Source: Natrinema thermotolerans DSM 11552
Lineage (GTDB): Archaea; Halobacteriota; Halobacteria; Halobacteriales; Natrialbaceae
NCBI GenBank assembly: GCA_000337115.1
Contig: AOIR01000056.1
Span: 4,104-68,103, forward strand
Direction of reading: 5' to 3'
DNA length: 64,000 nucleotides
The notes under the pieces are model-generated. The model worked only from the letters and a program-made list of their open reading frames with translations, was not told the DNA's origin and ran no database searches. Of the stretch, positions 1-64,000 are shown piece after piece (the stretch's first letter is position 1; each line of letters opens with the position of its first letter). The position numbers and the translations under genes are program-made.

Positions 1-214
1 TTCGCCGGTCGGCTCGCTCGAGCGATCGCGGTCCGTTCACGCTCGGTCGGTACTCCCCCCCCCCTGCTCCCCAGGTATAAATCACATATGGCGATACAGA
101 AACGCAGTTCGGAGCCCGGTCCCGGGCGATGGTGGTGTCAACGAGCCGATCGACGTCCGTCGTCGGCATTTGGCCGAAAGAGCCACTTAGGGGCCTCGAG
201 CCCGTAGGACACGT
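1..214. other. Left-edge upstream region
   Basis: No convincing gene was found. It holds a run of about twelve C's (around 54-65) and a TATA-like element (around 76-82) that precedes only a 39-codon open frame without recognisable features. A weak TTAG-type element around 186-190 sits about 27 bases before the VOC start and may serve that gene. Confidence 0.4.
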
Positions 215-1102
215 ATGACTGCGTCTTCGGATCCATCCCCGACGCTTCCGGACGGCACCCGGCTCGGCCGGGCCGCACTGGTGGTCGCCGACCGCACTGC
301 GACCGTCGACTTCTACCGCGACACCGTCGGCCTCCGTGTGGTAGAGCGGGCCGATCGAACGACGACCCTCGGAACCGAGGGGACGGCACTGCTGGTCGTC
401 CGCGAGGACTCGACCGTCGCGTCGCGCGACGAGCGGGCGGCCGGTCTCTATCACACCGCCTTCCGGGTCCCCTCGCGGGCAGCGCTTGCCGCCGCCCTCG
501 AGCGACTCCGGGATGGCTGGACGCTCGAGGGGGCCTCCGATCACGGCATCAGCGAGGCGCTGTACTGTACGGATCCCGCGGGCAACGGAGTCGAGATCTA
601 CCGCGACCGGCCCCGAGCGGCGTGGCCGCGGGCCGACGACGGCACCATCCGGGCCGACGGCGCGCCGCTCGACCTCGATGCCCTCGCGGCCGCCGGCGAT
701 GCCGGGCCGGCTCCCACGGGGCCGCAACTGGTCCCCGACGGGACGACGATCGGCCACGTCCATCTCGAGGTGTCCTCGCTCGAGGCGGCGCGGTCGTTCT
801 ACGCCGACCGGCTGGGTTTCGACGTGACGATGACGGGCGTGCCCGGCGCGCTGTTTTTCGCTGCCGGGGACTATCACCACCACGTCGGGACGAATACGTG
901 GAACCGCCGGTCGGAGCCGGCCGGCGGGCGGGGACTGGCGTGGTTCGAACTGCTCGTCCCCGGTGAGGGGGCCCTCGAGGCAGTCCGGGAGCGACTCCTC
1001 GAGGCCGACGTTTCGATCACTGATCGTGGGGACGGGTTCGAGGTCATCGATCCTGACGGGACCGCGGTTCGACTCCGACCGGGAACCGATAGTAGCCACT
1101 GA
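215..1102 (+). CDS. VOC-superfamily (CatE-like) dioxygenase/glyoxalase
   Basis: The 295-residue protein consists of two vicinal-oxygen-chelate modules in tandem (about 15-135 and 175-290), the layout of CatE-like catechol-2,3-dioxygenases. Candidate metal ligands are visible: H80 in YHTAFRV, E127 in GVEIYRD, H181/H183 in GHVHLEV and the YHHHVG motif at 220-225. The family opens aromatic rings or acts on small thiol adducts; the substrate cannot be read from the sequence. ATG 215 starts just before the first beta strand. The last codons overlap a dispersed hairpin repeat that begins at 1089, so the gene may end in repeat-derived sequence. No operon partner follows. The family call is firm; the reaction is not. 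Confidence 0.85.
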   Translation: MTASSDPSPTLPDGTRLGRAALVVADRTATVDFYRDTVGLRVVERADRTTTLGTEGTALLVVREDSTVASRDERAAGLYHTAFRVPSRAALAAALERLRDGWTLEGASDHGISEALYCTDPAGNGVEIYRDRPRAAWPRADDGTIRADGAPLDLDALAAAGDAGPAPTGPQLVPDGTTIGHVHLEVSSLEAARSFYADRLGFDVTMTGVPGALFFAAGDYHHHVGTNTWNRRSEPAGGRGLAWFELLVPGEGALEAVRERLLEADVSITDRGDGFEVIDPDGTAVRLRPGTDSSH

Positions 1103-1160
1103 CAGTCAATGCACACCCGATCGCACGACGGCTGTGCGATCGGTGTGTGACTCGTTTCAG
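1089..1160 (+). repeat. Dispersed 72-nt hairpin repeat, copy 1
   Basis: A gapless 72-base segment matches 45908-45979 at 63 of 72 positions by direct comparison. Its centre is an inverted repeat: GATCGCAC, a 7-base loop, then GTGCGATC, extendable outward to about 17 imperfect pairs. It begins inside the last codons of the VOC gene and runs past the stop at 1100-1102. The palindrome arms are identical in the two copies while the loop differs. It could be a REP- or MITE-like element or a 3'-end RNA structure. Confidence 0.85.
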
Positions 1161-1241
1161 TTGTTACTATAACTGGCTGGTGGGGCACTCGAGCGCCACC
1201 GTAAGCAACGGCCGATCCTCGCCGACCGTTCGGTCACTCCC

Positions 1242-1835
1242 ATGATGGGTAATACGGACGGAGAGTCACTCTCGAGAGGGTCCGGCGCTAGGTTTACCCT
1301 TCTCGCGGGTCTTTCGAACGGTAGTATGGCTGCTGTCGATCCCTCGTCGGACGCGCTCGCCGCTCGATTGCGGTATCGGGTGGCCGTCGCGACACTCGGC
1401 CAGCGGGCGCTCGAGTCGGCCGACCTCGAGGTGCGGACTGAGGAGACCGACGCCGGGATCGAGACCGGCCCCACGTCTTCGTGTCGATGGCGACCCCGAC
1501 CAGCTTCGGCAGCTGTTCCAGAACCTGCCGGATTCCGCGATTACCTATTCGGGCGAACGAACCCCACGTATATCCGTATTCGCCGAGTACGATGGTCCGA
1601 GATGGAAGGTTTCAGTCCGCGATCGGGGATCGGAATCGATCCGAGGGAGACGGATCGTCTCTTCCGGGTGTTCGATCGGCTCCACGGCCGCGAGGAGCAC
1701 GTCGGCACCGGCGGGGACTCGCGCTCTGTCGGCACATCGCCGAGCGCCACGATGGCGCGATCACCGTCGACTCGGAGACGGGCGGGGGAGCAGCGGTCTC
1801 CGTCGCGTTACCCACCACACCGAACCATGACTTGA
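1242..1835 (+). pseudogene. Degraded sensor histidine kinase
   Basis: Pieces of one kinase lie in three different frames. An N-terminal part resembles the start of a GAF domain (VATLGQRALESADLEV, about 1387-1434). It is followed almost directly by an HATPase N-box-like segment in another frame (DPDQLRQLFQNLPDSAITYS, about 1493-1552), then GIGIDPRETDRLFRVFDRLHGREEHVG in the first frame (about 1624-1707), then a G2-like end in a third frame (LALCRHIAERHDGAI...GGGAAVSVALP, about 1723-1820). Most of the GAF domain and the phosphoacceptor region are missing, and the N-box asparagine is a serine. Two response regulators follow directly, so this was probably their partner kinase. Confidence 0.8.
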
Positions 1836-1838
1836 GCG

Positions 1839-2303
1839 ATGACTGAGACAGCACACACCCAGCCCGAGCCGGCCCGAATCCTGCTCGTCGAGGACAATCC
1901 CGGCGACGTTCGCCTGACCAAGGAGGCGTTCAAACAGGGTCGCATCGAGAACGACCTGTACGTCGTCTCCGACGGGACCGAGGCGTTGGAGTTCCTTTCC
2001 AAGCACGGCGAGTACGCCGATGCCCCCCGTCCGGACCTGATCCTGCTGGATCTCAACCTCCCCGGCAAGGACGGCGAGGACGTCCTCGAGGACCTCAAGG
2101 CCGATCCGAAACTGCAATCGATCCCGGTGATCGTGCTGACCAGTTCTCGGGCGGAAGAGGACATCGCCCGGTCCTACGAACTCCACGCGAACGCCTACCT
2201 CACGAAGCCGGTCGATCCGGACGAGTTCATCGAGACCGTTCGGGCCTTCGAGAAGTTCTGGTTCTCGGTCGTTCGGCTGCCACCGGAGGTCGATCCCAAA
2301 TGA
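1839..2303 (+). CDS. Rcp1-type response regulator (receiver only)
   Basis: The 154-residue protein is a single receiver domain with no output domain. Visible landmarks are the acidic pair in LLVEDNPGD (about 15-23), the phosphoacceptor D71 in [10 protein letters not shown], the conserved Thr in VLTSS and the Lys in LTKPV. Such stand-alone receivers, like cyanobacterial Rcp1, take phosphate from a sensor kinase and act by protein contact. Its TGA overlaps the ATG of the next regulator by four bases (ATGA), so translation is probably coupled. The kinase immediately upstream is a wreck, so it must now be served by another kinase or be an orphan. Confidence 0.92.
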
Positions 2304-3979
2304 GCGAGACCGACACCAGAGCGGCGGGCGACGCGGCCGACGCCCTCCGCGTCCTCCTGATCGAGGACAACCCCGGCGACGCCAGGCTGATCCAGGAGAT
2401 GCTCCGGGATACCGAGGAACTGGCCCAGCGGGTCAGCCCCGGCGACGCGGCCGGCGGGGCACCCGAGATCGTCCGCGAAACCCGCCTCGAGGACGGGCTC
2501 GCGACCGCCGAGACCGAACCGACCGACATCGTCCTGCTCGATCTGAACCTCCCCGACAGCGAGGGGCTCACGACCCTCGAGACGGTCCACGAGGAGACCG
2601 GCGAGACGCCGATCGTCGTACTGACGGGGGTTCGCGACCAGCAGGTCGGGGTCAAGGCGATCCAGCGGGGCGCACAGGACTTCCTCGTCAAGGACGAGGT
2701 GACTAGCGAACTGCTGGTGCGGACGATCCACCACGCGATCGAGCGCGCCCATCAGGAGCGACAGCGCCGCCAGCAACGCGAGCAACTCGAGGCGCTGAAC
2801 CGCCTCAACCGGATCGGCCACGACATCAGTCACGCGGTGATCACGACCGAGACGCGCACGGAACTCGAACAGCAGGTCTGTGACCGGCTCGCCGCGGAGG
2901 ACGCCTACCGGTTCGCGTGGATCGGCGGTGTCAACCCGGGCAGCGACCGCATCGTCCCGAAGGCAGCCGCCGGCGTCGAGGACGGTTACCTCGACGAGAT
3001 CGACGTCTCCGTCACCGAGGACGACGAGACCGGACGGGGGCCGGCCGGAACGGCCGTCCGGACCGGCGAGGTGCAGGTCATGAACGACGCGCAGGCGGAT
3101 CCGGGGTTCGGACCGTGGCGGGAGGCCGCACGCTCCCGCGGTTACCGGTCGTCGGCCGCGGTCCCGATCGTCCACGAAGATCTCGTCTACGGCGTGTTGA
3201 ACGTCTACTCGTCGTCGCCGCGGGCGTTCATGGGGGCCGAGACCGAGGTCCTCGCCCGGACCGGCGACGTCATCGCCCACGCGATCACGGCGATCGAACG
3301 CAAGGACGCCCTCGTCAGCGACGCCGTCGTCGAACTCGAGTTCCGCGTCGAGGACATGGCGGAGGAACTGGTCGAACTCTCGGCGGCGGAGTCGTGTACG
3401 ATCGAGTTCGAACAGCTAGTCGGCGGCGACGAGGCGCTGTTGGCCTACGGCACGGCACGCGGCGTCTCGCAGGAAGCGTTCGAAGACAGCATCGACGACA
3501 CCGACGGGGTCGGCAACGTTCGGTTCCTCTCGGTCAGGCGCGACGAACTCGAGTTCGAACTCGTCGCTCCGGCGGCGGTGTCGCTGTTCGAGACGATCGC
3601 GACCCACGGCGGCCGCGTCGCGTCGGCAACGATCGCCGACGGCGAGTTCCGGTTCGTCGTCGAACTGCCGCGGGGCCGGGACACGCGCCGGATGATCGAA
3701 CTCATTCAGGACCAGCGCGCCGACGCGACCTACCTCGCCCAGCGGACGACCGAGCGGAGCGACCGCAGCGACGCCGGCCCGTCGTCGGTCCTCGAGGACG
3801 AACTGACCGACAAACAGCGGGCGGCCCTCGAGACGGCCTACTTCGCGGGCTACTTCGACTGGCCGCGGGGCAGTACGGGCGAGGAGATCGCCGAACGCCT
3901 CGGTATCGCGCCCGCGACCTTCAACCAGCATCTGCGGACGTCCGAGCGGAAGTTCTTCGAGTCGGTATTCGGCGAGTAG
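2300..3979 (+). CDS. Receiver-GAF-HTH_10 (Bat-like) transcription regulator
   Basis: The 559-residue protein has a receiver domain (about 12-150, phosphoacceptor D81 in IVLLDLNLP), a GAF sensor domain (about 170-335), a bacterio-opsin-activator-like middle domain (about 345-490) and a C-terminal HTH_10 domain beginning [22 protein letters not shown], typical of the Bat family. It should combine phosphorylation and ligand or redox sensing to control transcription. Its start overlaps the end of the receiver-only gene. Target genes cannot be inferred. The overall architecture is well known in haloarchaea and the call is firm. Confidence 0.92.
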
Positions 3980-4094
3980 CACGACCGAATGCTATCTCGG
4001 TGCCAGCCGGTCTCTAGCAGTTCCGTTCTCGGCCCCTGAACCACCGTGTACCCGCCGCCCGATTTTTAGGCCACACGAAAAAATATAAGATAAG

Positions 4095-4100
4095 TTATAT
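4095..4100 (+). promoter_or_regulatory. Putative dpsA TATA box
   Basis: An AT-rich TTATAT element, in a wider AT-rich block (4077-4100), lies about 27 bases before the GTG/ATG pair at 4126/4129, which fits a leaderless dpsA transcript. Confidence 0.5.
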
Positions 4101-4128
4101 GAGTGTGGGTGCCCTATAGACTACTGTG

Positions 4129-4674
4129 ATGAACACGCAGCAGACCGTCCAACAGGAAGCCGGTACCGTCGAGGAGAATTCGCTCAGGCTCGAGCCCGAG
4201 AAGGCCGAGCAGATCGTCGAGGCGCTCAACCGCGATCTGGCGGACGCGTACGTCCTCTATCACCAGCTCCACAAGCACCACTGGAACGTCGAGGGCGCGG
4301 AGTTCCTCGACATTCACGTGTTCCTGCAGGAGGTCTACGAGGACGTCGAGGACGCCGCCGACGAGATCGCCGAGCGACTGCAAGCGCTTGGCGGCGTTCC
4401 ACACGCGAACATGACGACGCTGGCCGAGAAGGCGACCGTCGAATCCGAAGACGAGGACGTCTACGACATTCGGACGTCGCTTGCCAACGACCTCGAGATG
4501 ATGGGCGACATCATCGAGAGTACGCGCCAGCACATCGAACTCGCCGAGAACCTCGGCGATCACGCGACCGCCGAGATGCTCCGCGAACAGCTCGTGACCA
4601 TCGAGGAACACACTCACCATATCGAACATTACCTCGAGGACGACACGCTGGTCCTCGAGTCGGCGACGAACTGA
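4129..4674 (+). CDS. dpsA: DpsA, ferritin-like DNA-protection/iron-storage protein
   Basis: The 181-residue four-helix protein belongs to the Dps/ferritin superfamily. The signature YHQLHKHHWNVEG (about residue 44 onward) and the following FLDIHVFLQEVYEDVEDAADEIAER supply the His, Asp and Glu ligands of the inter-subunit ferroxidase site. Halobacterial DpsA oxidises and stores iron and limits peroxide damage. ATG 4129 is chosen over GTG 4126 because it directly follows and both fit a leaderless TATA. Directly downstream, on the other strand, is a DtxR-type metal repressor, so iron control of this pair is a reasonable inference. Confidence 0.95.
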   Translation: MNTQQTVQQEAGTVEENSLRLEPEKAEQIVEALNRDLADAYVLYHQLHKHHWNVEGAEFLDIHVFLQEVYEDVEDAADEIAERLQALGGVPHANMTTLAEKATVESEDEDVYDIRTSLANDLEMMGDIIESTRQHIELAENLGDHATAEMLREQLVTIEEHTHHIEHYLEDDTLVLESATN

Positions 4675-4755
4675 CGGCCGCTCGTGCGGGGCGATCCCCC
4701 GCCGCGGCTCGAACCGCTCTCTCGACCCGGCTCTTGTTATTTCTCGATCGCCGTC

Positions 4756-5142
4756 TCAGACCGGCACGTCGATCGCTTCGACGTCTTCGGCCTCGAGCAG
4801 CGTTTCGGCGACGCGTTCGGTCACGAGCGGACTGACGCTGCCCGCCAGTGTCATCGCCTCGCGGTCGGGCTCCGCGAGGTCGAGGACCTCTCGGAAGAAC
4901 GTCGACAGGACGACGTAGCGCTCGTGGAGGTCGGCGGCCGCCTCGCGTCCCTGTTCGGTTAGCGTCGCTCCCTCGTACGGTTCGTAGCGCAGATAGCCCC
5001 GCCGCTCGAGACGCTGGAGCGTCTCCGTCGTGACCGACGGCGACCGCTCGAGTTCGTCCGCGACGTAGCCCGGCGACACCGGCTCCCCGGTCTCCTGTGC
5101 GCCCAGATAGCACACGAGCAGGTACTGGGATGCGTCCGTCAT
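4756..5142 (-). CDS. DtxR/MntR-family metal-dependent repressor
   Basis: The 128-residue protein has an N-terminal winged helix (about 1-65, with VADELERSPSVTTETLQRLERRGYLRYEPYEG) and a helical dimerisation/metal-binding domain with the family pattern ALTEQGREAA..., HERYVVLSTFF. It lacks the SH3-like third domain, as in MntR and many archaeal SirR proteins. Metal-bound protein would bind palindromic operators. An in-frame TAA just upstream (5161-5163) fixes ATG 5142 as the start. A perfect palindrome lies about 130 bases upstream, next to a TATA-like element, suggesting autoregulation. Whether Fe or Mn is sensed is not decidable here. Confidence 0.9.
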   Translation of the reverse strand: MTDASQYLLVCYLGAQETGEPVSPGYVADELERSPSVTTETLQRLERRGYLRYEPYEGATLTEQGREAAADLHERYVVLSTFFREVLDLAEPDREAMTLAGSVSPLVTERVAETLLEAEDVEAIDVPV

Positions 5143-5271
5143 CCATGCCGTGCGGACCGATTACGGCCGAGTCGCTGGCGGGCCTCACGAGCAGCGTCGG
5201 GGCGGGTCTCGGGTGACGCGACGGACTGCCGCGTCGGCCCGCGATCCCCGCGTGGATCGCCGTCCATATTA

Positions 5272-5287
5272 TTTAGGCTTGCCTAAA
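5272..5287. promoter_or_regulatory. Palindromic metal box upstream of the DtxR-type gene
   Basis: TTTAGGC-TT-GCCTAAA is a perfect 7+7 inverted repeat with a 2-base centre. It resembles the TTAGG...CCTAA symmetry of known DtxR/IdeR operators. Read on the minus strand it abuts an AT-rich TATA-like stretch (TAAATAATAT), so a bound repressor would sit on the promoter of the regulator gene. Confidence 0.7.
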
Positions 5288-5441
5288 ACAATAAAGTAGT
5301 TGCGGCTCAGACGTTCCGTCGGTCGCCGTCGTCGCCACTGAAACGAGTGCCACGCCGATCGCGGCTGTCGTCGGGCGAGCAAGTATGCAGCGACTTTCGC
5401 GGCGACCGCCGGAGCCGGGCCGTCCCGGGGTCCGACCGGGA

Positions 5442-6053
5442 TTACGCCCCGCGCGGTCCGGTCGCGGACGGCGTCGCCTCCTCGAGCGGACGACGAGCGG
5501 CCGCCGCGACGGTCACCATCGCGATCCCGGTCACGAGGAGGTTCGCGCCGACGAGCAGGCCGATCGCCCACGCCGCAGTCGCCGGGAAACCGGCCCAGAG
5601 GAGGCCGGCGAGGACGAGCGCGGCGACGCCGCTGACGGCGATCGAGGTCCGGCCGCGGGAGGCAGGCAGCCGCATCGCCGCCACGAGTTCCGTGATTCCC
5701 TCGACGGCCAGGTACGCTACGAGCGCGATCGTCAGGGTAACGAGCGCGATGGCCGGAGCCGCGAGTACCGCCGCTCCGGCGACGATCGAAACGACTGCCA
5801 GCGCAGTCTGCCAGGCCGAGCCGCGCCAGCCCCGCACCGCGAACGCGTGGCCCGCGTGGACGATCCCGCCCGCGATCAGGAGCAGTCCCAGCGCGAGCGT
5901 GACCGAGATCCCGGTCACGACCGGCGCGGCCATCGCAAGCAGTCCGAGTAGCCCGACGATTCCGCCCGCGATCGCGAGCCGCTGCCAGTCGTTCTCGAGG
6001 TCGATGCCCTCGCCGTGTCCAGTGGGTGCTGTGATACTGTTCATCTCGTTCAC
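5442..6053 (-). CDS. HdeD/DUF308 family membrane protein
   Basis: The 203-residue protein has about six predicted transmembrane segments in three paired blocks, each beginning with a small-residue-rich helix (AIAGGIVGLLGLLAMAAP, LALGLLLIAGGIVHAG, and so on), the pattern of the HdeD/DUF308 family. In enterobacteria HdeD is linked to acid resistance; the archaeal role is unknown. A short acidic N-terminal tail precedes the first helix. ATG 6053 is used; ATG 6044 (residue 4) is equally possible. It is co-directional with the DtxR-type gene but separated by about 300 bases holding a separate promoter. Confidence 0.85.
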   Translation of the reverse strand: MNEMNSITAPTGHGEGIDLENDWQRLAIAGGIVGLLGLLAMAAPVVTGISVTLALGLLLIAGGIVHAGHAFAVRGWRGSAWQTALAVVSIVAGAAVLAAPAIALVTLTIALVAYLAVEGITELVAAMRLPASRGRTSIAVSGVAALVLAGLLWAGFPATAAWAIGLLVGANLLVTGIAMVTVAAAARRPLEEATPSATGPRGA

Positions 6054-6210
6054 CGCATTTTCCTACGTCGCGTCTGGAGATAAAACGAGTTCACGGTTTG
6101 ACGGTCTGTCCCGGTTTCGGACCGGTCTGAACGGGTTTCGGGGCCGCTCGAGCCGATGTCGGAATCGGTCCAGCGAAACAGACATTGTCGTTCGGGTGCC
6201 ACCTCGAAGC

Positions 6211-6312
6211 GTGACCGACGACCGTGACGATCGCGAGTGTGACCTCTGTGGGGAATCGGTGCCCGCGGCCGTCTATCGCGAACATCTACTCAAGGAGTGT
6301 CCGGGCCGGTAG
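6211..6312 (+). CDS. Zinc-finger microprotein (33 aa)
   Basis: A GTG-initiated 33-codon frame encodes a highly acidic N-terminus followed by CDLCGESVPAAVYREHLLKEC, a CxxC...HxxxxC finger of classic one-zinc size. GTG 6196 in the same frame would add five residues. Haloarchaea are known to encode many zinc-finger proteins below 70 residues. The cysteine and histidine spacing, not the length, supports it as a gene. Partner or nucleic-acid target is unknown. Confidence 0.65.
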   Translation: MTDDRDDRECDLCGESVPAAVYREHLLKECPGR

Positions 6313-6393
6313 CGGCGTCACCGTCCGTCGTTTTCCCGGGGCGAGAGGGAGGGAAACGCCTATGGGAGTCGTCGGAATCAGGGAGACACAGTG

Positions 6394-6531
6394 ATGGGGG
6401 CGTTCGACGCGAGTCTCTGGGAGTGTCCGGCGTGTGGTCGATCCGTCAACCGATTCGTAAACGGCCGTCAGTGCCCGTCCTGCCGGGTGGACGGTTCGGA
6501 GGGCCGTGACTGTGATTCCGACGCGACGTGA
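6394..6531 (+). CDS. Zinc-ribbon microprotein (45 aa)
   Basis: ATG 6394 opens a 45-residue frame with WECPACGR and QCPSCRV, two CPxC knuckles 14 residues apart that would bind one zinc, ending in an acidic tail. The stop at 6531 touches the end of the convergent arcS gene (6532). It is the second tiny zinc protein in 200 bases and follows the first on the same strand with an 81-base gap. Role unknown. Confidence 0.7.
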   Translation: MGAFDASLWECPACGRSVNRFVNGRQCPSCRVDGSEGRDCDSDAT

Positions 6532-8283
6532 TTACTTCTCTTCGACGTGGCGGATCTCGCAGGCGATCCCGCGCGTACTCTCGGCCATCTCACGGCCGAA
6601 CATCTCGGCACGGCCGACGGCGAAGGCCTGGGGTCCCTCGACGATCACCTCGTCGCCGACGCGAATGTCGTCGTCGGCGTCGACGACTCCCGGCGCGAGG
6701 ACGCTCCCGTGGGGGACGAAGCCGTCGATCTCGACGCGTTTGGTCGGTGCCGCGCTCTCGAGCCAGCGGCGAGCGCCCGCGAGGGTAAAGGAGAGGGTGC
6801 CGTACTGGGGGACCATCGTCGCGAGCTGGGTGTCCTCGTCGTCGCGCACCTGAATTTTGGGGTAACGGCTCGTCGTTTGGATGTCCGCGAAGAGGTCGTC
6901 GCCGGCCCCGTCGCCGAGCAGGTAGTCGGCGAGCGCGCGGACGGTGTTGTGTTCGCGCTCGCGCTTGGAGTACTTCAACTCGCCCGACAGCGCCTCCGAG
7001 AGGTTCGCGAGCGACTCGTCGTCGGTCGGGTGGTCGGCGACCGTATAGGTAATATCGAGGTCGAGCCGTTCCTCGACGCGTTCGACGATGTCGCGGTAAC
7101 CCTCGTCGGGGACGTGGGCGACGATCTTTGGGTACTCGTTGCGCTCGAGGTACCGCTGTAGCACCTCGCTGACGAACTCCTTCTCGTCTTCCGTCCAGCG
7201 GCCGGTCACGACGGTGTCGTAGTGCTGGGCCGGGTAGGTCGTCTCGAGTTCCTGGGGCACGACGCCGATCGGCGAGGTCATCGAGACCAGGTGGCCGCGC
7301 CACTGGATGGCGTCGTGGAACTGGCGGTGGCTCTGTGACTCGCTGTAGGGCTTGGCGGCCGAACAGGGCACCAGCACCAGCGGGTTGTCGAACCGGTTGC
7401 GATAGCGCGTGGTCACCCGGTCGGCAAAGCGCTGGATCTCGACCCGGCGGAGGGTGTCGCCGGTCGCGGCGTCGATCCGTGCGTCCCGGAGGATCGGCGT
7501 CCGTTCCTCGAGGTAGCCCCACTGGTCGTCGAGTTCGCGCATGGCCGCGGTGAGCCACTGGTCGTGGCGGGCCTGCCCCTCGAGGTAGTCCCGCAGCCGC
7601 CCGTCGCGGATCCGCCGGCGGACGATCGCCAGTTCGGATTCGAGAGCGTGTCGGTTGTGGTCGGCACAGTCCTCGCGAGTGAACTCCTCGCGCGGCCCCT
7701 GACAGGCGGGACACGAGCAGGGGAGTTCCTCGAGGTCCTCGAGGAAGTAGGCCTCGTCGGTCGTCAGATAGCGGCCCTCGGTGCCCTTCACGACGGCCGC
7801 GGTCGCGTCGAACAGGTCGACGCCGGCGTAGGCGAGCAAGGCGACGTTTCGGGGCGTCGCGACGCCGGAGAACAGCAGGGCGGTGTCGGCCGGGATCGCC
7901 TCGCGGACGTCGACGACCGCTTCGACCAGCGCCGCCCCGTGGCCCATCACCGACTGGACGTCCGACAGCGCGTAGGCGTCCGTTCCCTGCGACTCGACGT
8001 CCTCGCTCGAGACGACCGCGACGCTGGGGTAGTCGACGTCTGGGGCGTCGACGGCGAACGATGCCTGGACCTCCTCGGGGGTGCCGCCGGGGAACGCCCG
8101 GTGGGGCAACACGGTAAGCCGGGACTCGTCGCCGTCGGGGAGATCGCGGTCCGCGCTCCAGAGCGACCCCGCGTCCTCGAGGACGTCGTCGACGAGTGCT
8201 GGCGTCGTTCGGGGCGAGGAGAGGCGGAGTTCGCCCACGCGCGCGGCCCCATCGCGCTCGTGAACTTCGAAGTATTCGGTCAT
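6532..8283 (-). CDS. arcS: Archaeosine synthase ArcS (alpha subunit, TgtA2)
   Basis: The 583-residue protein has a TGT-like N-terminal domain that keeps a zinc-site remnant (CSCPACQG), the ArcS-specific motif PCSAAKPYSESQSHRQF starting at P306, and a C-terminal PUA domain (about 505-583, VEIDGFVPHGSVLAPGV). ArcS attaches lysine to preQ0 at position 15 of tRNA, and the radical SAM enzyme RaSEA then completes archaeosine formation; both partner genes lie within this window. ATG 8283 is used because the conserved sequence begins there; the open frame continues upstream with no family similarity. It is divergent from the PGF-CTERM surface protein gene. Confidence 0.93.
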   Translation of the reverse strand: MTEYFEVHERDGAARVGELRLSSPRTTPALVDDVLEDAGSLWSADRDLPDGDESRLTVLPHRAFPGGTPEEVQASFAVDAPDVDYPSVAVVSSEDVESQGTDAYALSDVQSVMGHGAALVEAVVDVREAIPADTALLFSGVATPRNVALLAYAGVDLFDATAAVVKGTEGRYLTTDEAYFLEDLEELPCSCPACQGPREEFTREDCADHNRHALESELAIVRRRIRDGRLRDYLEGQARHDQWLTAAMRELDDQWGYLEERTPILRDARIDAATGDTLRRVEIQRFADRVTTRYRNRFDNPLVLVPCSAAKPYSESQSHRQFHDAIQWRGHLVSMTSPIGVVPQELETTYPAQHYDTVVTGRWTEDEKEFVSEVLQRYLERNEYPKIVAHVPDEGYRDIVERVEERLDLDITYTVADHPTDDESLANLSEALSGELKYSKREREHNTVRALADYLLGDGAGDDLFADIQTTSRYPKIQVRDDEDTQLATMVPQYGTLSFTLAGARRWLESAAPTKRVEIDGFVPHGSVLAPGVVDADDDIRVGDEVIVEGPQAFAVGRAEMFGREMAESTRGIACEIRHVEEK

Positions 8284-8434
8284 ACCCGATATGGCCGCGG
8301 CGAGCGAAAGAGGGTGTCGATAGCGAGCGGTCGGTTCGACCCGTCGTCGGCCGCGGCGAGGGCCGTCCCGGTCGTCGATTGATAGAAACGTGTGAAAATC
8401 AACCTTTATGATCACTCGGTCGGATGTCACTCGT

Positions 8435-10423
8435 ATGGAATCGAAATCGAACCTCCGCTCTACGGACGGGTTCAGGGCGTTCCTGATCCTGCTCGTAGTC
8501 GCGGCAGTCGGACTCGCGACCATCGGCCTACCGGTCGTCTACGGCGGGTCGACGACGACTGCTGTTGCAGCGGAACCGACCGTGGAATCGTATCAGACCG
8601 CCTCCCAAGCCGGCTCCGAACTCGGCGCGGCCGACGAGGTCTATCTCGGCGAGAACGGCAGCGCCGTCCTCGCATACGAGGACGACATGGAGGACCTCGA
8701 CGAGTTCGAGGTCGGCATGGACGTCAGCGAAGGGCTGGCCTACATGCTGGTCGAGGGCGACTACGAGGAGACCGACGAGTTCGAGAGCGGCTCCGTCTCG
8801 GCGGTCCTCGATCAGGACGGCTTCACCGGGAACGGCTCGTTCGTCATGGAACAGCCGGAGGACCTGAAACGCCTCGACCTCGACGTCTCCGGTGAGGTCA
8901 CCGACGAGACCAACGCGTTCGAGGCGAGTGCGACCGGTGCGTTCGCCGGCGAGGACTCGACCCCGACGACGGTCGAGTCCAACGGCCAGCTCACGATGAG
9001 CGCCGACCGCTTCGAGACGAGCGGCTCCGCGACCGTCACGGCCGAGAGCGCGATGGGCGCGACGAGCGACGGCCAGACCCTCGACGTCTTCCTCGAGGAG
9101 ACCTCGAACGGCTACACCCTCGATGTGACCGATGAACGGGCCGTCTCCAGCTACGCCGCGTCCGACTGGGAGACGCGAGAGCAGGCCAAGCAGACGCTCA
9201 CCGAGCAGTACGCCAGCTTCGCCATGCAGCTCGGCGGGGATGCCGACGTCACGATCGAGAGCTACAACTTCGACGAGAGAACCAACCGCCTCGAACTCGA
9301 GTTCACGATCGAGTACACCGGCATCGACAGCGGGATCGAACAGATGCTCCCGGTCATGCTGATGAACGACGACACCGCCGGGCTGAGCCAGGAAGAGGCC
9401 CAGGCGGTCGCGACCGGCGTCACCGACCTCGAGATCGAAACCGTCGACGTGCGGGTCGAAAACCGCGGTGACTCGATGAACGCCGAGTGGGACGTCAAGC
9501 TCTCGAACTACGACGAACTCACGATGGCGATGCTCGATGCGGCCGAATCGGCCGCCTCGGAGGAAGACCTCGAGCAGATGAACATCGAGGACGCCCGGAC
9601 GGCCATCGAGGCACAGCAGGCCGCGAACCTCGAGACGAACATGGAGTGGGACGCGTCGCTCGAGCAGACCACCGGAGAGGAGCTGCAGTTCGACGTTCAG
9701 GCCTCCAGTGACACCGCGAACTGGGCCGACTACGTCGACGAACTCGAGTCCCGAGGTATCGACTCCATGAACGACGTCAAATTCGAACTGTCGGCCGACA
9801 CCGACGGCGAGCAACTCTCGCTCGAGGGCATGTTCGAACTCGAGGGCCAGGAGCTGTCCCAGCAGGCGATCGACGCCATGGCCCAGTCGGCCCAGACCGG
9901 TCCGACCGGCACGACGTCGCCCGAGGCAACCCAGTTCATGCAGGCGCTGTCCGACGCCAACCTGCAGGTCGCTCGCGTCGACGCCGACATGAGCGACGGG
10001 ACGGTGCGCCTCGAGGGCGGTGCGAAGTTCGAGGACATGAGCGAACTGACCGACACCGTCACGGGGACGATGGCCGTCAGCGGCGTCTCCAGTACGGCGT
10101 CCGGTGACACCGCATCGATGTACGTCCACGTCGAGGACATGGGCGACGTCGACACCGCCTCGGCCACGAAGGCCGATATCGATCACCTCGAGGTCGTCGG
10201 CGACGAGACGACCGTCCACGAGGCCGGCGAGTGGGACAAGGAGTTCCCCGCGGTCCCCACCGACACGATGAGCGAGTATCTCAGCACCGAAAGCGCCGAG
10301 ACGAGTAACAAGACCGACGACGGCGACGACGAAGACGACAGCATCCCCGGCTTCGGTCCGGGGATCGCGCTCGCGTCGGTCGCGGGACTGCTGACGGCAC
10401 TGCTGCTCCGCCAGCGGAACTGA
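8435..10423 (+). CDS. PGF-CTERM-anchored surface protein
   Basis: The 662-residue exported protein begins with a charged segment and a hydrophobic signal helix (FLILLVVAAVGLATIGLPVVYGG), continues as a long acidic beta-rich ectodomain poor in cysteine, and ends in a DDGDDEDD linker, SIPGFGPGIALASVAGLLTALLL and RQRN. That is the PGF-CTERM signal, which archaeosortase A is known to exchange for a lipid anchor. A CTTTAT element 27-30 bases upstream of ATG 8435 favours this start over ATG 8408. A seven-T tract follows the stop. The ectodomain was not recognised; similar haloarchaeal proteins are annotated only as surface glycoproteins. Confidence 0.85.
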   Translation: MESKSNLRSTDGFRAFLILLVVAAVGLATIGLPVVYGGSTTTAVAAEPTVESYQTASQAGSELGAADEVYLGENGSAVLAYEDDMEDLDEFEVGMDVSEGLAYMLVEGDYEETDEFESGSVSAVLDQDGFTGNGSFVMEQPEDLKRLDLDVSGEVTDETNAFEASATGAFAGEDSTPTTVESNGQLTMSADRFETSGSATVTAESAMGATSDGQTLDVFLEETSNGYTLDVTDERAVSSYAASDWETREQAKQTLTEQYASFAMQLGGDADVTIESYNFDERTNRLELEFTIEYTGIDSGIEQMLPVMLMNDDTAGLSQEEAQAVATGVTDLEIETVDVRVENRGDSMNAEWDVKLSNYDELTMAMLDAAESAASEEDLEQMNIEDARTAIEAQQAANLETNMEWDASLEQTTGEELQFDVQASSDTANWADYVDELESRGIDSMNDVKFELSADTDGEQLSLEGMFELEGQELSQQAIDAMAQSAQTGPTGTTSPEATQFMQALSDANLQVARVDADMSDGTVRLEGGAKFEDMSELTDTVTGTMAVSGVSSTASGDTASMYVHVEDMGDVDTASATKADIDHLEVVGDETTVHEAGEWDKEFPAVPTDTMSEYLSTESAETSNKTDDGDDEDDSIPGFGPGIALASVAGLLTALLLRQRN

Positions 10424-10432
10424 GACGATCGC

Positions 10433-10439
10433 TTTTTTT
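10433..10439 (+). terminator. T-tract terminator
   Basis: Seven consecutive T's begin about nine bases after the stop of the PGF-CTERM gene, with no strong hairpin, the usual archaeal termination signal. The convergent TRAM gene ends about 30 bases further on. Confidence 0.6.
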
Positions 10440-10467
10440 GGCCGTTCGACCGGTAGCGACGCGGCGC

Positions 10468-10830
10468 TCAGGCGCGTTCGAGATACGTCGCCGTCGCGGA
10501 GGTGTGGCCGCGGTTGAACGAGAGGATCTTGATGCGGATCGCGTCGGTCGGCTCGCAGTCGGCGGGGACGTCCTCGACGAAGACGACGAACCCTTCCACC
10601 TTGCCGACGGCCCGTCGCTCACCGGAGTGGTGATCGGTGAACTCCCGGATGGCGACGGTCTCGACGTCGCCGATATCGACCGGTGGGTCGCGGTCCTGTG
10701 CCTCCTCGTGGCGCTTTCGGGAGCGCTGCGCGGCCGCCGACCGCCCGCGGCCACGCATCCGTCTGAACAGCCACGTTCCGATCACGAACGCAACGAGCAG
10801 CCCGCCGCCGAGTACGGCTGGTCCGAACAT
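10468..10830 (-). CDS. Membrane-anchored TRAM-domain protein
   Basis: The 120-residue protein has an N-terminal transmembrane helix (about 1-22, ending in RRMRGRGR), a basic linker and a C-terminal TRAM domain (about 60-120: GERRAVGKVEGFVVFVEDVP..., IKILSFNRGHTSATATYLE). TRAM is a small OB-like RNA-binding fold found in MiaB/TrmA and as stand-alone archaeal proteins proposed to act as RNA chaperones. The membrane anchor is less usual and suggests RNA binding at the membrane. ATG 10830 places the helix at the very N-terminus. Confidence 0.85.
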   Translation of the reverse strand: MFGPAVLGGGLLVAFVIGTWLFRRMRGRGRSAAAQRSRKRHEEAQDRDPPVDIGDVETVAIREFTDHHSGERRAVGKVEGFVVFVEDVPADCEPTDAIRIKILSFNRGHTSATATYLERA

Positions 10831-11085
10831 ACCGGGAACGGGAAGCGCCGAGGGTTTCGGTGTTCCGATCCGGATAGCCCACCGCTGCGGTCGGTCGGAA
10901 ACGTTCCGTCGGTGCGGACGAGTGACCGGTCGCCGCGACGCGCGAGGGCAGCCAGCCGTTCCGAACAGTGTGGGAACCGAATTGCGGCACAGCGAACGTG
11001 AGGCGGTTGGTTTCGACGTACAAATAGCGCTCTATCCGAGGCAATCGCCGTCATCGTTTTATACGCAACGCCGCTTGAGTACGTC

Positions 11086-11394
11086 GTGACAAACTCCTCC
11101 ACCGGCACCGGCGGCGACGCAGTCCACGAGACGGTCAGTAGCGCGGTCGTCAACGTGATCGCGACCCACCGGAACGTCGATCCGGTCGATCTCCCACCCC
11201 TCTACGAGTGGATCGATCCGGACGCGATCGACGCCCTCTTCGAGCCGACGCGGACCGGCGGCCCTCGGCACGGTCGCCTCGAGTTCGACTACGACGGGCA
11301 GCGGGTCGCGGTCGACTGTACCGACGACGTCGAAATCTCGATCGACGGTGCGTCGGCCGCCCCGTCGGTCTCGGTTCGCCAGTCCAACGCGTAA
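11086..11394 (+). CDS. HalOD1 output-domain protein
   Basis: The 102-residue protein matches the small haloarchaeal HalOD1 domain: conserved PLYEWIDPDAIDALF (about 39-53) and a C-terminal beta segment (GRLEFDYDGQRVAV). HalOD1 is a predicted signalling output domain of unknown biochemistry. The start is GTG 11086; a TTTATA box at 11058-11063, 26 bases upstream, fits a leaderless transcript. It is convergent with tgtA, the two stops separated by 66 bases holding a TTTT tract. Confidence 0.88.
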   Translation: MTNSSTGTGGDAVHETVSSAVVNVIATHRNVDPVDLPPLYEWIDPDAIDALFEPTRTGGPRHGRLEFDYDGQRVAVDCTDDVEISIDGASAAPSVSVRQSNA

Positions 11395-11460
11395 CCTCGC
11401 TCCCGCCGGAACCCGGCCGCGACGGCCGATTCCTCGTTTTCCTACTCGAGTCGCCCCGGC

Positions 11461-12939
11461 TCACGCCTCGTCAGCGAGATCGACGAGGGCCACCCCGTCG
11501 GGGAGTCGCTCGAGGACGTCGGCGGGCCAGTCCCGATGGGCCAGCGTGACGCTGGTCTCCGGGCTCGTTTCGACGAGGCGAGCGACGCCGTCGGCGGCGG
11601 CCTCGAGCGCGGCCCGATCGGTCCGCTCGGGGGTCTCGGCGGTGAGCGGATACGTCTTCGAGAGCGCCCGCGGGAAGGGACCGAACGGGGGTTGGACCCG
11701 CCAGACGTCGTCGTACCCCGCGTCGGGCGCGGATCGGTCGACGGTGAGCAACAGCGAGTCCGGCACCGAGAGCCGCTCGAGTCGCCGGTGATGCCGGACG
11801 ACTTCGGGCCGGCGGGCGCTCTCGTGGGAGGTGTAGAAGAACGACCCCTTCGAGACGGGATCGGATCGCTCGAGCTGGGCGGCGTGATCGAGCAGCGTGC
11901 GGTAGCCGTCGAGCATCGCCGGATGCGAGCGGGCGCGTTGCTCGACGAGTTCGAGCAGGTTCCCGGCCCGGATCGCCTGCTTGATCCGGCGGATTTCCGC
12001 GAAGGTGACGTGGAGGTTGTGGGCGGCCAGTTCGGACTCGCGCTCGGCGTCGGGCAGCGCGCGCAGTTCGGCCGGCGAGTGGTCGGTACAGACGGCACAC
12101 GAACAGGGGAAGTAGTCCAGATCCGCGAGATGTCTGGTGCCACGGACCGTCAGGTAGCGGTCGTCGCGGGCGTACAGCGCGTAGGCCGCCGAGTCGAACA
12201 GGTCACAGCCCGCGGCGACGGCCAGCGCGAACATCATGGGATGGCCGGCCCCGAAGAGGTGGACCGGCGCGTCGGCTCCCAGTCCCCGCTTGGCGGCGGC
12301 GACGACGTCGATCATATCGTCGTACCGGTAGTCGTTCATCAGCGGGACGACCGCACCGACCGGGAAGACATCGAGGTCGGTTCCCGCGGCGTGGCCGCCG
12401 GCCCGCTCGCGCAGACCGGGGTACGTCGAGCCTTGGACCGGCGCGCTGACGAGCATCTCGCCCGTATCAACGTCCTCGGCGATCTCGAGGCGTTCCTGTG
12501 TCGTCTCGAGGTCGCTCGCGGCCCGATCGTGGGAGACGTCCGGCGGGGTCGGGATGTCGACCGGCGTGGCGATGTCGGAGCCGATCTCGCGCTGGAAGTC
12601 GAGGATCTCCTCGGTGGTGACGTCGATTTCGCCGTACTCAGAGAGCTGGAACGAGCCGGAGTCGGTCATGATCGCGCCCGGAAAGTCGAGCAAGTCGTGG
12701 AGCCCCTCCTCGAGGGCCCGCTCGTGGAGCGTGTCGTCGCCGTGGATAATGTAGGAGTTCGTGATGAGGATCTCGGCGCCGAACTCGTCGGCGAGCCGAC
12801 GGGGGCTGATCGTGTCTAAGTTCGGGTTGATGACCGGTAACAGGGCCGGGGTCTCGACGGTCGTCCCGGCGCGGGGAACCGTTAGCTCCCCGATACGGCC
12901 GCCGGCGTCGGTGTCCCGGATTTCAAAGGACTCGCGCAT
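11461..12939 (-). CDS. tgtA: Archaeal tRNA-guanine transglycosylase
   Basis: The 492-residue enzyme exchanges guanine for preQ0 at position 15 of archaeal tRNA, the step before ArcS/RaSEA. Visible are the active-site region [17 protein letters not shown], the [15 protein letters not shown] loop and the zinc site [10 protein letters not shown]...H. The length fits the haloarchaeal form in which the PUA domain is on the ArcS protein rather than here. It is divergent from the RaSEA gene with 121 bases between starts, so the two may share a control region. Confidence 0.95.
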
Positions 12940-13060
12940 TGGCTTCGGCTTGGCCCGTCGGACGTAAGTCGTGACGGTTTTCGATCGGTCGAGCGGGCGG
13001 CTCCCGGTCGGACAGCCATAGACGAAGGCGCTTTACGCTCCGGGCCGCTTGCGTCTCCTA

Positions 13061-14161
13061 ATGAGCAAACCGAGCCCCGAGGTCTACGAGCAGGGCAAGG
13101 GCATGGACGCCCACAATCAGGCGATGCGGGAGATCCGCTCGCGCAAGGAGGCAAGCTACGATCCCCACGAGCCGACCCGCGTCTGGCTCGACGAGGACAA
13201 CACGCCAGACGGCGTCAAGACGAGCCTGACGATCATTCTCAACACCGGCGGCTGTCGGTGGGCCCGCGCCGGCGGCTGTACGATGTGTGGCTACGTCGCC
13301 GAAAGCGTCGACGGTGGGTCGGTCTCCCACGACGCTCTGATGGACCAGATCGACGTCTGTCTGGCCCACGAGGCGGACAATGCTGACGAGCAGGCCGACC
13401 TCATCAAGATCTACACCTCCGGCTCGTTCCTCGACGAGCGCGAGGTCGGCGCGGAGAGTCGCCGGGCGATCGCCGACACCTTCGCGGACCGCGACCGGAT
13501 CGTCGTCGAGTCGCTGCCCGACTTCGTCGACCGCGAGAAGATCGCCGACTTCACCCAGCACGGACTCGATACGGACGTCGCGATCGGCCTCGAGACGGCG
13601 ACCGACCGCGTCCGTCACGACTGCGTGAACAAGTACTTCGACTTCGCGGACTTCGAGGACGCCTGCGCCGAGGCCGCCGCTGCTGACGCTGAGGCGGACG
13701 GCGACGTCGAGGCCGGCATCAAGGCCTACCTGCTGATGAAGCCGCCCTTCCTCACCGAGTCCGAAGCCGCCGAGGACATGATCTCCTCCGTCGAGCGCTG
13801 TGCCGACGTCGACGGCTGCCATACCGTCTCGATGAATCCCTGTAACGTCCAGCGCTACACGATGGTCGACGACCTCTACTTCGAGGACGGCTACCGGCCG
13901 CCGTGGCTCTGGTCGGTGGCTCACGTCCTCGAGGAGACCGCGGACGCCGACGCGATCGTCGTCTCGGACCCGGTCGGCCACGGCTCCGACCGCGGCCCGC
14001 ACAACTGCGGGGAGTGTGACGACCGCGTTCAGAAGGCGATCAAGGACTTCGATCTGCGGCAGGACCCATCGGTCTTCGAGCAGGTTTCCTGTGAGTGCGA
14101 ACTGACCTGGGAGACGGTCATCGAGCGCGAGCGGAGCTTCAACCAGCCGCTAACCCGATAA
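13061..14161 (+). CDS. Archaeosine radical SAM enzyme RaSEA
   Basis: The 366-residue protein carries a cluster motif C65-X7-C73-X2-C76 (CRWARAGGCTMC), a non-classical spacing within the radical SAM family, and continues through YTSGSFLDEREV, ESLPDFVD, GLETATD and MNPCNVQR. RaSEA is known to convert the lysine-preQ0 intermediate made by ArcS into archaeosine. The start ATG 13061 follows a CTTTA TATA-like element at about 13031-13035. The C-terminus holds additional cysteines (NCGECDD, SCECELTW) that could bind a second metal. Family and role are well supported by the neighbouring arcS and tgtA. Confidence 0.93.
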   Translation: MSKPSPEVYEQGKGMDAHNQAMREIRSRKEASYDPHEPTRVWLDEDNTPDGVKTSLTIILNTGGCRWARAGGCTMCGYVAESVDGGSVSHDALMDQIDVCLAHEADNADEQADLIKIYTSGSFLDEREVGAESRRAIADTFADRDRIVVESLPDFVDREKIADFTQHGLDTDVAIGLETATDRVRHDCVNKYFDFADFEDACAEAAAADAEADGDVEAGIKAYLLMKPPFLTESEAAEDMISSVERCADVDGCHTVSMNPCNVQRYTMVDDLYFEDGYRPPWLWSVAHVLEETADADAIVVSDPVGHGSDRGPHNCGECDDRVQKAIKDFDLRQDPSVFEQVSCECELTWETVIERERSFNQPLTR

Positions 14162-14213
14162 CGGCGGCAGTCGCAGGACGAACCGTTTTGGCACTGGCGC
14201 GGGTCGGGCGGAT

Positions 14214-14378
14214 ATGGCGCTTCCCGTCCCATCCCGATACGTCAACGAACTCGAGCCGACCGTCCTGATCCTCATTGGTATTCTCCTCGTCGTCTTTCCC
14301 GAGCCTGCCACCTCCGCGTTCGGCGCAGGACTGCTGTTGCTGGGGCTTGGCTGGTGGTTCTACGAGTGGGGTCGGTAG
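14214..14378 (+). CDS. Two-helix small membrane protein (54 aa)
   Basis: A 54-codon frame starts 52 bases after the RaSEA gene. It encodes a short polar start (MALPVPSRYVNELEP), two hydrophobic helices (TVLILIGILLVVFP and AFGAGLLLLGLGWWFY) joined by EPATS, and the tail EWGR. The clean amphipathic layout, high third-position GC and a preceding TTTT tract make it a likely gene. Function unknown; similar tiny two-helix proteins are common in haloarchaea. Confidence 0.75.
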   Translation: MALPVPSRYVNELEPTVLILIGILLVVFPEPATSAFGAGLLLLGLGWWFYEWGR

Positions 14379-14473
14379 CGCGGCCGCCGCCTCATACGGT
14401 TCACTGTCGGTTACCACCGGTGTACCTGCGACGGTCCTGCGGGGACACCAGTATACAGTGACAACAACCCGTC

Positions 14474-17400
14474 TCAGTCGCCGGTAGCCGGCTCGTCCGA
14501 CGCCGAGCGGATCGGTTCCGCGTCCGCGCGCGGGACCTCGAGCGTGACGACGGTCCCGCGGGGGTCGTTGTCGGCGAAGGAGAGCTGACCGCCGGTCTGG
14601 GTGACGACCCAGTTGACGAGCCAGAGGCCGAGTCCGCTGCCGTGGCGCAGTTGGGTGATCTCCCGTTCGCCCTCGAGCAGTTCGCGCTCCTCGTCGGGGA
14701 TGCCGGGGCCGTCGTCGGCGATCGAGAGCGTCAGCAGTTCGTCGTCCGGGCAGTCCCGAAGGGTCACGTCGATGGCCGGCCGGTCCCGATCGCTGTGTTC
14801 GACGGCGTTCTCGAGGACCTGATAGATCGCCGTCTCGAGGTATTCGTCGGCGCGCGCCTGGACACCGTCCGGCAGCGTTCGGGTGACCTCGACCGCCGGC
14901 GCAGCGTCCTCGAGGCGGTCGATCGCGCGGTCGATCGCCGCCGAGATGTCGAGCGGGCCGGTCGGTGCCTGATCGCAGTCGAGGACGCGCTCGACGGCGC
15001 GGGTCTTCTCCGCCAGCCCGACGAGTTCGTTCGTCCGGTTCCGAATGGTTTCGACGTACTCGTCCTCCCCGACGGCGTCGGCGAGCATCTCGGCACAGCC
15101 CTCGATAATGTTCATCCCGTTTCGCAGGTCGTGTCGCAGCACGCGGTTGAGGATCTCGAGGCGTTTCTGGCGCTGTTTCCGCTCGGTGATGTCGGTGTAC
15201 AGGCCGAAGGCGCGGTCCGACGAGCCGTCCATCTCGATCGGGACGACCCGGAGCCGGAAATCGCGAAGGCCGTTCGCGGTCCGCCGTTTGACTTCTGCCT
15301 CGCCGACCTTGCCCCGGCTGCCGCGTTGATTGAGTAGCTCGGATTCGTCCGTTCTGTCGCTCGATACGATGAACCCATCGAGGGGTTCGCCGATGAGCGT
15401 CGACTCCTCGTAGCCGAAGAGTCGCTCGAACGCCGGGTTGACGGCCTCGACGATCGGCCCGTCCGAGAGGTTACTGACGCTGACGACGCCGTCGGGGACG
15501 TTCTCGAACAGGGCAGCGAACCGGTCGCGCTCGGTTCGTAGCCGCTCCTCGAACGCGATCCGGTCGAGTGCGTCGGCGACGTGAGAGAGCAACAGCTCCG
15601 TCAACTCCTCGTCGGTCGGGGAAAACGCCGACGGCTCCCGGGAGACGGCCTGGAACACGGCCCGATCGCCGATCGGGGCCGTCAGGACCGACCGGCAGCC
15701 CTCGATCCGTGGCGTTCGATCGCCCGTCACGTCGTCCAGTCGGAACAACTGGCCGGTGCGATAGGTTCGGCCGGCGAGACAGCCGTCGATCGGGGTCCTG
15801 TCTTCGGGGTCGGCCGTGAGAGCCGACGACGCGGCTTCCGTGACGAGTTCGTCCCCGCTGACCATGTCGATGACACAGCCGTCGAAGTCAAGGACATCCT
15901 CCGCGGCTTCGATGGCCACGTCGTAGATCTCCGCGCGGCTCTCACAGCCGTCGAGCCGGGAGGCGACGCCGTGGAGCCCCTGAATCTTCGCCTTTCGATC
16001 AACCAGCTGTCGCTCCATGCGCTTGCGGTCGCTGATGTCGCGGGCGATGCCGACCGTTCCCTCGAGTTCCCCGTCGGTCGTCAACAGCGCCATGTTGACC
16101 TCGGCGGGCGTTTCCGTCCCGTCCGTATTCGTCAGCGTGATCTCGTAGGTCGCGACGCGTCGGTCGTCGTCGGCCAGCAACTCCTCGACGTAGCGTTGCC
16201 CGCGCGCGACGCTTTCGTCGGTGAGTATCGTCGAGACGTGTTCGCCGAGGAGGTCGTCGCGATCGTAGCCCGTCGTCGTCGCCATCGTATCGTTGACGGT
16301 CACGAACCGGCCCTCGTGGTCGAGTTGATAGACGCAGTCGCCGACCGTCTCGACGACCGTCTTCGTTCGCTCGAGTTCGCGTTCCCGAGCGGCCCGATCG
16401 AGCGCCGCCTCGGCCGTCGTCGCGAGGACGTTGAGGAGGTTGCGTTCGGCCTCGTCGAGTTCGCTCGTCGCGGGGGACGCCACCGAGAGTATGCCGTGAT
16501 CGCCGAGCGGCTGGAGGACCGCGTTCCCCATGCCGATCGTGACATCGTAGGGGACCCGGTCGGTTGATGGCTCCTCGACGACGGTCGATTCCCCCTCGGT
16601 GTAGGCGTTCCAGAGGCTCGTATACTCGCCGCCGACCGACGAAATATCGCCGGTACGACGGTCGAGTTCGGACGTGATGCCGGCGAGTTCGAGGCGGTCG
16701 GTTTCCTCGTCGTAGTACCTGATCGAGCCCAGCGGCCGGTCGATCACGTCCTCGGTCGCCGCCATGACGATGTCGGCGATCTCGTCGGTCGATTCCGCCC
16801 GGAGCAGCTCACGGGTCGTCTCCTGCAGCGCCTCGAGCGCGGTCGTGCGCTTGACGTCCGCGGTGATGTCCTGCCCGAACGAGAGGACGCTGACGATCTC
16901 GCCGTCCTCGACGATCGGCGTGTTGAACCACTCACAGGTTATCGTCGTCCCGTCCTTGCACCGGTTGCGGTTGACCTGTCGCGAGGGCAACCCGTCCGGG
17001 TCGCCGTCGACGAGTCGCTCCCAGTACTCCCGGACCGCTTCGCGGTCCCCCTCGGGAACGAGGAAGTCGGGCGCGACCTGGCCCATCGCCTCGCTGGCGG
17101 TGTAGCCGAACAGTTCCGTCGCCGCCGGGTTCCAGTTTCGGACCCCGAACTCGAGGTTCCACTCGATGATCGCGAGCGGCGACTGTTCGACGAGCAGTTC
17201 GAGTCGGCTCGAGGGATCGGCCGTCGATGACGGAACGGCCTCGAACGGACGCTTGTGTTCGGTGTCCGACGGGTCCCGGTTTCCGTTCTCTCGGTCCGCA
17301 AGCAGTTTCCGAAGCCGCTCGAGGAGCGGTTCCGTTCCCTGTGATCGGGGGACGTAGCCGTCTGCCCCCGCCGCGACGACATCGCCTGCGAGCCGTTCGC

Positions 17401-17656
17401 TGCCGTCATCGGGGAAGACGACGATCGGCACGTCGGCCCGCCGGTCGCGGAGTCGCCGACAACACGCGACCGGGTTCACGGCCGAACCCGAGCCGGCGAT
17501 CACGATGCAGTCGGCCGTCCCGAGTCGGTCGAGACACTCGGCGACCGACCGAGTCGACGCGACCGAGACGCCGCGCTCCTCGAGGGCGCGTTCGGCGTCG
17601 CCGGTGTCGGCACCGATGACGACGGCTCGCGTGTCCGGACCGATGATCCTATCCAT
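14474..17656 (-). CDS. Multi-PAS/GAF sensor histidine kinase
   Basis: The 1060-residue soluble sensor has a receiver-like N-terminal domain (about 10-125), PAS (about 145-270), GAF (275-430), PAS (435-560), GAF (570-710), PAS (715-835), an HisKA helix with phosphoacceptor H842 (RVLRHDLRNGMN) and an HATPase domain (N-box YQVLENAVEHS, G1 ADDGPGIPD, G2 GSGLGLWLV). The N-terminal receiver lacks a clear D in the usual VLLDLxLP context, so it may be a pseudoreceiver. No membrane segments are present, so cytosolic redox, light or ligand sensing is likely. No response regulator lies beside it. Confidence 0.92.
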   Translation of the reverse strand: MDRIIGPDTRAVVIGADTGDAERALEERGVSVASTRSVAECLDRLGTADCIVIAGSGSAVNPVACCRRLRDRRADVPIVVFPDDGSERLAGDVVAAGADGYVPRSQGTEPLLERLRKLLADRENGNRDPSDTEHKRPFEAVPSSTADPSSRLELLVEQSPLAIIEWNLEFGVRNWNPAATELFGYTASEAMGQVAPDFLVPEGDREAVREYWERLVDGDPDGLPSRQVNRNRCKDGTTITCEWFNTPIVEDGEIVSVLSFGQDITADVKRTTALEALQETTRELLRAESTDEIADIVMAATEDVIDRPLGSIRYYDEETDRLELAGITSELDRRTGDISSVGGEYTSLWNAYTEGESTVVEEPSTDRVPYDVTIGMGNAVLQPLGDHGILSVASPATSELDEAERNLLNVLATTAEAALDRAARERELERTKTVVETVGDCVYQLDHEGRFVTVNDTMATTTGYDRDDLLGEHVSTILTDESVARGQRYVEELLADDDRRVATYEITLTNTDGTETPAEVNMALLTTDGELEGTVGIARDISDRKRMERQLVDRKAKIQGLHGVASRLDGCESRAEIYDVAIEAAEDVLDFDGCVIDMVSGDELVTEAASSALTADPEDRTPIDGCLAGRTYRTGQLFRLDDVTGDRTPRIEGCRSVLTAPIGDRAVFQAVSREPSAFSPTDEELTELLLSHVADALDRIAFEERLRTERDRFAALFENVPDGVVSVSNLSDGPIVEAVNPAFERLFGYEESTLIGEPLDGFIVSSDRTDESELLNQRGSRGKVGEAEVKRRTANGLRDFRLRVVPIEMDGSSDRAFGLYTDITERKQRQKRLEILNRVLRHDLRNGMNIIEGCAEMLADAVGEDEYVETIRNRTNELVGLAEKTRAVERVLDCDQAPTGPLDISAAIDRAIDRLEDAAPAVEVTRTLPDGVQARADEYLETAIYQVLENAVEHSDRDRPAIDVTLRDCPDDELLTLSIADDGPGIPDEERELLEGEREITQLRHGSGLGLWLVNWVVTQTGGQLSFADNDPRGTVVTLEVPRADAEPIRSASDEPATGD

Positions 17657-17786
17657 GCCTCGATAGTCCGGTCGTGTTCAACGAACCAGTCCCCTATTAC
17701 TGTTTCACTCAGTTCACGAACTGCGTCGTAGTTCTTATCGTTTCGAAAGGAGGGTAAAATGGACCGAGCGGCAGTGACGCTGTGAA

Positions 17787-18464
17787 TTACTGTTCGAACC
17801 CGCACAACACACCCTGCCCGTCGGTCGGGCCGATGTCGGGGAGGGTCGCGCGCTCGGGGTGGGGCATCAACACCGCGACGGTGTCGCGTTCGCCGAGGAC
17901 GCCCGCGACGGCGTGTTTCGAGCCGTTGGGGTTGGCCTCGGGGCTCGTCTCGCCGTCCGCATCGCAGTACCGGAAGAGGACCCGCCCCTCGTCCTCGAGG
18001 TCGGCCAGTCGGTCGTCGGCGATCTCGTAGCGGCCCTCGCCGTGGGCGATCGGCACCTCGATGACCTCGCCTTCCTCGTAGGCGGCGGTCCAGGGGGTGT
18101 CCGCTCGCTCGACACGCAGATGGACGTGTTCACACTGGAAGCGCGCGCTCTCGTTGGTGGTAAAGGCACCCTCCGTAAGTCCGGCTTCGCAGCCGACCTG
18201 CGCGCCGTTACAGACCCCGAGGACGGGGACGCCGTCCGCGGCGGCCTCGCGGACCTCGGCCATGATCGGCGACCGGGCCGCCATCGCGCCGGCCCGCAGG
18301 TAGTCGCCGTAGGAGAACCCGCCGGGGAGGACGATCCCCGTCGTGTCCGCGGGAAGTCCGTCCTCGTGCCAGACGATCTCGGCGTCGATGCCGAGGTACT
18401 CGAGGGCGCGCTCGGCGTCGCGGTCGCAGTTCGAGCCGCCGAAGCGGACGATCGAAACCGTCAC
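17787..18464 (-). CDS. purQ: Phosphoribosylformylglycinamidine synthase, glutaminase subunit PurQ
   Basis: The 225-residue class I glutamine amidotransferase supplies ammonia to PurL in step 4 of purine synthesis. Visible are RFGGSNCDRD, the catalytic-Cys nucleophile elbow GVCNGAQVG, and the His/Glu pair in MPHPERA. Starts GTG 18464 or GTG 18473 are both in frame; the family usually begins a few residues before VSIVRF, favouring 18464. It lies about 50-60 bases downstream of purS, forming a purS-purQ operon; purL is not in the window. Confidence 0.95.
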   Translation of the reverse strand: MTVSIVRFGGSNCDRDAERALEYLGIDAEIVWHEDGLPADTTGIVLPGGFSYGDYLRAGAMAARSPIMAEVREAAADGVPVLGVCNGAQVGCEAGLTEGAFTTNESARFQCEHVHLRVERADTPWTAAYEEGEVIEVPIAHGEGRYEIADDRLADLEDEGRVLFRYCDADGETSPEANPNGSKHAVAGVLGERDTVAVLMPHPERATLPDIGPTDGQGVLCGFEQ

Positions 18465-18523
18465 AGTCGCCACCCCGCGGTGTTGCGATCGACGGTTTCG
18501 ATCGGTGTGAGAGAAACCGTCAT

Positions 18524-18775
18524 CTACCGTTCGGCGACCTCCACGTCGTAGTCGTGGATGGTCGGGTTCGCCAGCAGCCGTTCGGCCATCTCGTCTGCGC
18601 GCTCGCGCGCAGCCTCGGCGCTTTCGGCCTCGAGGTCGACCTCGAAGCGGTCGGCCGAGCGCAACTCCTCGAGTTCGAAGCCCAGCCGCTCCAAGGCCTG
18701 TGCGGTCGTCTCGGCCTCCGGATCTAAGACGCCACGTTTGAGTCGAACCGTCACCGTCGCGGTGTAGGCGGTCAT
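18524..18775 (-). CDS. purS: Phosphoribosylformylglycinamidine synthase subunit PurS
   Basis: The 83-residue protein has the ferredoxin-like PurS fold with the family features VRLKRGVLDPEAETTAQALERLGF and the C-terminal DYDVEV. PurS bridges PurQ and PurL in the archaeal/Gram-positive type enzyme. ATG 18775 gives the standard length; a TTTTTGA element about 27 bases upstream suggests a leaderless operon transcript. PurQ follows in the same direction. Confidence 0.93.
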   Translation of the reverse strand: MTAYTATVTVRLKRGVLDPEAETTAQALERLGFELEELRSADRFEVDLEAESAEAARERADEMAERLLANPTIHDYDVEVAER

Positions 18776-19157
18776 CACCTGATACCCCGCAACCGTGCTC
18801 AAAAACGCTTTCGCCTTGGCTCCGTAATACATGTTCGTGGATATCGATACGAGTCGGGGGATCGCCCCGTATCCCGCTGCCCCAGTCGCCGGTGGCGTGG
18901 ACGGTCACCGCATCGGCGTCCGACTGGAACGGCACCTGTCCGGCGGTCCGATCCGTCGCCCGTGGGGCAAACAGCGTCTCGTGTCCGGCGAATCCGCTCG
19001 AGGGAGCCGTCTCGCTGCTGGCACGGCAGGAACGCCACTGCCATCGGAACGGCATGGTTCGCCCCGACGGACCGCTCCGAAACGGAATGCGGGCGATTCT
19101 CACGCACTCTGCCGGAAAGCAGGACTTTTAGCCGCTCGTGGACTGGGATCCGTCGTG
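18776..19157. other. purS-purU intergenic region
   Basis: About 380 bases separate divergent purS and purU. Open frames exist on both strands but none shows a recognisable domain. The right end (19125-19131) has CTTTTAG, a TATA candidate for purU; the left end holds the purS promoter. No other feature was seen. Confidence 0.4.
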
Positions 19158-19196
19158 ATGAATCGCGAATCGCTCGAGCGGAGGTGGCAGCGTTGA
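19158..19196 (+). other. Possible 12-codon leader ORF before purU
   Basis: ATG 19158 encodes MNRESLERRWQR and ends in TGA at 19194-19196, which overlaps the TTG candidate start of purU at 19193. The ATG lies about 30 bases from the TATA-like CTTTTAG (19125-19131), so it would sit at or a few bases after the transcription start. This geometry allows termination-reinitiation control of purU. It may also be accidental. Confidence 0.4.
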
Positions 19197-20143
19197 CGAC
19201 CGACGTAACCGAGATCACGGTGATCGGAGAGGACGACACGGGACTGATCGCGAACGTAACCAGCCTCCTGTTCGAGCGCGGAATCAACATCGAGGACCTC
19301 GATCAGGCGGTTCGTGACGGCGTCTTCCGGATGTATCTCGCCGTCGACACCTCGGAGATGGTCTGTACCGAGTCGACGCTCCGGGAAGACCTCCACGACC
19401 TCGGGGACGACCTCGGACTCGACGTCCAGGTCCGGTTCCCGTCCGATCGCGAGAGCCAGCAGATCGCCGTCCTCGTCACCAAGGAGAGCCACTGCCTCGA
19501 GGCGCTGTTCGAGGCCTGGGCCAACGACGAACTCGGCGCCGACATCGGGGTCGTCATCGGCAATCACGACGACTTACAGCCGCTGGCCGAACACTACGAC
19601 GTCCCGTTCCACGACATCGGCGACGAGGGCGGCCAGCAAAACGAGGACGAACTGCTCGAACTCCTCGCGGAGTACGACGTCGACCTGATCGTCCTCGCGC
19701 GGTACATGCGAATCCTCTCGCCGAACGTGGTCTTTCGCTACGAGGACCGCATCATCAACGTCCACCCCTCCCTGCTGCCGGCCTTCCCCGGCGCGGAGGC
19801 CTACCGGCAGGCACTGGACGAAGGCGTCCGCGTCGCGGGCGTCACCGCCCACTACGTCACGACCGACCTCGATCAGGGGCCGATCATTACCCAGCGCGCG
19901 TTCGACGTCCCCGACGACGCCGATATAGACGACATGAAACACCGCGGCCAGCCGCTGGAGGCAGACGCCTTGCTCGAGGCCGTCCAGCTCCACTTAAACG
20001 GCGACGTTTCGGTCCACCGCGGTCGGACCTCGGTCCGGGAAAACGGCACCAAATACCAGCTCGGGCTCCCCGACGAAATCGACGAGTTCACGCCCGATCG
20101 GCCGGTCGACGGGATCGGCAGCGCGGTCGCCAAGGACCAATAG
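19193..20143 (+). CDS. purU: Formyltetrahydrofolate deformylase PurU-like
   Basis: The 316-residue protein has an N-terminal ACT domain (about 6-85, ITVIGEDDTGLIANVT) and a formyltransferase-fold domain (about 90-285) with IINVHPSLLPAFPGA, the His-containing GVTAHYVTTDLDQGPII loop and the ARYMRIL motif. PurU hydrolyses 10-formyl-THF to formate, which feeds formate-dependent purine synthesis (PurT/PurP); this suits the purS-purQ neighbours. There is no ATG: TTG 19193 or GTG 19184 must start it, because the conserved sequence begins at residue 3-6. The rest of the open frame upstream lacks similarity. Confidence 0.9.
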   Translation: MTTDVTEITVIGEDDTGLIANVTSLLFERGINIEDLDQAVRDGVFRMYLAVDTSEMVCTESTLREDLHDLGDDLGLDVQVRFPSDRESQQIAVLVTKESHCLEALFEAWANDELGADIGVVIGNHDDLQPLAEHYDVPFHDIGDEGGQQNEDELLELLAEYDVDLIVLARYMRILSPNVVFRYEDRIINVHPSLLPAFPGAEAYRQALDEGVRVAGVTAHYVTTDLDQGPIITQRAFDVPDDADIDDMKHRGQPLEADALLEAVQLHLNGDVSVHRGRTSVRENGTKYQLGLPDEIDEFTPDRPVDGIGSAVAKDQ

Positions 20144-20213
20144 CCGCGGCGGCGTTCGTCTCTCCCGCTATCTTCCGTTTGAGGACCGTAGCGACCCGTC
20201 TCGAGCCCGATAC

Positions 20214-20384
20214 TCAGGCCGAGTCCGACGATTCCCACTGATCGCGGCAGTCGTCGCTGCAGAAATGCCGGTGGACGGCGGTGCCGTCCTCGACGGTCGT
20301 GATCACGCGCTGTTCGGAAGACGGTCCCACTGGGCTCCCACACTGTCGACACTCGGGCGAATCCGCATCCGTCGAGTCAGTCAT
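20214..20384 (-). CDS. Treble-clef-type zinc microprotein (56 aa)
   Basis: A 56-residue frame from ATG 20384 contains ECRQCGSPV near the N-terminus and HRHFCSDDCRDQW near the C-terminus, a CxxC...CxxxC arrangement typical of small haloarchaeal zinc proteins. The acidic start MTDSTDADSPE and tail ESSDSA are usual for halophiles. It is convergent with purU. Function unknown, possibly nucleic-acid or protein binding. Confidence 0.8.
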   Translation of the reverse strand: MTDSTDADSPECRQCGSPVGPSSEQRVITTVEDGTAVHRHFCSDDCRDQWESSDSA

Positions 20385-20708
20385 CGCTTGATAGAAGACA
20401 CGAGAGCCACTTGAACGAACCTATTGCGGCGGATTCGGCCACGGCCAGCCGAACGAGTTCGTCCGACCCCGGCAGGCGTTCTCCCGGTCGATCGCGACCC
20501 GTTCGAACAGCGGAGCGTGGTCGTCGTGGATGTCGGGAACGCAGCCGCAACCAGCGCCGGTCGCCGCCGAAACCGGATCGGGGAGTCGAATCGGCGTCGC
20601 TCGACATAGTTTCGCCCCGTCGTCCGTTCATCCGAGGGCGGACGAGCGCTCACCGTCGGTTCCGTGAGCGGCACCCTTATCGACGTCAGCGACCAACTAT
20701 GGATTGGT
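20385..20708. other. Upstream region of the acetamidase gene
   Basis: About 320 bases with no convincing gene. CTTAT at 20676-20680 lies about 30 bases before ATG 20709 and is the likely acetamidase promoter element. No repeat or strong hairpin was seen. Confidence 0.4.
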
Positions 20709-22016
20709 ATGGCACAGCAAGACATCCACCGGGAGCTGCACGTCGACCAGTACACGCTCGGGCTCGTCGGCCCCGATCAGGAGTGGGCGGGGACCGTCGC
20801 GGACGGCGGGACGATCGAGACCTACACCCCGCCGGGCTGTTGGGGGCCGATGGTAACGCCGGAGTTCCACGGCGGCCACGAGGTGACCCGGCCGATCCGC
20901 GTCGCGGGGGCCGAGGTCGGCGACGCGATCGCCTTACACATCCGCGATATCGAGGTCACGAGCATGGCGACGAGTACGGGCTCGATGGCCGAGCGCGAGG
21001 ACGCCTTCGGCGACGATCCGTTCGTCGACCACCGCTGTCCGGAGTGTGGCACGAAGTGGCCCGACTCGATCGTCGAAGGGACCGGCGAGGACGCGATCAA
21101 GTGCGCCGAGTGCGGCGCGAACGCCTCTTCGTTCGGCTTCGAGTACGGCTACACCGTCGCTTTCGACGACGACGGGACCGTCGGAATCACCCTCGACGAG
21201 GATGCGGCCCACGAACTCGCCGAGGACGCTGCGGAAGTAATGGACATCCCCGCCAACTCCAAACAGCACCCGATCCTGCTGTACGAACCCGGCGAGATGC
21301 CCGGAACGCTGGGTCGGCTGCGCCCGTTCATCGGGAACGTCGGGACGACCCCGCCGGTCACGATGCCCGACTCGCACAACGCTGGCGACTTCGGCCAGTT
21401 CCTCATCGGGGCCGACCACGACTACGGCGTCGACAGCGAGGCCGACCTCGAGGCCCGCACTGACGGCCACATGGACATCCCGCAGGTCCGCGAGGGCGCG
21501 ACGCTGATCTGTCCCGTCAAGGTCGACGGCGGCGGGGTCTACGTTGGCGACCTCCACGCCAATCAGGGCGACGGCGAACTCTCCCTGCATACGACCGACG
21601 TCAGCGGCACCGTCCGAATGGACGTCGAGGTCATCGACGACCTCGAGATCGACGGCCCCGTCTTGCTCCCGCCGGAGGAGGACCTGCCGTTCATCAGTAA
21701 ACCCTACAGCGACGAGGAGCGCGAGGCGGGCCGCGACCTCGGCGCGGAACACGACGTCGACGTCGAGACGGACATGGGCCCGATTCAGGTCGTCGGCTCC
21801 GGCGCGACGGTCAACGACGCCACGCAGAACGCCTTCGATCGCGCCGGGAAGTTGCTCGAGATGAGCGAGGGCGAGGTCCGCTCGCGGTGTACGTTTACCG
21901 GCGGCGTCCAGATCGGCCGGCTCCCCGGCGTCGTCCAACTGGACATGCTGGCTCCGATGGACATCCTCGAGGACCGCGGGATGGACCACCTCGTACGCGA
22001 GCAGTACGGACTGTAG
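20709..22016 (+). CDS. Acetamidase/formamidase family hydrolase with zinc-ribbon insert
   Basis: The 435-residue protein belongs to the FmdA/AmdA family, which hydrolyses short amides to ammonia and acid. Visible family motifs include GCWGPMVTPEFHGGHEVT, HIRDIEVTSMATS, GPILxPx-like LLPPEEDLP, GDLHANQGDGELS and SRCTFTGGVQIGR. Between about residues 110 and 140 it carries an extra zinc ribbon (CPECGTKW...CAECG), not part of the classic fungal and bacterial enzymes. ATG 20709 is used; the reading frame continues upstream without similarity. It is not linked to amide transport or urea genes here. Confidence 0.88.
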   Translation: MAQQDIHRELHVDQYTLGLVGPDQEWAGTVADGGTIETYTPPGCWGPMVTPEFHGGHEVTRPIRVAGAEVGDAIALHIRDIEVTSMATSTGSMAEREDAFGDDPFVDHRCPECGTKWPDSIVEGTGEDAIKCAECGANASSFGFEYGYTVAFDDDGTVGITLDEDAAHELAEDAAEVMDIPANSKQHPILLYEPGEMPGTLGRLRPFIGNVGTTPPVTMPDSHNAGDFGQFLIGADHDYGVDSEADLEARTDGHMDIPQVREGATLICPVKVDGGGVYVGDLHANQGDGELSLHTTDVSGTVRMDVEVIDDLEIDGPVLLPPEEDLPFISKPYSDEEREAGRDLGAEHDVDVETDMGPIQVVGSGATVNDATQNAFDRAGKLLEMSEGEVRSRCTFTGGVQIGRLPGVVQLDMLAPMDILEDRGMDHLVREQYGL

Positions 22017-22052
22017 CCGGCCCCGTGCCGTAGCCCCCTCCGCCTTCCCCCT

Positions 22053-22249
22053 GCGGTGGCGTGCGCTGGGACACGGCGAACCACTGGTGAGCCGTGGCAC
22101 GATCTCGCGCGAGGGATGAGCGAGCGAACGGAGTGACCGAGCGTTAGCGCGGAACCGACGGTTCCGCGAACCATACGAACGGGCACTTCGTGCCCGTGAG
22201 TAGAAATCGGTTGGGGAGGGCGTGGTCCTCACTGCAGCCACGATAGCAG
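22053..22249 (+). repeat. Dispersed structured repeat (long form), copy 1
   Basis: A 197-base element between the convergent acetamidase and ubiquitin-like genes shares its ends and several blocks with 30208-30336: GCGGTGGCG, a GGTGA block, GCGAGGGATGAGCGA, an ATCGGYTGGGGAGGGCGTGG block and CCACGATAGCAG. This copy has about 65 extra bases containing two perfect palindromes with 3-base loops (22148-22168, loop GAC; 22179-22197, loop TTC). A terminal stem CGTGG...CCACG closes the right end. Confidence 0.8.
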
Positions 22250-22292
22250 CGAACTCGTTCGTTTTCCCGTTTCTTTCGCCTCCGTCCATCAC

Positions 22293-22565
22293 TCAGTGAC
22301 GAGATCCGCCCTGCACGGCCGGCACTACCGCCAGCGCCGCGCCCTCGGGTACTGACTCGTCGAGCCCGGCCCGATCGCCCTCGAGCGAGACCCTGACGCT
22401 CGCACGCACCGCGTCGCCGTCGTAGAGGTGCGACGCCGCGCGCGGATAGGCGTCGACGAGCGCCGCGAGCGCGTCGGCGACGGTCCCGCCCGCCCACTCG
22501 AGGACCACCGTCTTGTTGCCGGTCGCGCTCCGGAGCGGGCCGTACACCGTGACTTCGGTCTCCAT
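22293..22565 (-). CDS. Ubiquitin-like MoaD/ThiS/SAMP family protein
   Basis: The 90-residue beta-grasp protein begins METEVTVYGPLR, has the family's hydrophobic core pattern and ends VPAVQGGSRH. MoaD/ThiS/SAMP proteins need a C-terminal Gly-Gly for adenylation and sulfur transfer or isopeptide linkage; here GG is followed by SRH, so either it must be trimmed or it does not act by that chemistry. ATG 22565 gives the family length; a longer form from an upstream ATG is possible. The MFS gene lies upstream on the same strand, about 95 bases away. Confidence 0.85.
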   Translation of the reverse strand: METEVTVYGPLRSATGNKTVVLEWAGGTVADALAALVDAYPRAASHLYDGDAVRASVRVSLEGDRAGLDESVPEGAALAVVPAVQGGSRH

Positions 22566-22660
22566 ACCGACTACTGGGACGACCGACGACATATACCGAC
22601 CGCCGCCCGTTGCTCGAGGACGTCGTGTCGCTCCGCGCGGTAGGGATCGAAGCGAGCCCG

Positions 22661-23956
22661 TTAGGGTTCGGGTCGCTTCGTCTCGGTCCGGAGATCGAAG
22701 TCGTCCGGAGTGGCGGCCTCGGCCGCGGGGAGGCGGCGGAGCCGCGGCCGCAGGAGGACGTAGGCGGCCGTGAAGCCGAAGCCGCCCGCGGCCAGCGCCA
22801 TGGTGGTCGTCGTTCCCAGCGTATCGGCGACGACCCCGCCGACGAGCGAGCCAAGCGGGAGCGTCGCCCCCGAAGCGGTCCCCTTCGTTGCCGAGATACG
22901 GCCCAGTAGGTCGGCCGGAAACAGTCGCTGGTTCAGCGTCGCCGTGAGTACGCCCGATGCGCCGATCGGCACCCACGCGAGGCCGAACAGTGCGACCGTA
23001 AGCGCCGGCGACGGCGCGACGACCGCCGCGACCCAACACCCCGCACCGAGCCCGTGCGAGAGCAGTACCGTCCCGTATGGGACGCCAGCCACGTACGGAC
23101 CGAGGATCGATCCGACGAGCCGACCGATGCCAAGGGCCCCCAGCAGCAGGCCGTAGATCGCGGGGCCGCCCAGTCCGTCGCCGAACGCCGGCAGAATCGC
23201 CAGCGCGACCCCGGTCGCGAAGTTCGCCACCGCAGTCAGCAGAATCAGTTCGACGAAGAGGGTCCCGCGGAGGACTTCGATACCCACTCGGAGGTCCGAA
23301 CCGTACGACCGGAGTACCGATCCGACGGACGGTGCGGACTCGTCGGCCCCACCGCTTTCGTTCGAATTCGCGGGCGTTCCGATCGTGATTCCGGCGAAGA
23401 GTACCGCTGCGACGGCGAACGTGAGCGAGTCGGCGAGGAACAGCGTCGTCGCGCCGAAGACGGCGATGACCCCGCCTCCGATCGCGTCGAACACCATGTC
23501 CAGCCCGAGCGTCACCGTCGCCAGCGCGGAGTTGGCCTCGGAGAGCCGGTCCTCGTCGACGACCCGGGGGAGCAGCGCGGTCTCCATCGGCCCCATCACC
23601 AGCGTCGCGAGCATCAGCACTGGGGCGACGACGAACAGGAGACCGACGCGGAGCCGTCCGGTCACCGCTGCGAGCGGCAGGACGAGTACGACGACGCCCT
23701 GGACCACCTGTGAGCCGACGAGGACGGATCTGAGCGGTAGCCGGTCGACGAGCGGGCCGGCGAACACCTGCAGCAGCCACGGGAGCAGCAGTATCGCGTT
23801 CAATGTGCCGGTGACGAGGGTCGACCCGGTCAGTTCGAAGGCGAGCCAGAGTACGGCGACCGTGTAGAGACTGTCCCCGGCGTTCGTCGCGAACTGACCG
23901 GCGACGAAGCGGCGAAAGTCCCGGTTTCGCCCCAGCAAGCGCCCGGCGGCGATCAT
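22661..23956 (-). CDS. MFS transporter, EntS/DHA3-like
   Basis: The 431-residue protein has about twelve transmembrane helices and begins with RNRDFRRFVAGQFATNAGDSLYTVAV, the conserved first helix of the DHA3/enterobactin-exporter branch of the major facilitator superfamily. A PLVDRLPLR loop follows helix 2. A hydrophilic central loop (NSNESGGADESAPS, about 205-220) divides the two halves. It likely exports a drug or secondary metabolite; the substrate is not inferable. It is co-directional with the ubiquitin-like gene. Confidence 0.9.
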   Translation of the reverse strand: MIAAGRLLGRNRDFRRFVAGQFATNAGDSLYTVAVLWLAFELTGSTLVTGTLNAILLLPWLLQVFAGPLVDRLPLRSVLVGSQVVQGVVVLVLPLAAVTGRLRVGLLFVVAPVLMLATLVMGPMETALLPRVVDEDRLSEANSALATVTLGLDMVFDAIGGGVIAVFGATTLFLADSLTFAVAAVLFAGITIGTPANSNESGGADESAPSVGSVLRSYGSDLRVGIEVLRGTLFVELILLTAVANFATGVALAILPAFGDGLGGPAIYGLLLGALGIGRLVGSILGPYVAGVPYGTVLLSHGLGAGCWVAAVVAPSPALTVALFGLAWVPIGASGVLTATLNQRLFPADLLGRISATKGTASGATLPLGSLVGGVVADTLGTTTTMALAAGGFGFTAAYVLLRPRLRRLPAAEAATPDDFDLRTETKRPEP

Positions 23957-24427
23957 CGCGGACCACCCCTGCGGAGCGGCGACACGGCTCCGGGCGGTTC
24001 GAGCGAGCGGGGCGGCGGTGATTCGAATATCGATACGCGGTCGTGCGAGCCCCGGCCGGTGACCGGTGGCTCGGTGGATGTCGGCATGTGCGTGTTCGGT
24101 CGAGAGAAAGTGCGGCTACCGCGGCGGTAGCGAAACGAACCCGAGTGCTGCGGCTATCGGGCCCGTCACGCGGCGGGGGGCGAGAGGGGGTCGAACACCG
24201 GACGAACCGAGATCCGGCGGGTCATAGAACGAATCACCGGGAAGATACGCACGATCCATCAAAAATGTACTGATTCCGTACTGTCCGGAACTCCGTCACG
24301 TTCGGCGGTGAGTACAGGCAGGCGAAACCCCAGGCAGCCGCATCCGCTGGAGTCGTCGCTCGAGACGAACCGATGGCTCGAGCGGCGAGGGAGACGACGC
24401 GAGCGGAACGGGCGACGGACGAGGTGT
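23957..24427. other. Gene-poor intergenic region
   Basis: About 470 bases without a convincing gene. It contains one perfect palindrome, GCTACCGC-g-GCGGTAGC (24115-24131), and a short AT-rich patch around 24255-24275. The open frames on both strands lack recognisable domains. Confidence 0.4.
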
Positions 24428-24622
24428 TCAGTCGTCGCTCGGTTCGGCACTCGCCGCCGCGGTCGCGTCCTCCCGACCCGCCCAATCGCTCGAGCGAAGC
24501 GGCGCGAACGTCAGAAACAGGATGGCCAACATGAAGACGCTCAGCATGACGGTCGCGACCATCGCGATACCGGACGTGAAGCTGAACAGGACGATACCCG
24601 CTGTGCTGGCTATGAGACTCAT
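24428..24622 (-). CDS. Small membrane protein (64 aa)
   Basis: ATG 24622 starts a 64-residue frame whose first 42 residues form two hydrophobic helices (TAGIVLFSFTSGIAMVATV, LSVFMLAILFLTFAPL) followed by an acidic soluble tail ending EPSDD. Good codon bias and the sharp hydrophobic-acidic boundary support a real gene. No family was recognised. It lies downstream of purC on the same strand, about 130 bases away across low-complexity spacer. Confidence 0.7.
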   Translation of the reverse strand: MSLIASTAGIVLFSFTSGIAMVATVMLSVFMLAILFLTFAPLRSSDWAGREDATAAASAEPSDD

Positions 24623-24752
24623 TCGTGTTCGTTCGATCGTCGCCACTCCCGCCATATGAGGGTTACTTTGTCCGGTGCCGAGTGCGAAATGACAGCAATG
24701 GACGCGTGATCGAGCCGGTAGCGGCGCTCGTTCCCGCCCGGACTCGCCGTCG

Positions 24753-25772
24753 TCAGAGCCGCCGGACCGCGCCGATCGCGCTCGAGAGCGGCGGCGCGTC
24801 GAAGAATTCGCGGTCGGTGTAGGCGTTCGCACCGCTGCGATACAGTTCGCTCGCGGTCTCGAGAACCGACTCCTCGAGGGGCTCGGGCGCTTCCTCGCAG
24901 AGCGATTTCCAGTCGGCGACGTCCTCGGCTTTGGCCTCGGCCTTGGCGTCGTCGACGGCCCGGACCCAGTCGGGCTGGGTGCGCTTGTGGTACTGGCGCA
25001 GGACCTCCTTCGAGAGCTGGGTCCCCTCGTAGCTAAAGCGGTTCTCGTCGAAGGTGCCGACGACGTCGCCGACCCGGATCTCGCCCTGATAGTAGAGACA
25101 CTCGATCTTGCCGTCCTCGTGGGTCAACCCGGCGGCGTCGGCCTGCTCGGTAACGATCCGGTTGACCTCACGGGCCAGTGACTCGAGGTCGTCGATCGAC
25201 GCCTTGCCGGCGATGGCGTCGGCCTCCGCCCGCTCGAGATAGCGGTCGCCTTCCTCGTACTTCGTGGAGAACTCGACGATCGGCTCCGCGAGGTCGACGG
25301 CCTCGTCGGGCCACTCGTCGAACGCGAGCCCGTGGTCCGCGGGGTCGGTTCGGCTGCGCAGGCTCGAGCCGACCGGGACCCGGTTACGGAAGACGATCTC
25401 CAGCGGGATCAGGTAGTTCTCGCCGGCCGCCTCGTGGTAGCTGTCGTAGTCGTACTCGCGGCCCTCGTGGGGGAGGTCGGGCACCTGCGTCAGATCGATG
25501 GCCATCTCCCAGGGCGGGTGGGACGCGTCCGCGAGGTCGACGACATCGCCGTTTTCGACAACGCCGCGGTAATGGGTGGGGACGCCCTCGGACTCGAGCA
25601 GTTCGAAGTTGAACGCGCCCATAGTACAGAGGCTCGCACCCTTCTGGGGGATCTGGTCGGGCATCTTCCCCCAGTCGAACACCGAGTAGTCGTCGGTGAA
25701 GACGAACGAGCCGCGGCCGAGATCGTCGTCGGTCGCGTCCTCCTCGATGCGGAACTCCTTGACGCTGGTCAT
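24753..25772 (-). CDS. purC: Phosphoribosylaminoimidazole-succinocarboxamide synthase
   Basis: The 339-residue enzyme ligates aspartate to CAIR in step 8 of purine synthesis. SAICAR-synthetase motifs seen are [45 protein letters not shown] and the [25 protein letters not shown] stretch. The protein is about 90 residues longer than bacterial PurC because of a C-terminal extension (residues about 270-339), usual in haloarchaea. ATG 25772 is preferred over GTG 25781. Confidence 0.93.
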
Positions 25773-26112
25773 CGGCTCCACCTCGCGTGGAGTCCGTAAC
25801 CGTCGAACGGTTGCGCTGTGCGTGCAGTCACGCGAGACACCTCAGGACGTGTTCGCCCCCGTCGCTCATATCCCAGTTGCCGTGGCCGGAGCGTAAGAAG
25901 GTTTCAATATTCGGTCGGTGGTCGGGAGCCGGAGCGCCGGAGCCAGACGCGGAGTGACGATCGCCACCACCGGTTCGGTTCGACGGCCGGTGGCGGCCGC
26001 GATCCGCCTTGCCTCGCGTCATCGGTAGCGGCAACTCTCGACGCGGCCGATTCTGACGGGGCGGGGTCCGGATCCATCACCCTTTTCTCGCTGTGCGAGC
26101 ATCGTTACGTCG
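25773..26112. other. purC-cofH intergenic region
   Basis: About 340 bases between divergent genes hold both promoters. No gene, repeat or strong hairpin was recognised. Confidence 0.4.
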
Positions 26113-27492
26113 ATGGAGCGACCGGTGACCGAGGCCGACCTGGCGTTCGAACACGTTCCCGAGACCGACCAGTCGTTCGAGAACGCACTGGCGAAAGCGC
26201 GCGATGGCGACCGACTCGATGTCGACGACGCCATCGAGTTACTCACGACTGGGACCGACAGCGACGGCATCGATCGCCGGCGCAAGGAACGCGTCCTCGA
26301 GGCGGCCGACCGCCGGCGCGCCGAGCAGGTCGGCGAGGAGGTCACCTTCATCGCGAACCTGAACAACAACGTCACGACGGCCTGTAACGTGGGCTGTCTG
26401 TTCTGCAATTTCAAAGATGCAGCTCACACCTTCGAGAGCGACACGGAGATCGAGACGGCGGGGTTCACGAAGACGCCCGCCGAATCCCGCGAGATCGTCG
26501 CCGACGCCGTCGAGCGGGGCATCTACGAAGTCACGTCCGTCTCGGGACTGCACCCCGCGTTCGCGCTCGACGAGGAACATCGGGAGATCCTCGAGGCCCA
26601 CCCGAACCCGAAGGAAGTCAACTACAAGCCGCCGGCGGTCTACGACACCAGTCCCGGTACCTACACGGACCAGCTCTCGGCGATGAGCGTCGACGGCGTC
26701 CACGTCCACTCGATGACGCCCGAAGAGGCCTATCACGCCCGTCGGGGCACCGACTGGTCCTACGAGGAGGTCTACCGCCGACTGCAGGAGGCCGGGCTGG
26801 ATACCGTTCCCGGCACCGCAGCGGAGATCCTCGTCGAGGAGGTCCGCGAGGTCATCTGCCCCGGCAAGATCAGTACCGAGGGGTGGCTCGAGGCCATGGA
26901 GGCCGCCGCGAACGTCGGCCTCGGGATGACGGCGACGATCATGTACGGTCACGTCGAGAACGAGGCCCACCGCGCGCTGCACTTAAAGCGAATTCGGGAC
27001 TTACAGGACCGCACGGGCAACATCACGGAGTTCGTCCCGCTTTCCTTTATCCACCAGAACACGCCGCTGTACGAACACGACGTGGTCTCTGGCGGGGCCA
27101 GCATCGACGAGGACGAACTGCTGATCGCCGTCTCGCGGCTGTTCCTCGATAACATCGATCACATCCAGGCCTCGTGGGTCAAGTACGGCGACGAGCAGGG
27201 GCTGAAGATGCTCTCGTGTGGGGCCGACGACTACATGGGGACGATCCTTTCGGAGGAGATCACCAAACGCGCCGGCGGCGGCTTCGGCGAGTTCCGCTCG
27301 TTCGAGGACTACGTCGAGATGATCTCCTCGATCGGCCGCGTGCCCGTCGAGCGCTCGACCGACTACAAGCAGCGCCGGGTCATCGACCCCGACGACCCGC
27401 CCTTTGGCCCCCGACTCGGGCCGAAGGCCGACGGAACCCCGCTACTGACTCGAGCGGAACGCGAAGAGCGGGCGGTGCCGGCCGACGACTGA
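26113..27492 (+). CDS. cofH: FO synthase subunit 2 CofH
   Basis: The 459-residue radical SAM enzyme makes, with CofG, the deazaflavin FO of coenzyme F420 from tyrosine and a flavin precursor. The cluster motif is C91-X3-C95-X2-C98 (CNVGCLFC). Further family segments are VSGLHPAF, VEEVREVICPGK, MYGHVEN and GTILSEEITKRAGG. The N-terminal 80 residues form the helical lead of MqnC/CofH-type enzymes. It stands alone here, with cofG and cofC about 4-5 kb downstream on the other strand. Confidence 0.95.
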   Translation: MERPVTEADLAFEHVPETDQSFENALAKARDGDRLDVDDAIELLTTGTDSDGIDRRRKERVLEAADRRRAEQVGEEVTFIANLNNNVTTACNVGCLFCNFKDAAHTFESDTEIETAGFTKTPAESREIVADAVERGIYEVTSVSGLHPAFALDEEHREILEAHPNPKEVNYKPPAVYDTSPGTYTDQLSAMSVDGVHVHSMTPEEAYHARRGTDWSYEEVYRRLQEAGLDTVPGTAAEILVEEVREVICPGKISTEGWLEAMEAAANVGLGMTATIMYGHVENEAHRALHLKRIRDLQDRTGNITEFVPLSFIHQNTPLYEHDVVSGGASIDEDELLIAVSRLFLDNIDHIQASWVKYGDEQGLKMLSCGADDYMGTILSEEITKRAGGGFGEFRSFEDYVEMISSIGRVPVERSTDYKQRRVIDPDDPPFGPRLGPKADGTPLLTRAEREERAVPADD

Positions 27493-27670
27493 TCGGTGCC
27501 GGCCGTCTCCGTCCGTCGTTCCGCGATGATGGCACACTGCCGCCGCTCCCGGAGACTACAGTCCCTCTTTCAGTGAGATGAATACTTAACTGCGGCCCGG
27601 TCCCACTCACGATCGTGTCTCGTGACAGACCTCTTGAACGTACTCCTGCCATCGGTGTTTTGTCCCGATA

Positions 27671-28096
27671 ATGACGGCTTCGTTTCACGGGAACGGGCGA
27701 TTAGTACTGGGACTCGTTCTCATCGTAAGTACGGTAGCGCTCGGCGGCTGTCTGACCCAAGCGGACTACTCGACCTCGGTCGGCGAACCGACCAATGGGA
27801 CGGTCATACGGAACGTCTCCGTCTACGACGTCAACGAGCTAGACGGGGCGCGATACGAACTCGACCACCGTCTCGACGACGACGAGACCAATTACTCCCT
27901 CAAGACGTACGAACGGATGAACGGAACGGACGAAATCGTCAAAATATCCTCGCTGACGGGGCACGAACCGACGTACAAGAACGATCTTGCACCGCCGCAG
28001 GACCGCGGCGACGAGCGGACGTACAGACTCGTCGTCGTCCGATCGGACACCGGTGCGACCGTCGACGCCATCACGATAACGATCAAGCGGAACTAG
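27671..28096 (+). CDS. Small secreted lipoprotein, unknown function
   Basis: The 141-residue protein starts with a Sec-type signal (RLVLGLVLIVSTVALGGC) and a lipobox with C27. The mature part is a single small beta-rich domain with several potential N-glycosylation sites (NGT, NVS, NYS). No family was recognised. Its base composition is slightly less GC-rich than neighbours. Probably an exported, lipid-anchored binding protein; evidence for that is only the signal. Confidence 0.7.
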   Translation: MTASFHGNGRLVLGLVLIVSTVALGGCLTQADYSTSVGEPTNGTVIRNVSVYDVNELDGARYELDHRLDDDETNYSLKTYERMNGTDEIVKISSLTGHEPTYKNDLAPPQDRGDERTYRLVVVRSDTGATVDAITITIKRN

Positions 28097-28127
28097 CGGT
28101 CGCAGTAATTACTCGCGGTCGTGAGGC

Positions 28128-28766
28128 CTAGTCCCCACCGCGGACGCCGACGGCCCGCACCGGCGCGCCATCGCCAGCGAGCGCGAGCGGATACGCCCGG
28201 AGTTCGAACCGCTCGCCGACCGCCTCGAGCCCGGTCAGATTCTCGAGGATCAGCCGGTCATCACCGAGCAGTGCGTGGTGGGCCGGGACTCCGTCGGGCT
28301 CGTCCGCGCCAGCACCCTCGGTCGGCGTCGGATCGGGGTTGAGCGTGTCGACGGCCACGTCCAGTCCCCGTTCGGCACAGGTTTCGGCCGCGGCCGGCGA
28401 GAGATAAGGATGCTCGAGGTAGCGGTCGGTCCCCCAGTGGGCGTCCCAGCCGGTCCAGAACGCGGCGAGGTCGGCGTCGTCGGGCACTCGCGACGCGGGG
28501 ATCGGCTCGCGGGCCTCGAGGTCGCGACAGTCGACCCGGACGGCGTCGAAGACGAACCGCTCGAGCGGATAGGCAGCGAGCGTTCGGCCGTCGGGCTCGG
28601 TGTGGGCGGGCGCGTCGACGTGGGTTCCGGTGTGGCTGCCACACTCGAGGCTCGAGACGCGAGCGCCGTCGTCCGCGTGGGTCGCGTGGGGGTGGACGGC
28701 GACCGGGGGGTCGCCGGGGTAGGTCTGCATCCCCGTTTCGATCGGCTGGGTGAGATCGATCTGCAT
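28128..28766 (-). CDS. Cyclase-family (kynurenine formamidase-like) hydrolase
   Basis: The 212-residue protein shows the cyclase signature SHTGTHVDAPAH (about 43-54), the metal-binding HxGTHxDxPxH pattern, and begins with IDLTQPIETGMQTYPGDPP. Members hydrolyse N-formylkynurenine or similar formamides/esters. The second metal site is probably contributed by later acidic residues. ATG 28766 begins exactly at the conserved N-terminus. Convergent with the lipoprotein gene; 31 bases separate them. Substrate uncertain. Confidence 0.88.
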   Translation of the reverse strand: MQIDLTQPIETGMQTYPGDPPVAVHPHATHADDGARVSSLECGSHTGTHVDAPAHTEPDGRTLAAYPLERFVFDAVRVDCRDLEAREPIPASRVPDDADLAAFWTGWDAHWGTDRYLEHPYLSPAAAETCAERGLDVAVDTLNPDPTPTEGAGADEPDGVPAHHALLGDDRLILENLTGLEAVGERFELRAYPLALAGDGAPVRAVGVRGGD

Positions 28767-28878
28767 GCGGGATAGCTGTCGGCGACGGGGCATAACGCTG
28801 TCCGGACCTCGAGCCGATCGACGGTCGATTTTCAGAACCGGTGACAATCATTATACGGTATCCCGATAACGTGTGGGT

Positions 28879-29637
28879 ATGCGACTCGAAGGCAAGACAG
28901 CGTTTATCACGGGTGCGGGCTCAGGTCTCGGGCGGGAAGCAGCGCAGCTGTTCGCCGAGGAGGGCGCGACGATCGTCGCGGCCGACATCGATCACGAGAG
29001 CGCCGCGGAGACGGTCGCTCGCGTCGAAGACGCGGGGCGGGACGGCACCGCGCTCGAGTTGGATGTCCGGGACGCCGACGCGGTCCACGCGGCCGTCGAC
29101 GAGGCGGTCGCCGAGTTCGGCCTCGATATCATGCTGAACAACGCGGGCGTGAGCCACGAGCGCTCGAAGATCGAGGAGATCGACGAAGGCGAGCGCGATC
29201 GGGTCATGGACGTCAACGTGAAGGGCGTCTGGAACGGCTGCCATGCCGTGATCCCCCACTTCAAGGAGCAGGGGTCGGGCGCGATCGTCAACACGGCGTC
29301 GCTGGCGGGCGTCATCGGCGCGCCCCAACTGGGTGCCTACTCGCTGTCGAAGGGGGCGGTCGTCAACTTCACGCGGACCGTCGCGGCGGAGGTCGGGCCG
29401 GCCGGCGTCCGGGCGAACGCGGTCTGTCCGGGCGTCACCGACACGGCGATGCCCCGGCAGAACCGCACCGAGGAGGAGTGGGAAGCGACCAAGGAGGAGA
29501 TGTCGCGACACTACCCGCTCAAGCGGCTGGGCGAGCCGGAAGACATCGCCAACGCCATGCTGTTTCTGGCCAGCGACGAGGCCGACTGGATCACCGGGCA
29601 GGCGCTGGTCGTCGACGGCGGCTTCTCCTGTACGTAA
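28879..29637 (+). CDS. Short-chain dehydrogenase/reductase
   Basis: The 252-residue classical SDR has the cofactor motif TGAGSGLG (about 10-17), D-rich AADID after beta 2 (suggesting NAD preference), NNAG, the catalytic Ser region NTASLAG and the YSLSK active-site Tyr-Lys. It reduces or oxidises a hydroxyl/keto group, substrate unknown. ATG 28879 is chosen; a TTATAC element (28852-28857) about 25 bases upstream indicates a leaderless transcript. Confidence 0.92.
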   Translation: MRLEGKTAFITGAGSGLGREAAQLFAEEGATIVAADIDHESAAETVARVEDAGRDGTALELDVRDADAVHAAVDEAVAEFGLDIMLNNAGVSHERSKIEEIDEGERDRVMDVNVKGVWNGCHAVIPHFKEQGSGAIVNTASLAGVIGAPQLGAYSLSKGAVVNFTRTVAAEVGPAGVRANAVCPGVTDTAMPRQNRTEEEWEATKEEMSRHYPLKRLGEPEDIANAMLFLASDEADWITGQALVVDGGFSCT

Positions 29638-29697
29638 CACCCTGCTCGAGTGCCGTTCGAGGGGAAGCGTTTCGGAACCGGCGACCGAACGGCCGCT

Positions 29698-30156
29698 ATG
29701 GCCACCGACGAGTCCTACGTGCGGCGGGCGATCGACCTCGCAGAATCGGCGGTCGAGAACGGTAACACCCCCTTCGGTTCCCTGCTCGTCGTCGACGACG
29801 CGGTCGTCCGGACCGCGGAGAACACCACCCTAACTGACGACGACGTGTCGGCCCACCCCGAGTTCAAGCTCGCTCGGTGGGCCGCCCGCGAACTCGAGCC
29901 GGCCGAACGGGCGGCCTGTACGATGTACACCAGCACCGAGCCGTGTCCGATGTGTGCGAGCGCGATCGTCTACGCGGGGCTGGACCGGGTCGTCTACAGC
30001 GTTCCCGTCGACTCGCTTGCCGGGATCCGGGACGATGGCGTGATCGAGATTCCCTGCGCGGAGGTCCTCGAGCGGGCGGACGCCGACACCAGCGTCGACG
30101 GGCCGGTCCTCGAGGACGAGGGACTGGAACTCCACGAGGACTACTTTTCCGAGTGA
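29698..30156 (+). CDS. Nucleoside/guanine deaminase-like protein
   Basis: The 152-residue zinc deaminase of the CDA/TadA fold shows the HxE and PCxxC catalytic signature, as HPEFKLARW and TEPCPMCASA. In most relatives the first motif is HAE, so HPE is a substitution next to the ligand, not of the ligand. It probably deaminates a purine or pyrimidine base. ATG 29698 begins at the family start and follows the SDR gene by 60 bases. Not part of a pyrimidine-salvage operon here. Confidence 0.88.
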   Translation: MATDESYVRRAIDLAESAVENGNTPFGSLLVVDDAVVRTAENTTLTDDDVSAHPEFKLARWAARELEPAERAACTMYTSTEPCPMCASAIVYAGLDRVVYSVPVDSLAGIRDDGVIEIPCAEVLERADADTSVDGPVLEDEGLELHEDYFSE

Positions 30157-30207
30157 CCGCGAGACGAACTTCCCTCCCAGTCCAAAACTGATCTTGCTAC
30201 CCACCGC

Positions 30208-30336
30208 GCGGTGGCGCGCGCTGTGCCGCGGTGAACCGCCGGTGAACCGCGGCGCGACGCCGTGCGAGGGATGAGCGAACGAAGTGAGCGAATCGGCTGG
30301 GGAGGGCGTGGCAACTCCGTGTTGCCACGATAGCAG
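30208..30336 (+). repeat. Dispersed structured repeat (short form), copy 2
   Basis: A 129-base element shares the left and right ends of 22053-22249 (GCGGTGGCG...CGATAGCAG) but lacks the inner 65-base palindrome segment. Its terminal hairpin CGTGGCAAC-tccgt-GTTGCCACG has nine pairs where copy 1 has CGTGG...CCACG with a different loop; the closing pairs are kept while the inner sequence changed. It lies downstream of the deaminase gene and about 110 bases before the RNA promoter at 30450. Confidence 0.8.
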
Positions 30337-30449
30337 GACGCTCGTCGCCGTCAGTACCGCCGTAGCCGAATCTCCTGTTTTCGATCACAAATCCGTGAAT
30401 TACCGATGCTCGAGTCACAGCGACTAGTTCTCACTACACCATCCAGTAG

Positions 30450-30463
30450 TTATAAGTTATAAT
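30450..30463 (+). promoter_or_regulatory. Tandem TATA elements of the candidate ncRNA
   Basis: TTATAAGTTATAAT contains two overlapping TATA-like heptamers. The first, centred at 30453, predicts a transcription start near 30479, the first base of the long RNA stem described next. Confidence 0.6.
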
Positions 30464-30478
30464 GAGGGTACATTCAAC

Positions 30479-30557
30479 TGGAAGCCGGTCTCCGAACGGA
30501 GCAAGGGGGCTGCATCGAAACGCCCCGGGTGCGGACACACCCGAGACCTGGCTTCCA
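30479..30557 (+). ncRNA. Candidate three-stem structured RNA
   Basis: About 79 bases can fold into a closed three-way structure. The outer stem pairs TGGAAGCC (30479-30486) with GGCTTCCA (30550-30557) and continues as GGTCTC (30487-30492) with GAGACC (30543-30548), 14 pairs with one bulged T. Inside are GGGGC/GCCCC (30506-30510 with 30522-30526) and GGGTG/CACCC (30527-30531 with 30538-30542). The predicted start base coincides with the stem start. It might be a small RNA or the leader of the zinc protein at 30691. No known RNA family was recognised. Confidence 0.6.
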
Positions 30558-30690
30558 AGCGACCTGCTTGAAGCCATGCTTCGCTTCGTACTATCGGGAT
30601 ATAAACGTCCCGCACGACGGTGGAATCAACCCCGACGATCAGCGACGGCCCTCGAGTCCCCGCTACGGTCCTCGAGAACCGGTGATCGCG

Positions 30691-30840
30691 ATGCCTGACA
30701 ATGACCCGTTCGAGTCGTCGCTCCCCGACTGTCCCCATTGCGGCCGCCCCGTCTGGGTGGTGACCGTCAGCGGACCCCGCGACGGGACCGCCTCACCCTG
30801 TGGCTGTTCCGTCGTGCCGGACCGCCTCGAGCGGGAGTAG
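30691..30840 (+). CDS. Zinc-ribbon microprotein (49 aa)
   Basis: ATG 30691 encodes 49 residues with LPDCPHCGRPVWVVTV and SPCGCSVVPDR, a CPHCG...CGC pattern of small haloarchaeal CPxCG proteins. A GATATAAA element at 30599-30606 could start a transcript about 60 bases upstream; alternatively it is read through from the structured RNA promoter. An upstream in-frame ATG at 30529 overlaps the RNA element and adds residues without similarity, so it is not used. Confidence 0.75.
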   Translation: MPDNDPFESSLPDCPHCGRPVWVVTVSGPRDGTASPCGCSVVPDRLERE

Positions 30841-30983
30841 CCAGCTCGGGGCTCAAGATTCAGTCCCGGTTGTCGCCGTCGACACTGTCGGCGACCCGCC
30901 TGACGAACCGCTGAATTGTACGCGATTCCGACCATCATCAAAGGATTGATAATTGAAGCCGAGGCACTATAGAGACAAGCGAG

Positions 30984-31202
30984 ATGCTTCGCTTTAGACG
31001 GGCGGTAATTGCGGTATCGGTAGTGATTCTGTCGGCAATAATGAACTATGTCGAATTTCACGGAACGAGCAGGAACGTTTCCTCGATCGGAGATTTCATC
31101 GTCTGGTTTGCGGTCGGCGTCCCTGTTGCCTATCTGTTCCTCACGATCAGTATCGTCTGTAGTACTGTTGTAATGGAGCGTCTATTTTCCGTTCTGAGAT
31201 AA
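30984..31202 (+). CDS. Small membrane protein (72 aa), low GC
   Basis: The 72-residue protein has two hydrophobic helices (AVIAVSVVILSAIMNYV and FIVWFAVGVPVAYLFLTISIVCSTVV) separated by a short polar loop, with a basic N-terminus (MLRFRR). The region is markedly richer in A/T than its surroundings. No family recognised. Clean two-helix topology and an AT-rich upstream GATAATTG element suggest a real, perhaps recently acquired, gene. Confidence 0.65.
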   Translation: MLRFRRAVIAVSVVILSAIMNYVEFHGTSRNVSSIGDFIVWFAVGVPVAYLFLTISIVCSTVVMERLFSVLR

Positions 31203-31335
31203 CCTGGTCCTCTCGGGATCACTCTCTGAATTATAATCAGAGTCAGTCGCTAACCGTCTAGAGAAGGGAAAGAGCGGCAGGATAATTCACGTCCAGTCAC
31301 ACTTGCAACCGTTGGTAGCGTCCCGCTGGCCAATC

Positions 31336-32499
31336 TCAGTGTGACGCGGCCGTCTCTCCGTCCCGAAGCACCGACCGGTACCGCCCACCTGCCGCGTCGT
31401 CGGCCTCGAGCGCCGCCCGAATCGCTGCCGAGATCCACTTCCGGTCGCCGTCCGCGCCGTCGGCCAGCCGACCGTCGAAGCCGTCGGTCCGCAATTCGGC
31501 CGGCAGGAACCGCTCGTAGACCGGTAGTCGCTCGCCAAGCGGCACGCCCGCGCTCGCGGCGATTTCCTCGAGTTCCCTGAGCGCGGGCCACGTGTACTCG
31601 GGGTTGATGTGGTCGTCGGTGACCGGCGAGACGCCGCCCAGATCGTCGACGCCGCAGTCGATCAGGTCCTTGGCGGGGGCGAGATTGGGCGGCACTTGGA
31701 CTGAGACTTCCTCGGGCAGGGCGGCCCGCGCCATCGCCGTCACCTGCCGCATCGTCGCGAGATCGGGCGAGCCGCCGGACCAGCGCTCGTTCTCGACGAC
31801 GGGCTGGACGATCACCTCCTGGATGTGGTCGTAGCGTTCGTGGAGCTCCCGGATGGCCAGCAGGCTCTCGGCGCGGTCCCGCCAGTCCTCGCCGATCCCC
31901 ACCAGGATTCCGGTCGTGAAGGCCACGTCGAGTTCGCCCGCGTTCTCGAGGGTGCGCAGGCGCTGTCCGGGCACCTTGCGCCGCGGGCCGGCATGGGCCC
32001 CGACCTCGGCGGTCGTCTCGAGCATCACGCCCATGCTGGCGTTGACGTCGGCGACTTCGGCCAGCTGCTCGCGAGTCTGGTCACCCGGATTCGCGTGCGG
32101 GAGCAGTCCTTCCTCGAGCGCCACTTCGCAGGCCTCGCGCAGGTAGGTGTGAATCGAGTCGTGGCCCCACGCCTCGAGTTGCGCGTGGATCTCGGTGTAG
32201 CGGTCGTCCGGATCGTCGCCGAAGGTAAACAGTGCCTCAGTACAGCCGGCGTCGGCCCCCCGCCGACAGATCTCGCGAACCTCCTCGAGCGAGAGCAGTT
32301 CGGCCTGACCCGGCGGGTCGAAGTACGTACAGTAGGTGCAGGTGTAGCGACAGGCGGTCGTCAGCGGCACGAAGACGTTCCGAGAGAACGTAAGCGCCGG
32401 CGGCGCGTCGACGTCGCTCGGGCTGACTTGGAGGAGGTCGTCGACGGCTTCCTCCTCGACCGTGACGTCGACGCCGTACTTGCTGGCCCCGGGAACCAT
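31336..32499 (-). CDS. cofG: FO synthase subunit 1 CofG
   Basis: The 387-residue radical SAM protein carries C50-X3-C54-X2-C57 (CRYTCTYC) and CofG segments TFSRNVFVPLTTACR, LPHANPGD, MLETTAE, DWRDRAESLLAIRELH, and VSPVTDDHINPEYTWP. With CofH it forms FO, the chromophore of F420. ATG 32499 is used; upstream codons in frame have no similarity. It follows cofC with a 60-base gap on the same strand. Confidence 0.95.
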   Translation of the reverse strand: MVPGASKYGVDVTVEEEAVDDLLQVSPSDVDAPPALTFSRNVFVPLTTACRYTCTYCTYFDPPGQAELLSLEEVREICRRGADAGCTEALFTFGDDPDDRYTEIHAQLEAWGHDSIHTYLREACEVALEEGLLPHANPGDQTREQLAEVADVNASMGVMLETTAEVGAHAGPRRKVPGQRLRTLENAGELDVAFTTGILVGIGEDWRDRAESLLAIRELHERYDHIQEVIVQPVVENERWSGGSPDLATMRQVTAMARAALPEEVSVQVPPNLAPAKDLIDCGVDDLGGVSPVTDDHINPEYTWPALRELEEIAASAGVPLGERLPVYERFLPAELRTDGFDGRLADGADGDRKWISAAIRAALEADDAAGGRYRSVLRDGETAASH

Positions 32500-32559
32500 T
32501 ACCTCCGATTGTCGTGGCTCGGCACATAAGGCCTTCACTTCGCGGCAACCGCTGGGCCG

Positions 32560-33231
32560 TCACTCCGTCGAGCCACCGTCGCGGACCGCGGCGACCCGGC
32601 CGTCGCGACGCTCGAGTTCGAAGCCGAACTCGCGGAGGACGGCCGGCGCGCAGTCGCTCTCGCGGCCGTGGACGAGGACCTCGACGAGGTCCGCGGGCTC
32701 GTCGATGTCGGTCCCCAGCCGGAAGGAGTCGACCGTCTCGAGGCTCGCGCCGACTTCGCGGGCGATCCCGCGGTGATCCAGATAGGAGAGCCCGTGGTAG
32801 TCGACGCGGAACTCCGGATGGTCGACGACGAGGGCGTTGGTGCCCCCGCCCCGACCGGGCGCGATCGCGACGTCCGCCGAGGGAGTCAGCAGGGCCGCGA
32901 GCGCGTCGGGCGTCGCGAGCGCGAGATCGGCCATGACGACGGCGACGGGCTCGTCACCGACGTCGGCCGGCAGCCGAGCGTTGACCGCCTCGGTCAGCGG
33001 GCGGTCGTCGACCGTCAGCGACGTCGCCGCGGCGACCTCGCCCGGCATCTCGAGGGCCCCGAGGTCGAGCGGCGCGGTCGAGACGACGGCGGGCTCGTGG
33101 CCCGCGCGGACGATCGCGCGAAGCACGTCCGCGAGCATGGCGCGGGCGAACTGCGAGCGCTCGGCCGGCGAGAGAACTGACTCGAGCCGCGTCTTCGGCG
33201 TCTCGGCGGCGAACGGAACCACGACGCGCAT
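32560..33231 (-). CDS. cofC: 2-phospho-L-lactate guanylyltransferase CofC
   Basis: The 223-residue nucleotidyltransferase activates 2-phospholactate (or phosphoenolpyruvate) with GTP for F420 assembly. It begins MRVVVPFAAETPKTRLESVLS, the nucleotide-binding start of the CofC family, and has the GGGTNAL and VDSFRLGTDIDEPADL segments. It is upstream of cofG in an apparent cofC-cofG operon. GTP versus other NTP and lactate versus pyruvate preference cannot be told. Confidence 0.93.
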   Translation of the reverse strand: MRVVVPFAAETPKTRLESVLSPAERSQFARAMLADVLRAIVRAGHEPAVVSTAPLDLGALEMPGEVAAATSLTVDDRPLTEAVNARLPADVGDEPVAVVMADLALATPDALAALLTPSADVAIAPGRGGGTNALVVDHPEFRVDYHGLSYLDHRGIAREVGASLETVDSFRLGTDIDEPADLVEVLVHGRESDCAPAVLREFGFELERRDGRVAAVRDGGSTE

Positions 33232-33391
33232 GTGAATCTAGTTGCGGTAGCCGGGGTGGCCCCAAAAGTACGTCGGAGCGAAGATCGAGGGCGGCCGACG
33301 GTGACTGCTGGCTCTCGAGAACGCTGGCGATCGACTGCCCCCTCCCGGCGAGCGCGGCCGCTGGCCCGTCGATCGTCGAAAGAACGGCGGC

Positions 33392-34570
33392 CTAGAACAG
33401 CGGCTCGAGTTCGTCCTCGTCGTCCTCGACGAGTTCCTCGAGGTTCTCTTCGCTTTCCTGCTGGATGTCGTCGATGTTGTCCTGTGCCTCGATGGCGACC
33501 TGCTGCAGTCGCTTGATCCGGGGGACGTTGGTCACGCCGGAAAGCAGGATGGCAGCGGCCACCTCGGGCTCCTCTCGCGGGAAGTCGCCACCGCGGACTT
33601 CCATGCTGCCCGTTTCCTCCTCGAGCCACTTGCGGCCGCGTTCGATGCCTTTCCGATTGAGGTACTCGGAGGGACCGGAGAGAACGAGCAGCGCGCGCTC
33701 GGTACCCTCGATCTCACAGGGAAGCGTGAGCCGGCCGAGCGCGGCCTTGCGGACGAGGCTCGTGATACGGTTGGTCGTGTTTGCGGCGTCTAAGTCGTCC
33801 TCGCTGCCGCCTTCGCCGGTAAAGCGAGAGAGGAGGCCACCGCCGGTGTTCATCTCGACTTCCTCGCTCGCGAAGCCGACGGTCGAGACGCCGCCGCCCG
33901 AAAGCGTGTTGATGATCTCCGAGGAGTCGACGACGCTCTCGGCGACCTCCTGTCCGTCGCCGACCTCGCCGGCACCAAAGAGGATGCCAAAGCGGCGGAC
34001 GATCTCCTCGTTGATCTGGTCGTAGCCGCCCTCCACGGACTCGCCGGTCTGTCGCCAGGAGTCGTTGTCGAAGACGAGCAGGTTGTCGACCTCGCGGACG
34101 AACGTCTGGAAGGATCGTGCCGCGTTGAGCGTGTAGATTCCGCCCTCGTCGGTGCCCGGCAGGACGCCGAGGCCGTAGACCGGGATCGTGTAGATCCGCT
34201 GGAGGTGTTTCGCGAGGACCGGCGCGCCACCCGAGCCGGTGCCACCGCCCATCCCGGCGACGATGAGGAAGGCGTCGACCTCGTGGGTCGGGATCGCGTC
34301 GATCGCGTTTTGCACCTCGTCGATGTCTTCCTCGGCGACTTCCGCGCCGAGTTCGTTGTCAGCACCCACGCCGTGGCCCTTCACGCGGGCCTGGCCGATG
34401 AGTACGCGATTCTCCTGTGGAATATTCTCCAGGCCCATGAGGTCCGCTTTCGCGGAGTTGACAGCGATCGCTGCCCGGACGATTCCGCTTCCCGTCCGAT
34501 CGTCGTAATCGAGGAACCGATCGACGATTTTGCCACCGGCCTGTCCGAATCCGATCATCGCCAGCTTCAT
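33392..34570 (-). CDS. cetZ: CetZ tubulin/FtsZ-superfamily cytoskeletal GTPase
   Basis: The 392-residue protein shows the CetZ N-terminus MKLAMIGFGQAGGKIVDRFL, the tubulin signature GGGTGSGG at 108-115 and the FxNDSWRQTGES-like segment (VFDNDSWRQTGESVEGGYDQ). In Haloferax, CetZ1 controls cell shape and motility; CetZ does not replace FtsZ in division. The C-terminus is a long acidic tail (EENLEELVEDDEDELEPLF). The AT-rich upstream region (34610-34760) is unusual for the window and probably contains the promoter and regulatory sites. Confidence 0.95.
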   Translation of the reverse strand: MKLAMIGFGQAGGKIVDRFLDYDDRTGSGIVRAAIAVNSAKADLMGLENIPQENRVLIGQARVKGHGVGADNELGAEVAEEDIDEVQNAIDAIPTHEVDAFLIVAGMGGGTGSGGAPVLAKHLQRIYTIPVYGLGVLPGTDEGGIYTLNAARSFQTFVREVDNLLVFDNDSWRQTGESVEGGYDQINEEIVRRFGILFGAGEVGDGQEVAESVVDSSEIINTLSGGGVSTVGFASEEVEMNTGGGLLSRFTGEGGSEDDLDAANTTNRITSLVRKAALGRLTLPCEIEGTERALLVLSGPSEYLNRKGIERGRKWLEEETGSMEVRGGDFPREEPEVAAAILLSGVTNVPRIKRLQQVAIEAQDNIDDIQQESEENLEELVEDDEDELEPLF

Positions 34571-34806
34571 TGTTTATCAGGGGGCTCCGTTGGATTGGTA
34601 ACAGTGGGATAGAGGATATAAGTCTTGTGCTAATCTGAATTTCTCGATTAATAGAGTATTGCTCGAGAGCGCCGCGTAGAGACAATGAAGCGCCCAATAT
34701 CGCGAGTAGTAAATATCTTTTTACCCTCCCCTATAGTGTTTTTTATATTACGTTTCGTACCTGATCGCCGGTGATCGGAACGGTGACCGCCCCGGCTGGC
34801 GCTCGA

Positions 34807-35727
34807 TCAGGCAGTTCCCGCCGGCCGTCCTCGGCGACCGGGTCCCGCGAGGCCGAGATACGAGGCGAGCGTCGTCAGGTCGGCCGGATCGCGATCGAAC
34901 GCGGTCACGTCGTTGTCGGTAACGGTGTTGTCGAACGCCAGCGAGCGTGCCTGATCCGGGCCGAAGGGCAGGAACGGGACCGGGCCGATCGCCGAGAGGC
35001 CGACCTTGGCCAGTCCCATCGGGATCGGGACGATCGTGATGTCTTTGCCTTCGGCCGCGTAGGCCAGCTCGGTCACGTCCGCGAGGGTCAGGACCTCCGG
35101 CCCCGCGAGGTCGTAGGTCTCGCCGGCGTGGGCCTCGTCCTCGAGCGCGTCGGCCAGCATCGGGACGAGATCGCCGACCCAGATCGGCTGGAACCGCGTC
35201 TTTCCGCCGCCGGGGAGCCCGGTCACGTACGGCGTCGTCAGCGCCTTCGTGAAGTCGACGAACTCGCCGCCGTCCCCGAAGACCACGGAGGGGCGGACGA
35301 TCGTCGACTCGAGGGCGGACGACCGGACGACCGCTTCGGCCTTGCCTTTCGTGCGGATGTAAGCGGTCGCGCCGTCGGGGTCCGCACCGAGCGCGCTCAA
35401 CTGGAGGAACCGGTCGATGTCACCGGCCTCGGCGGCTCGCACGAGGTTCTCGGTGCCGCCGAGGTGGACCGTCTCGTGGCTCTTCCCACCGCGGGGCTTG
35501 AACAGCGGCGAGAGCGCGACGAGATTGACGACCGCGTCGTGGCCTGCGACGGTGTCGACGATCGAGTCGTAGGCGCTGACGTCGCCTATCGCGACCTCGA
35601 CGCCGTCGGGCAGGCCGCCGCCGTCGGGCGAGCGCGACAGCGCCGTCACCTCGTGGCCGCGCTCGGCCAGTTCCGCACACAGGTTCGTCCCGATGAAGCC
35701 GGTGCCGCCGGCGACGAGGATCTTCAT
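34807..35727 (-). CDS. NDUFA9-like NAD(P)-binding atypical SDR
   Basis: The 306-residue protein begins MKILVAGGTGFIGTNL, the Rossmann GxxGxxG of atypical SDRs, and carries IVRPSVVFGDG and the FQPIWVGDLVPMLADAL segment found in complex I accessory (NDUFA9-like) and nucleotide-sugar-related proteins. In archaea such proteins are often annotated as complex I subunits on similarity alone; a reductase or quinone-related role is possible. ATG 35727 begins at the conserved strand. Upstream lies divergent tmk. Confidence 0.85.
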   Translation of the reverse strand: MKILVAGGTGFIGTNLCAELAERGHEVTALSRSPDGGGLPDGVEVAIGDVSAYDSIVDTVAGHDAVVNLVALSPLFKPRGGKSHETVHLGGTENLVRAAEAGDIDRFLQLSALGADPDGATAYIRTKGKAEAVVRSSALESTIVRPSVVFGDGGEFVDFTKALTTPYVTGLPGGGKTRFQPIWVGDLVPMLADALEDEAHAGETYDLAGPEVLTLADVTELAYAAEGKDITIVPIPMGLAKVGLSAIGPVPFLPFGPDQARSLAFDNTVTDNDVTAFDRDPADLTTLASYLGLAGPGRRGRPAGTA

Positions 35728-35825
35728 ACACGAACGTGCCGGCGCAACGATAAATAGCTAGGCGGCTACGTAGTGAGGTCGTCCGTCTCGACAGATTGTA
35801 GTAGCCGTCACGCCCAGGTCCGGGC

Positions 35826-36431
35826 ATGCTCGTCACGCTCGAGGGGTTAGACGGCAGCGGCAAGACGACGGTCCGGGAGGCCTTACGCGAGCGCTATCCG
35901 GACGCGACGGTCACGCGTGAACCCACTGACGACTCCTGGTACGGCGAGGCCGTCTACCGCTCGATCGCGGACGACGACGCCGACCCCCTGGCGGAACTCT
36001 TTCTCTACACCGCCGACCACGCGGCCCACCTCTCGCGAGTGATCCGCCCCGCCCTCGAGGCCGGCGACCTCGTGATCTCCGATCGCTACTCGGACTCCCG
36101 CTTTGCCTATCAGGGCGCGACCCTCGCGGACGCTCCGGCCTACGACTTTGCGGATCCGCTCGAGTACGTCGTCGATCTCCACCGGCCGTTCTCGATCGAG
36201 CCCGATCTGACGATCTATCTGGACCTCGACCCCGAGACCGCCGCCGAGCGGGCGGGGACGACCAACAAGTTCGAACGCACCGCCTACCTCGAGACGGTCC
36301 GGGAGAACTACGAGCGCCTGCTCGAGCGCGACCCCGAACGCTTCGTCCGGGTCGACGCAACACAGTCGCCCGCTGCGGTCCTCGAAACCGTCGTCGACGC
36401 GCTCGAGGCCGCGCGCTCGAGCGACCGCTGA
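35826..36431 (+). CDS. tmk: Thymidylate kinase
   Basis: The 201-residue enzyme phosphorylates dTMP to dTDP. Visible are the P-loop [11 protein letters not shown] (about 5-15), the TREPTDD segment, the DR motif [14 protein letters not shown] and the LID region [17 protein letters not shown]. Length matches the family. ATG 35826 directly starts the conserved N-terminus. A TTTT tract follows about 17 bases after the stop. Confidence 0.95.
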
Positions 36432-36499
36432 GCAAGTCACGACCGCGTTTTGGGATTCGGGCAAAGGCTTTAGTCGTGGCAGAGTGTACCACACCGCCG

Positions 36500-36730
36500 A
36501 TGGTCCACGCCTTCATCATGGTGAAGACCGCCGCCGGGAAGTCCGAGCGCCTGCTCGCGGAGATCGGCGATCTCGAGTCGATCACCGATGCCCACATCGT
36601 CGCGGGCAACTACGACATCATCGCCGAGGTCGATACGCCGGAGGTCTACGACGTTCTCCAGACCGTCTCCTCGGACCTGCAGGCCCTCGACGGCGTCACC
36701 GACACGAAAACGTACATCGCGATGGGGTAG
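36500..36730 (+). CDS. Stand-alone Lrp/AsnC RAM-domain protein (76 aa)
   Basis: The 76-residue protein is only the ligand-binding RAM domain of Lrp/AsnC regulators; there is no helix-turn-helix. It shares exact length and many residues (HIVAG, QA[IL][DE]GV, TxTYIAM) with the protein at 37617-37847. RAM domains bind amino acids or other effectors and form beta-sheet dimers and octamers. It precedes a TrkA-like gene by 140 bases. A regulatory or sensory subunit role is inferred. Confidence 0.9.
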   Translation: MVHAFIMVKTAAGKSERLLAEIGDLESITDAHIVAGNYDIIAEVDTPEVYDVLQTVSSDLQALDGVTDTKTYIAMG

Positions 36731-36870
36731 GGTCGCTCGAGCGCCGTTCGTCTCGTGGGCCAGTCGTCGTTTCTCGCCGCCCGCACATCGTGCCCTCGAG
36801 CCCGCCGGCCGAACGCATGGCATGGTAATCCGGGGCAAGCTTATTGACCAGGGCCGGCGTATCCCCCTGC

Positions 36871-37617
36871 ATGCGGTTCGTGATTATCGGGGCCGGACGG
36901 GTTGGGCTGCGCACCGCGCGCGTCCTGCGCGACGAGGACCACGAGGTGACGATGGTCGAGCGCGACGAGCCGACGCGCAGACGCGCCCGTGAGCAAGGGT
37001 TCACCGTCGTCGACGGCGACGGCTCCCGCGAGGACGTCCTCGAGGCGGCCGGAATCGCCGACGCCGACGCCCTCGGCGCGCTGACCGGCGATCTGAACGT
37101 CAACTTCACCGCCTGCATGATCGGGAACCACCACGGCTGTCGGACGGTGATGCGGATCGACGAGGCCTACCGCGAGGGCATCTACCGAAAGTACGCCGAC
37201 CAGGTCGACGAGGTGATCTACCCCGAACGACTCGGCGCGATCGGCGCGAAAAACGCCCTGCTGGGCGGGACGATCCGCGCCATCGCCGATGTCGCGCCCT
37301 ACCTGCAGGTAGTCGAACTCACGCTCACCGCCGACGCTCCCGTCAACGGCTACACGATCAGCGAACTGCATCTGCCCGCCGACGCGACCGTCCTCGCGTT
37401 CGGCAAGGGCGACGGTCCCCTCGAGATCCCCACCGAGGACCTCTCGCTCGAGGACGACGACCGACTCGTCGTCCTCGCGGACTTCGACGTGTTGAGCGAG
37501 GTCCGTCAACTGCTGGTCGGCGAGACCGCCGAACGGGCGACCGCCAACGCCGGCACGGGCACGAGTTCGGCCGCGACCGAACTGCTCGAGGGCGACTCCG
37601 ACGGAGGTGCCAACTGA
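36871..37617 (+). CDS. TrkA-type RCK (NAD-binding/K+ uptake regulator)
   Basis: The 248-residue protein begins MRFVIIGAGRVGLRTARVL, the RCK N-domain dinucleotide motif (GxGxxG at 8-13), followed by DGDGSREDVLEAAG and a TrkA-C domain (about 140-215: VVELTLTADAPVNGYTISELHLP). RCK proteins gate K+ channels or Trk transporters in response to NAD(H). A low-complexity tail ends it. Its TGA shares one base with the ATG of the second RAM protein, implying translational coupling. No Trk membrane subunit lies nearby. Confidence 0.92.
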   Translation: MRFVIIGAGRVGLRTARVLRDEDHEVTMVERDEPTRRRAREQGFTVVDGDGSREDVLEAAGIADADALGALTGDLNVNFTACMIGNHHGCRTVMRIDEAYREGIYRKYADQVDEVIYPERLGAIGAKNALLGGTIRAIADVAPYLQVVELTLTADAPVNGYTISELHLPADATVLAFGKGDGPLEIPTEDLSLEDDDRLVVLADFDVLSEVRQLLVGETAERATANAGTGTSSAATELLEGDSDGGAN

Positions 37618-37847
37618 TGGTTACAGCATTCGTCATGATCAAAGCGAACACGGGCGAGGCGGATCGGCTCAGAGACAGCATCGAATCGGTCGCGGGCGTG
37701 GAGTCGGCCCACATCGTCGCCGGCGACGTCGACCTCATCGCCAAAGCCAGCGTCGAGACGCCCGCGAAGGTCAAGGAGATCGCCGCTACCCACGTTCAGG
37801 CGATCGAGGGCGTCGAGGACACGCAGACGTACATCGCGATGGACTAG
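37617..37847 (+). CDS. Stand-alone Lrp/AsnC RAM-domain protein, second copy (76 aa)
   Basis: The 76-residue paralogue of 36500-36730 overlaps the TrkA-like stop codon by one base. Its RAM fold pattern (MVTAFVMIKANTGEADRLRD, HIVAGDVDLIAKA, TQTYIAMD) is complete. The overlap with the TrkA-like gene argues for a joint function, perhaps as an effector-sensing partner of the K+ regulator. It is followed by a dense hairpin cluster that may serve as its 3' end. Confidence 0.9.
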   Translation: MVTAFVMIKANTGEADRLRDSIESVAGVESAHIVAGDVDLIAKASVETPAKVKEIAATHVQAIEGVEDTQTYIAMD

Positions 37848-37853
37848 AGACGA

Positions 37854-38326
37854 AGTTTTGCGCTGTCGTTCGAGAGAGCAAAGCTCTCTCGGACCTCGCG
37901 GGAGCAAAGCTCCCGCTTAGCTTCGATTAAAAGCACTCCTCCTTCCGTTCCGTGACGCTTCGCGTCACTCCACATCAGTCGTCGGCCCGCTCGCTCCCTT
38001 CGGTCGCTCGCGGTGAGTGTCGGGTAAGCGCCTGCCCTCCCCCGAGTCGCGGGGCTCTCGCGTCTGCTCGAGCCCCGCTCCCGGCCCCTAGACTACACTG
38101 AACCGTTCCACGAATAGTATATCGGCGAGTGAGCGGTTCGGAGAACCCGAGCGACGCCGTTCACCGAGCGCTGCGCGCTCGGGCCGACGAGCGACCACCG
38201 GGAGCGAGGAGGCTTTTATACTAAATTTTGCCGAGGGCCGCCTACGGCGGCCCGTGGTTCGAAAGGCGCTTCGCGCCTTTCGTCATCACGAGAGAGCTTC
38301 GCTCTCTCGAACGACAGAGCAAAATT
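37854..38326. repeat. Hairpin-cluster element with inverted terminal repeats
   Basis: The 473-base space between convergent genes is bounded by 26-base inverted repeats (37854-37879 and 38301-38326, two mismatches). Inside are perfect palindromes with 3-base loops: 37872-37890 (AAA), 37898-37916 (AAA), 37952-37968 (TTC), 38164-38182 (TGC), 38235-38253 (TAC), 38260-38282 (TTC) and 38290-38308 (TTC). The right part (38221-38329) is additionally enclosed by an 11-base inverted repeat CTAAATTTTGC/GCAAAATTTAG. No gene is recognisable. Confidence 0.8.
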
Positions 38327-38331
38327 TAGGT

Positions 38332-38859
38332 TTACATCGGCATTCCGCCGCTGCCGTCGCCGTCCGCGGCCTGTTGACCCCTGTTCTGGGCGTTCTCGAG
38401 CAGCGTCGCCGCTTCGCCGCGGTAGTCGTAGCCTGGAATGATCCCCTGTGCGAAGGTCCCTTCGACGAACTCGATGAGGGCCTTGGCGTCGTCGACGCCC
38501 TCGGCGGCGTCCCAGGCAGTGTACTCGAGGTGGACTCGAACTTCGTCGGCGTCGCGTTCGACGACGGGCTCGTCGTGGGTACTCGTGTGGGCGACAGTGA
38601 AGACGTCCGCGAGCCGTCGCTCGAGCGTTTCGAACCAGCCGTCCTCGACTGGGTCGGCGACGACCTCGCCCGCCACGGCGGCGTCAAGCGTCGGCAGGAC
38701 GACGGTGATCGAAAACCGACCGTCGCGTTTCCCCTCCGCGTCGTCGGCCGTGACGGTCGTCTCGAAGACGGTCGTCTCGAGGTCGTAGGCGTCCCCGCGG
38801 GCCGTAAACGCGTCGTGGGACTCGAGTGCAGTGGCGACAGGATCGGGCAGGTCGGTCAT
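38332..38859 (-). CDS. DUF5813-family haloarchaeal protein
   Basis: The 175-residue protein, beginning MTDLPDPVATALESHDAFTARGDAYDLETTVFE, matches the haloarchaea-specific DUF5813 family as far as I can recognise it. It is soluble and acidic with a C-terminal glycine-rich tail (GDGSGGMPM). No catalytic motif is visible. Its stop is six bases from the hairpin cluster, so that cluster may terminate it too. Confidence 0.75.
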   Translation of the reverse strand: MTDLPDPVATALESHDAFTARGDAYDLETTVFETTVTADDAEGKRDGRFSITVVLPTLDAAVAGEVVADPVEDGWFETLERRLADVFTVAHTSTHDEPVVERDADEVRVHLEYTAWDAAEGVDDAKALIEFVEGTFAQGIIPGYDYRGEAATLLENAQNRGQQAADGDGSGGMPM

Positions 38860-39042
38860 TGGCGAACCAACGGGCGTGGCGGAAAAGGGTGTTACGTTGT
38901 TCGATGCGGTGCGGTCGACACGTCAGCAACCGTTTCGAACGAAACCGCACGACAGCGCGGGGATCGTTTCACGCGGGAAGCGCGGCGTTTCGAGCGCAAA
39001 CGGCCCCTATTACTACAAGGGACTCCCCCATCTGTCGTCGGC

Positions 39043-39237
39043 ATGAGTCTCGATAGACACGCCGCCGATCGCCGTCGCTTCGCTCGCCTCCTCGGGACGG
39101 ACGGCGACCGCGGCTCCGGCCTGCCGATCGGCGGCGACGATAGCGACGGCGCGGATGCCGACCCCGATGCGGATGCGGACGCGGACGACCCGCCCGAGGC
39201 CGACGATACCGATAGTGACGACTCGAGCGCGGATTAG
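39043..39237 (+). CDS. Short acidic low-complexity protein (64 aa)
   Basis: ATG 39043 opens a 64-residue frame with a basic start (MSLDRHAADRRRFARLLG) and a tail made almost only of D, A, E, P, S and T (ADADPDADADADDPPEADD). The frame extends far upstream without likely starts. Composition alone cannot prove a gene, since GC-rich DNA gives such sequences. The stop overlaps the stop of the next, convergent gene by four bases, which leaves moderate confidence. Confidence 0.45.
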   Translation: MSLDRHAADRRRFARLLGTDGDRGSGLPIGGDDSDGADADPDADADADDPPEADDTDSDDSSAD

Positions 39238-39623
39238 TCGAGTTCGCGCTCGCTGAGGAACGTATCGAGCGCCGTTGCGACCTCTTCGAAGTCCTTGACC
39301 GTGAGGCCGTCCGTGGTGGCGAAGACCCCCTCGCTGTCGTTCGTCACGCGGATGAGGAACCCGTTTTCGAAGACCCGGATCGTGTAGTCGTAGCCGCCAA
39401 GTTCCGACCCCTCGTAGGCGGTCTGGGTCGTCTTGAAGCCGCGCCACTCGTGGCCGATGAACGTCGAGAGGTCCGCGTCGCGTTCGAGGTCCTCCCGCAG
39501 GTAGACCTGCTCGAAGTCGTCGCGCGTGAAGTAGGTGACCGACCGGAGACTGTCGCCGATGGCCGTCCGACAGGTCGCGACGATCTGCTCCGCCGCATCG
39601 TCCGTGAGTATCCCGGTTGCCAT
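39234..39623 (-). CDS. Haloarchaeal conserved protein (DUF7522-like)
   Basis: The 129-residue protein resembles a widespread haloarchaeal family: FTRDDFEQVYLREDLERDADLS, YEGSELGGYDYTIRVFENGFLIRV and the C-terminal LDTFLSERELD. The single alpha/beta domain has no enzyme motif; a sensor or regulatory role is possible. ATG 39623 starts at the conserved N-terminus. Confidence 0.75.
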   Translation of the reverse strand: MATGILTDDAAEQIVATCRTAIGDSLRSVTYFTRDDFEQVYLREDLERDADLSTFIGHEWRGFKTTQTAYEGSELGGYDYTIRVFENGFLIRVTNDSEGVFATTDGLTVKDFEEVATALDTFLSERELD

Positions 39624-39709
39624 ATCCGACCAGTCGAACGCCGGTCCCTTAACCGCGGGGGCTAGTCACAGCGCAGTGAAAACGTCGGCCGGCCGCGGGC
39701 GGCGATCGA

Positions 39710-41002
39710 TCAGGCCTGTTCGATCGCGCGATCGAGGTCCGCGATCACGTCGTCGACGTCCTCGATGCCGACCGAGAGCCGCACGAGGTCGTCGGTGACG
39801 CCGCTTGCCAGCTTCTCCTCCTCGGTGAGTTGCTGATGGGTCGTACTCGCGGGGTGGATGATCAGCGTCTTCGCGTCGCCGACGTTTGCGAGCAGGCTCG
39901 CGAGGTTTACCTCGTTACAGACCGTCTCGGCGGCGTCGTAGCCGCCCTCGAGTCCGAACGTGATCATGCCGCCGTAGCCGCCCTCGAGGTACTTCTCGGC
40001 GTTCTCGTGAGTCTCGTGGCTCTCGAGGCCGGGGTAGTTGACCCACGCGACCTTCTCGTGGTCCTCGAGGTACTCCGCGACGGCCATCGCGTTCTCGCAG
40101 TGTTTCTCCATGCGCAGCGGCAGCGACTCGAGTTTCTGCAGTGTGACCCAGGCGTCGAACGGCGACTGCTGGTTGCCCAGATCGCGCAGGCCGCGGGTGC
40201 GAGCGGTGAAGGCAAACGCCGCGTCGCCGAACGTCTCGCGGAAGTTGATGCCGTGATAGGCCGGGTTCGGCTCGGTGATCTCGGGGTAGTCGCCGTCCTC
40301 CCAGGGGAAGGAGCCGCCGTCGACTAAGATTCCGCCGACGGTCGAGCCCGCGCCGTGGATCCACTTGGTGGTGGAGTTCCAGACCAGGTCCGCGCCGTGT
40401 TCGAGCGGCCGGCAGAGATACGGCGTCGCGAAGGTGTTGTCGACGAACAGCGGCACGTCGTGATCGTGGGCGATGTCGGCGATCCGCTCGATATCCGGCG
40501 TCACCAAGGCGGGGTTGCCGATCGTCTCGAGGTGGACGAAGGCGGTGTCGTCATCGATCGCCTCGGCATAGGCCTCGTAGTCTAAGGTATCGACGAACTT
40601 GGTCTCGACGCCGCGTTTCGCGACGGTGTGGGTGAGGTAGGTGTAGGTCCCGCCGTACAGCGCCGACGAGGAGACGATGTTGTCGCCGACGTCGGCGAGG
40701 ATGAACGTCGCCAGATCGAACGCGGCCATCCCCGACGCGGTCGCGAGCGCACCGACGCCGCCCTCGAGCGTCGCGATGCGTTCCTCTAACATCGCGTTCG
40801 TCGGGTTCATGATCCGCGAGTAGATGTTTCCGGTTTCCTCGAGGCCGAACAGGGCGGCGGCGTGGTCGGTGTCGTCGAACTCGTAGGAGGTGGTCTGATA
40901 CAGCGGCGGCGCGCGAGCCCCGGTCGTCGGATCGGGTTCCTGCCCGGCGTGGACGCTGTCGGTGGCGAATCGGTTCCCCTCGGAGTCTGAATCGTCGCTC
41001 AT
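39710..41002 (-). CDS. O-acetylhomoserine sulfhydrylase (MetY-like)
   Basis: The 430-residue PLP enzyme of the Cys/Met metabolism family begins with [22 protein letters not shown] and carries the PLP lysine K213 in [11 protein letters not shown]. It converts O-acetylhomoserine and sulfide to homocysteine; some members use cystathionine instead. The large subfamily motifs ([34 protein letters not shown]) fit MetY better than MetB. Upstream bases hold the start; no other methionine gene lies nearby. Confidence 0.92.
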
Positions 41003-41091
41003 ACCCGCCCCGTCGCAGGCGGCCTAAGTAAAACCACTAGACGTATGGCTTCGGCTGGGAAGCACTGTGGATCGCAGGGCGGCCGGCCGCG

Positions 41092-42201
41092 TCAGAGAAC
41101 GCTGACGACGCCGAGGCTCTCGACGAGCAGCCAGCAGACGAACGCCCCGTACAGCCCCAGGAGCAGCCACCCCTCGCGCCGGGACAGGGCCATCCCGGTT
41201 CGGGAGATCGCGAAGAACGCGACCGTCGCCAGAACCAGAAACCCCATCATCGGGACGATGTTGGCGAAGTTGACCGTCAGTGCCCCCGCGACCATGACGC
41301 CGACGGGCACGGCCACGAGCAGGTCGAACGTGTTGCTGCCCAGGACGTTCGCCAACGTGACCGTCGGTCGGTCGGCCCGCGCGGCCGTCAGGCTGACGAA
41401 CGTGTCCGGCAGACTCGAGCCGGCGGCGACGACAGTCATCCCCCAGAGAAAGGAGGGGGTCCCGAAGGCCTCCCCCAGCCCGATCGCCGCCCGAACGAGC
41501 GCTTCCACGCCGACGACGATGAACGCCAGCCCGACGACGAACCAGAACCACGTACGCGCGAGCGCGATCGAGCCGTCCGCCTGCTGCCCGGACTCCGCAG
41601 CGTCCAAGTACTGTGTGAACAGGTAGAGGCCGTACAGCGCGAGCGGGAACAGGGCGAGCGGCCTCGAGACGGTGCCGCCGATCCGGACGCCGGCCGCGTC
41701 GGCGGGGTTGTAGATGACCGCCAGCGAGAACGTCAACAGTAGCGACGCGACCGCGAGCATGTAAAACAGCGACTCCTTGTAGACGAGTTCGCGCGTCGTT
41801 TCGACCCCACCGTTGCCGATGACGACTGCAAGCCCCGGAATCACGAGGAGGTTGAACACCGCCGAGCCGACGATCGATCCGACTCCGAGTTCGAACTCCC
41901 CGTGTACCAGCGTCGCGAGCAATACGCTCGCCAGTTCCGGCGTACTCGAGCCGACCGCGGCGATGACGGCACCCTGGACGACCGCCGGCAGTCCGTACGC
42001 GACCGCGAGTTTGTTCGCCGAATCCTCGAGCCAGCTGCTGCCTTTCCAGACGATCGCCGTTCCGAGGGCGGCAAGTCCCAGCAGCGTCGCGACCGCGAAC
42101 ATGACGGTCAGTTCAAACGACCGATTGATAAAACGATCGACCGCGTCGTCGGTCGCGTCGCTGCGGCGGAACCGCGGTCGCCATCGCAGCCACTGAACCA
42201 C
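41092..42201 (-). CDS. Na+/Ca2+ exchanger family (CaCA) antiporter
   Basis: The 369-residue membrane protein has about ten helices in two homologous halves, with the alpha-1 motif GSSTPELASVLLA and the alpha-2 motif GSSLPDTFVSL, both ion-binding in CaCA exchangers. A long loop (about 190-215, DAAESGQQADGS) separates the halves. The N-terminus is basic (WLRWRPRFRRSD), consistent with an inside orientation. It exports Ca2+ or a similar cation against Na+ or H+. Confidence 0.92.
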   Translation of the reverse strand: MVQWLRWRPRFRRSDATDDAVDRFINRSFELTVMFAVATLLGLAALGTAIVWKGSSWLEDSANKLAVAYGLPAVVQGAVIAAVGSSTPELASVLLATLVHGEFELGVGSIVGSAVFNLLVIPGLAVVIGNGGVETTRELVYKESLFYMLAVASLLLTFSLAVIYNPADAAGVRIGGTVSRPLALFPLALYGLYLFTQYLDAAESGQQADGSIALARTWFWFVVGLAFIVVGVEALVRAAIGLGEAFGTPSFLWGMTVVAAGSSLPDTFVSLTAARADRPTVTLANVLGSNTFDLLVAVPVGVMVAGALTVNFANIVPMMGFLVLATVAFFAISRTGMALSRREGWLLLGLYGAFVCWLLVESLGVVSVL

Positions 42202-42245
42202 ACGAACGCCGGACGCCGTCGGGTTGCATCAGCGGGGGAATCGGG

Positions 42246-43079
42246 TCAGCGGCTCCGATCCTGCCGTCGTGCGAGCAGGCCGCCCGCGAGGACAGCGAGC
42301 GCGAGCAACGCAGTGCCGCCCGCGAAGCCCGGAACCGCTTCCGAGTTCGACGCCGAGTCATCGTCCGACCCGTCGGTCCCGCCGGCTGGCTCCTCGTTCG
42401 AGGCCACTCCGTCGCCCGCGTCGCTCCCGTCGTCCGGCGTGCCTGTCGATTCGGCCGCCGTCGCGTCCGTCTGAACGGTGAGCGTTCCCGGCTCCCGTGT
42501 CGGGTCGATCCGGCTGCCGCCGTCGGCGTCGAGCCGGGCGTCGGTCACCGCGAGCGCCGCCGTGCCGGGCTCCGTCCCGCTGACCGTGACCGTCGCGAGC
42601 GTGACGTCGCTCGCGCCGGGGGTGACCGCGTCGTCGAGATCGACGGCCTCGACGGTCACCGATTCCCCGTCGTCGCTCACGACGGGGTCGGTCGTCATCC
42701 GGTAGTCGTCGGGATAGCCGGCGTTCTCGACTGCCGCCGCGTCGCCCGACAGCTCGAGGGTGAGTTCGAAGCCGGCGAGCCCGTCGGGCGCGTCGGTGAG
42801 TACGATGCGGTGGACGGCGGTCCCACCGGGCTCGACCGTCGCGTTAGTGATGACGAGGGCATCCCCGGTCGACGCGGACGGGCCGCCGGTCGCCGTCGCG
42901 GGGGCCGTCCCCCCGTTCGCGGCCGCCGCAACTACCGACGATGGTGCGAACGCCGCCCCGATCGCGAGGGCGACGACGAGGGCGACGGCGGGCCGTCGCC
43001 ACCATCGTTGTCGGGGAGCCGACGCCGCGGTGTCGGCCCGGTCGGACGAACTCGTCGCAACGGTGTCGTCTGCGGCCAT
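42246..43079 (-). CDS. PGF-CTERM-anchored cohesin-like protein
   Basis: The 277-residue protein has a signal segment (PAVALVVALAIGAAFAPSSVVAA), one cohesin-like beta-sandwich (about 75-200: APDGLAGFELTLELSG, VVSDDGESVTVEAVDLDD, VTLATVTVSG) and a low-complexity stalk leading to VPGFAGGTALLALAVLAGGLLARRQ, a PGF-CTERM signal for archaeosortase anchoring. Its cohesin-like domain is homologous to the one in the neighbouring PhoX protein. It starts three bases after that gene ends, so they form one operon. It is probably the wall-side docking partner for dockerin-bearing proteins. Confidence 0.85.
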   Translation of the reverse strand: MAADDTVATSSSDRADTAASAPRQRWWRRPAVALVVALAIGAAFAPSSVVAAAANGGTAPATATGGPSASTGDALVITNATVEPGGTAVHRIVLTDAPDGLAGFELTLELSGDAAAVENAGYPDDYRMTTDPVVSDDGESVTVEAVDLDDAVTPGASDVTLATVTVSGTEPGTAALAVTDARLDADGGSRIDPTREPGTLTVQTDATAAESTGTPDDGSDAGDGVASNEEPAGGTDGSDDDSASNSEAVPGFAGGTALLALAVLAGGLLARRQDRSR

Positions 43080-43082
43080 CGA

Positions 43083-45716
43083 TTACAGCTCGTCGGACAG
43101 CTCGACGACGTCGTCGTAGTCGATGCGGCCGTTGTCGTTGAAGTCGTACGCGTCGACGGTCAACGACCCGGAGTCGTCCTCGATCTCCTCGAACAGGAGA
43201 ACGATATCGTCGTAGTCGAGCCGCTCGTTCCCGTTGACATCCTCGTAGCGACCGTCGCCGTCGGGATCGGTCGGCACTGCCCCGCTTCCGCCCGCGCCGC
43301 CGTCGATCGGCGGCGGCCCGGTGACCACGACGCCCGTGTGCGGCCGGGACTCGATCGGCGCGCCGTCGTCGTCGTCGAGCGAGTCGACCGTCACCGAGAT
43401 GTCGGTCGTCCCCATGCTCGTGCCCTCGAGTTCGACCGTCGCCACCGACACGTCGGTCGCGCCGGGCTGGATCTCCTCGTCGATATCGGCGAACCGGAAC
43501 TCGACCGTCGAGCCGTCGTCGCTGACGGTCGGGCCGGCGGTGAGTTCGAGCGCGTCGTGGTAGGTCGCGCCCGTGATCTCGGCGACGTCGGTGTGATCGA
43601 CCGAGACGGACACCGTCCCGCCGGCGAGTCCGTCCGGCACCGCGGACAGGGTCAGCTCGGCCGCGGCGGTCGCGTCCTGTCGTATCGCGACGGAGTCGAT
43701 GTGGACCGAGGTCGGCGGCTCGTAGACCCACAGCGCGTCGTTGGGGTACGACCGGCCGAAGCTGCCCTTGTCCTCACAGAGGAGGACGCGGCCGTCGTCG
43801 AGTACCATGACGTTGTCCACGTTGATCGGTGCGGCGTCGACGATCGACTCGCGGTCGGTCGCGTCGGGGCCGACGACCGCCGGCTCGAGCGTCGAGACGT
43901 CGTAGTCTTCCTCGAGTTCGGCCCGGTAGACGACGCCGCCGTCGACCCGGTCCATCCGTACGTCGCCCTCGTCGTCGCTCATGCCGTCGTTGAGTTCCGA
44001 GATGCCGAGATAGAGGAAGTCGCCGGGCTCGGCGTCGTCGAGCGAGTCGATCCCCTCGGCCTTGCGGAACTCGACGGTGGCACCGATCGCCTTCGCAGCG
44101 GCACGGGTCTCGAGGAACGGGATCCGACGAAGCGTCTCGTCGACGCCGTCGGGGCCGTACTCTTCGTACTGGCGGGCCCACTCGACGATCTCCGCGTCGG
44201 TGATGTAGTCCCGATTACCGTTGATCGCGACTTCCTCGTCGGCCGCCGCCAGCGCCGCCTCGAGGTCACTCTCCCAGTCGACGTCCGCGTGGGTCTCGAG
44301 GTAGTCGACCTGCGTGATGTCGTCGTAGTCGGCGATCCAGGACGCGACCTCGGCGTTGCTCGCAGTGCCGAGTTCGACCCACTCGATCTCGAGGTCGACC
44401 TCGGCCGGCGGGTTGTTCTTCGCGGCCTCGTCGTTCGTGACGCGGGCGGCGAACAGCGTGCCGCGGACGTCCATCCGGTCGTCGTAGCTGGGGATCGGTT
44501 CCTCGGCGACGAACTTGTAGAGCCCCTTGCTCGCGCCGTCGGAGGCGAGGTAGACGGTCCGCTCGTCGGGCATGAACTCGGGACACTCGAAGGCGGCCCG
44601 ACCCATGACGTAGTGTTTGACCGGGGTCGGCTCCGCGGCCGTCGGCTCGGTGACCTCGACGATGTGACCGTATCGGTAGCGGTTGGGGTACTCCTCGCCG
44701 ATCGGCTCGGTCGTGTTGGTGTCGCCGTCCTGATCGACCGGCTCGGCCCCGAGGTAGTAGGCCTGCATCTCGACGCCGCCCAGCGCCCAGGTCCCCTGCG
44801 GGTACCAGCTTTCCTCGAACAGGTCGCCGTCGTCGCCGAGTACGCCCGCGATCTCGGTCGGGTTCGGCCGGTTCCAGAACGCCGCCGCGCCCCGGACCCC
44901 CACGCCGCTTTCGGCCTCGATCACGTCGCCGACCGTCGCCGACCCGGACACGCGCGGGTGGCTGTAGTCCTCTTCGGACGACATCGGCGTCCCCCACGGA
45001 CTCAGGTCGCCGTAGCAGTTGATCCGCGTGCCGCCGATCTCGCGGAAGGACTCGCGGTTCTCGAGTTCCATCGCGTTCGCCGCGTCGGCGCTCCAGCCGT
45101 CCTCGCCGCGGCTGATCGGCGTCCGCGTGATACAGCCGGGGCTCGTCTCGTTGTTCGTGAAGAGGTATCCCTCGAGCCCCTCGTCGTCGGTCGGGACGAA
45201 GAAGTTCATGTCGGGGTTGTAGCCGACGTCGCCGTACCGACTCCCGACGAACTCGGTGACGTCGGTGCCGTCGGGCGTCTGGGGGTGGCCCCACCGTTCC
45301 GAACCACCGTTGATCTCCTCGCCCTCTTGGACGAGGATATCGTACTCGCCGCCGGCCACCTGGACCTGCTCTCGGGCCGCTTTCGAACGCGGTGGCTCGA
45401 GTTCGTCGAACTCGTCGTTGCGGCCGTTGAACTCGAACTGATGGCCGGCGAGGACGCCGACCGCTGCCGTGTCGTAGGGGGCGGCGTTTTCCCGGCTCGG
45501 GTGCTGGAGGCTGAACAGCACCTCGCCGTTCTCGAAGACGAACGGGCCGGTGACCTCGGCCCCGCGGGCCGTGGTCGCGAGTCGGTCGATGTCCCCTCGA
45601 ATCGTCGGCGCGCCCGGTGTGTCCGTATCGTCCGCGCTCACGGTCCCGATCGCACCGATACCGAGCGCCGCCGCCGCGGACGACGCCATCAGTTTCCGCC
45701 TGGTGAATTCGACCAT
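43083..45716 (-). CDS. Tat-exported PhoX-like protein with cohesin-like and dockerin domains
   Basis: The 877-residue protein has a Tat signal (EFTRRKLMASSAAAALGIGA), a PhoX/DUF839-type phosphatase body (about 35-660, with GPFVFENGEVLFSLQHPS, EYPNRYRYGHIVEVTEP and DGRVLLCEDKGSFG near the end), a cohesin-like domain (about 667-800), and a C-terminal dockerin (about 817-877) with two calcium loops (DVNGNERLDYDDIVLLF and DFNDNGRIDYDDVVELS). PhoX enzymes are Ca/Fe-dependent alkaline phosphatases; catalytic activity is inferred. ATG 45716 gives the Tat motif at residues 5-8. The companion cohesin gene follows three bases downstream. Confidence 0.85.
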   Translation of the reverse strand: MVEFTRRKLMASSAAAALGIGAIGTVSADDTDTPGAPTIRGDIDRLATTARGAEVTGPFVFENGEVLFSLQHPSRENAAPYDTAAVGVLAGHQFEFNGRNDEFDELEPPRSKAAREQVQVAGGEYDILVQEGEEINGGSERWGHPQTPDGTDVTEFVGSRYGDVGYNPDMNFFVPTDDEGLEGYLFTNNETSPGCITRTPISRGEDGWSADAANAMELENRESFREIGGTRINCYGDLSPWGTPMSSEEDYSHPRVSGSATVGDVIEAESGVGVRGAAAFWNRPNPTEIAGVLGDDGDLFEESWYPQGTWALGGVEMQAYYLGAEPVDQDGDTNTTEPIGEEYPNRYRYGHIVEVTEPTAAEPTPVKHYVMGRAAFECPEFMPDERTVYLASDGASKGLYKFVAEEPIPSYDDRMDVRGTLFAARVTNDEAAKNNPPAEVDLEIEWVELGTASNAEVASWIADYDDITQVDYLETHADVDWESDLEAALAAADEEVAINGNRDYITDAEIVEWARQYEEYGPDGVDETLRRIPFLETRAAAKAIGATVEFRKAEGIDSLDDAEPGDFLYLGISELNDGMSDDEGDVRMDRVDGGVVYRAELEEDYDVSTLEPAVVGPDATDRESIVDAAPINVDNVMVLDDGRVLLCEDKGSFGRSYPNDALWVYEPPTSVHIDSVAIRQDATAAAELTLSAVPDGLAGGTVSVSVDHTDVAEITGATYHDALELTAGPTVSDDGSTVEFRFADIDEEIQPGATDVSVATVELEGTSMGTTDISVTVDSLDDDDGAPIESRPHTGVVVTGPPPIDGGAGGSGAVPTDPDGDGRYEDVNGNERLDYDDIVLLFEEIEDDSGSLTVDAYDFNDNGRIDYDDVVELSDEL

Positions 45717-45818
45717 GCGTGTGGGGAGAGACACCCGACATATGGTTAGATTTTATAATAGTATTCTTTACCTGAATTATTTTGGCGAAGGAATACTATG
45801 CCGGTCAGAGAGAAACGA

Positions 45819-45865
45819 ACGGAAACCGACCGCTCTGTACGGCTATTGAGACGGAAACCGACCGC
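45819..45865. repeat. 15-bp direct repeat pair upstream of the phoX-like gene
   Basis: ACGGAAACCGACCGC occurs at 45819-45833 and again at 45851-45865, 32 bases apart, three helical turns. The repeats lie about 100-150 bases upstream of the phoX-like start, beyond an AT-rich TATA region (about 45748-45762). They could be tandem regulator sites; no other copy was noticed. Confidence 0.55.
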
Positions 45866-45907
45866 AGTACTCCCCCGTGCTGGAGACGGATCGAAAAGAG
45901 CGCGACT

Positions 45908-45979
45908 ATAGTCGCCACTGACAGTCACTGCAGACCCGATCGCACGGCAGCGGTGCGATCAGTGTGTCAATCGTTTCAG
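45908..45979 (+). repeat. Dispersed 72-nt hairpin repeat, copy 2
   Basis: This copy matches 1089-1160 at 63 of 72 positions without gaps and has the same palindrome arms GATCGCAC and GTGCGATC around a different loop (GGCAGCG). It lies between the phoX-like promoter region and the 3' end of a small unknown gene (stop at 46014). Outside the shared core the flanks do not match. Confidence 0.85.
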
Positions 45980-46013
45980 CGGCGACGATACCGAGACGCT
46001 GCGGACGAGCGCC

Positions 46014-46427
46014 CTACTCGAGGCCGTGGGCGTCGGCACGGGAGCGGATCTCGTCGGCACGGTCGCGAACCCACGAGCAGTAGCGCTCGATCTCCTCGGG
46101 GGTCGTCCCGTAGAATGAGGCGACCCAGTTGACGTCGGCCCACGGGCAGGTCACGAGGTAGGCGGCGAGGGTGTCCTTGCCGGCCTGGACGACCTCCGGC
46201 GGGACGCCGCGGGTGCCGGTGTCTTCCTCGACGAAGCCGTTGACGTCGTAGTAGACGGCCCCGTAGAGCCGGGCCGTCTCGAGGTCGTCGAAGTCGATGG
46301 CGGTGTGGTTCGGTGCGACGAACCCATACCGTGGATCGCCGTCGGCCGACTCGGTTTCGACGATCCGGACGCCGAGGACGTACTCGTCGACGATCGACTC
46401 CGCCTGGGTGGTGGCTGACTGGTTCAT
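46014..46427 (-). CDS. Conserved small protein, unknown (137 aa)
   Basis: The 137-residue protein (MNQSATTQAESIVDEYVLG...) has an alpha/beta N-terminus (VLGVRIVETE, YGFVAPNHTAIDFDDLETARLYGAVYYDVNG) and a helical C-terminus (WADVNWVASFYGTTPEEIERYCSWVRDRADE), possibly a winged-helix-like element. I did not recognise its family. ATG 46427 is preferred over 46460 because a TATA element (about 46477-46483) sits about 50 bases upstream. Directly upstream on the same strand is the membrane kinase. Confidence 0.7.
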   Translation of the reverse strand: MNQSATTQAESIVDEYVLGVRIVETESADGDPRYGFVAPNHTAIDFDDLETARLYGAVYYDVNGFVEEDTGTRGVPPEVVQAGKDTLAAYLVTCPWADVNWVASFYGTTPEEIERYCSWVRDRADEIRSRADAHGLE

Positions 46428-46531
46428 GGCGTTCGGCTGCACGCAGGCGTGTCGACCCATTGAACCTTCGTATGTGCCGTATATAGCGCTCGGGATCGCT
46501 CCGTTCGGCTCCGGTCGGTTCGCGACGCGAC

Positions 46532-48310
46532 TCACCGCGATCGGTCCGCGTTCGCCCGGCGGTCCGCAGCCGCCGATCGGTCGGCGCGTGTCCCATCGGC
46601 CGACTGCGCCGCTGACGGGTCGACGACGCCGGGGAGCCGAACCGTGACGCGCGTTCCGCCCTCGTCGGTTTCGAACGCGAGATCGCCGCCGACGGCCGTG
46701 ACCGCCCACGAGGCGATCCACAGCCCGAGTCCGCTGCCGTGTTCCAGCGGCGTCTCCTCGCCGCGCTCGAGGACGGCGAGTTCGTGGTCCGGAATCCCCG
46801 GGCCGTCGTCGCGGACGGTAAAGACGGCGGTCCGATCCGGATCGACACCCTCGAACGCGACTGTGACGTGGGGATCCTCGTCGTCGTGGACGAGCCCGTT
46901 CTCGACGAGGTTCGAGACCGCGAGTTCGAACAGGTCCCGATTCGTTCGCAGCGTGAGGTCGGTCGGAACTGTCACCGCGACGCGACCCCCAGTCTCTCCC
47001 TCGAGGTCGGCCGCGACCGCGTCGAGGACGTTCCGGGCCGAAAACGTCCCTGCGGCGGGCGTCGCCTCCACCGCTCGTTCGAAGGCCCGGACCTTCTCGG
47101 TCATTCCGATCACGCCGTCGACGTCGGCGGCGGCCGTCTCGAGGCTCGCCCGGACGTCCTCGTCGTCGGTTCGATCGGCGGCGAGGCCGACGTATCCCCG
47201 GACGGCGGTCAGATCGTTCCGGAGGTTGTGACGCAGCACGCGGTTGAGGATCTCGAGGCGCTGTTCGCGTCGCCGCTGGTCGGTGATGTCCTGGAGGATG
47301 ACGGTGTGGCCGACGACCCGTCCGGAGTCGTTTCGGAGCCGCGAGGTCGAGACGGCGAATTCGCGGCGTTCGCCGCCGTCGGAGCGGGTGATGACGCGGC
47401 CGTCCGCATCGTCGATCCGCAGTTCGGTCACGGCCGTGAGGGGGTCGCCGAGGACGGTCGGTTTCGCGACGCCGAACAGGGAGGCGGCCGCGGGGTTGCA
47501 GTCGACGATCCGCTCGTCGGTGTCGACGGCCAGGAAGGGGTTCTCGAGATCCTCGATGGCGGACCGGTCGGCCGTCCGGCGGACGGAAGGGCTGTAGGTG
47601 AACAGATCGCCGCCGACGAAGGCGTAGGCGTCGAGGGCGACGTGGGGCAGGAACAGGACCGCCGAGAGGTTGAGCTGGGGGACCGGACCGAGTTCGAACA
47701 GCCAGACCAGTAGGGCAACGCCCGGCGGCAGCGTACTGAGTCCGACTGCGAGCGCTTCCGTCCGGTAGAGCGGGCCGTAGCTGACGACCGTATCGAACAG
47801 CAACAGCGTCCCGGAGGCTGCGAAGACGGTCGCGGTCATGATCGCGAAGAAGGCCCACGCGTTGGGCTCGTAGGCGACCGTCGCCGCGCCGAAGACCGGC
47901 TCGAGTCGGAACCCGGTCCAGACGAGTTCGTGGAGGGGGTTCGTGACGACCAGGACCGTCGTCACCGCGGGGACGAGCGCGAGCAGCCCGAACCACGGGG
48001 TCTTGACGAGGGCCCCGCGGCCGGTGTACGTGAGGCCGAAGGCCAGGAACGGGACGCCGGTCCAGACGATGCCGGTCCAGGTCAGGGCCTCGAGCGCCCA
48101 GCGAAGCGTCGGGTCGAACACGAGCAGCCCGGCCCCGTAGGCGAAACACCACACCGCCTGCGCGACGAGCGTCAGCAGCAACCAGTCGGCGCTCGGGGTC
48201 CCGCGATGCTCGCGGAGACACCAGAGCAACAGCACGGTACCGACGCCGGACAGCAGGGAGCCGGCCGCCGGCCACGGGATCGGAAGCACGCTACTCGAGG
48301 GTACGAACAC
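46532..48310 (-). CDS. Seven-helix (histidine kinase N-7TM) PAS sensor kinase
   Basis: The 592-residue kinase has an N-terminal block of about seven helices (residues 12-230, including the conserved WLLLTLVAQAVWCFAYG and LTWTGIVWTGVPFLAFGL), a PAS domain (about 250-350), HisKA with H361 (VLRHNLRNDLT) and an HATPase domain (VSNLVENGLVH, DDGPGIPD, GSGLGLWIA). It probably senses a membrane or external signal. The C-terminal tail (QSADGTRADRSAAADRRANA) is low-complexity. No response regulator is adjacent. Confidence 0.92.
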   Translation of the reverse strand: MFVPSSSVLPIPWPAAGSLLSGVGTVLLLWCLREHRGTPSADWLLLTLVAQAVWCFAYGAGLLVFDPTLRWALEALTWTGIVWTGVPFLAFGLTYTGRGALVKTPWFGLLALVPAVTTVLVVTNPLHELVWTGFRLEPVFGAATVAYEPNAWAFFAIMTATVFAASGTLLLFDTVVSYGPLYRTEALAVGLSTLPPGVALLVWLFELGPVPQLNLSAVLFLPHVALDAYAFVGGDLFTYSPSVRRTADRSAIEDLENPFLAVDTDERIVDCNPAAASLFGVAKPTVLGDPLTAVTELRIDDADGRVITRSDGGERREFAVSTSRLRNDSGRVVGHTVILQDITDQRRREQRLEILNRVLRHNLRNDLTAVRGYVGLAADRTDDEDVRASLETAAADVDGVIGMTEKVRAFERAVEATPAAGTFSARNVLDAVAADLEGETGGRVAVTVPTDLTLRTNRDLFELAVSNLVENGLVHDDEDPHVTVAFEGVDPDRTAVFTVRDDGPGIPDHELAVLERGEETPLEHGSGLGLWIASWAVTAVGGDLAFETDEGGTRVTVRLPGVVDPSAAQSADGTRADRSAAADRRANADRSR

Positions 48311-48373
48311 AGCGACTTCGGTGTTGCGGCCCGACCCCGGCCCGATCGCGAGCGGCGTTCCGCGAGTCCCCGC

Positions 48374-49951
48374 CTACTCGAGCAGCGACTCGCCGGTCAT
48401 CTCAGGGGGCTGGTCGAGGTCGATGACCTCGAGGATGCTCGGCGCGATGTCGGCGAGCGTGCCGCCCTCGCGGACGGTTCGGCCGCCGTCGGTCCCGTCG
48501 CTCACGGGTCGTTCCTCCCCGTTCGCATCTCCGAGGTCGCTTTGCGACCTCGCTCCCGGCGAGAGATAGACGAGCGGCACCTCGTTGTAGGTGTGGGCGG
48601 TGTGGGGGTCGTCTGCGGTCCCCATGTCGTCGGCGTTGCCGTGATCGGCGGTGATGAAGACGTGCGCGCCGGCGGCCTCGAGCGTCTCGACGAGCCGGCC
48701 GAGTTGCGTATCGACGGCTTCGACGGCCTCGATCGCGGCCTCGTAGTCGCCGGTGTGGCCGACCATGTCGGGGTTGGCGTAGTTGAGGACGAGGACATCG
48801 GGATCGTCCGATTCGATAGCGTCGATAGCGGTATCCGTAACTCCGGGCGCGCTCATCTCCGGCTGCAGGTCGTAGGTCGGCACGTCGGGGCTCTCGACGA
48901 TCTCCCGGCTCTCGCCGTCGAACTCGACCTCGCGGCCGCCGTTCAGGAAGTAGGTGACGTGGGCGTACTTCTCGGACTCGGCGATCCGCAGTTGCGTCCG
49001 GCCCGCGTCGGAAAGCACCTCGCCGAGTACCTGTTCGGGCTGGTTCGGCGGGTAGGCCACGGGGAGGTCGAACGTCTTGTCGTACTGGGTCATCATCACG
49101 ACCTCGGCGTCCGGTGGGCTGGTCTCGACTTCGTCGGCCCAGTCTCCCGGGCGGATGTCCGCGAGCATCCGCGTGAGCTGACGAGCGCGGTCCGAGCGGA
49201 AGTTGAACCAGACGACCGAATCACCGTCCTCGAGCGCCGGTTCGTCGGCGATCAGCGTCGGCTCGACGAACTCGTCGGTCACGTCCCGGTCGTACGAATT
49301 CTCGACGGCCTCGACCGCCGACTCCGCGGTCCACTCGGCCTCGCGGTTCACGATCGCGTCGTAGGCCCGCTTCGTCCGCTCCCAGTTCTGATCGCGGTCC
49401 ATCGCGTAGTAGCGGCCCGACACCGTCGCGACGTGGCCGGTGCCGTGGTCGTCGACGACGTCCTCGAGCGTCGCGAGGTAGTCCCGACCGCCGGTCGGTG
49501 AGGTGTCGCGGCCGTCGGTGATCGCATGGGTGACCGCCTCGACGTCGCGGTCGCCGGCGAGTTCGATCAGCGCGTGCAGGTGTTCCTGGTCCGAGTGGAC
49601 GCCGCCGTCGCTGACGAGGCCGACGAAGTGGACGCGACCGTCGTTGTCCCTCGCGCGGTCGAAGGCCGCGTTGATCGCGTCGTTCTCGCGGAAGGAGCCG
49701 TCCGCGATGGAATCCGAGATCCGCGTGTACTCCTGATAGACGACCCGGCCCGCACCGATGTTGAGGTGACCGACCTCGCTATTGCCCATCTGGCCTTCGG
49801 GCAGCCCGACACGTCGGCCCGCGACCTCGAGTCGACCGTCCGCGCCCGATTCCGCGAGTCGGTCGAAGACCGGTGTTTCGGCCGCCGCGACCGCGTCTCT
49901 GCCGCCGTCACCGAGTCCCCAGCCGTCGAGGACGATCAGCGCAGCTTCCAT
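48374..49951 (-). CDS. gpmI: 2,3-bisphosphoglycerate-independent phosphoglycerate mutase
   Basis: The 525-residue metalloenzyme interconverts 2- and 3-phosphoglycerate. It shows the GpmI landmarks LIVLDGWGLGD, GQMGNSEVGHLNIGAG (catalytic Ser), SDGGVHSDQEHL, ITDGRDTSPTGG and ITADHGNADDMGT. After LVYLSPGAR comes a variable segment (SQSDLGDANGEERPVSDGT) not typical of the family, whose DNA contains a perfect 9-bp palindrome (48532-48552). The segment is in frame and near the C-terminus, so the enzyme is probably functional. ATG 49951 starts the conserved strand. Confidence 0.94.
   Translation of the reverse strand: MEAALIVLDGWGLGDGGRDAVAAAETPVFDRLAESGADGRLEVAGRRVGLPEGQMGNSEVGHLNIGAGRVVYQEYTRISDSIADGSFRENDAINAAFDRARDNDGRVHFVGLVSDGGVHSDQEHLHALIELAGDRDVEAVTHAITDGRDTSPTGGRDYLATLEDVVDDHGTGHVATVSGRYYAMDRDQNWERTKRAYDAIVNREAEWTAESAVEAVENSYDRDVTDEFVEPTLIADEPALEDGDSVVWFNFRSDRARQLTRMLADIRPGDWADEVETSPPDAEVVMMTQYDKTFDLPVAYPPNQPEQVLGEVLSDAGRTQLRIAESEKYAHVTYFLNGGREVEFDGESREIVESPDVPTYDLQPEMSAPGVTDTAIDAIESDDPDVLVLNYANPDMVGHTGDYEAAIEAVEAVDTQLGRLVETLEAAGAHVFITADHGNADDMGTADDPHTAHTYNEVPLVYLSPGARSQSDLGDANGEERPVSDGTDGGRTVREGGTLADIAPSILEVIDLDQPPEMTGESLLE
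48532..48552. repeat. In-frame 9-bp palindrome inside gpmI
   Basis: CGAGGTCGC-TTT-GCGACCTCG is a perfect hairpin with a 3-base loop within the coding sequence (about codons 467-473). It has the same design as the palindromes in the 37.9-38.3 kb cluster and in herA. The protein segment it encodes is not conserved in the family as far as I can judge. Confidence 0.7.
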
Positions 49952-50124
49952 ACGAAATCGCAACTCGCCGTCCCGTAACTAGCTGTCGTTGTTCGTCGTC
50001 GCGACGCCAATATCGACGGACCACCCAGAACAGTGTCATTCGATGGGGCCGACTCGAGCGGACGCCGTCAGCACCCGTCCCGCGTCGGTTCGGTACGTCG
50101 CTCGAGTTGCGTTCGGTCGTCCGA

Positions 50125-50388
50125 TCAGCCCCGCGGGGCGTGATCGAACGCCGTGCCGCAGTCGCCACAAACGGTGCCGTTACCGGGTTTGCTCCGCTGG
50201 GCGAACACCGCGCCACACTCGTCACAGATCATGAACAGCCGGTGTTCGGGGTCGATGCCGGCCTCGAACTCGGCGTGGATCCAGGCGTCGCCGTTGCCCT
50301 CCTCGTAGAGGGTGACGCCGGAACCGGTCTGTCGCCAGTTGACTGGACTGTCCCCGCGGTCGACTGCCGCCGACTCTCGCTCGGACAT
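50125..50388 (-). CDS. Zinc-ribbon protein (87 aa)
   Basis: The 87-residue protein ends in a zinc ribbon, MICDECGAVFAQ...VCGDCGTAFDH (CxxC-x16-CxxC), preceded by a short beta domain (WRQTGSGVTLYEEGNGDAWIHAEFEAG). A TAATTTAC element at 50436-50443 makes ATG 50388, not 50421, the better start. This family appears across haloarchaea; binding partner unknown. Confidence 0.82.
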   Translation of the reverse strand: MSERESAAVDRGDSPVNWRQTGSGVTLYEEGNGDAWIHAEFEAGIDPEHRLFMICDECGAVFAQRSKPGNGTVCGDCGTAFDHAPRG

Positions 50389-50513
50389 CGAGATATGCCG
50401 ACCCTCGAACCGCCCATACATACGCTTTCTGATGGTAATTTACACGGGATCGAGTGAACGTCTCCGTCACCGCGATCACTGGCTTTTTGCCGGTCGGGTC
50501 GGTCCCACCGTGC

Positions 50514-51785
50514 ATGACGCTCGATCCGGTCCACTTCGACGGTATCGCGCGACTCGCCGGGCGGATCGACCACGGGACCGACGAGCGCGACCGCCGCGCC
50601 CTCGCCGAAACCGTTTGGGAGGAGTTCCTGGATCCGCTGGTCGTCGACGGCCGGCCGATCCTCGAGCCCCTCGACGAGCGAGCGCGACGGCTCGTCGACT
50701 GCGAGGCCGTCGCCTTACGCGACCGGGAGTTCCCGACCGAACACGGCCTCGACGCGGGAACGATCAATCCGACGACGTTCAAGAACGGACTCGTGATCGA
50801 CATCGCGCAGGCGGCGATGAGCGCGACGCCGAGCGACCTCGACCTCCACCGGTCGCGGACGACCGTGATGACGGTCCACTCCAACGACGAGACGATGGCC
50901 GTCGATGAATCCTGGGGCAAATTCGACGCGGGCTACAGCAAGAGCCGGGCGGTCAAGGTGCCGCCGCTGCCGCGCTTTGCCGAGGGCGTCGTCCACGCGC
51001 TGGCACTCTATCTCGCCGAGAGCAAACACGCTCGCGACCACGCCCAAACGGTCTCGGACCTGCTCGTCCTCGACGGCCCGCTCTACCCCCGTGGCCTGTT
51101 GCGCTGGGCCGACCAACACCCCGACCTCGCGGACTTCCTGCTCGAGGACCCCCGTCCGACGACGGTGCTGGAGAACTACGTCCGGCTGGTCGAGGAGTTC
51201 GTCGACCGCTCGGTGCCGCTGGTCGGCTTCGTCAAAAACCCCGCGACGCGGGTCATCACGCGCTCGCTCAAGTCCGAACGGGAAGTCAGCGTCCCCTGGG
51301 CCGACGATTCGGCGCTGTTTACCCGCCTGCTCGAGCGCGGCGAGTACGTCGACGACGTCGACGGCGACCGCTGGGAACGGGACGACTCGGCGCTTTCCTA
51401 CACCAACTGGTTCCGATCGCGGGGCGGCGTCGACCGGCCGCTATCGACCGACGGCGACGCCCTCGGCGTCGAACGCCGCCTCGAGCGCGCGGCCTACGAG
51501 GTCACCTTCTTCGTGATCTACGACCCCCGCGACGACCTGCTGTACCGGATCGAGGCCCCCTACGCGTTCACGAAGGATCCGGACACCCGCGAGCGGCTGA
51601 CGATGCAGTTGTTACAGGACGTCGCCGTCGCTCACGGCCCGCCGACTATCGTCGAAAAGGCCGACGAACTCGCCCGAATCAGCAATGCCGAGAAGGCATC
51701 GCTCCGGGAGACCCTCGAGGATCGGTTCGACGCCGCACAGGACCGAACGTACGACGATCACCGGTGGGACGAGCAGCCCTATTGA
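50514..51785 (+). CDS. nurA: NurA 5'-3' nuclease
   Basis: The 423-residue protein matches the archaeal NurA domain: VMTVHSNDETMAVDESWGKFDAGYSKSRAVKVPP around the metal site, VPLVGFVKNP and the C-terminal YRIEAPYAFT. NurA works with the HerA ATPase to resect double-strand breaks together with Mre11-Rad50. The herA-type gene lies 2.4 kb downstream on the same strand, an arrangement loosened by three intervening genes. ATG 50514 precedes the conserved N-terminal helix. Confidence 0.9.
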   Translation: MTLDPVHFDGIARLAGRIDHGTDERDRRALAETVWEEFLDPLVVDGRPILEPLDERARRLVDCEAVALRDREFPTEHGLDAGTINPTTFKNGLVIDIAQAAMSATPSDLDLHRSRTTVMTVHSNDETMAVDESWGKFDAGYSKSRAVKVPPLPRFAEGVVHALALYLAESKHARDHAQTVSDLLVLDGPLYPRGLLRWADQHPDLADFLLEDPRPTTVLENYVRLVEEFVDRSVPLVGFVKNPATRVITRSLKSEREVSVPWADDSALFTRLLERGEYVDDVDGDRWERDDSALSYTNWFRSRGGVDRPLSTDGDALGVERRLERAAYEVTFFVIYDPRDDLLYRIEAPYAFTKDPDTRERLTMQLLQDVAVAHGPPTIVEKADELARISNAEKASLRETLEDRFDAAQDRTYDDHRWDEQPY

Positions 51786-51799
51786 GCCGCTCGAGCGAC

Positions 51800-52132
51800 C
51801 TAGCCGTCGCTTTTCTCGACTGCGAGGTCGACGTCGTCGGGATCGACGCCGATCCGGGCGAACTGCGTCCGGACGTGTTCTTTGGCTCCCTCGAGGGCCT
51901 GCTCGCGGGTGTCGAACCCCCGCGGCATCGGCGACTCGAAGGCCAGATTGACCTCCCGGCCGTCGACTAACTGCGTCGAGCCGCCGCTGTCGACCTCGTA
52001 GAACTCGTCGCAGACCCAGACGTACGCGGCGTCCTCGTCGGGCGCGCCGCTGAAGGTCGGGGCCCGCTCACCCCGTTCGTACAGCGTCCCCGTGAGTTCC
52101 GTCCCGCCCGCGTGACCGCGTACCAGTAGCAT
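51800..52132 (-). CDS. DUF7113-like haloarchaeal protein
   Basis: The 110-residue protein starts MLLVRGHAGGTELTGTLYERGERAPTF and contains AYVWVCDEFYEVDSGGSTQLVDGREVNLAFESPMPRGF, matching a haloarchaea-specific family (DUF7113, recognised from memory). It is soluble and mixed alpha/beta, without catalytic signature. It is convergent with nurA; the stops are 14 bases apart. Confidence 0.75.
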   Translation of the reverse strand: MLLVRGHAGGTELTGTLYERGERAPTFSGAPDEDAAYVWVCDEFYEVDSGGSTQLVDGREVNLAFESPMPRGFDTREQALEGAKEHVRTQFARIGVDPDDVDLAVEKSDG

Positions 52133-52559
52133 GACCTAGTGTACGGCTCCTGACGGCAAAAACACGGCGCATCGGGATCCGGACTGAGCGTCTCCACGCG
52201 TCGATCGACCCCGCGGGCGGTCGGCCGAGGACGGGTCTCGAGCGACCGCTGTCAGGCCGACCCGCGTCACCGGTCCGTCACTCGGCCAGTAATCATGTGG
52301 TACGGTGACACTGGGATCGGTCCGTCCGACGTAATCAGCTCGTACCACACCGCTCGAGCGACAGTAACCGTCTTCTGAGCCTTCCGGTGCGGTGATTGTT
52401 TTCGGACGCTGAGACTCGTATTTTCACCACAGGTCGGCTCTATCCACCGATGTAGGCTGTCTCAGCCCAGTACTACGAGGTTACGGGAGTAACGGCTGAC
52501 TTGCGGCCCAAATCGTTTTGGAAACGGGCTTATCCCCGTTGCAGGGGTTGGTGGGGGTA
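52133..52559. other. Long intergenic region with inverted repeats
   Basis: No gene was recognised in 427 bases. A perfect 9-bp inverted repeat TGTGGTACG (52296-52304) and CGTACCACA (52341-52349) is separated by 36 bases, and a hairpin AACGGG/CCCGTT (52523-52540) ends 19 bases before the next gene's ATG. These could be operators or an RNA leader of the winged-helix gene. Confidence 0.4.
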
Positions 52560-53186
52560 ATGAGTTCGGACGCTCACCTCGGCGACGACGTATCCCATCC
52601 ACTCGCGAACGTCCCGACGGAGTGCTACGAGATCCTTCGCCATCCCCGTCGGCTCCGCGTCCTCGAGATCCTCGGCGCTCGCGGGACGCGACTCTCCCTG
52701 TCGGAACTGACGACCGCGCTGCTCGAGCGGGCCGCGACGGACGACCACACTGACCAACGGCGACGCGAGGTCCGGATCAGCCTCGTCCACAACCACCTGC
52801 CGCGGCTCGCGGACTACGACATCCTCGAGTGGGACGAGGACGGCGTCGCGCTCGTCGACGAGTCGCCGGTTCACCCCGCCGACCTCTCGGTGTTGCTCGA
52901 TCTCTGCGGGGACGGCGACGGCGCGGAACTGCTCGAGACGCTCGTCGATCCCGCCCGGATGCGCCTGCTTTCGGTCCTCGCCGACAGCGACCGACCACAG
53001 TCGGTCGAGCAGTTGGCTGGTCGGCTCGCCACCCCCGACGGCGGCCCCTTCGTCGACCCCGACCGCGCGGCGATCGCGCTGCATCACTCCCACCTCCCCG
53101 CGATGGCGGCGGTCGACGTCCTCAACTACGACCCCGAGTCGGGGCTGGTGACCCGATACGCCGACGCCGTCTCGATCGTCCAGTAA
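52560..53186 (+). CDS. Tandem DUF7344 winged-helix protein
   Basis: The 208-residue protein consists of two homologous winged-helix units (about 18-110 and 120-205); each has the pattern [IL]LxHPRR[LM]R[VL]L...L, a linker and a second conserved H-x-HLPR/HLPAM turn (VHNHLPRLADYDILEWDEDG and LHHSHLPAMAAVDVLNYDPESG). DUF7344 is a haloarchaeal DNA-binding family. It may bind a repeated operator and regulate the genes that follow. Confidence 0.85.
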   Translation: MSSDAHLGDDVSHPLANVPTECYEILRHPRRLRVLEILGARGTRLSLSELTTALLERAATDDHTDQRRREVRISLVHNHLPRLADYDILEWDEDGVALVDESPVHPADLSVLLDLCGDGDGAELLETLVDPARMRLLSVLADSDRPQSVEQLAGRLATPDGGPFVDPDRAAIALHHSHLPAMAAVDVLNYDPESGLVTRYADAVSIVQ

Positions 53187-53349
53187 CCGCCGATTCGATC
53201 GCGTCCGTCCGATCGTTTCTCCCTATCCCGTTCCGTTCCTGATTGCGTTCTTGACCGGCGAGAGGGGACCGTCTCGCTCCTCGCTCGGCCCTCTCGGCCG
53301 CCACATCCGGAACCTGTAAGCGGGCCTCGGCCGTAGCTCCGCTCGATCC

Positions 53350-54135
53350 ATGACATCGGCCGACGGCGACCGCGTTCACGGACCGTCGAGCGACCCCCGC
53401 AGGGCCGTCGCCGTCATCGTCGTCGCCGTCGTCCTCTCACTCGCGTCGATCACCGCCGTTGCGAGCGTCGCCGCGATCGATCAGGTCGCCTTCGTCTCGC
53501 CGGACCGGACCGAACTCGAGGCCGACCCCGGCGAGACGGTCGAGATCACCGTCGCGCTCGAGAGTCGGGGCGGCCACGGCGGCGAGGGCGTCACGGCAGT
53601 CGCGTTGATCGCCCAGTACAATCCCGATTATCTCACCGTCACCGACATAGAGCGAGGGCCGTGGCTCGAGGGGGAGGATACCGAAGTCGAAACGCGGTCG
53701 ACGCTCGCCGACGGGGCCGGGACGGCGATCATAGAGCAGCGCCGCGAGCCGGCCGCCGGCGGGACGACCGGCTCGGGGACGATCGCGACGCTGACCGTCC
53801 GCGTCGCCGCGGACGCGCCGGCGGGCACGACGCCGATTTCGTTCGGTGAAAGCACCGTGTCGCTGACCGGCGACTATCCGCCGGCCGTCGTCGACGAGTC
53901 CGCAACCGTCGCCATCGCCGGCGGAAACGAGTCGCTCGGCGAGTTCGACCACCCCGATCCGGACGGCCTCGAGCGCGACGGCGAGTTCGACTCGAGCGGG
54001 GACGCGGAGGAAACCGACGCGGCCGCGAGCGACGGCGGCGCGCCGGTTCCGGGCATGACTGTCGGGGCCGCGCTCGCGGCCCTCGCGCTGGGAACGGCGG
54101 CTCTGGCGGTCGCCCGTGACCGTCGGCGCGGATAA
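53350..54135 (+). CDS. Exported cohesin-like protein with PGF-CTERM-type anchor
   Basis: The 261-residue protein has a signal helix (AVAVIVVAVVLSLASITAVAS), a cohesin-like domain (about 50-185: VSPDRTELEADPGETVEITVALESR, ALIAQYNPDYLTVTDIERG, GSGTIATLTVRVAADAPAG), an acidic stalk, and a C-terminal VPGMTVGAALAALALGTAALAVARDRRRG resembling PGF-CTERM with M for F. It is the third cohesin-like module in this window and lies in the nurA-herA interval; no dockerin partner is next to it. Confidence 0.8.
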   Translation: MTSADGDRVHGPSSDPRRAVAVIVVAVVLSLASITAVASVAAIDQVAFVSPDRTELEADPGETVEITVALESRGGHGGEGVTAVALIAQYNPDYLTVTDIERGPWLEGEDTEVETRSTLADGAGTAIIEQRREPAAGGTTGSGTIATLTVRVAADAPAGTTPISFGESTVSLTGDYPPAVVDESATVAIAGGNESLGEFDHPDPDGLERDGEFDSSGDAEETDAAASDGGAPVPGMTVGAALAALALGTAALAVARDRRRG

Positions 54136-54191
54136 ACAGTCCGTCCGACTGGAGGGAAACGCGTTTGGGGGCCCGGTCTGATGGGACTGAT

Positions 54192-56081
54192 ATGAGCGAT
54201 CTGGGAGACTTCGGCGATTTCGATGCCGACGCCGACACCGACGACGGCGCGGCGGACGCGGCGGACTCGTCGCCAGCGTCGTCGGACGGCGAGCGCGCGG
54301 CAACGAGTTCGACGACCGACGCGGACGACGGGTTCGAACCGACGAACGTCGAACCCAGCGGCGAGGACGTCGGGATCGGGACGATCTGTGTCTCGCAGGG
54401 GCTGCGCGTCGCCGAGGACGGCGACGACACCACCCTCCGGGCCTACGTCACCCGCGGCAACCGCTCGTCGGTCCGCATCGGGAGCTACCTGCTCGCGCCC
54501 TACCCCGACGGCGAGACGCTGTTCTGCCGGATCACGGGGCTGGAGTACGCCCAGCAGTACCACGCCGACGACGCGACCGAGATCCACGCCCGTCGGGCGA
54601 TGCGGACCGACGACATCGACGAGTCCGACTACAAGTTCGTCGCCGAACTCGAGCCCGTCGCAGTGCTGTACGACGACAGCGATGAGCAAAGCTCATCTGG
54701 CAGCCGGACGCAGTCCGGCGACGACGGCGAACTCAAACGGCGGATGACCGACCGCGTGCCGAAACCCCAGACGGTGATCCGGCAGGCCGACGACACCGCC
54801 GAGATCAAGACCGGGCTGAAGATGCCCGACGACGGGGTCTTTCTGGGCCATCTCTCGGTCGGCGGCGAGAAGGTCCGGACCGCGGCCTCGCCGCCCACGA
54901 TCGATTACCGGCTCAAGGACGACTACGACGCGGGCGATCCGCTCGTCTTCCGCCACACCCTGATCGCCGGCGGGACCGGATCGGGGAAGACCCACGGGGC
55001 GAAGAACATCCTCCGCCAGTACCTCGCGGACGAACGGACCTACCCGATGGCCGACGGCCGCGAGGTCACCCCCGCAGTCGTCCAGTTCGACCCCCAGGAC
55101 GAGTACGCCCAGATGCACGACGACAACCCCGAACTGGACGACGAGTTCGCGCGCCGCCTCGAGCGCGAGGGGATCGCCTACGGCGGCCACGACGATACGA
55201 CGGCGTTCGTCCCGAAGGTCGGGTCGGCGTCGTACGCGGCGGGCCACCACCGCGCCCAGCAGGTCGAGTTCACGATTCCGTTCGCGATGGTCCACGACAA
55301 CCCGTGGCTGGTCGCGGGCAGCGGGTTAAACGACAACCAGTACGGCGCGCTCGTCAGCGTCCTCCTCCCGCGGTTCCGGAAGCAGTACGGCGCGGACGGC
55401 ACCTACGAGGAGTTCACGACGTTCCTCGACGACCCCGCCCTGCGGGAGGAACTCGACGAGTCCGGCCGGGTCCACGAGGCGACCTTCGATGCCGTTCGCC
55501 GGCGCGTGCTGGGCTTCGACAACGTCTTCGATCAGGACGCCCGGCCGATCACCGAACTGGTCAGTGACTTCGTCCGCCCCGGCGGGCTGACCGTCGTCCC
55601 GACCTACCACATCAACGACAGCCGGGCGACGGAGACGATCGTCCTCGCGGTCTCCTCGCTGCTCATCGATCAGAAGCTCTCGAACGACCCGGACTACGAC
55701 CGGATCAAGGAGACCCCGCTCCTGCTGGGGATGGACGAGGCCCACAACTTCCTGACCGACGCCGACAGCGTGCAGGCTGGCAAGGTCATCAGCAAATTCA
55801 CCGAGGCCGCCAAACAGGGCCGCAAGGAGCGACTCGGTCTCTTCCTGATCACGCAGGACCCACAGGACATCCACGACGCCGTCTTCAAACAGATCAACAC
55901 CACCGTCGTCCTCAATCTCGGCGACGAGGACGCCATCAAGAGCGTGAACATTCCGAGTAACCTCGAGTCGAAAGTGCCCTACATGGAGAAAGGCCAGATG
56001 GTCGTTTACTCGCCGGACAACTCCGAGCCGGTCGAACTCATCGGGCTCCCGAAGTGTTTGACCAGACACGGCCGAGACTGA
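54192..56081 (+). CDS. herA: HerA-family bipolar DNA helicase/ATPase
   Basis: The 629-residue ATPase of the FtsK/HerA class has the Walker A GGTGSGKTHG (260-269, Lys266), a Walker B LLGMDEAH (Asp515/Glu516) and the later ITQDPQDIHDAV sensor segment. A low-complexity acidic N-tail (1-55) precedes the HAS-barrel (about 60-150). HerA hexamers load NurA on DNA ends. Near residues 164-176 the frame runs through two perfect palindromes (54681-54719) encoding DEQSSSGSRTQSG, a flexible insert between barrel and ATPase domains. ATG 54192 follows a typical spacing. Confidence 0.93.
   Translation: MSDLGDFGDFDADADTDDGAADAADSSPASSDGERAATSSTTDADDGFEPTNVEPSGEDVGIGTICVSQGLRVAEDGDDTTLRAYVTRGNRSSVRIGSYLLAPYPDGETLFCRITGLEYAQQYHADDATEIHARRAMRTDDIDESDYKFVAELEPVAVLYDDSDEQSSSGSRTQSGDDGELKRRMTDRVPKPQTVIRQADDTAEIKTGLKMPDDGVFLGHLSVGGEKVRTAASPPTIDYRLKDDYDAGDPLVFRHTLIAGGTGSGKTHGAKNILRQYLADERTYPMADGREVTPAVVQFDPQDEYAQMHDDNPELDDEFARRLEREGIAYGGHDDTTAFVPKVGSASYAAGHHRAQQVEFTIPFAMVHDNPWLVAGSGLNDNQYGALVSVLLPRFRKQYGADGTYEEFTTFLDDPALREELDESGRVHEATFDAVRRRVLGFDNVFDQDARPITELVSDFVRPGGLTVVPTYHINDSRATETIVLAVSSLLIDQKLSNDPDYDRIKETPLLLGMDEAHNFLTDADSVQAGKVISKFTEAAKQGRKERLGLFLITQDPQDIHDAVFKQINTTVVLNLGDEDAIKSVNIPSNLESKVPYMEKGQMVVYSPDNSEPVELIGLPKCLTRHGRD
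54681..54719. repeat. Two adjacent in-frame palindromes inside herA
   Basis: GATGAGC-AAA-GCTCATC (54681-54697) is followed five bases later by GCCGGAC-GCA-GTCCGGC (54703-54719). Both are perfect 7-bp arms with 3-base loops, lying in frame where the protein is a flexible linker. They share the design of the palindromes in gpmI and the 37.9-38.3 kb cluster. Confidence 0.7.
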
Positions 56082-56321
56082 GCCCAAAATATCGTCTGTC
56101 TGGAGTTGGATTTAGTGGACGCACCGCTCACTACGTCTGCGAAGTGAGTACCGGTGTTTCTATCAGATTTGGGTCGTGTATAGCGAGGCGTGCTGCATAC
56201 AAGGCGCGAATCTCGAATCGATTCGTCCGAACTTCCGGACGACCAGGCGAACGGCTCTGGCGAGAACGCCCCCTACACCCTCCGGAAAAGACCTAATTGA
56301 CTGCCCGCCACCACGACAAGT

Positions 56322-57902
56322 ATGAGCAGTATGGCCCACCTCACGATAGAGACGGGAGTGAGGCCCGTCACGGAGGTCAAAGAGGAGGTGGAGGCGGCGC
56401 TACAAGCGGCGGACGACGACCAGAAATCCCGCTACCCGGAGGTGTACGAACACCACGGCAACGTCGCCGCGACCAGGGGCTACCGGCCGAAAGACCTGTC
56501 CGGGGTCGACGTACCGCGCGTCATCTGGACGACCTTCAACGACACCGTCGATGCCGGTGCCGGGAACCTGCACGAGCGGATCGGCGACCGGTTCATTCAG
56601 GTCGAAAACGTCGAATCTCCCTACCAGGAGGGCCGCTACGGCGGCTACGTCGGCGACTTCTTCCGCATCAACTACGGCATCGTCCCACGATACGGCTACG
56701 AAGAGACGCCGAACGTCGGCCAGACGAGTCGGCCCGGGTGTGAGGACTGGCACTCCATTCTATCTACCGGGGATGAAAGCCCCCCGATGCCGCCTGAGGA
56801 ACTGGGAGCGTGGCTCGACGGATATCCTCCGGACGGTCTGGACCTCGAGACCATCCGTGCACTGCTCGACTACGACCCCTACTATCGGGTGGCCGGCCAC
56901 CTATTCGCGAGCCAAGCCCGAACCTGGGTGACTGGGGACAGTGCTGAGTCGCTTTTCGACCAGCTCGACGAGCCCGACGACGCAGAGCGAGCACGCATCG
57001 TTAGGGCTGCATGGGCTTGCGGTACCGATGACACCGACCAGTACAAGGAACTGCTCGCAGCGTTGGGGACAGTCGACGAGCGAACGAAAGCGCTCATCGC
57101 TCCCAAGTTGTGGGACCCAGCACCGTTGACTGACGACGAACCCCCGGCCCCCTCGTTGCTGACGGCGCTTCTGGACCTGGTCGACGACCCCGTTCCGGAA
57201 CTCCGAGTCGGGGCCATCATGGGTGCGAGCATGGTTCTGGGCCATCTTCAGAAAGACGCCATCGGCGGCAAGATAGAGGCTGATGTGGCGTTCGACGGCG
57301 TGGTCAAGCCGTTCTACGAGGCGCTTCGGGAGCTGATGAGCGATTCGGACATCCGTGTCCGCGAGCGTGCCGTCACCATTACCGACGAGTTCGTCCCGGT
57401 GACCGACGAGACGATTCCAGAGTTCACCGCCGCCAACATCCTCCGGCCGATTACGAGAAATCGTCTCGACTTCCAAGACCGATGGGCGTTCGCACGGGCA
57501 GTCGCCGAAGCAGCAGCGGAATCCAGCTCGGAGACACCCGACCGTGGAATCGTACTCGCCGGGGCCTTCGACGGCGAACCCAACGCCGTCCCCACGCTCG
57601 TGGAGTACGCGTACGACGAGCGCGGCCCCTATTACGAGCGCGTCCGGCACGAACTGGCCCGGTTCGCCGACGACCTCCCGGACGCTGCCCTCGGAGCGCT
57701 CGAACCGGCAGTCCGGGCGGTCGAAGCAGGAACCGAGACGACGGCTGACGTGAAGTTGCTCCAGGCCCTTGCGAGCGAGGCGCCCGACAGAGTTGCGCCG
57801 GCAGAACCCCGATTAGAGACGATCCGGGACGGTGCCGATGAAGACGACAAGCGCGACGCTGCCGACCGGACACTCGAACAGCTGCGCGGCGGTGCAGTGT
57901 GA
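56322..57902 (+). CDS. Unknown HEAT-like repeat protein (526 aa)
   Basis: The 526-residue soluble protein has an N-terminal domain of unknown fold with a catalysis-like segment (PRVIWTTFNDTVD, EGRYGGYVGDFFRINYGIVP) and a long alpha-helical part of HEAT/ARM-like repeats (LLTALLDLVDDPVPELRVGAIMG; YEALRELMSDSDIRVRERAVTI; PTLVEYAYDERGPYYERVRHELARF). No family was recognised. ATG 56322 is used; ATG 56331 is the alternative. It is somewhat less GC-rich than neighbours and follows a 240-base spacer lacking recognisable signals except CTAATT (56291) about 30 bases before the start. It may be laterally acquired. Confidence 0.7.
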   Translation: MSSMAHLTIETGVRPVTEVKEEVEAALQAADDDQKSRYPEVYEHHGNVAATRGYRPKDLSGVDVPRVIWTTFNDTVDAGAGNLHERIGDRFIQVENVESPYQEGRYGGYVGDFFRINYGIVPRYGYEETPNVGQTSRPGCEDWHSILSTGDESPPMPPEELGAWLDGYPPDGLDLETIRALLDYDPYYRVAGHLFASQARTWVTGDSAESLFDQLDEPDDAERARIVRAAWACGTDDTDQYKELLAALGTVDERTKALIAPKLWDPAPLTDDEPPAPSLLTALLDLVDDPVPELRVGAIMGASMVLGHLQKDAIGGKIEADVAFDGVVKPFYEALRELMSDSDIRVRERAVTITDEFVPVTDETIPEFTAANILRPITRNRLDFQDRWAFARAVAEAAAESSSETPDRGIVLAGAFDGEPNAVPTLVEYAYDERGPYYERVRHELARFADDLPDAALGALEPAVRAVEAGTETTADVKLLQALASEAPDRVAPAEPRLETIRDGADEDDKRDAADRTLEQLRGGAV

Positions 57903-58050
57903 GGCGGCTCCAGACGATCTTTGCTGTATCTACACTCTGCATTCAGTAGGTGAATTTTGAATATTTCAGACAAATAGATAGCCGCTTCGGTAACTGCTTG
58001 TCCCCTACTTATCGCTGTGACCTCTCACGGGTCGATTTCGGTCCCGCCCG

Positions 58051-58671
58051 TCAGGTCGCCTCACACAGCGTCTGCTCGAAGTACTCCCGGACCGCGGTCG
58101 CGATCTCGTCGCGCGTGCCGAGGAAGAAATGGTCGGCGGGCAGCGACGTGGTCCCGTCGCCGCGTTCTCGCGCCCGTTCCACGACCGGTTCCCAGTCGAC
58201 GGTGGTGTCGCGTTCGCCGTAGAGGACGTGAGTCGGGCGCTCGATCCGGTCCAGTGCCGCGAGCGCGTCGAGGTCGTCGGCAAGTTGCGCTGTCGGCGCG
58301 AGGACGGCGACGGCGTCGGGGTCGGCCTCGGCCGCGGCGAGCAGGGCAAGCGACGCGCCGAAGCTGTAGCCGAAGAGGCCGACCGGCAGGTCGCCGCGGC
58401 CCCCGTCGTACTCGTCGCGCGCCCAGCGAACGGCGTTGCGGACGTCTTCCCGCTCGCCGTAGCCCTCGTCCCACGCGCCGTAATCGAATCGCAGGCAGGC
58501 GATGCCGGCCTCGACGAGTGCGTCCGAGACCGCCCGGAGCCGCTGGTCGCTGCGCGAGCCACCATGCTGTGGATGGGGTGGGCAGGCGACGACGATCGCC
58601 CGCGGCTCCGCTGTCGGTTCCTCGAGCGTGCCCCGGACGTCGCGGCCGCCCGGAACTAAGACGTCGCTCAT
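58051..58671 (-). CDS. Alpha/beta hydrolase (dienelactone hydrolase-like)
   Basis: The 206-residue protein has HPHPQHGG near the N-terminus (oxyanion region HPxxxxGG of small DLH-like hydrolases), the nucleophile elbow GLFGYSFGAS, Asp in PTHVLYGERDTTVDW and His in LPADHFF, the Ser-Asp-His triad. Such short hydrolases act on esters; the substrate is not evident. ATG 58671 begins the conserved N-terminus. A 148-base gap follows the divergent unknown gene. Confidence 0.9.
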   Translation of the reverse strand: MSDVLVPGGRDVRGTLEEPTAEPRAIVVACPPHPQHGGSRSDQRLRAVSDALVEAGIACLRFDYGAWDEGYGEREDVRNAVRWARDEYDGGRGDLPVGLFGYSFGASLALLAAAEADPDAVAVLAPTAQLADDLDALAALDRIERPTHVLYGERDTTVDWEPVVERARERGDGTTSLPADHFFLGTRDEIATAVREYFEQTLCEAT

Positions 58672-58732
58672 GGGCGTTCGTTCCGAACCGGTGCTAATGA
58701 AACCCGGCGTCGCCGGCGGCCTCGAGCCACGC

Positions 58733-60289
58733 TCAGGACCGGACCGACGAGGCGGTAAACGACTCGCGCAAGCGGGACCGTTCGTATTCGCCGAGGACGG
58801 CGTAGGCGACGAAGCCACCGAGGAGGGCGAGACCGCCGAGCGACTGGGGTCCGACCTCGAGGGGCGCACCGGCTCCGGTGGAGCGGACGGCCGCGGCGAC
58901 GAGTCCGAGACCGATCGCGATGCCGAGGCCGCCGGGACGGCGCTCGGCGGCGTCCGTTCGGACCGTGGCCCATAGCCGCCACCCCGCCGCGAGGGCGACG
59001 CCGGCGGCCAACAGGAGGAAGACGGCGTGTCGGGCGACGACGATCGACCCGACGAACGCGATGGCACCGCCGACGCTGGTCCCGAACGCGGCGCGTTGGA
59101 GGGCAGCGATTCCCCCGTCGATGCCGGTCTTCGAGCGGGACTGCCCCGCGTCGCGTTCAGTCGCCGCGTCGCCCCCGGCCGCGATCGCGTCGGGTTCGCG
59201 GGTCCCGCTCGAGGCTGCGTCGGCCGCCCCGACGTGGGCGACGCGCTGGCCGGCGCTGAGGTATGCTCGGCCGTCGTCGGGAGCGTCCCCGGTGCCGTCG
59301 GAGCGTGGTTCGTCGATGTCCGCTCGAGCGCCCGGCCACTCGGCGTCAGCGTCGTCGAAGGCGATCGGGAGCCCCGCCGCGAGTTCGAAGCGGGGGTGGT
59401 CCTGCAGCTGGAAGTGGAGGTGTGGCTCCGAGGAGTTCCCGGAGTGGCCACAGCGACCGACCTCCTGCCCGCGCTCGACGCGGTCTCCGGGGGAGACCGT
59501 CAGGCTGCCGGGGACCAGATGGGCGAGACAGCTGTACTCGTCGGAGGCGTGCTGGATCACGACGTAGCACCCACGGATGTCCCGTTTCAGCGGGTGGGAG
59601 AGGCCGCCGCCGCGGGGGGACTCGAAGTCGGTGTCGAAGACGTCGACGACGACCCCGTCAGCGGGAGCGAGGATCGGCTCGTCGTAGCAGTAGTACGAGT
59701 CCACTGCCGACCCGGACTCGGTGGGGGCGGTGTGACCGTCCGCGTCGGTGATCACGAAGTCGTAGGCGTATCGCTGGGTGACAGGGAGCCACGAGTGGGA
59801 GTAATCGTGGTCGTAGCTGCCGTTAACGACGGTCCAGGTCCCGTCGAACGGGAGCCGGTAGGCGGTTTGCTGGTCGTAGTTCTCGGGGTCGGGGAACGCG
59901 CCGCGGTGGCGGACGAACGCCACGCCGGTGCCGAGCCACTGCGAGAGGTCCTGTGCCAGTACGAGCGGATTGACGAACGTCAGCGGCATCGTCAGGAACC
60001 ACGCCGCGTACGCCCGCCAGTTCCCCATATGGAGCCAGTCGGTCGGCTCCGCGCGCTCCTCGCCGGCCCCGCGTCGCAGCACCAGATCCAACAGCGGCGA
60101 GACGAACGGCCAGAGGAAAAAGAGGAAGAAGAGTTCGAAGACCTCGAGGACGGCCAGCGAGTCGAAGACGTAACTGGGAACCGCCAGCAGACCGAGCAGG
60201 GCTAGGTACAGCGGTTCGAACGATCGCAGCCGACGCCGGACTCGCGCGGCGATCGTCGTCGATTCGGCGGTTCGGATCCCCTCTGTCAT
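58733..60289 (-). CDS. Membrane-associated M23 metallopeptidase-like protein
   Basis: The 518-residue protein has N-terminal transmembrane helices (YLALLGLLAVPSYVF, LFFLFFLWPFVSPLLDLV and WFLTMPLTFVNPLVLAQ), an M23/LytM domain (about 170-310) and C-terminal helices (GGAIAFVGSIVVARHAVFLLLAAGV and LGIAIGLGLVAAAVRS). The zinc signature is present: HSWLPVTQRYAYD, SCLAHLVPG and EPHLHFQLQ. In bacteria this fold cuts peptidoglycan, absent here, so it may cleave S-layer or other surface protein. ATG 60289 is used because the conserved part begins just after it. Confidence 0.85.
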   Translation of the reverse strand: MTEGIRTAESTTIAARVRRRLRSFEPLYLALLGLLAVPSYVFDSLAVLEVFELFFLFFLWPFVSPLLDLVLRRGAGEERAEPTDWLHMGNWRAYAAWFLTMPLTFVNPLVLAQDLSQWLGTGVAFVRHRGAFPDPENYDQQTAYRLPFDGTWTVVNGSYDHDYSHSWLPVTQRYAYDFVITDADGHTAPTESGSAVDSYYCYDEPILAPADGVVVDVFDTDFESPRGGGLSHPLKRDIRGCYVVIQHASDEYSCLAHLVPGSLTVSPGDRVERGQEVGRCGHSGNSSEPHLHFQLQDHPRFELAAGLPIAFDDADAEWPGARADIDEPRSDGTGDAPDDGRAYLSAGQRVAHVGAADAASSGTREPDAIAAGGDAATERDAGQSRSKTGIDGGIAALQRAAFGTSVGGAIAFVGSIVVARHAVFLLLAAGVALAAGWRLWATVRTDAAERRPGGLGIAIGLGLVAAAVRSTGAGAPLEVGPQSLGGLALLGGFVAYAVLGEYERSRLRESFTASSVRS

Positions 60290-60414
60290 AGGGTAATGGT
60301 GGTGCCGAGAACACGTAATCACTTTGTGAACTGAAATTCACGAGGGCGGTTGTCACGGCAGGTTTCGGCGGCACAGCCGGAACGGTCAATGGGGCGTCGA
60401 GACAACGTCGGGAC

Positions 60415-61281
60415 ATGAGTCCGGACGACGAGTCGGCGGCCGCGGTTCGGGACGCCTTCTCCCTGCTCGGTCACGAGATCCGCCTCGAGATCCTGCTCGC
60501 CTTGCTCGAGGACTGGCACGCGGTCTACACGGAGCCGCGGTCGTACGCGGAGCTGATGGATGCGGTGGGCATGCGCGACAGCGGAAAGTTCAATTACCAC
60601 CTCGACAAGCTCCGGGGCGTCTACGTCCGCGAGGTCGAGGACGGCTACGTCCCGACGGCGGCCGTGACGGCGCTGTACCGTGCCGTCCTCGCTCACCGGC
60701 CGACCGAAGGGGTCAGGGACTGGACACCGTCCGAGCCGACGCCGATCGACTCCGAGTGCCCGGATTGCGGTACGGGGGCGGTCCTGCGGTACGAACGGGG
60801 GTTCGTCACCGTCGCGTGTTCGGCCTGCGAGGAGTGGTCCGGCTTCACCTATCCGTTCCCGGCGAACGGCTTCGCCGGGCGGAGCGCGGACGACGTCGCA
60901 CGCGAAACCGCACGTCGTGCCCGCTTTCACGTCGGACTGGCCCGCACCGGTCAGTGTCCCTTCTGTGCCGGGACGACGACCGCCGACCTGCGTCTCGAAC
61001 GCGAAGGCGAGGACATCGTCGAGATCACGTGTGACACCTGTACGTTTCTCGTCGGCGTGGAGCCGCTCTCGGCGCTGCTGAGTGACGGTCGCGTCGCCGC
61101 GGCGCTTTCCGACGTCGGAATCGACCTCGAGCGTCCGGACTGGGAACTCCCCGCGCCGACGACCAGGGTCGAGTCCCGGGACCCGGTCCGAATCCACCTC
61201 GAGGTTGCGGGCGACGCCGGCACGGCGACGATCGTCGTCGACGACTCGCTTGCCGTCCGATCGGTCGAGACCGACCGCTAG
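60415..61281 (+). CDS. Winged-helix regulator with tandem zinc ribbons
   Basis: The 288-residue protein begins with an ArsR-type winged helix (about 10-95: FSLLGHEIRLEILLALL, GKFNYHLDKLRGVYVREVEDGY) and then holds two zinc-binding segments (SECPDCG...VACSACEEW and GQCPFCAG...ITCDTC). It is probably a transcription regulator controlling, or responding with, the pspA gene downstream, but no binding site was identified. ATG 60415 has no other candidates nearby. Confidence 0.85.
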   Translation: MSPDDESAAAVRDAFSLLGHEIRLEILLALLEDWHAVYTEPRSYAELMDAVGMRDSGKFNYHLDKLRGVYVREVEDGYVPTAAVTALYRAVLAHRPTEGVRDWTPSEPTPIDSECPDCGTGAVLRYERGFVTVACSACEEWSGFTYPFPANGFAGRSADDVARETARRARFHVGLARTGQCPFCAGTTTADLRLEREGEDIVEITCDTCTFLVGVEPLSALLSDGRVAAALSDVGIDLERPDWELPAPTTRVESRDPVRIHLEVAGDAGTATIVVDDSLAVRSVETDR

Positions 61282-61386
61282 TCCGCGGTGTGTTCCGCCG
61301 TCGGCAGCGCCACCGGCCCCGCGCTCGCGAACATTGGATATTCCTGAAGTGACATTTTTAAGGCCCGCGAGCAATACGTAGCGAGT

Positions 61387-62211
61387 ATGGGCATCCTCTC
61401 TCGGGCTTCCTACGTCATCCGGTCGAAACTCAACTCGGTGCTCAACCGGGCCGAGGATCCGACCGAGACGCTCGACTACTCCTACGAGCAGATGCGTGAC
61501 CAGCTCCAGCAGGTCAAACGCGGCATCGCCGATCTCACCACGCAGAAAAAGCGCCTCGAGATGCAGAAACGCCGCCTCGAGGAGAACGTCGAGAAACACA
61601 ACGATCAGGCCCGCACTGCGGTCCAGCAGGGTCGGGAGGATCTGGCGCGACGCGCACTCGAGAAGAAGAAGACGAAGATGAACCAGATCGAGGATCTGGA
61701 GCGCCAGATCTCGGACCTGCAGAACCAGCAGGATCGGCTGATCGACCAGAAAAACGAACTCCAGAGCCGCATCGAGGAGTTCCGCACGAAAAAGGAGACG
61801 ATGAAGGCCCGCCACGAGGCCGCCAAGGCCAGCTCCACGGTGTCGGAAGCGATGACCGCGACCGGCGAGGAGTTCGAGGACGTCGGCCGCGCCATCGAAC
61901 GCGCCGAGGAACAGACCGAGGACATGGAGGCCCGGGCCGCCGCGATGGACGAACTCCACGAGTCGGGCGCGTTCGACGACGTCCTCTCGGACAAGGACAA
62001 CATCGACCGCGAACTCGAGCAGCTCTCGACCGACAGCGGCGTCGAGGCCGAACTCGAGACGCTGAAATCCGACGTCGGTGCCGACGACGCGGAGTCGGCG
62101 GCCGAGCAGACCGGCGAGGCCGACGAGGCGGAGCTGACCGACCTCGAGGGCGAGGACCAGGACGAGGTCGAGGCCGAACTCGCGGAACTGCAGGACGAAG
62201 AGAGCGCCTGA
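61387..62211 (+). CDS. PspA/IM30 family membrane-stress protein
   Basis: The 274-residue protein is almost entirely coiled coil: an N-terminal amphipathic start MGILSRASYVIRSKLNSVLNRAEDPTETLDYSYEQM, typical of PspA/Vipp1, a long charged helix (LQQVKRGIADLTTQKKRLEMQ) and an acidic tail ending in DEVEAELAELQDEES. PspA/Vipp1 proteins belong to the ESCRT-III superfamily and protect membranes. The tail is more acidic than bacterial PspA. It lies 105 bases after the regulator and may form a stress pair with it. Confidence 0.92.
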   Translation: MGILSRASYVIRSKLNSVLNRAEDPTETLDYSYEQMRDQLQQVKRGIADLTTQKKRLEMQKRRLEENVEKHNDQARTAVQQGREDLARRALEKKKTKMNQIEDLERQISDLQNQQDRLIDQKNELQSRIEEFRTKKETMKARHEAAKASSTVSEAMTATGEEFEDVGRAIERAEEQTEDMEARAAAMDELHESGAFDDVLSDKDNIDRELEQLSTDSGVEAELETLKSDVGADDAESAAEQTGEADEAELTDLEGEDQDEVEAELAELQDEESA

Positions 62212-62324
62212 GCCACCGACGGATCGACTGCGTCACAGCGACCGCGAGCGTCTCGAGCCGACGCTCGGTCTCCGCTGCTGTAGTCGGGAGAAACTGTTAC
62301 CATTGTTCACGGTCAAGGGGTAGT

Positions 62325-62672
62325 ATGGGCAACGTCTCGCGGTTCGACTCGATTTCCCTGACCAATCAGGCCGTCCTGCTGGGGCTCGCCGATCTCGCTG
62401 GCGAGGGGGAGACGCCGGTTCAGACCCACGACGTGAGACGGCACTGCAAACAGCGGCTCTCGGATGTCGATACGGAAGTCGTCGGGACGATCTCCGAGGC
62501 CGACGTCATCCGATCGCTCTACCGGCTCGAGGAGGAGGAGTTAGTCGAGGAGGTCCCGCCCGCGGAGACGTCGCCGACGGGGAAGGGGCGACCGGCCTAC
62601 GCCCTCGCCGTCGAGTCCGACGCGGTCTACGACGGCGTCGTCGACGAACTGGTCGCAGGGAAGCGGGACTGA
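62325..62672 (+). CDS. Winged-helix DNA-binding protein (115 aa)
   Basis: The 115-residue protein has a helical N-terminus (ISLTNQAVLLGLADLAG) and a winged-helix body (VIRSLYRLEEEELVEEVPPAETSPTGKGRPAYAL) with the GRPAYAL wing seen in many haloarchaeal regulators. It is probably a transcription factor; its target is unknown. ATG 62325 follows a 113-base gap from pspA. Confidence 0.8.
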   Translation: MGNVSRFDSISLTNQAVLLGLADLAGEGETPVQTHDVRRHCKQRLSDVDTEVVGTISEADVIRSLYRLEEEELVEEVPPAETSPTGKGRPAYALAVESDAVYDGVVDELVAGKRD

Positions 62673-62721
62673 CGCCGCGGATCGGGGGAACGATGGTCGC
62701 GATCGCCGGTTCCGACGCCGG

Positions 62722-63231
62722 TCACGAGGGCGTTCCGAGTACCGTGATGTCGTAGTCGGCCACGTCGCTGGGTGCCTCGAGGACGACGACCTGAAACTCC
62801 CAGGCGTCGCCGGCCCCGAGGTCGCCGGTGCTGGCGAGATACCGGCCGAGGAGGTTGCCGGCGTCGTTGTAAATTCGGGTCCGGACCTCGACGGTCTGGA
62901 GCCGGTCCGATCCCGTGTTGGTCACGGTTCCTTGCACCGTCGAGCCGAGGTAGCCGTTCTCGAGGACGAACTCGTGTTCGACCAGCTCGAGGGAATCGAG
63001 CGGCGTCACCGAGTTGGTCGGTTGCTGTTGGGCCAGCGACGAGGCCGTGGACATCTCGCTTGCGTTCCTGCTCGAGGCGTTGCTGGCGTTTATCGGGCCG
63101 ACGTTACCGCTCTCGTAGCTGGGGTCGCCGCCGAGCGCGTCGCTGCCGGTACAGCCGGCGGCCGCGGTCGCCATCCCGACGCCGAGCGACGCGAGCAGTC
63201 GTCGTCTGCTCGTCGTCTCCGAGCGCGTCAT
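62722..63231 (-). CDS. Tat-exported FxLYD-like lipoprotein
   Basis: The 169-residue protein begins with a Tat signal and lipobox (SRRRLLASLGVGMATAAAGC, Cys27). The mature domain (about 80-169) resembles FxLYD/DUF3426: VEHEFVLENGYLGSTVQGTVTNTGSDRL and VEVRTRIYNDAGNLLGRYLA. These are beta-sandwich surface domains of unknown ligand. It is convergent with the preceding winged-helix gene; stops are 49 bases apart. Divergent from the next, edge-truncated gene. Confidence 0.85.
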   Translation of the reverse strand: MTRSETTSRRRLLASLGVGMATAAAGCTGSDALGGDPSYESGNVGPINASNASSRNASEMSTASSLAQQQPTNSVTPLDSLELVEHEFVLENGYLGSTVQGTVTNTGSDRLQTVEVRTRIYNDAGNLLGRYLASTGDLGAGDAWEFQVVVLEAPSDVADYDITVLGTPS

Positions 63232-63382
63232 CGGGACCTGCCCGTCGTCCGCGAGTCGATTCCGGTGCCGAGCATGTCTTCGGGAACACCGCCGACGCAT
63301 TTCAGTGTAGGCCCTGAAGCGACAGCGCTCGGCGGTGTATGCAACGCAGGCCCTTATTGTCGGGTCGATTGAACGTGTCGCC

Positions 63383-64000
63383 ATGTCCTCCGAGACCGAC
63401 GAGACGCTCGAGTCCTACGGGGCCGACGTGGGCGGGCCGGAGGGGCCGCTGACGCGGTTCCACGAGTGGGTGCTGATTCAGGGGAACCGATTGGTCGTCG
63501 CGGCGTTGCTCTCGGCGGTCATCTTCGCGCTTATCGTCGGCCTGTACGAACTCGGCGTGATCAACTTCGTCAACGGGAGTTCCGTGACGAGCGTGGCAAG
63601 CGGCATGATCGCGGGCACGTTCTCGCTGGTGACGCTCGTCGTCTCGGTCAACCAGCTCATCCTCTCCCAGGAGTTCGGCGCGGCGGGGAAGGCCCGCGAC
63701 CGGTTCGAGGGCGTCGTGGCGTTCCGCGAGGACGTCGCCGAGACGGCGGCCGTTTCCGCGACGCCGACCGCGCCCATGAGTGTCCTCGAACTGCTCATCG
63801 AGTCGGTCCGACGCGACGCGGCCGAACTCGCCGACATCGTCGCCGATCACGACGACGAGGTGCGGGAGACGGTCGTTCGGTACACAAACAGCGTCAGGGA
63901 GCGGGCCGACCGGGTCGACGAGACGCTCGAGCGGTCGGACTCCGACGCCGACACCTTTGCGGCCGTCTGGGCGGCAATCAACTACGACGAGGCCTGGCAG
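63383..64000 (+). CDS. Membrane protein, truncated at right edge
   Basis: ATG 63383 opens a frame of 206 codons that has no stop before the window ends. It has a polar start (MSSETDETLESYGAD), two transmembrane helices (LVVAALLSAVIFALIVGLYELG and GMIAGTFSLVTLVVSVNQLIL), and a long acidic helical region with VREEA-like repeats. It resembles haloarchaeal membrane proteins of unknown function. The remainder lies outside the window. Confidence 0.8.
   Translation, partial: MSSETDETLESYGADVGGPEGPLTRFHEWVLIQGNRLVVAALLSAVIFALIVGLYELGVINFVNGSSVTSVASGMIAGTFSLVTLVVSVNQLILSQEFGAAGKARDRFEGVVAFREDVAETAAVSATPTAPMSVLELLIESVRRDAAELADIVADHDDEVRETVVRYTNSVRERADRVDETLERSDSDADTFAAVWAAINYDEAWQ

Follow-up and report, generated by a model that had tools for sequence, protein, structure and literature searches.

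Does a haloarchaeon hold an exported phosphatase on its surface by means of a cohesin and a dockerin? The question is raised by two adjacent genes in a 64,000-nucleotide stretch of the genome of Natrinema thermotolerans DSM 11552 (hereafter the window). An earlier note, made from the sequence alone, had described at 42246-45716 a Tat-exported PhoX-like protein carrying a cohesin-like module (cohA) and a dockerin, with a second cohesin-like gene (cohB) three bases downstream. Both observations are borne out, on the minus strand (Table 1). We consider it probable (about 0.74) that PhoX and the cohB protein are an enzyme-plus-receptor pair, the phosphatase being held at the surface by putative cohesin-dockerin binding.

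Table 1. Features of the PhoX locus and of the canonical cohesin gene in the window
Feature	Position	Strand	Content or basis
PhoX phosphatase gene (candidate), 877 aa	43083..45716	-	Tat signal, PhoX, cohA, dockerin
Tat signal region MVEFTRRKLMASSAAAALGIGAIGTVSAD	45630..45716	-	No lipobox Cys; read from sequence
PhoX catalytic domain	43722..45629	-	Alignment to 3zwu/4amf
cohA, cohesin-like module fused to dockerin	43317..43712	-	AlphaFold pLDDT mostly >90 here; Foldseek
Dockerin	43086..43268	-	Profile matches, loop ligands, three predicted helices
Loop 0, extra Asp loop preceding the dockerin loops DPDGDGRYEDVN	43233..43268	-	Conserved Asp, n=82
Dockerin loop 1 DVNGNERLDYDD	43206..43241	-	Ligand conservation, n=82
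Dockerin loop 2 DFNDNGRIDYDD	43110..43145	-	Ligand conservation, n=82
Partner gene, 277 aa	42246..43079	-	Signal peptide, cohB, acidic linker, PGF-type C-terminal anchor
cohB module	42462..42857	-	AlphaFold pLDDT 92.2; Foldseek
PGF-CTERM-like tail VPGFAGGTALLALAVLAGGLLARRQDRSR	42249..42335	-	Sequence; two orthologues match TIGR04126 sub-threshold; ArtA in genome
Canonical Pfam cohesin protein, 261 aa	53350..54135	+	Signal, C-terminal hydrophobic tail; PF00963 41.4 bits

The PhoX enzyme and its export

The PhoX reading frame opens with an ATG at 45716 and stops at 43083, and its N-terminus, MVEFTRRKLM, is conserved in orthologues; the partner frame starts at 43079. The catalytic domain matches Pfam PF05787 with 87.7 bits (cut-off 24) and is homologous to that of bacterial PhoX. 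Its residues C234, E249 and E377 align with C179, E194 and E273 of Pseudomonas PhoX (3zwu/4amf), which we take to be the metal-ligand Cys and Glu, and the aligned positions are invariant in 95 of 95 sequences. By its Pfam match and aligned metal-ligand residues the protein is a candidate alkaline phosphatase. In contrast to the bacterial enzyme, about half of the sampled haloarchaeal orthologues end in a cohA-dockerin tail. Across 76 PhoX N-termini no lipobox Cys was found within 45 residues of the Tat motif, and lipid anchoring of PhoX itself is rejected for this reason. The earlier note had left open whether docking comes in addition to or instead of lipid anchoring; the second is now favoured. 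If there is a lipid anchor at all, it would be expected on the cohB protein, which has a PGF-like tail suited to archaeosortase A.

Both modules are predicted to be cohesins

cohA and cohB are 36% identical over 125 residues (E=8e-20, single comparison), and the homology claimed for them holds. Neither matches PF00963 (Cohesin), and single-protein searches of Pfam, NCBIfam and PDB sequences gave no cohesin match for either, so that profile and fold searches were needed. Weak Pfam Cohesin matches occur in 3 of 33 cohB relatives and 5 of 43 cohA-dockerin relatives; profile A2 gave an only suggestive cohesin match against PDB sequences (E=0.2). The earlier note had proposed structure prediction of the two domains. 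AlphaFold models of cohB (pLDDT 92.2) and of cohA-dockerin (90.1) both point to the cohesin beta-sandwich: in Foldseek searches of the PDB with either model all 50 matches listed are cohesins, with probability 1.00. E-values for cohB are 2.2e-8 to cohesin 5n5p and 5.5e-8 to Archaeoglobus 2xdh, and the best for cohA is 7.9e-11 among the matches listed. The genome holds two modules of this type and no more.

Strands 3 and 8 are part of the dockerin-binding face in classical type I cohesins. Both are better conserved in cohA than in cohB, and the docking face on cohB is therefore only putative; this per-strand comparison, mixed overall, was excluded from the support.

Elsewhere in the window, at 53350-54135, lies the gene for a canonical Pfam cohesin protein, absent from the earlier description.

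A dockerin with three loops

The window dockerin scores 16-21 bits with Pfam PF00404, below the curated cut-off of 22.9. This model matches 40 of 43 members of the dockerin family at E up to 0.5 (best 1.5e-6), and profile A1 of the family finds dockerins of solved structure (1daq, E=1.9e-4). Loops 1 and 2, each of 12 residues, constitute a duplicated F-hand; at the ligand positions 1, 3, 5, 9 and 12 both keep D/N/N/D/D in more than 85% of 82 sequences, and Tyr-Asp pairs stand symmetrically at positions 10-11 (YD/YD). The description as a two-loop dockerin is right about these two ligand-complete loops. It is incomplete in that a third, Asp-rich loop (loop 0) directly precedes them, with Asp at positions 1, 5 and 10 in 82/82 sequences. 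In the AlphaFold model the dockerin part has three helices (173-182, 186-195 and 205-214), as expected for a dockerin; the fold search with the whole cohA-dockerin model mainly aligned the cohesin part and returned no separate dockerin alignment. Further dockerin-bearing exported proteins, for which the earlier note had suggested a search, did not turn up: the PhoX dockerin is the only one of its family in the genome.

Dockerin and cohB are gained or lost together

Among 94 PhoX genes, 54 carry the dockerin, and 49 of these adjoin a cohB gene while 5 do not; none of the 40 genes without dockerin has an adjacent cohB. Of 6 comparisons that are phylogenetically independent on the PhoX tree, 5-6 show both traits changing in the same direction and none shows them changing in opposite directions (median p=0.031 by sign test, independent switches being few). 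Dockerin and adjacent cohB are thus gained or lost together. We used this contrast between PhoX loci because genome-level co-occurrence of profiles A2 and A3 is partly circular, A2 also detecting cohA. At one locus the order is up_small-PhoX-metY with neither element (L102), and at the same locus in L042 and L148 it is up_small-PhoX+dockerin-cohB-NCX-metY. Where PhoX-dockerin genes stand in tandem (L043, L088, L138), they have a single cohB region beside them in common. Of the five dockerin-PhoX genes without adjacent cohB, four are in genomes where a profile search found no cohB-type module beyond their own cohA (G194, G215, G276, G254), and the fifth genome (G237) has other cohB-type modules elsewhere. 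A premature stop near one cohB-type match in G142 belongs to a different, non-PhoX locus.

PhoD, 5'-nucleotidases and nuclease-like proteins also bear the cohA-dockerin tail, and several of them have a cohB of their own: the tail adjoins cohB in SNase/DUF4350 proteins (L050-L052) and in 5'-nucleotidases (L066, L068, L158). Within the dockerin family cohA and dockerin are nearly always fused; among the dockerin proteins lacking cohA are that of L049 and the GH5 proteins of L059, L061 and L065.

Predicted anchoring of the partner protein

The partner had been called a PGF-CTERM protein. Its C-terminus (VPGFAGG...LLARRQDRSR) has, by inspection, the PGF motif, hydrophobic stretch and basic end, and the genome encodes archaeosortase A (ArtA; TIGR04125, 323 bits). 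The window protein does not match NCBIfam TIGR04126, to which the cohB orthologues of L038 (E 8e-4) and L084 (3e-3) give sub-threshold matches. The best reading is that the cohB protein would be a surface receptor processed by ArtA. Some dockerin-less PhoX proteins, such as that of L103, end in a PGF-CTERM-like tail of their own (L103: TIGR04126, E=1.7e-3, sub-threshold), as if the PhoX anchor were either fused (own PGF-like tail) or docked (dockerin plus cohB). Other cohB-type proteins have an N-terminal membrane helix instead of a PGF-type tail (L153, L155, L156).

Proposed mechanism and alternatives

PhoX would leave the cell through Tat already folded and without any anchor on its own chain; its C-terminal dockerin, folding around calcium, would plug into cohB. 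The cohB protein would be exported independently of PhoX, and its PGF-type C-terminus, which archaeosortase A is expected to process, would hold it in the envelope. The phosphatase would thus be held non-covalently at the cell surface, near phosphate uptake systems, and could in principle be shared, exchanged or released at low calcium. cohA would most likely serve the dockerin as spacer or partner, much as the X module does in X-dockerin dyads, or else offer an additional docking site. The surface dock proposed in the earlier note is supported by the cohesin folds, the complete dockerin loops and the joint gain or loss; binding in trans and its dependence on calcium are what we infer.

The dockerin could instead bind cohA, either its own or that of a second PhoX molecule, which would give a rigid tail or PhoX oligomers and leave cohB as a paralogue with another job. 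The near-constant fusion of cohA and dockerin, and the four genomes in which the only module of this type is the cohA fused to a dockerin, fit this idea. We hold it unlikely, however: cohA is missing from several dockerin proteins, cohA and cohB form two distinct groups of old standing, each with its own conserved patches, and the joint gain and loss of cohB and dockerin would be left without a reason. Less probable still is that the dockerin-like module binds substrate or a surface glycan, or merely stabilises the protein via calcium. Type I dockerins of haloarchaeal glycoside hydrolases and a lyase are assigned to substrate binding in the accessible passages of two papers (PMC10963439, PMC13260240), where the assignment is stated without a test. 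Against it, the tail occurs on phosphatases, nucleotidases and nuclease-like proteins, whose substrates are unrelated, and tracks a partner gene of cohesin fold. It is very improbable that the canonical cohesin protein, rather than cohB, is the receptor. That protein is the only one in the genome above the Pfam Cohesin cut-off; it carries a signal and its C-terminus is hydrophobic, but it is not linked to PhoX, and a Pfam cohesin is present in 16 of 16 Natrinema genomes searched, including four (G027, G095, G192, G290) without any dockerin of the PhoX-tail family. It was rejected as the partner.

Comparison with known systems

The earlier comparison with AF2375/AF2376 of Archaeoglobus fulgidus is apt. 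There too the dockerin is on one gene and the cohesin on the next in a non-cellulosomal setting, and 2xdh is a top structural match of cohB (TM 0.71/0.73), although sequence identity is only 14%. Binding of the AF2376 cohesin to the AF2375 dockerin is described as strong and specific in PMC9705933, citing Voronov-Goldman 2011. In the present pair, by contrast, the dockerin is carried by a recognisable PhoX and the cohesin protein ends in a PGF-type archaeosortase tail; the dockerin also bears one more Asp loop, together with YD pairs at its recognition sites.

With the type I cohesin-dockerin of cellulosomes (e.g. 1ohz) the system shares the cohesin fold and a duplicated F-hand dockerin with two calcium loops, and the partner protein resembles OlpA or OlpC (3ul4/4dh2), single-cohesin surface anchors. 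In contrast to the cellulosome, with its multi-cohesin scaffoldin and several dockerin enzymes, the genome has one dockerin and single-cohesin proteins only, with no multi-cohesin scaffoldin. The tail is PGF-type rather than the SLH of anchoring scaffoldins, and the cohA and cohB cohesins are undetectable by Pfam. In type II XDoc dyads a beta-sandwich X module stands directly before the dockerin and travels with it; here the corresponding module would by its predicted fold be a cohesin, homologous to that of the partner. ANME archaea have cohesin and dockerin proteins with up to 5 cohesins per protein, and dockerins on ABC-transporter binding proteins and S-layer proteins, as described in a section of PMC9012536. 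That system is likewise archaeal and non-cellulolytic, with dockerin-bearing exported proteins, but the same section describes no PhoX or PhoD pair.

Conclusions

Since dockerin and cohB come and go together, the pair looks like a small archaeal version of cellulosome docking, for phosphate scavenging. It gives non-cellulosomal archaeal cohesins and dockerins, long noted, a concrete putative job, that of keeping phosphate-scavenging enzymes on the cell surface, and salt-adapted parts of this kind may be of use for protein display. For haloarchaeal dockerins hitherto taken as substrate-binding domains, cohB, which Pfam misses, is a candidate partner. We see an even chance that haloarchaea have a widespread plug-and-socket surface system of Pfam-invisible tethered cohesins and three-loop dockerins, with multi-cohesin scaffold-like forms in some lineages. 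Its exchangeable exoenzymes would be PhoX, PhoD, 5'-nucleotidase, nuclease-like proteins and, in some genomes, glycoside hydrolases. If so, the dockerins called substrate-binding in recent papers would be anchors whose partner has been overlooked.

The phosphatase and its C-terminal tail

The earlier note had described a twin-arginine-exported PhoX-like protein ending in a cohesin-like module (cohA) and a dockerin, and the Pfam match, the N-terminal signal and the C-terminal additions all bear this out (Table). Residues C234, E249 and E377, which align with C179, E194 and E273 of Pseudomonas PhoX and are presumably metal ligands as in that enzyme, are invariant in all 95 haloarchaeal PhoX sequences. 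PhoX does not look like a lipoprotein, since none of the 76 PhoX proteins with a recognised Tat motif has a cysteine within 45 residues after it. PhoX orthologues at L140, L141 and L142 (genomes G255, G043 and G249) carry another C-terminal extension of about 100 aa (FHDPPADDPLN...FRDCCANTV...) in place of the cohA-dockerin tail.

Table. Features of the phosphatase locus and other genes of the window
Feature	Position	Strand	Description
PhoX phosphatase gene	43083-45716	-	877 aa; begins MVEFTRRKLM (twin-arginine signal); PF05787, 87.7 bits
cohA	aa 669-800 of PhoX protein		beta-rich module
Dockerin	aa 817-877 of PhoX protein		C-terminal
Partner protein gene	42246-43079	-	277 aa; signal peptide, one module (cohB), tail VPGFAGG...LLARRQDRSR
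Sodium/calcium exchanger	41092-42201	-	PF01699; 44 bp downstream of cohB
Small protein	46014-46505	-	EYVLGVRIVETES...VNWVASFYGTTPEEIERY; no Pfam match
Canonical cohesin protein	53350-54135	+	PF00963, 41.4 bits; one such in genome

The window dockerin scores 16–21 bits with Pfam Dockerin_1, below the cut-off of 22.9, and the profile of its family matches solved dockerins such as 1daq (E=1.9e-4). The two loops keep the expected ligand residues: Asp occupies positions 1 and 12 of both in all 82 sequences, and most have Asn (rarely Asp) at positions 3 and 5 and Asp at position 9. The loops were found with a pattern fixing some ligand positions; it misses one more sequence, whose loop 2 begins with Gly in place of Asp. 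In type I dockerins the recognition pair sits at loop positions 10-11. Here 34 of the 82 sequences have Tyr-Asp at this place in each loop, which makes this dockerin symmetric within itself. Directly ahead of loop 1, and overlapping it, lies a third loop, D-x-D-x-D-G-x-[YF]-E-D, which is equally conserved.

The probable partner protein

The second protein, encoded 3 bases after the PhoX stop codon, had been said to bear a module homologous to that of PhoX; cohB is 36% identical to cohA. Neither module matches Pfam Cohesin. Both are nevertheless predicted to fold as cohesins, as had been proposed: AlphaFold models built from alignments of 43 (cohA) and 33 (cohB) relatives were confident (pLDDT 90.1 and 92.2), and in Foldseek searches of the PDB all matches listed (50 per model) were cohesins with probability 1.00, Archaeoglobus cohesin 2xdh being among those of both modules. 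cohA and cohB fall into two old groups instead of being recent duplicates; a single cohB clade is not rejected. Conservation on the expected docking face of cohB is mixed. The tail of the window cohB protein lies below the level of the PGF-CTERM model TIGR04126, and the genome encodes archaeosortase A (ArtA). By inspection, some cohB-type modules (L153, L155, L156) have a membrane helix at the N-terminus as their tether in place of a C-terminal tail.

Pairing of dockerin and cohB

Tail and partner are widespread: the cohA-dockerin query hit 118 of the 292 Halobacteria genomes. The comparison of loci covered 94 distinct PhoX genes, collected with and without dockerin from a draw of the class and partly hand-picked from the match list. 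Of these, 49 have the dockerin and an adjacent cohB, 5 the dockerin only, 40 neither, and none cohB without dockerin. On a quick PhoX tree (LG+G4), cohB follows the dockerin in 5–6 of six independent comparisons on well-supported branches and never goes the opposite way (median p=0.031 in a sign test), which shows joint gain and loss. Synteny points to replacement at one site, with up_small-PhoX-metY at L102 and up_small-PhoX+dockerin-cohB-NCX-metY at L042 and L148. Where dockerin-PhoX genes stand in tandem (L043, L088, L138), one cohB region follows both. The dockerin-less PhoX of L103 ends in a PGF-CTERM-like tail (TIGR04126 E=1.7e-3, below the cut-off). Four genomes (G194, G215, G276, G254) have a dockerin-PhoX and no cohB-type module found besides its own cohA.

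The small-protein gene adjoins PhoX in nearly all loci examined, before or after it, with or without dockerin, and its product is a putative PhoX companion. Several Natrinema loci and one Halovivax locus likewise have the exchanger gene after cohB.

As to further dockerin-bearing exported proteins, for which a search had been suggested, the window genome yielded one dockerin of this family, that of PhoX itself, and two cohA/cohB-type modules. The canonical cohesin, whose gene lies directly upstream of a HerA-like gene, would be a rival, less likely receptor. All 16 genomes searched in the genus have a Pfam cohesin, including four that lack dockerins of this family, and this disfavours the canonical cohesin as dedicated receptor.

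The tail on other proteins

The cohA-dockerin tail also ends PhoD phosphatases (L053, L055, L056, L069, L087), 5'-nucleotidases (L057, L066), SNase/DUF4350 proteins (L050-L052) and a choice-of-anchor-I protein (L089); L050, L053, L057 and L089 were tested with Pfam and the remaining carriers assigned by similarity to them. Several non-PhoX carriers stand next to a cohB of their own (L050-L052, L066, L068, L158).

One cluster, L059 (G264), encodes a GH5 cellulase with dockerin, an 892-aa cohA-dockerin protein, a cohB protein and a Tat-exported protein of 1040 aa that combines five cohA/B-type modules with a dockerin. The 2.7-Mb genome G002 has at least 20 dockerins of the window family, on proteins of roughly 400–1300 aa; it also encodes two canonical cohesins, located at C1:2197182-2198077. 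In G207, probably a Halovivax, L145/L146 encode a protein of 2089 aa (L145:6164-12430, minus strand) that has 14 Pfam cohesin stretches and ends in a sub-threshold PGF-CTERM-like sequence, and a 627-aa protein with three cohesins. Several S8 subtilases encoded there have at their C-terminus a type I dockerin that scores over the threshold, and some of them carry a cohesin as well. Together these look like an archaeal cellulosome-style scaffold for proteases; G042 has a comparable cluster (L143-L144).

Relation to earlier work and proposed mechanism

Archaeal cohesin-dockerin pairs are already known from Archaeoglobus (PMC9705933). For ANME archaea, which have many, PMC9012536 reports up to five cohesins and cites earlier work according to which archaea lack large scaffoldins. 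Two haloarchaeal papers assign a substrate-binding role to type I dockerins (PMC10963439, PMC13260240). A literature search with most subscription journals outside its reach, and hence no proof of novelty, found no PhoX-dockerin paper, and for cohesin, dockerin and haloarchaea together only a biotechnology review.

The folds, the loop ligands, the pairing and the joint gain and loss are shown by the results above. We propose that PhoX would leave the cell via Tat, carrying no anchor, and that its dockerin, loaded with calcium, would bind cohB in trans and in a calcium-dependent manner. The cohB protein would be fixed to the envelope through its C-terminus, probably after processing by ArtA. 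The neighbouring sodium/calcium exchanger is of interest next to such a calcium-loop dock. The phosphatase would thereby be located at the cell surface, where it may benefit phosphate scavenging.
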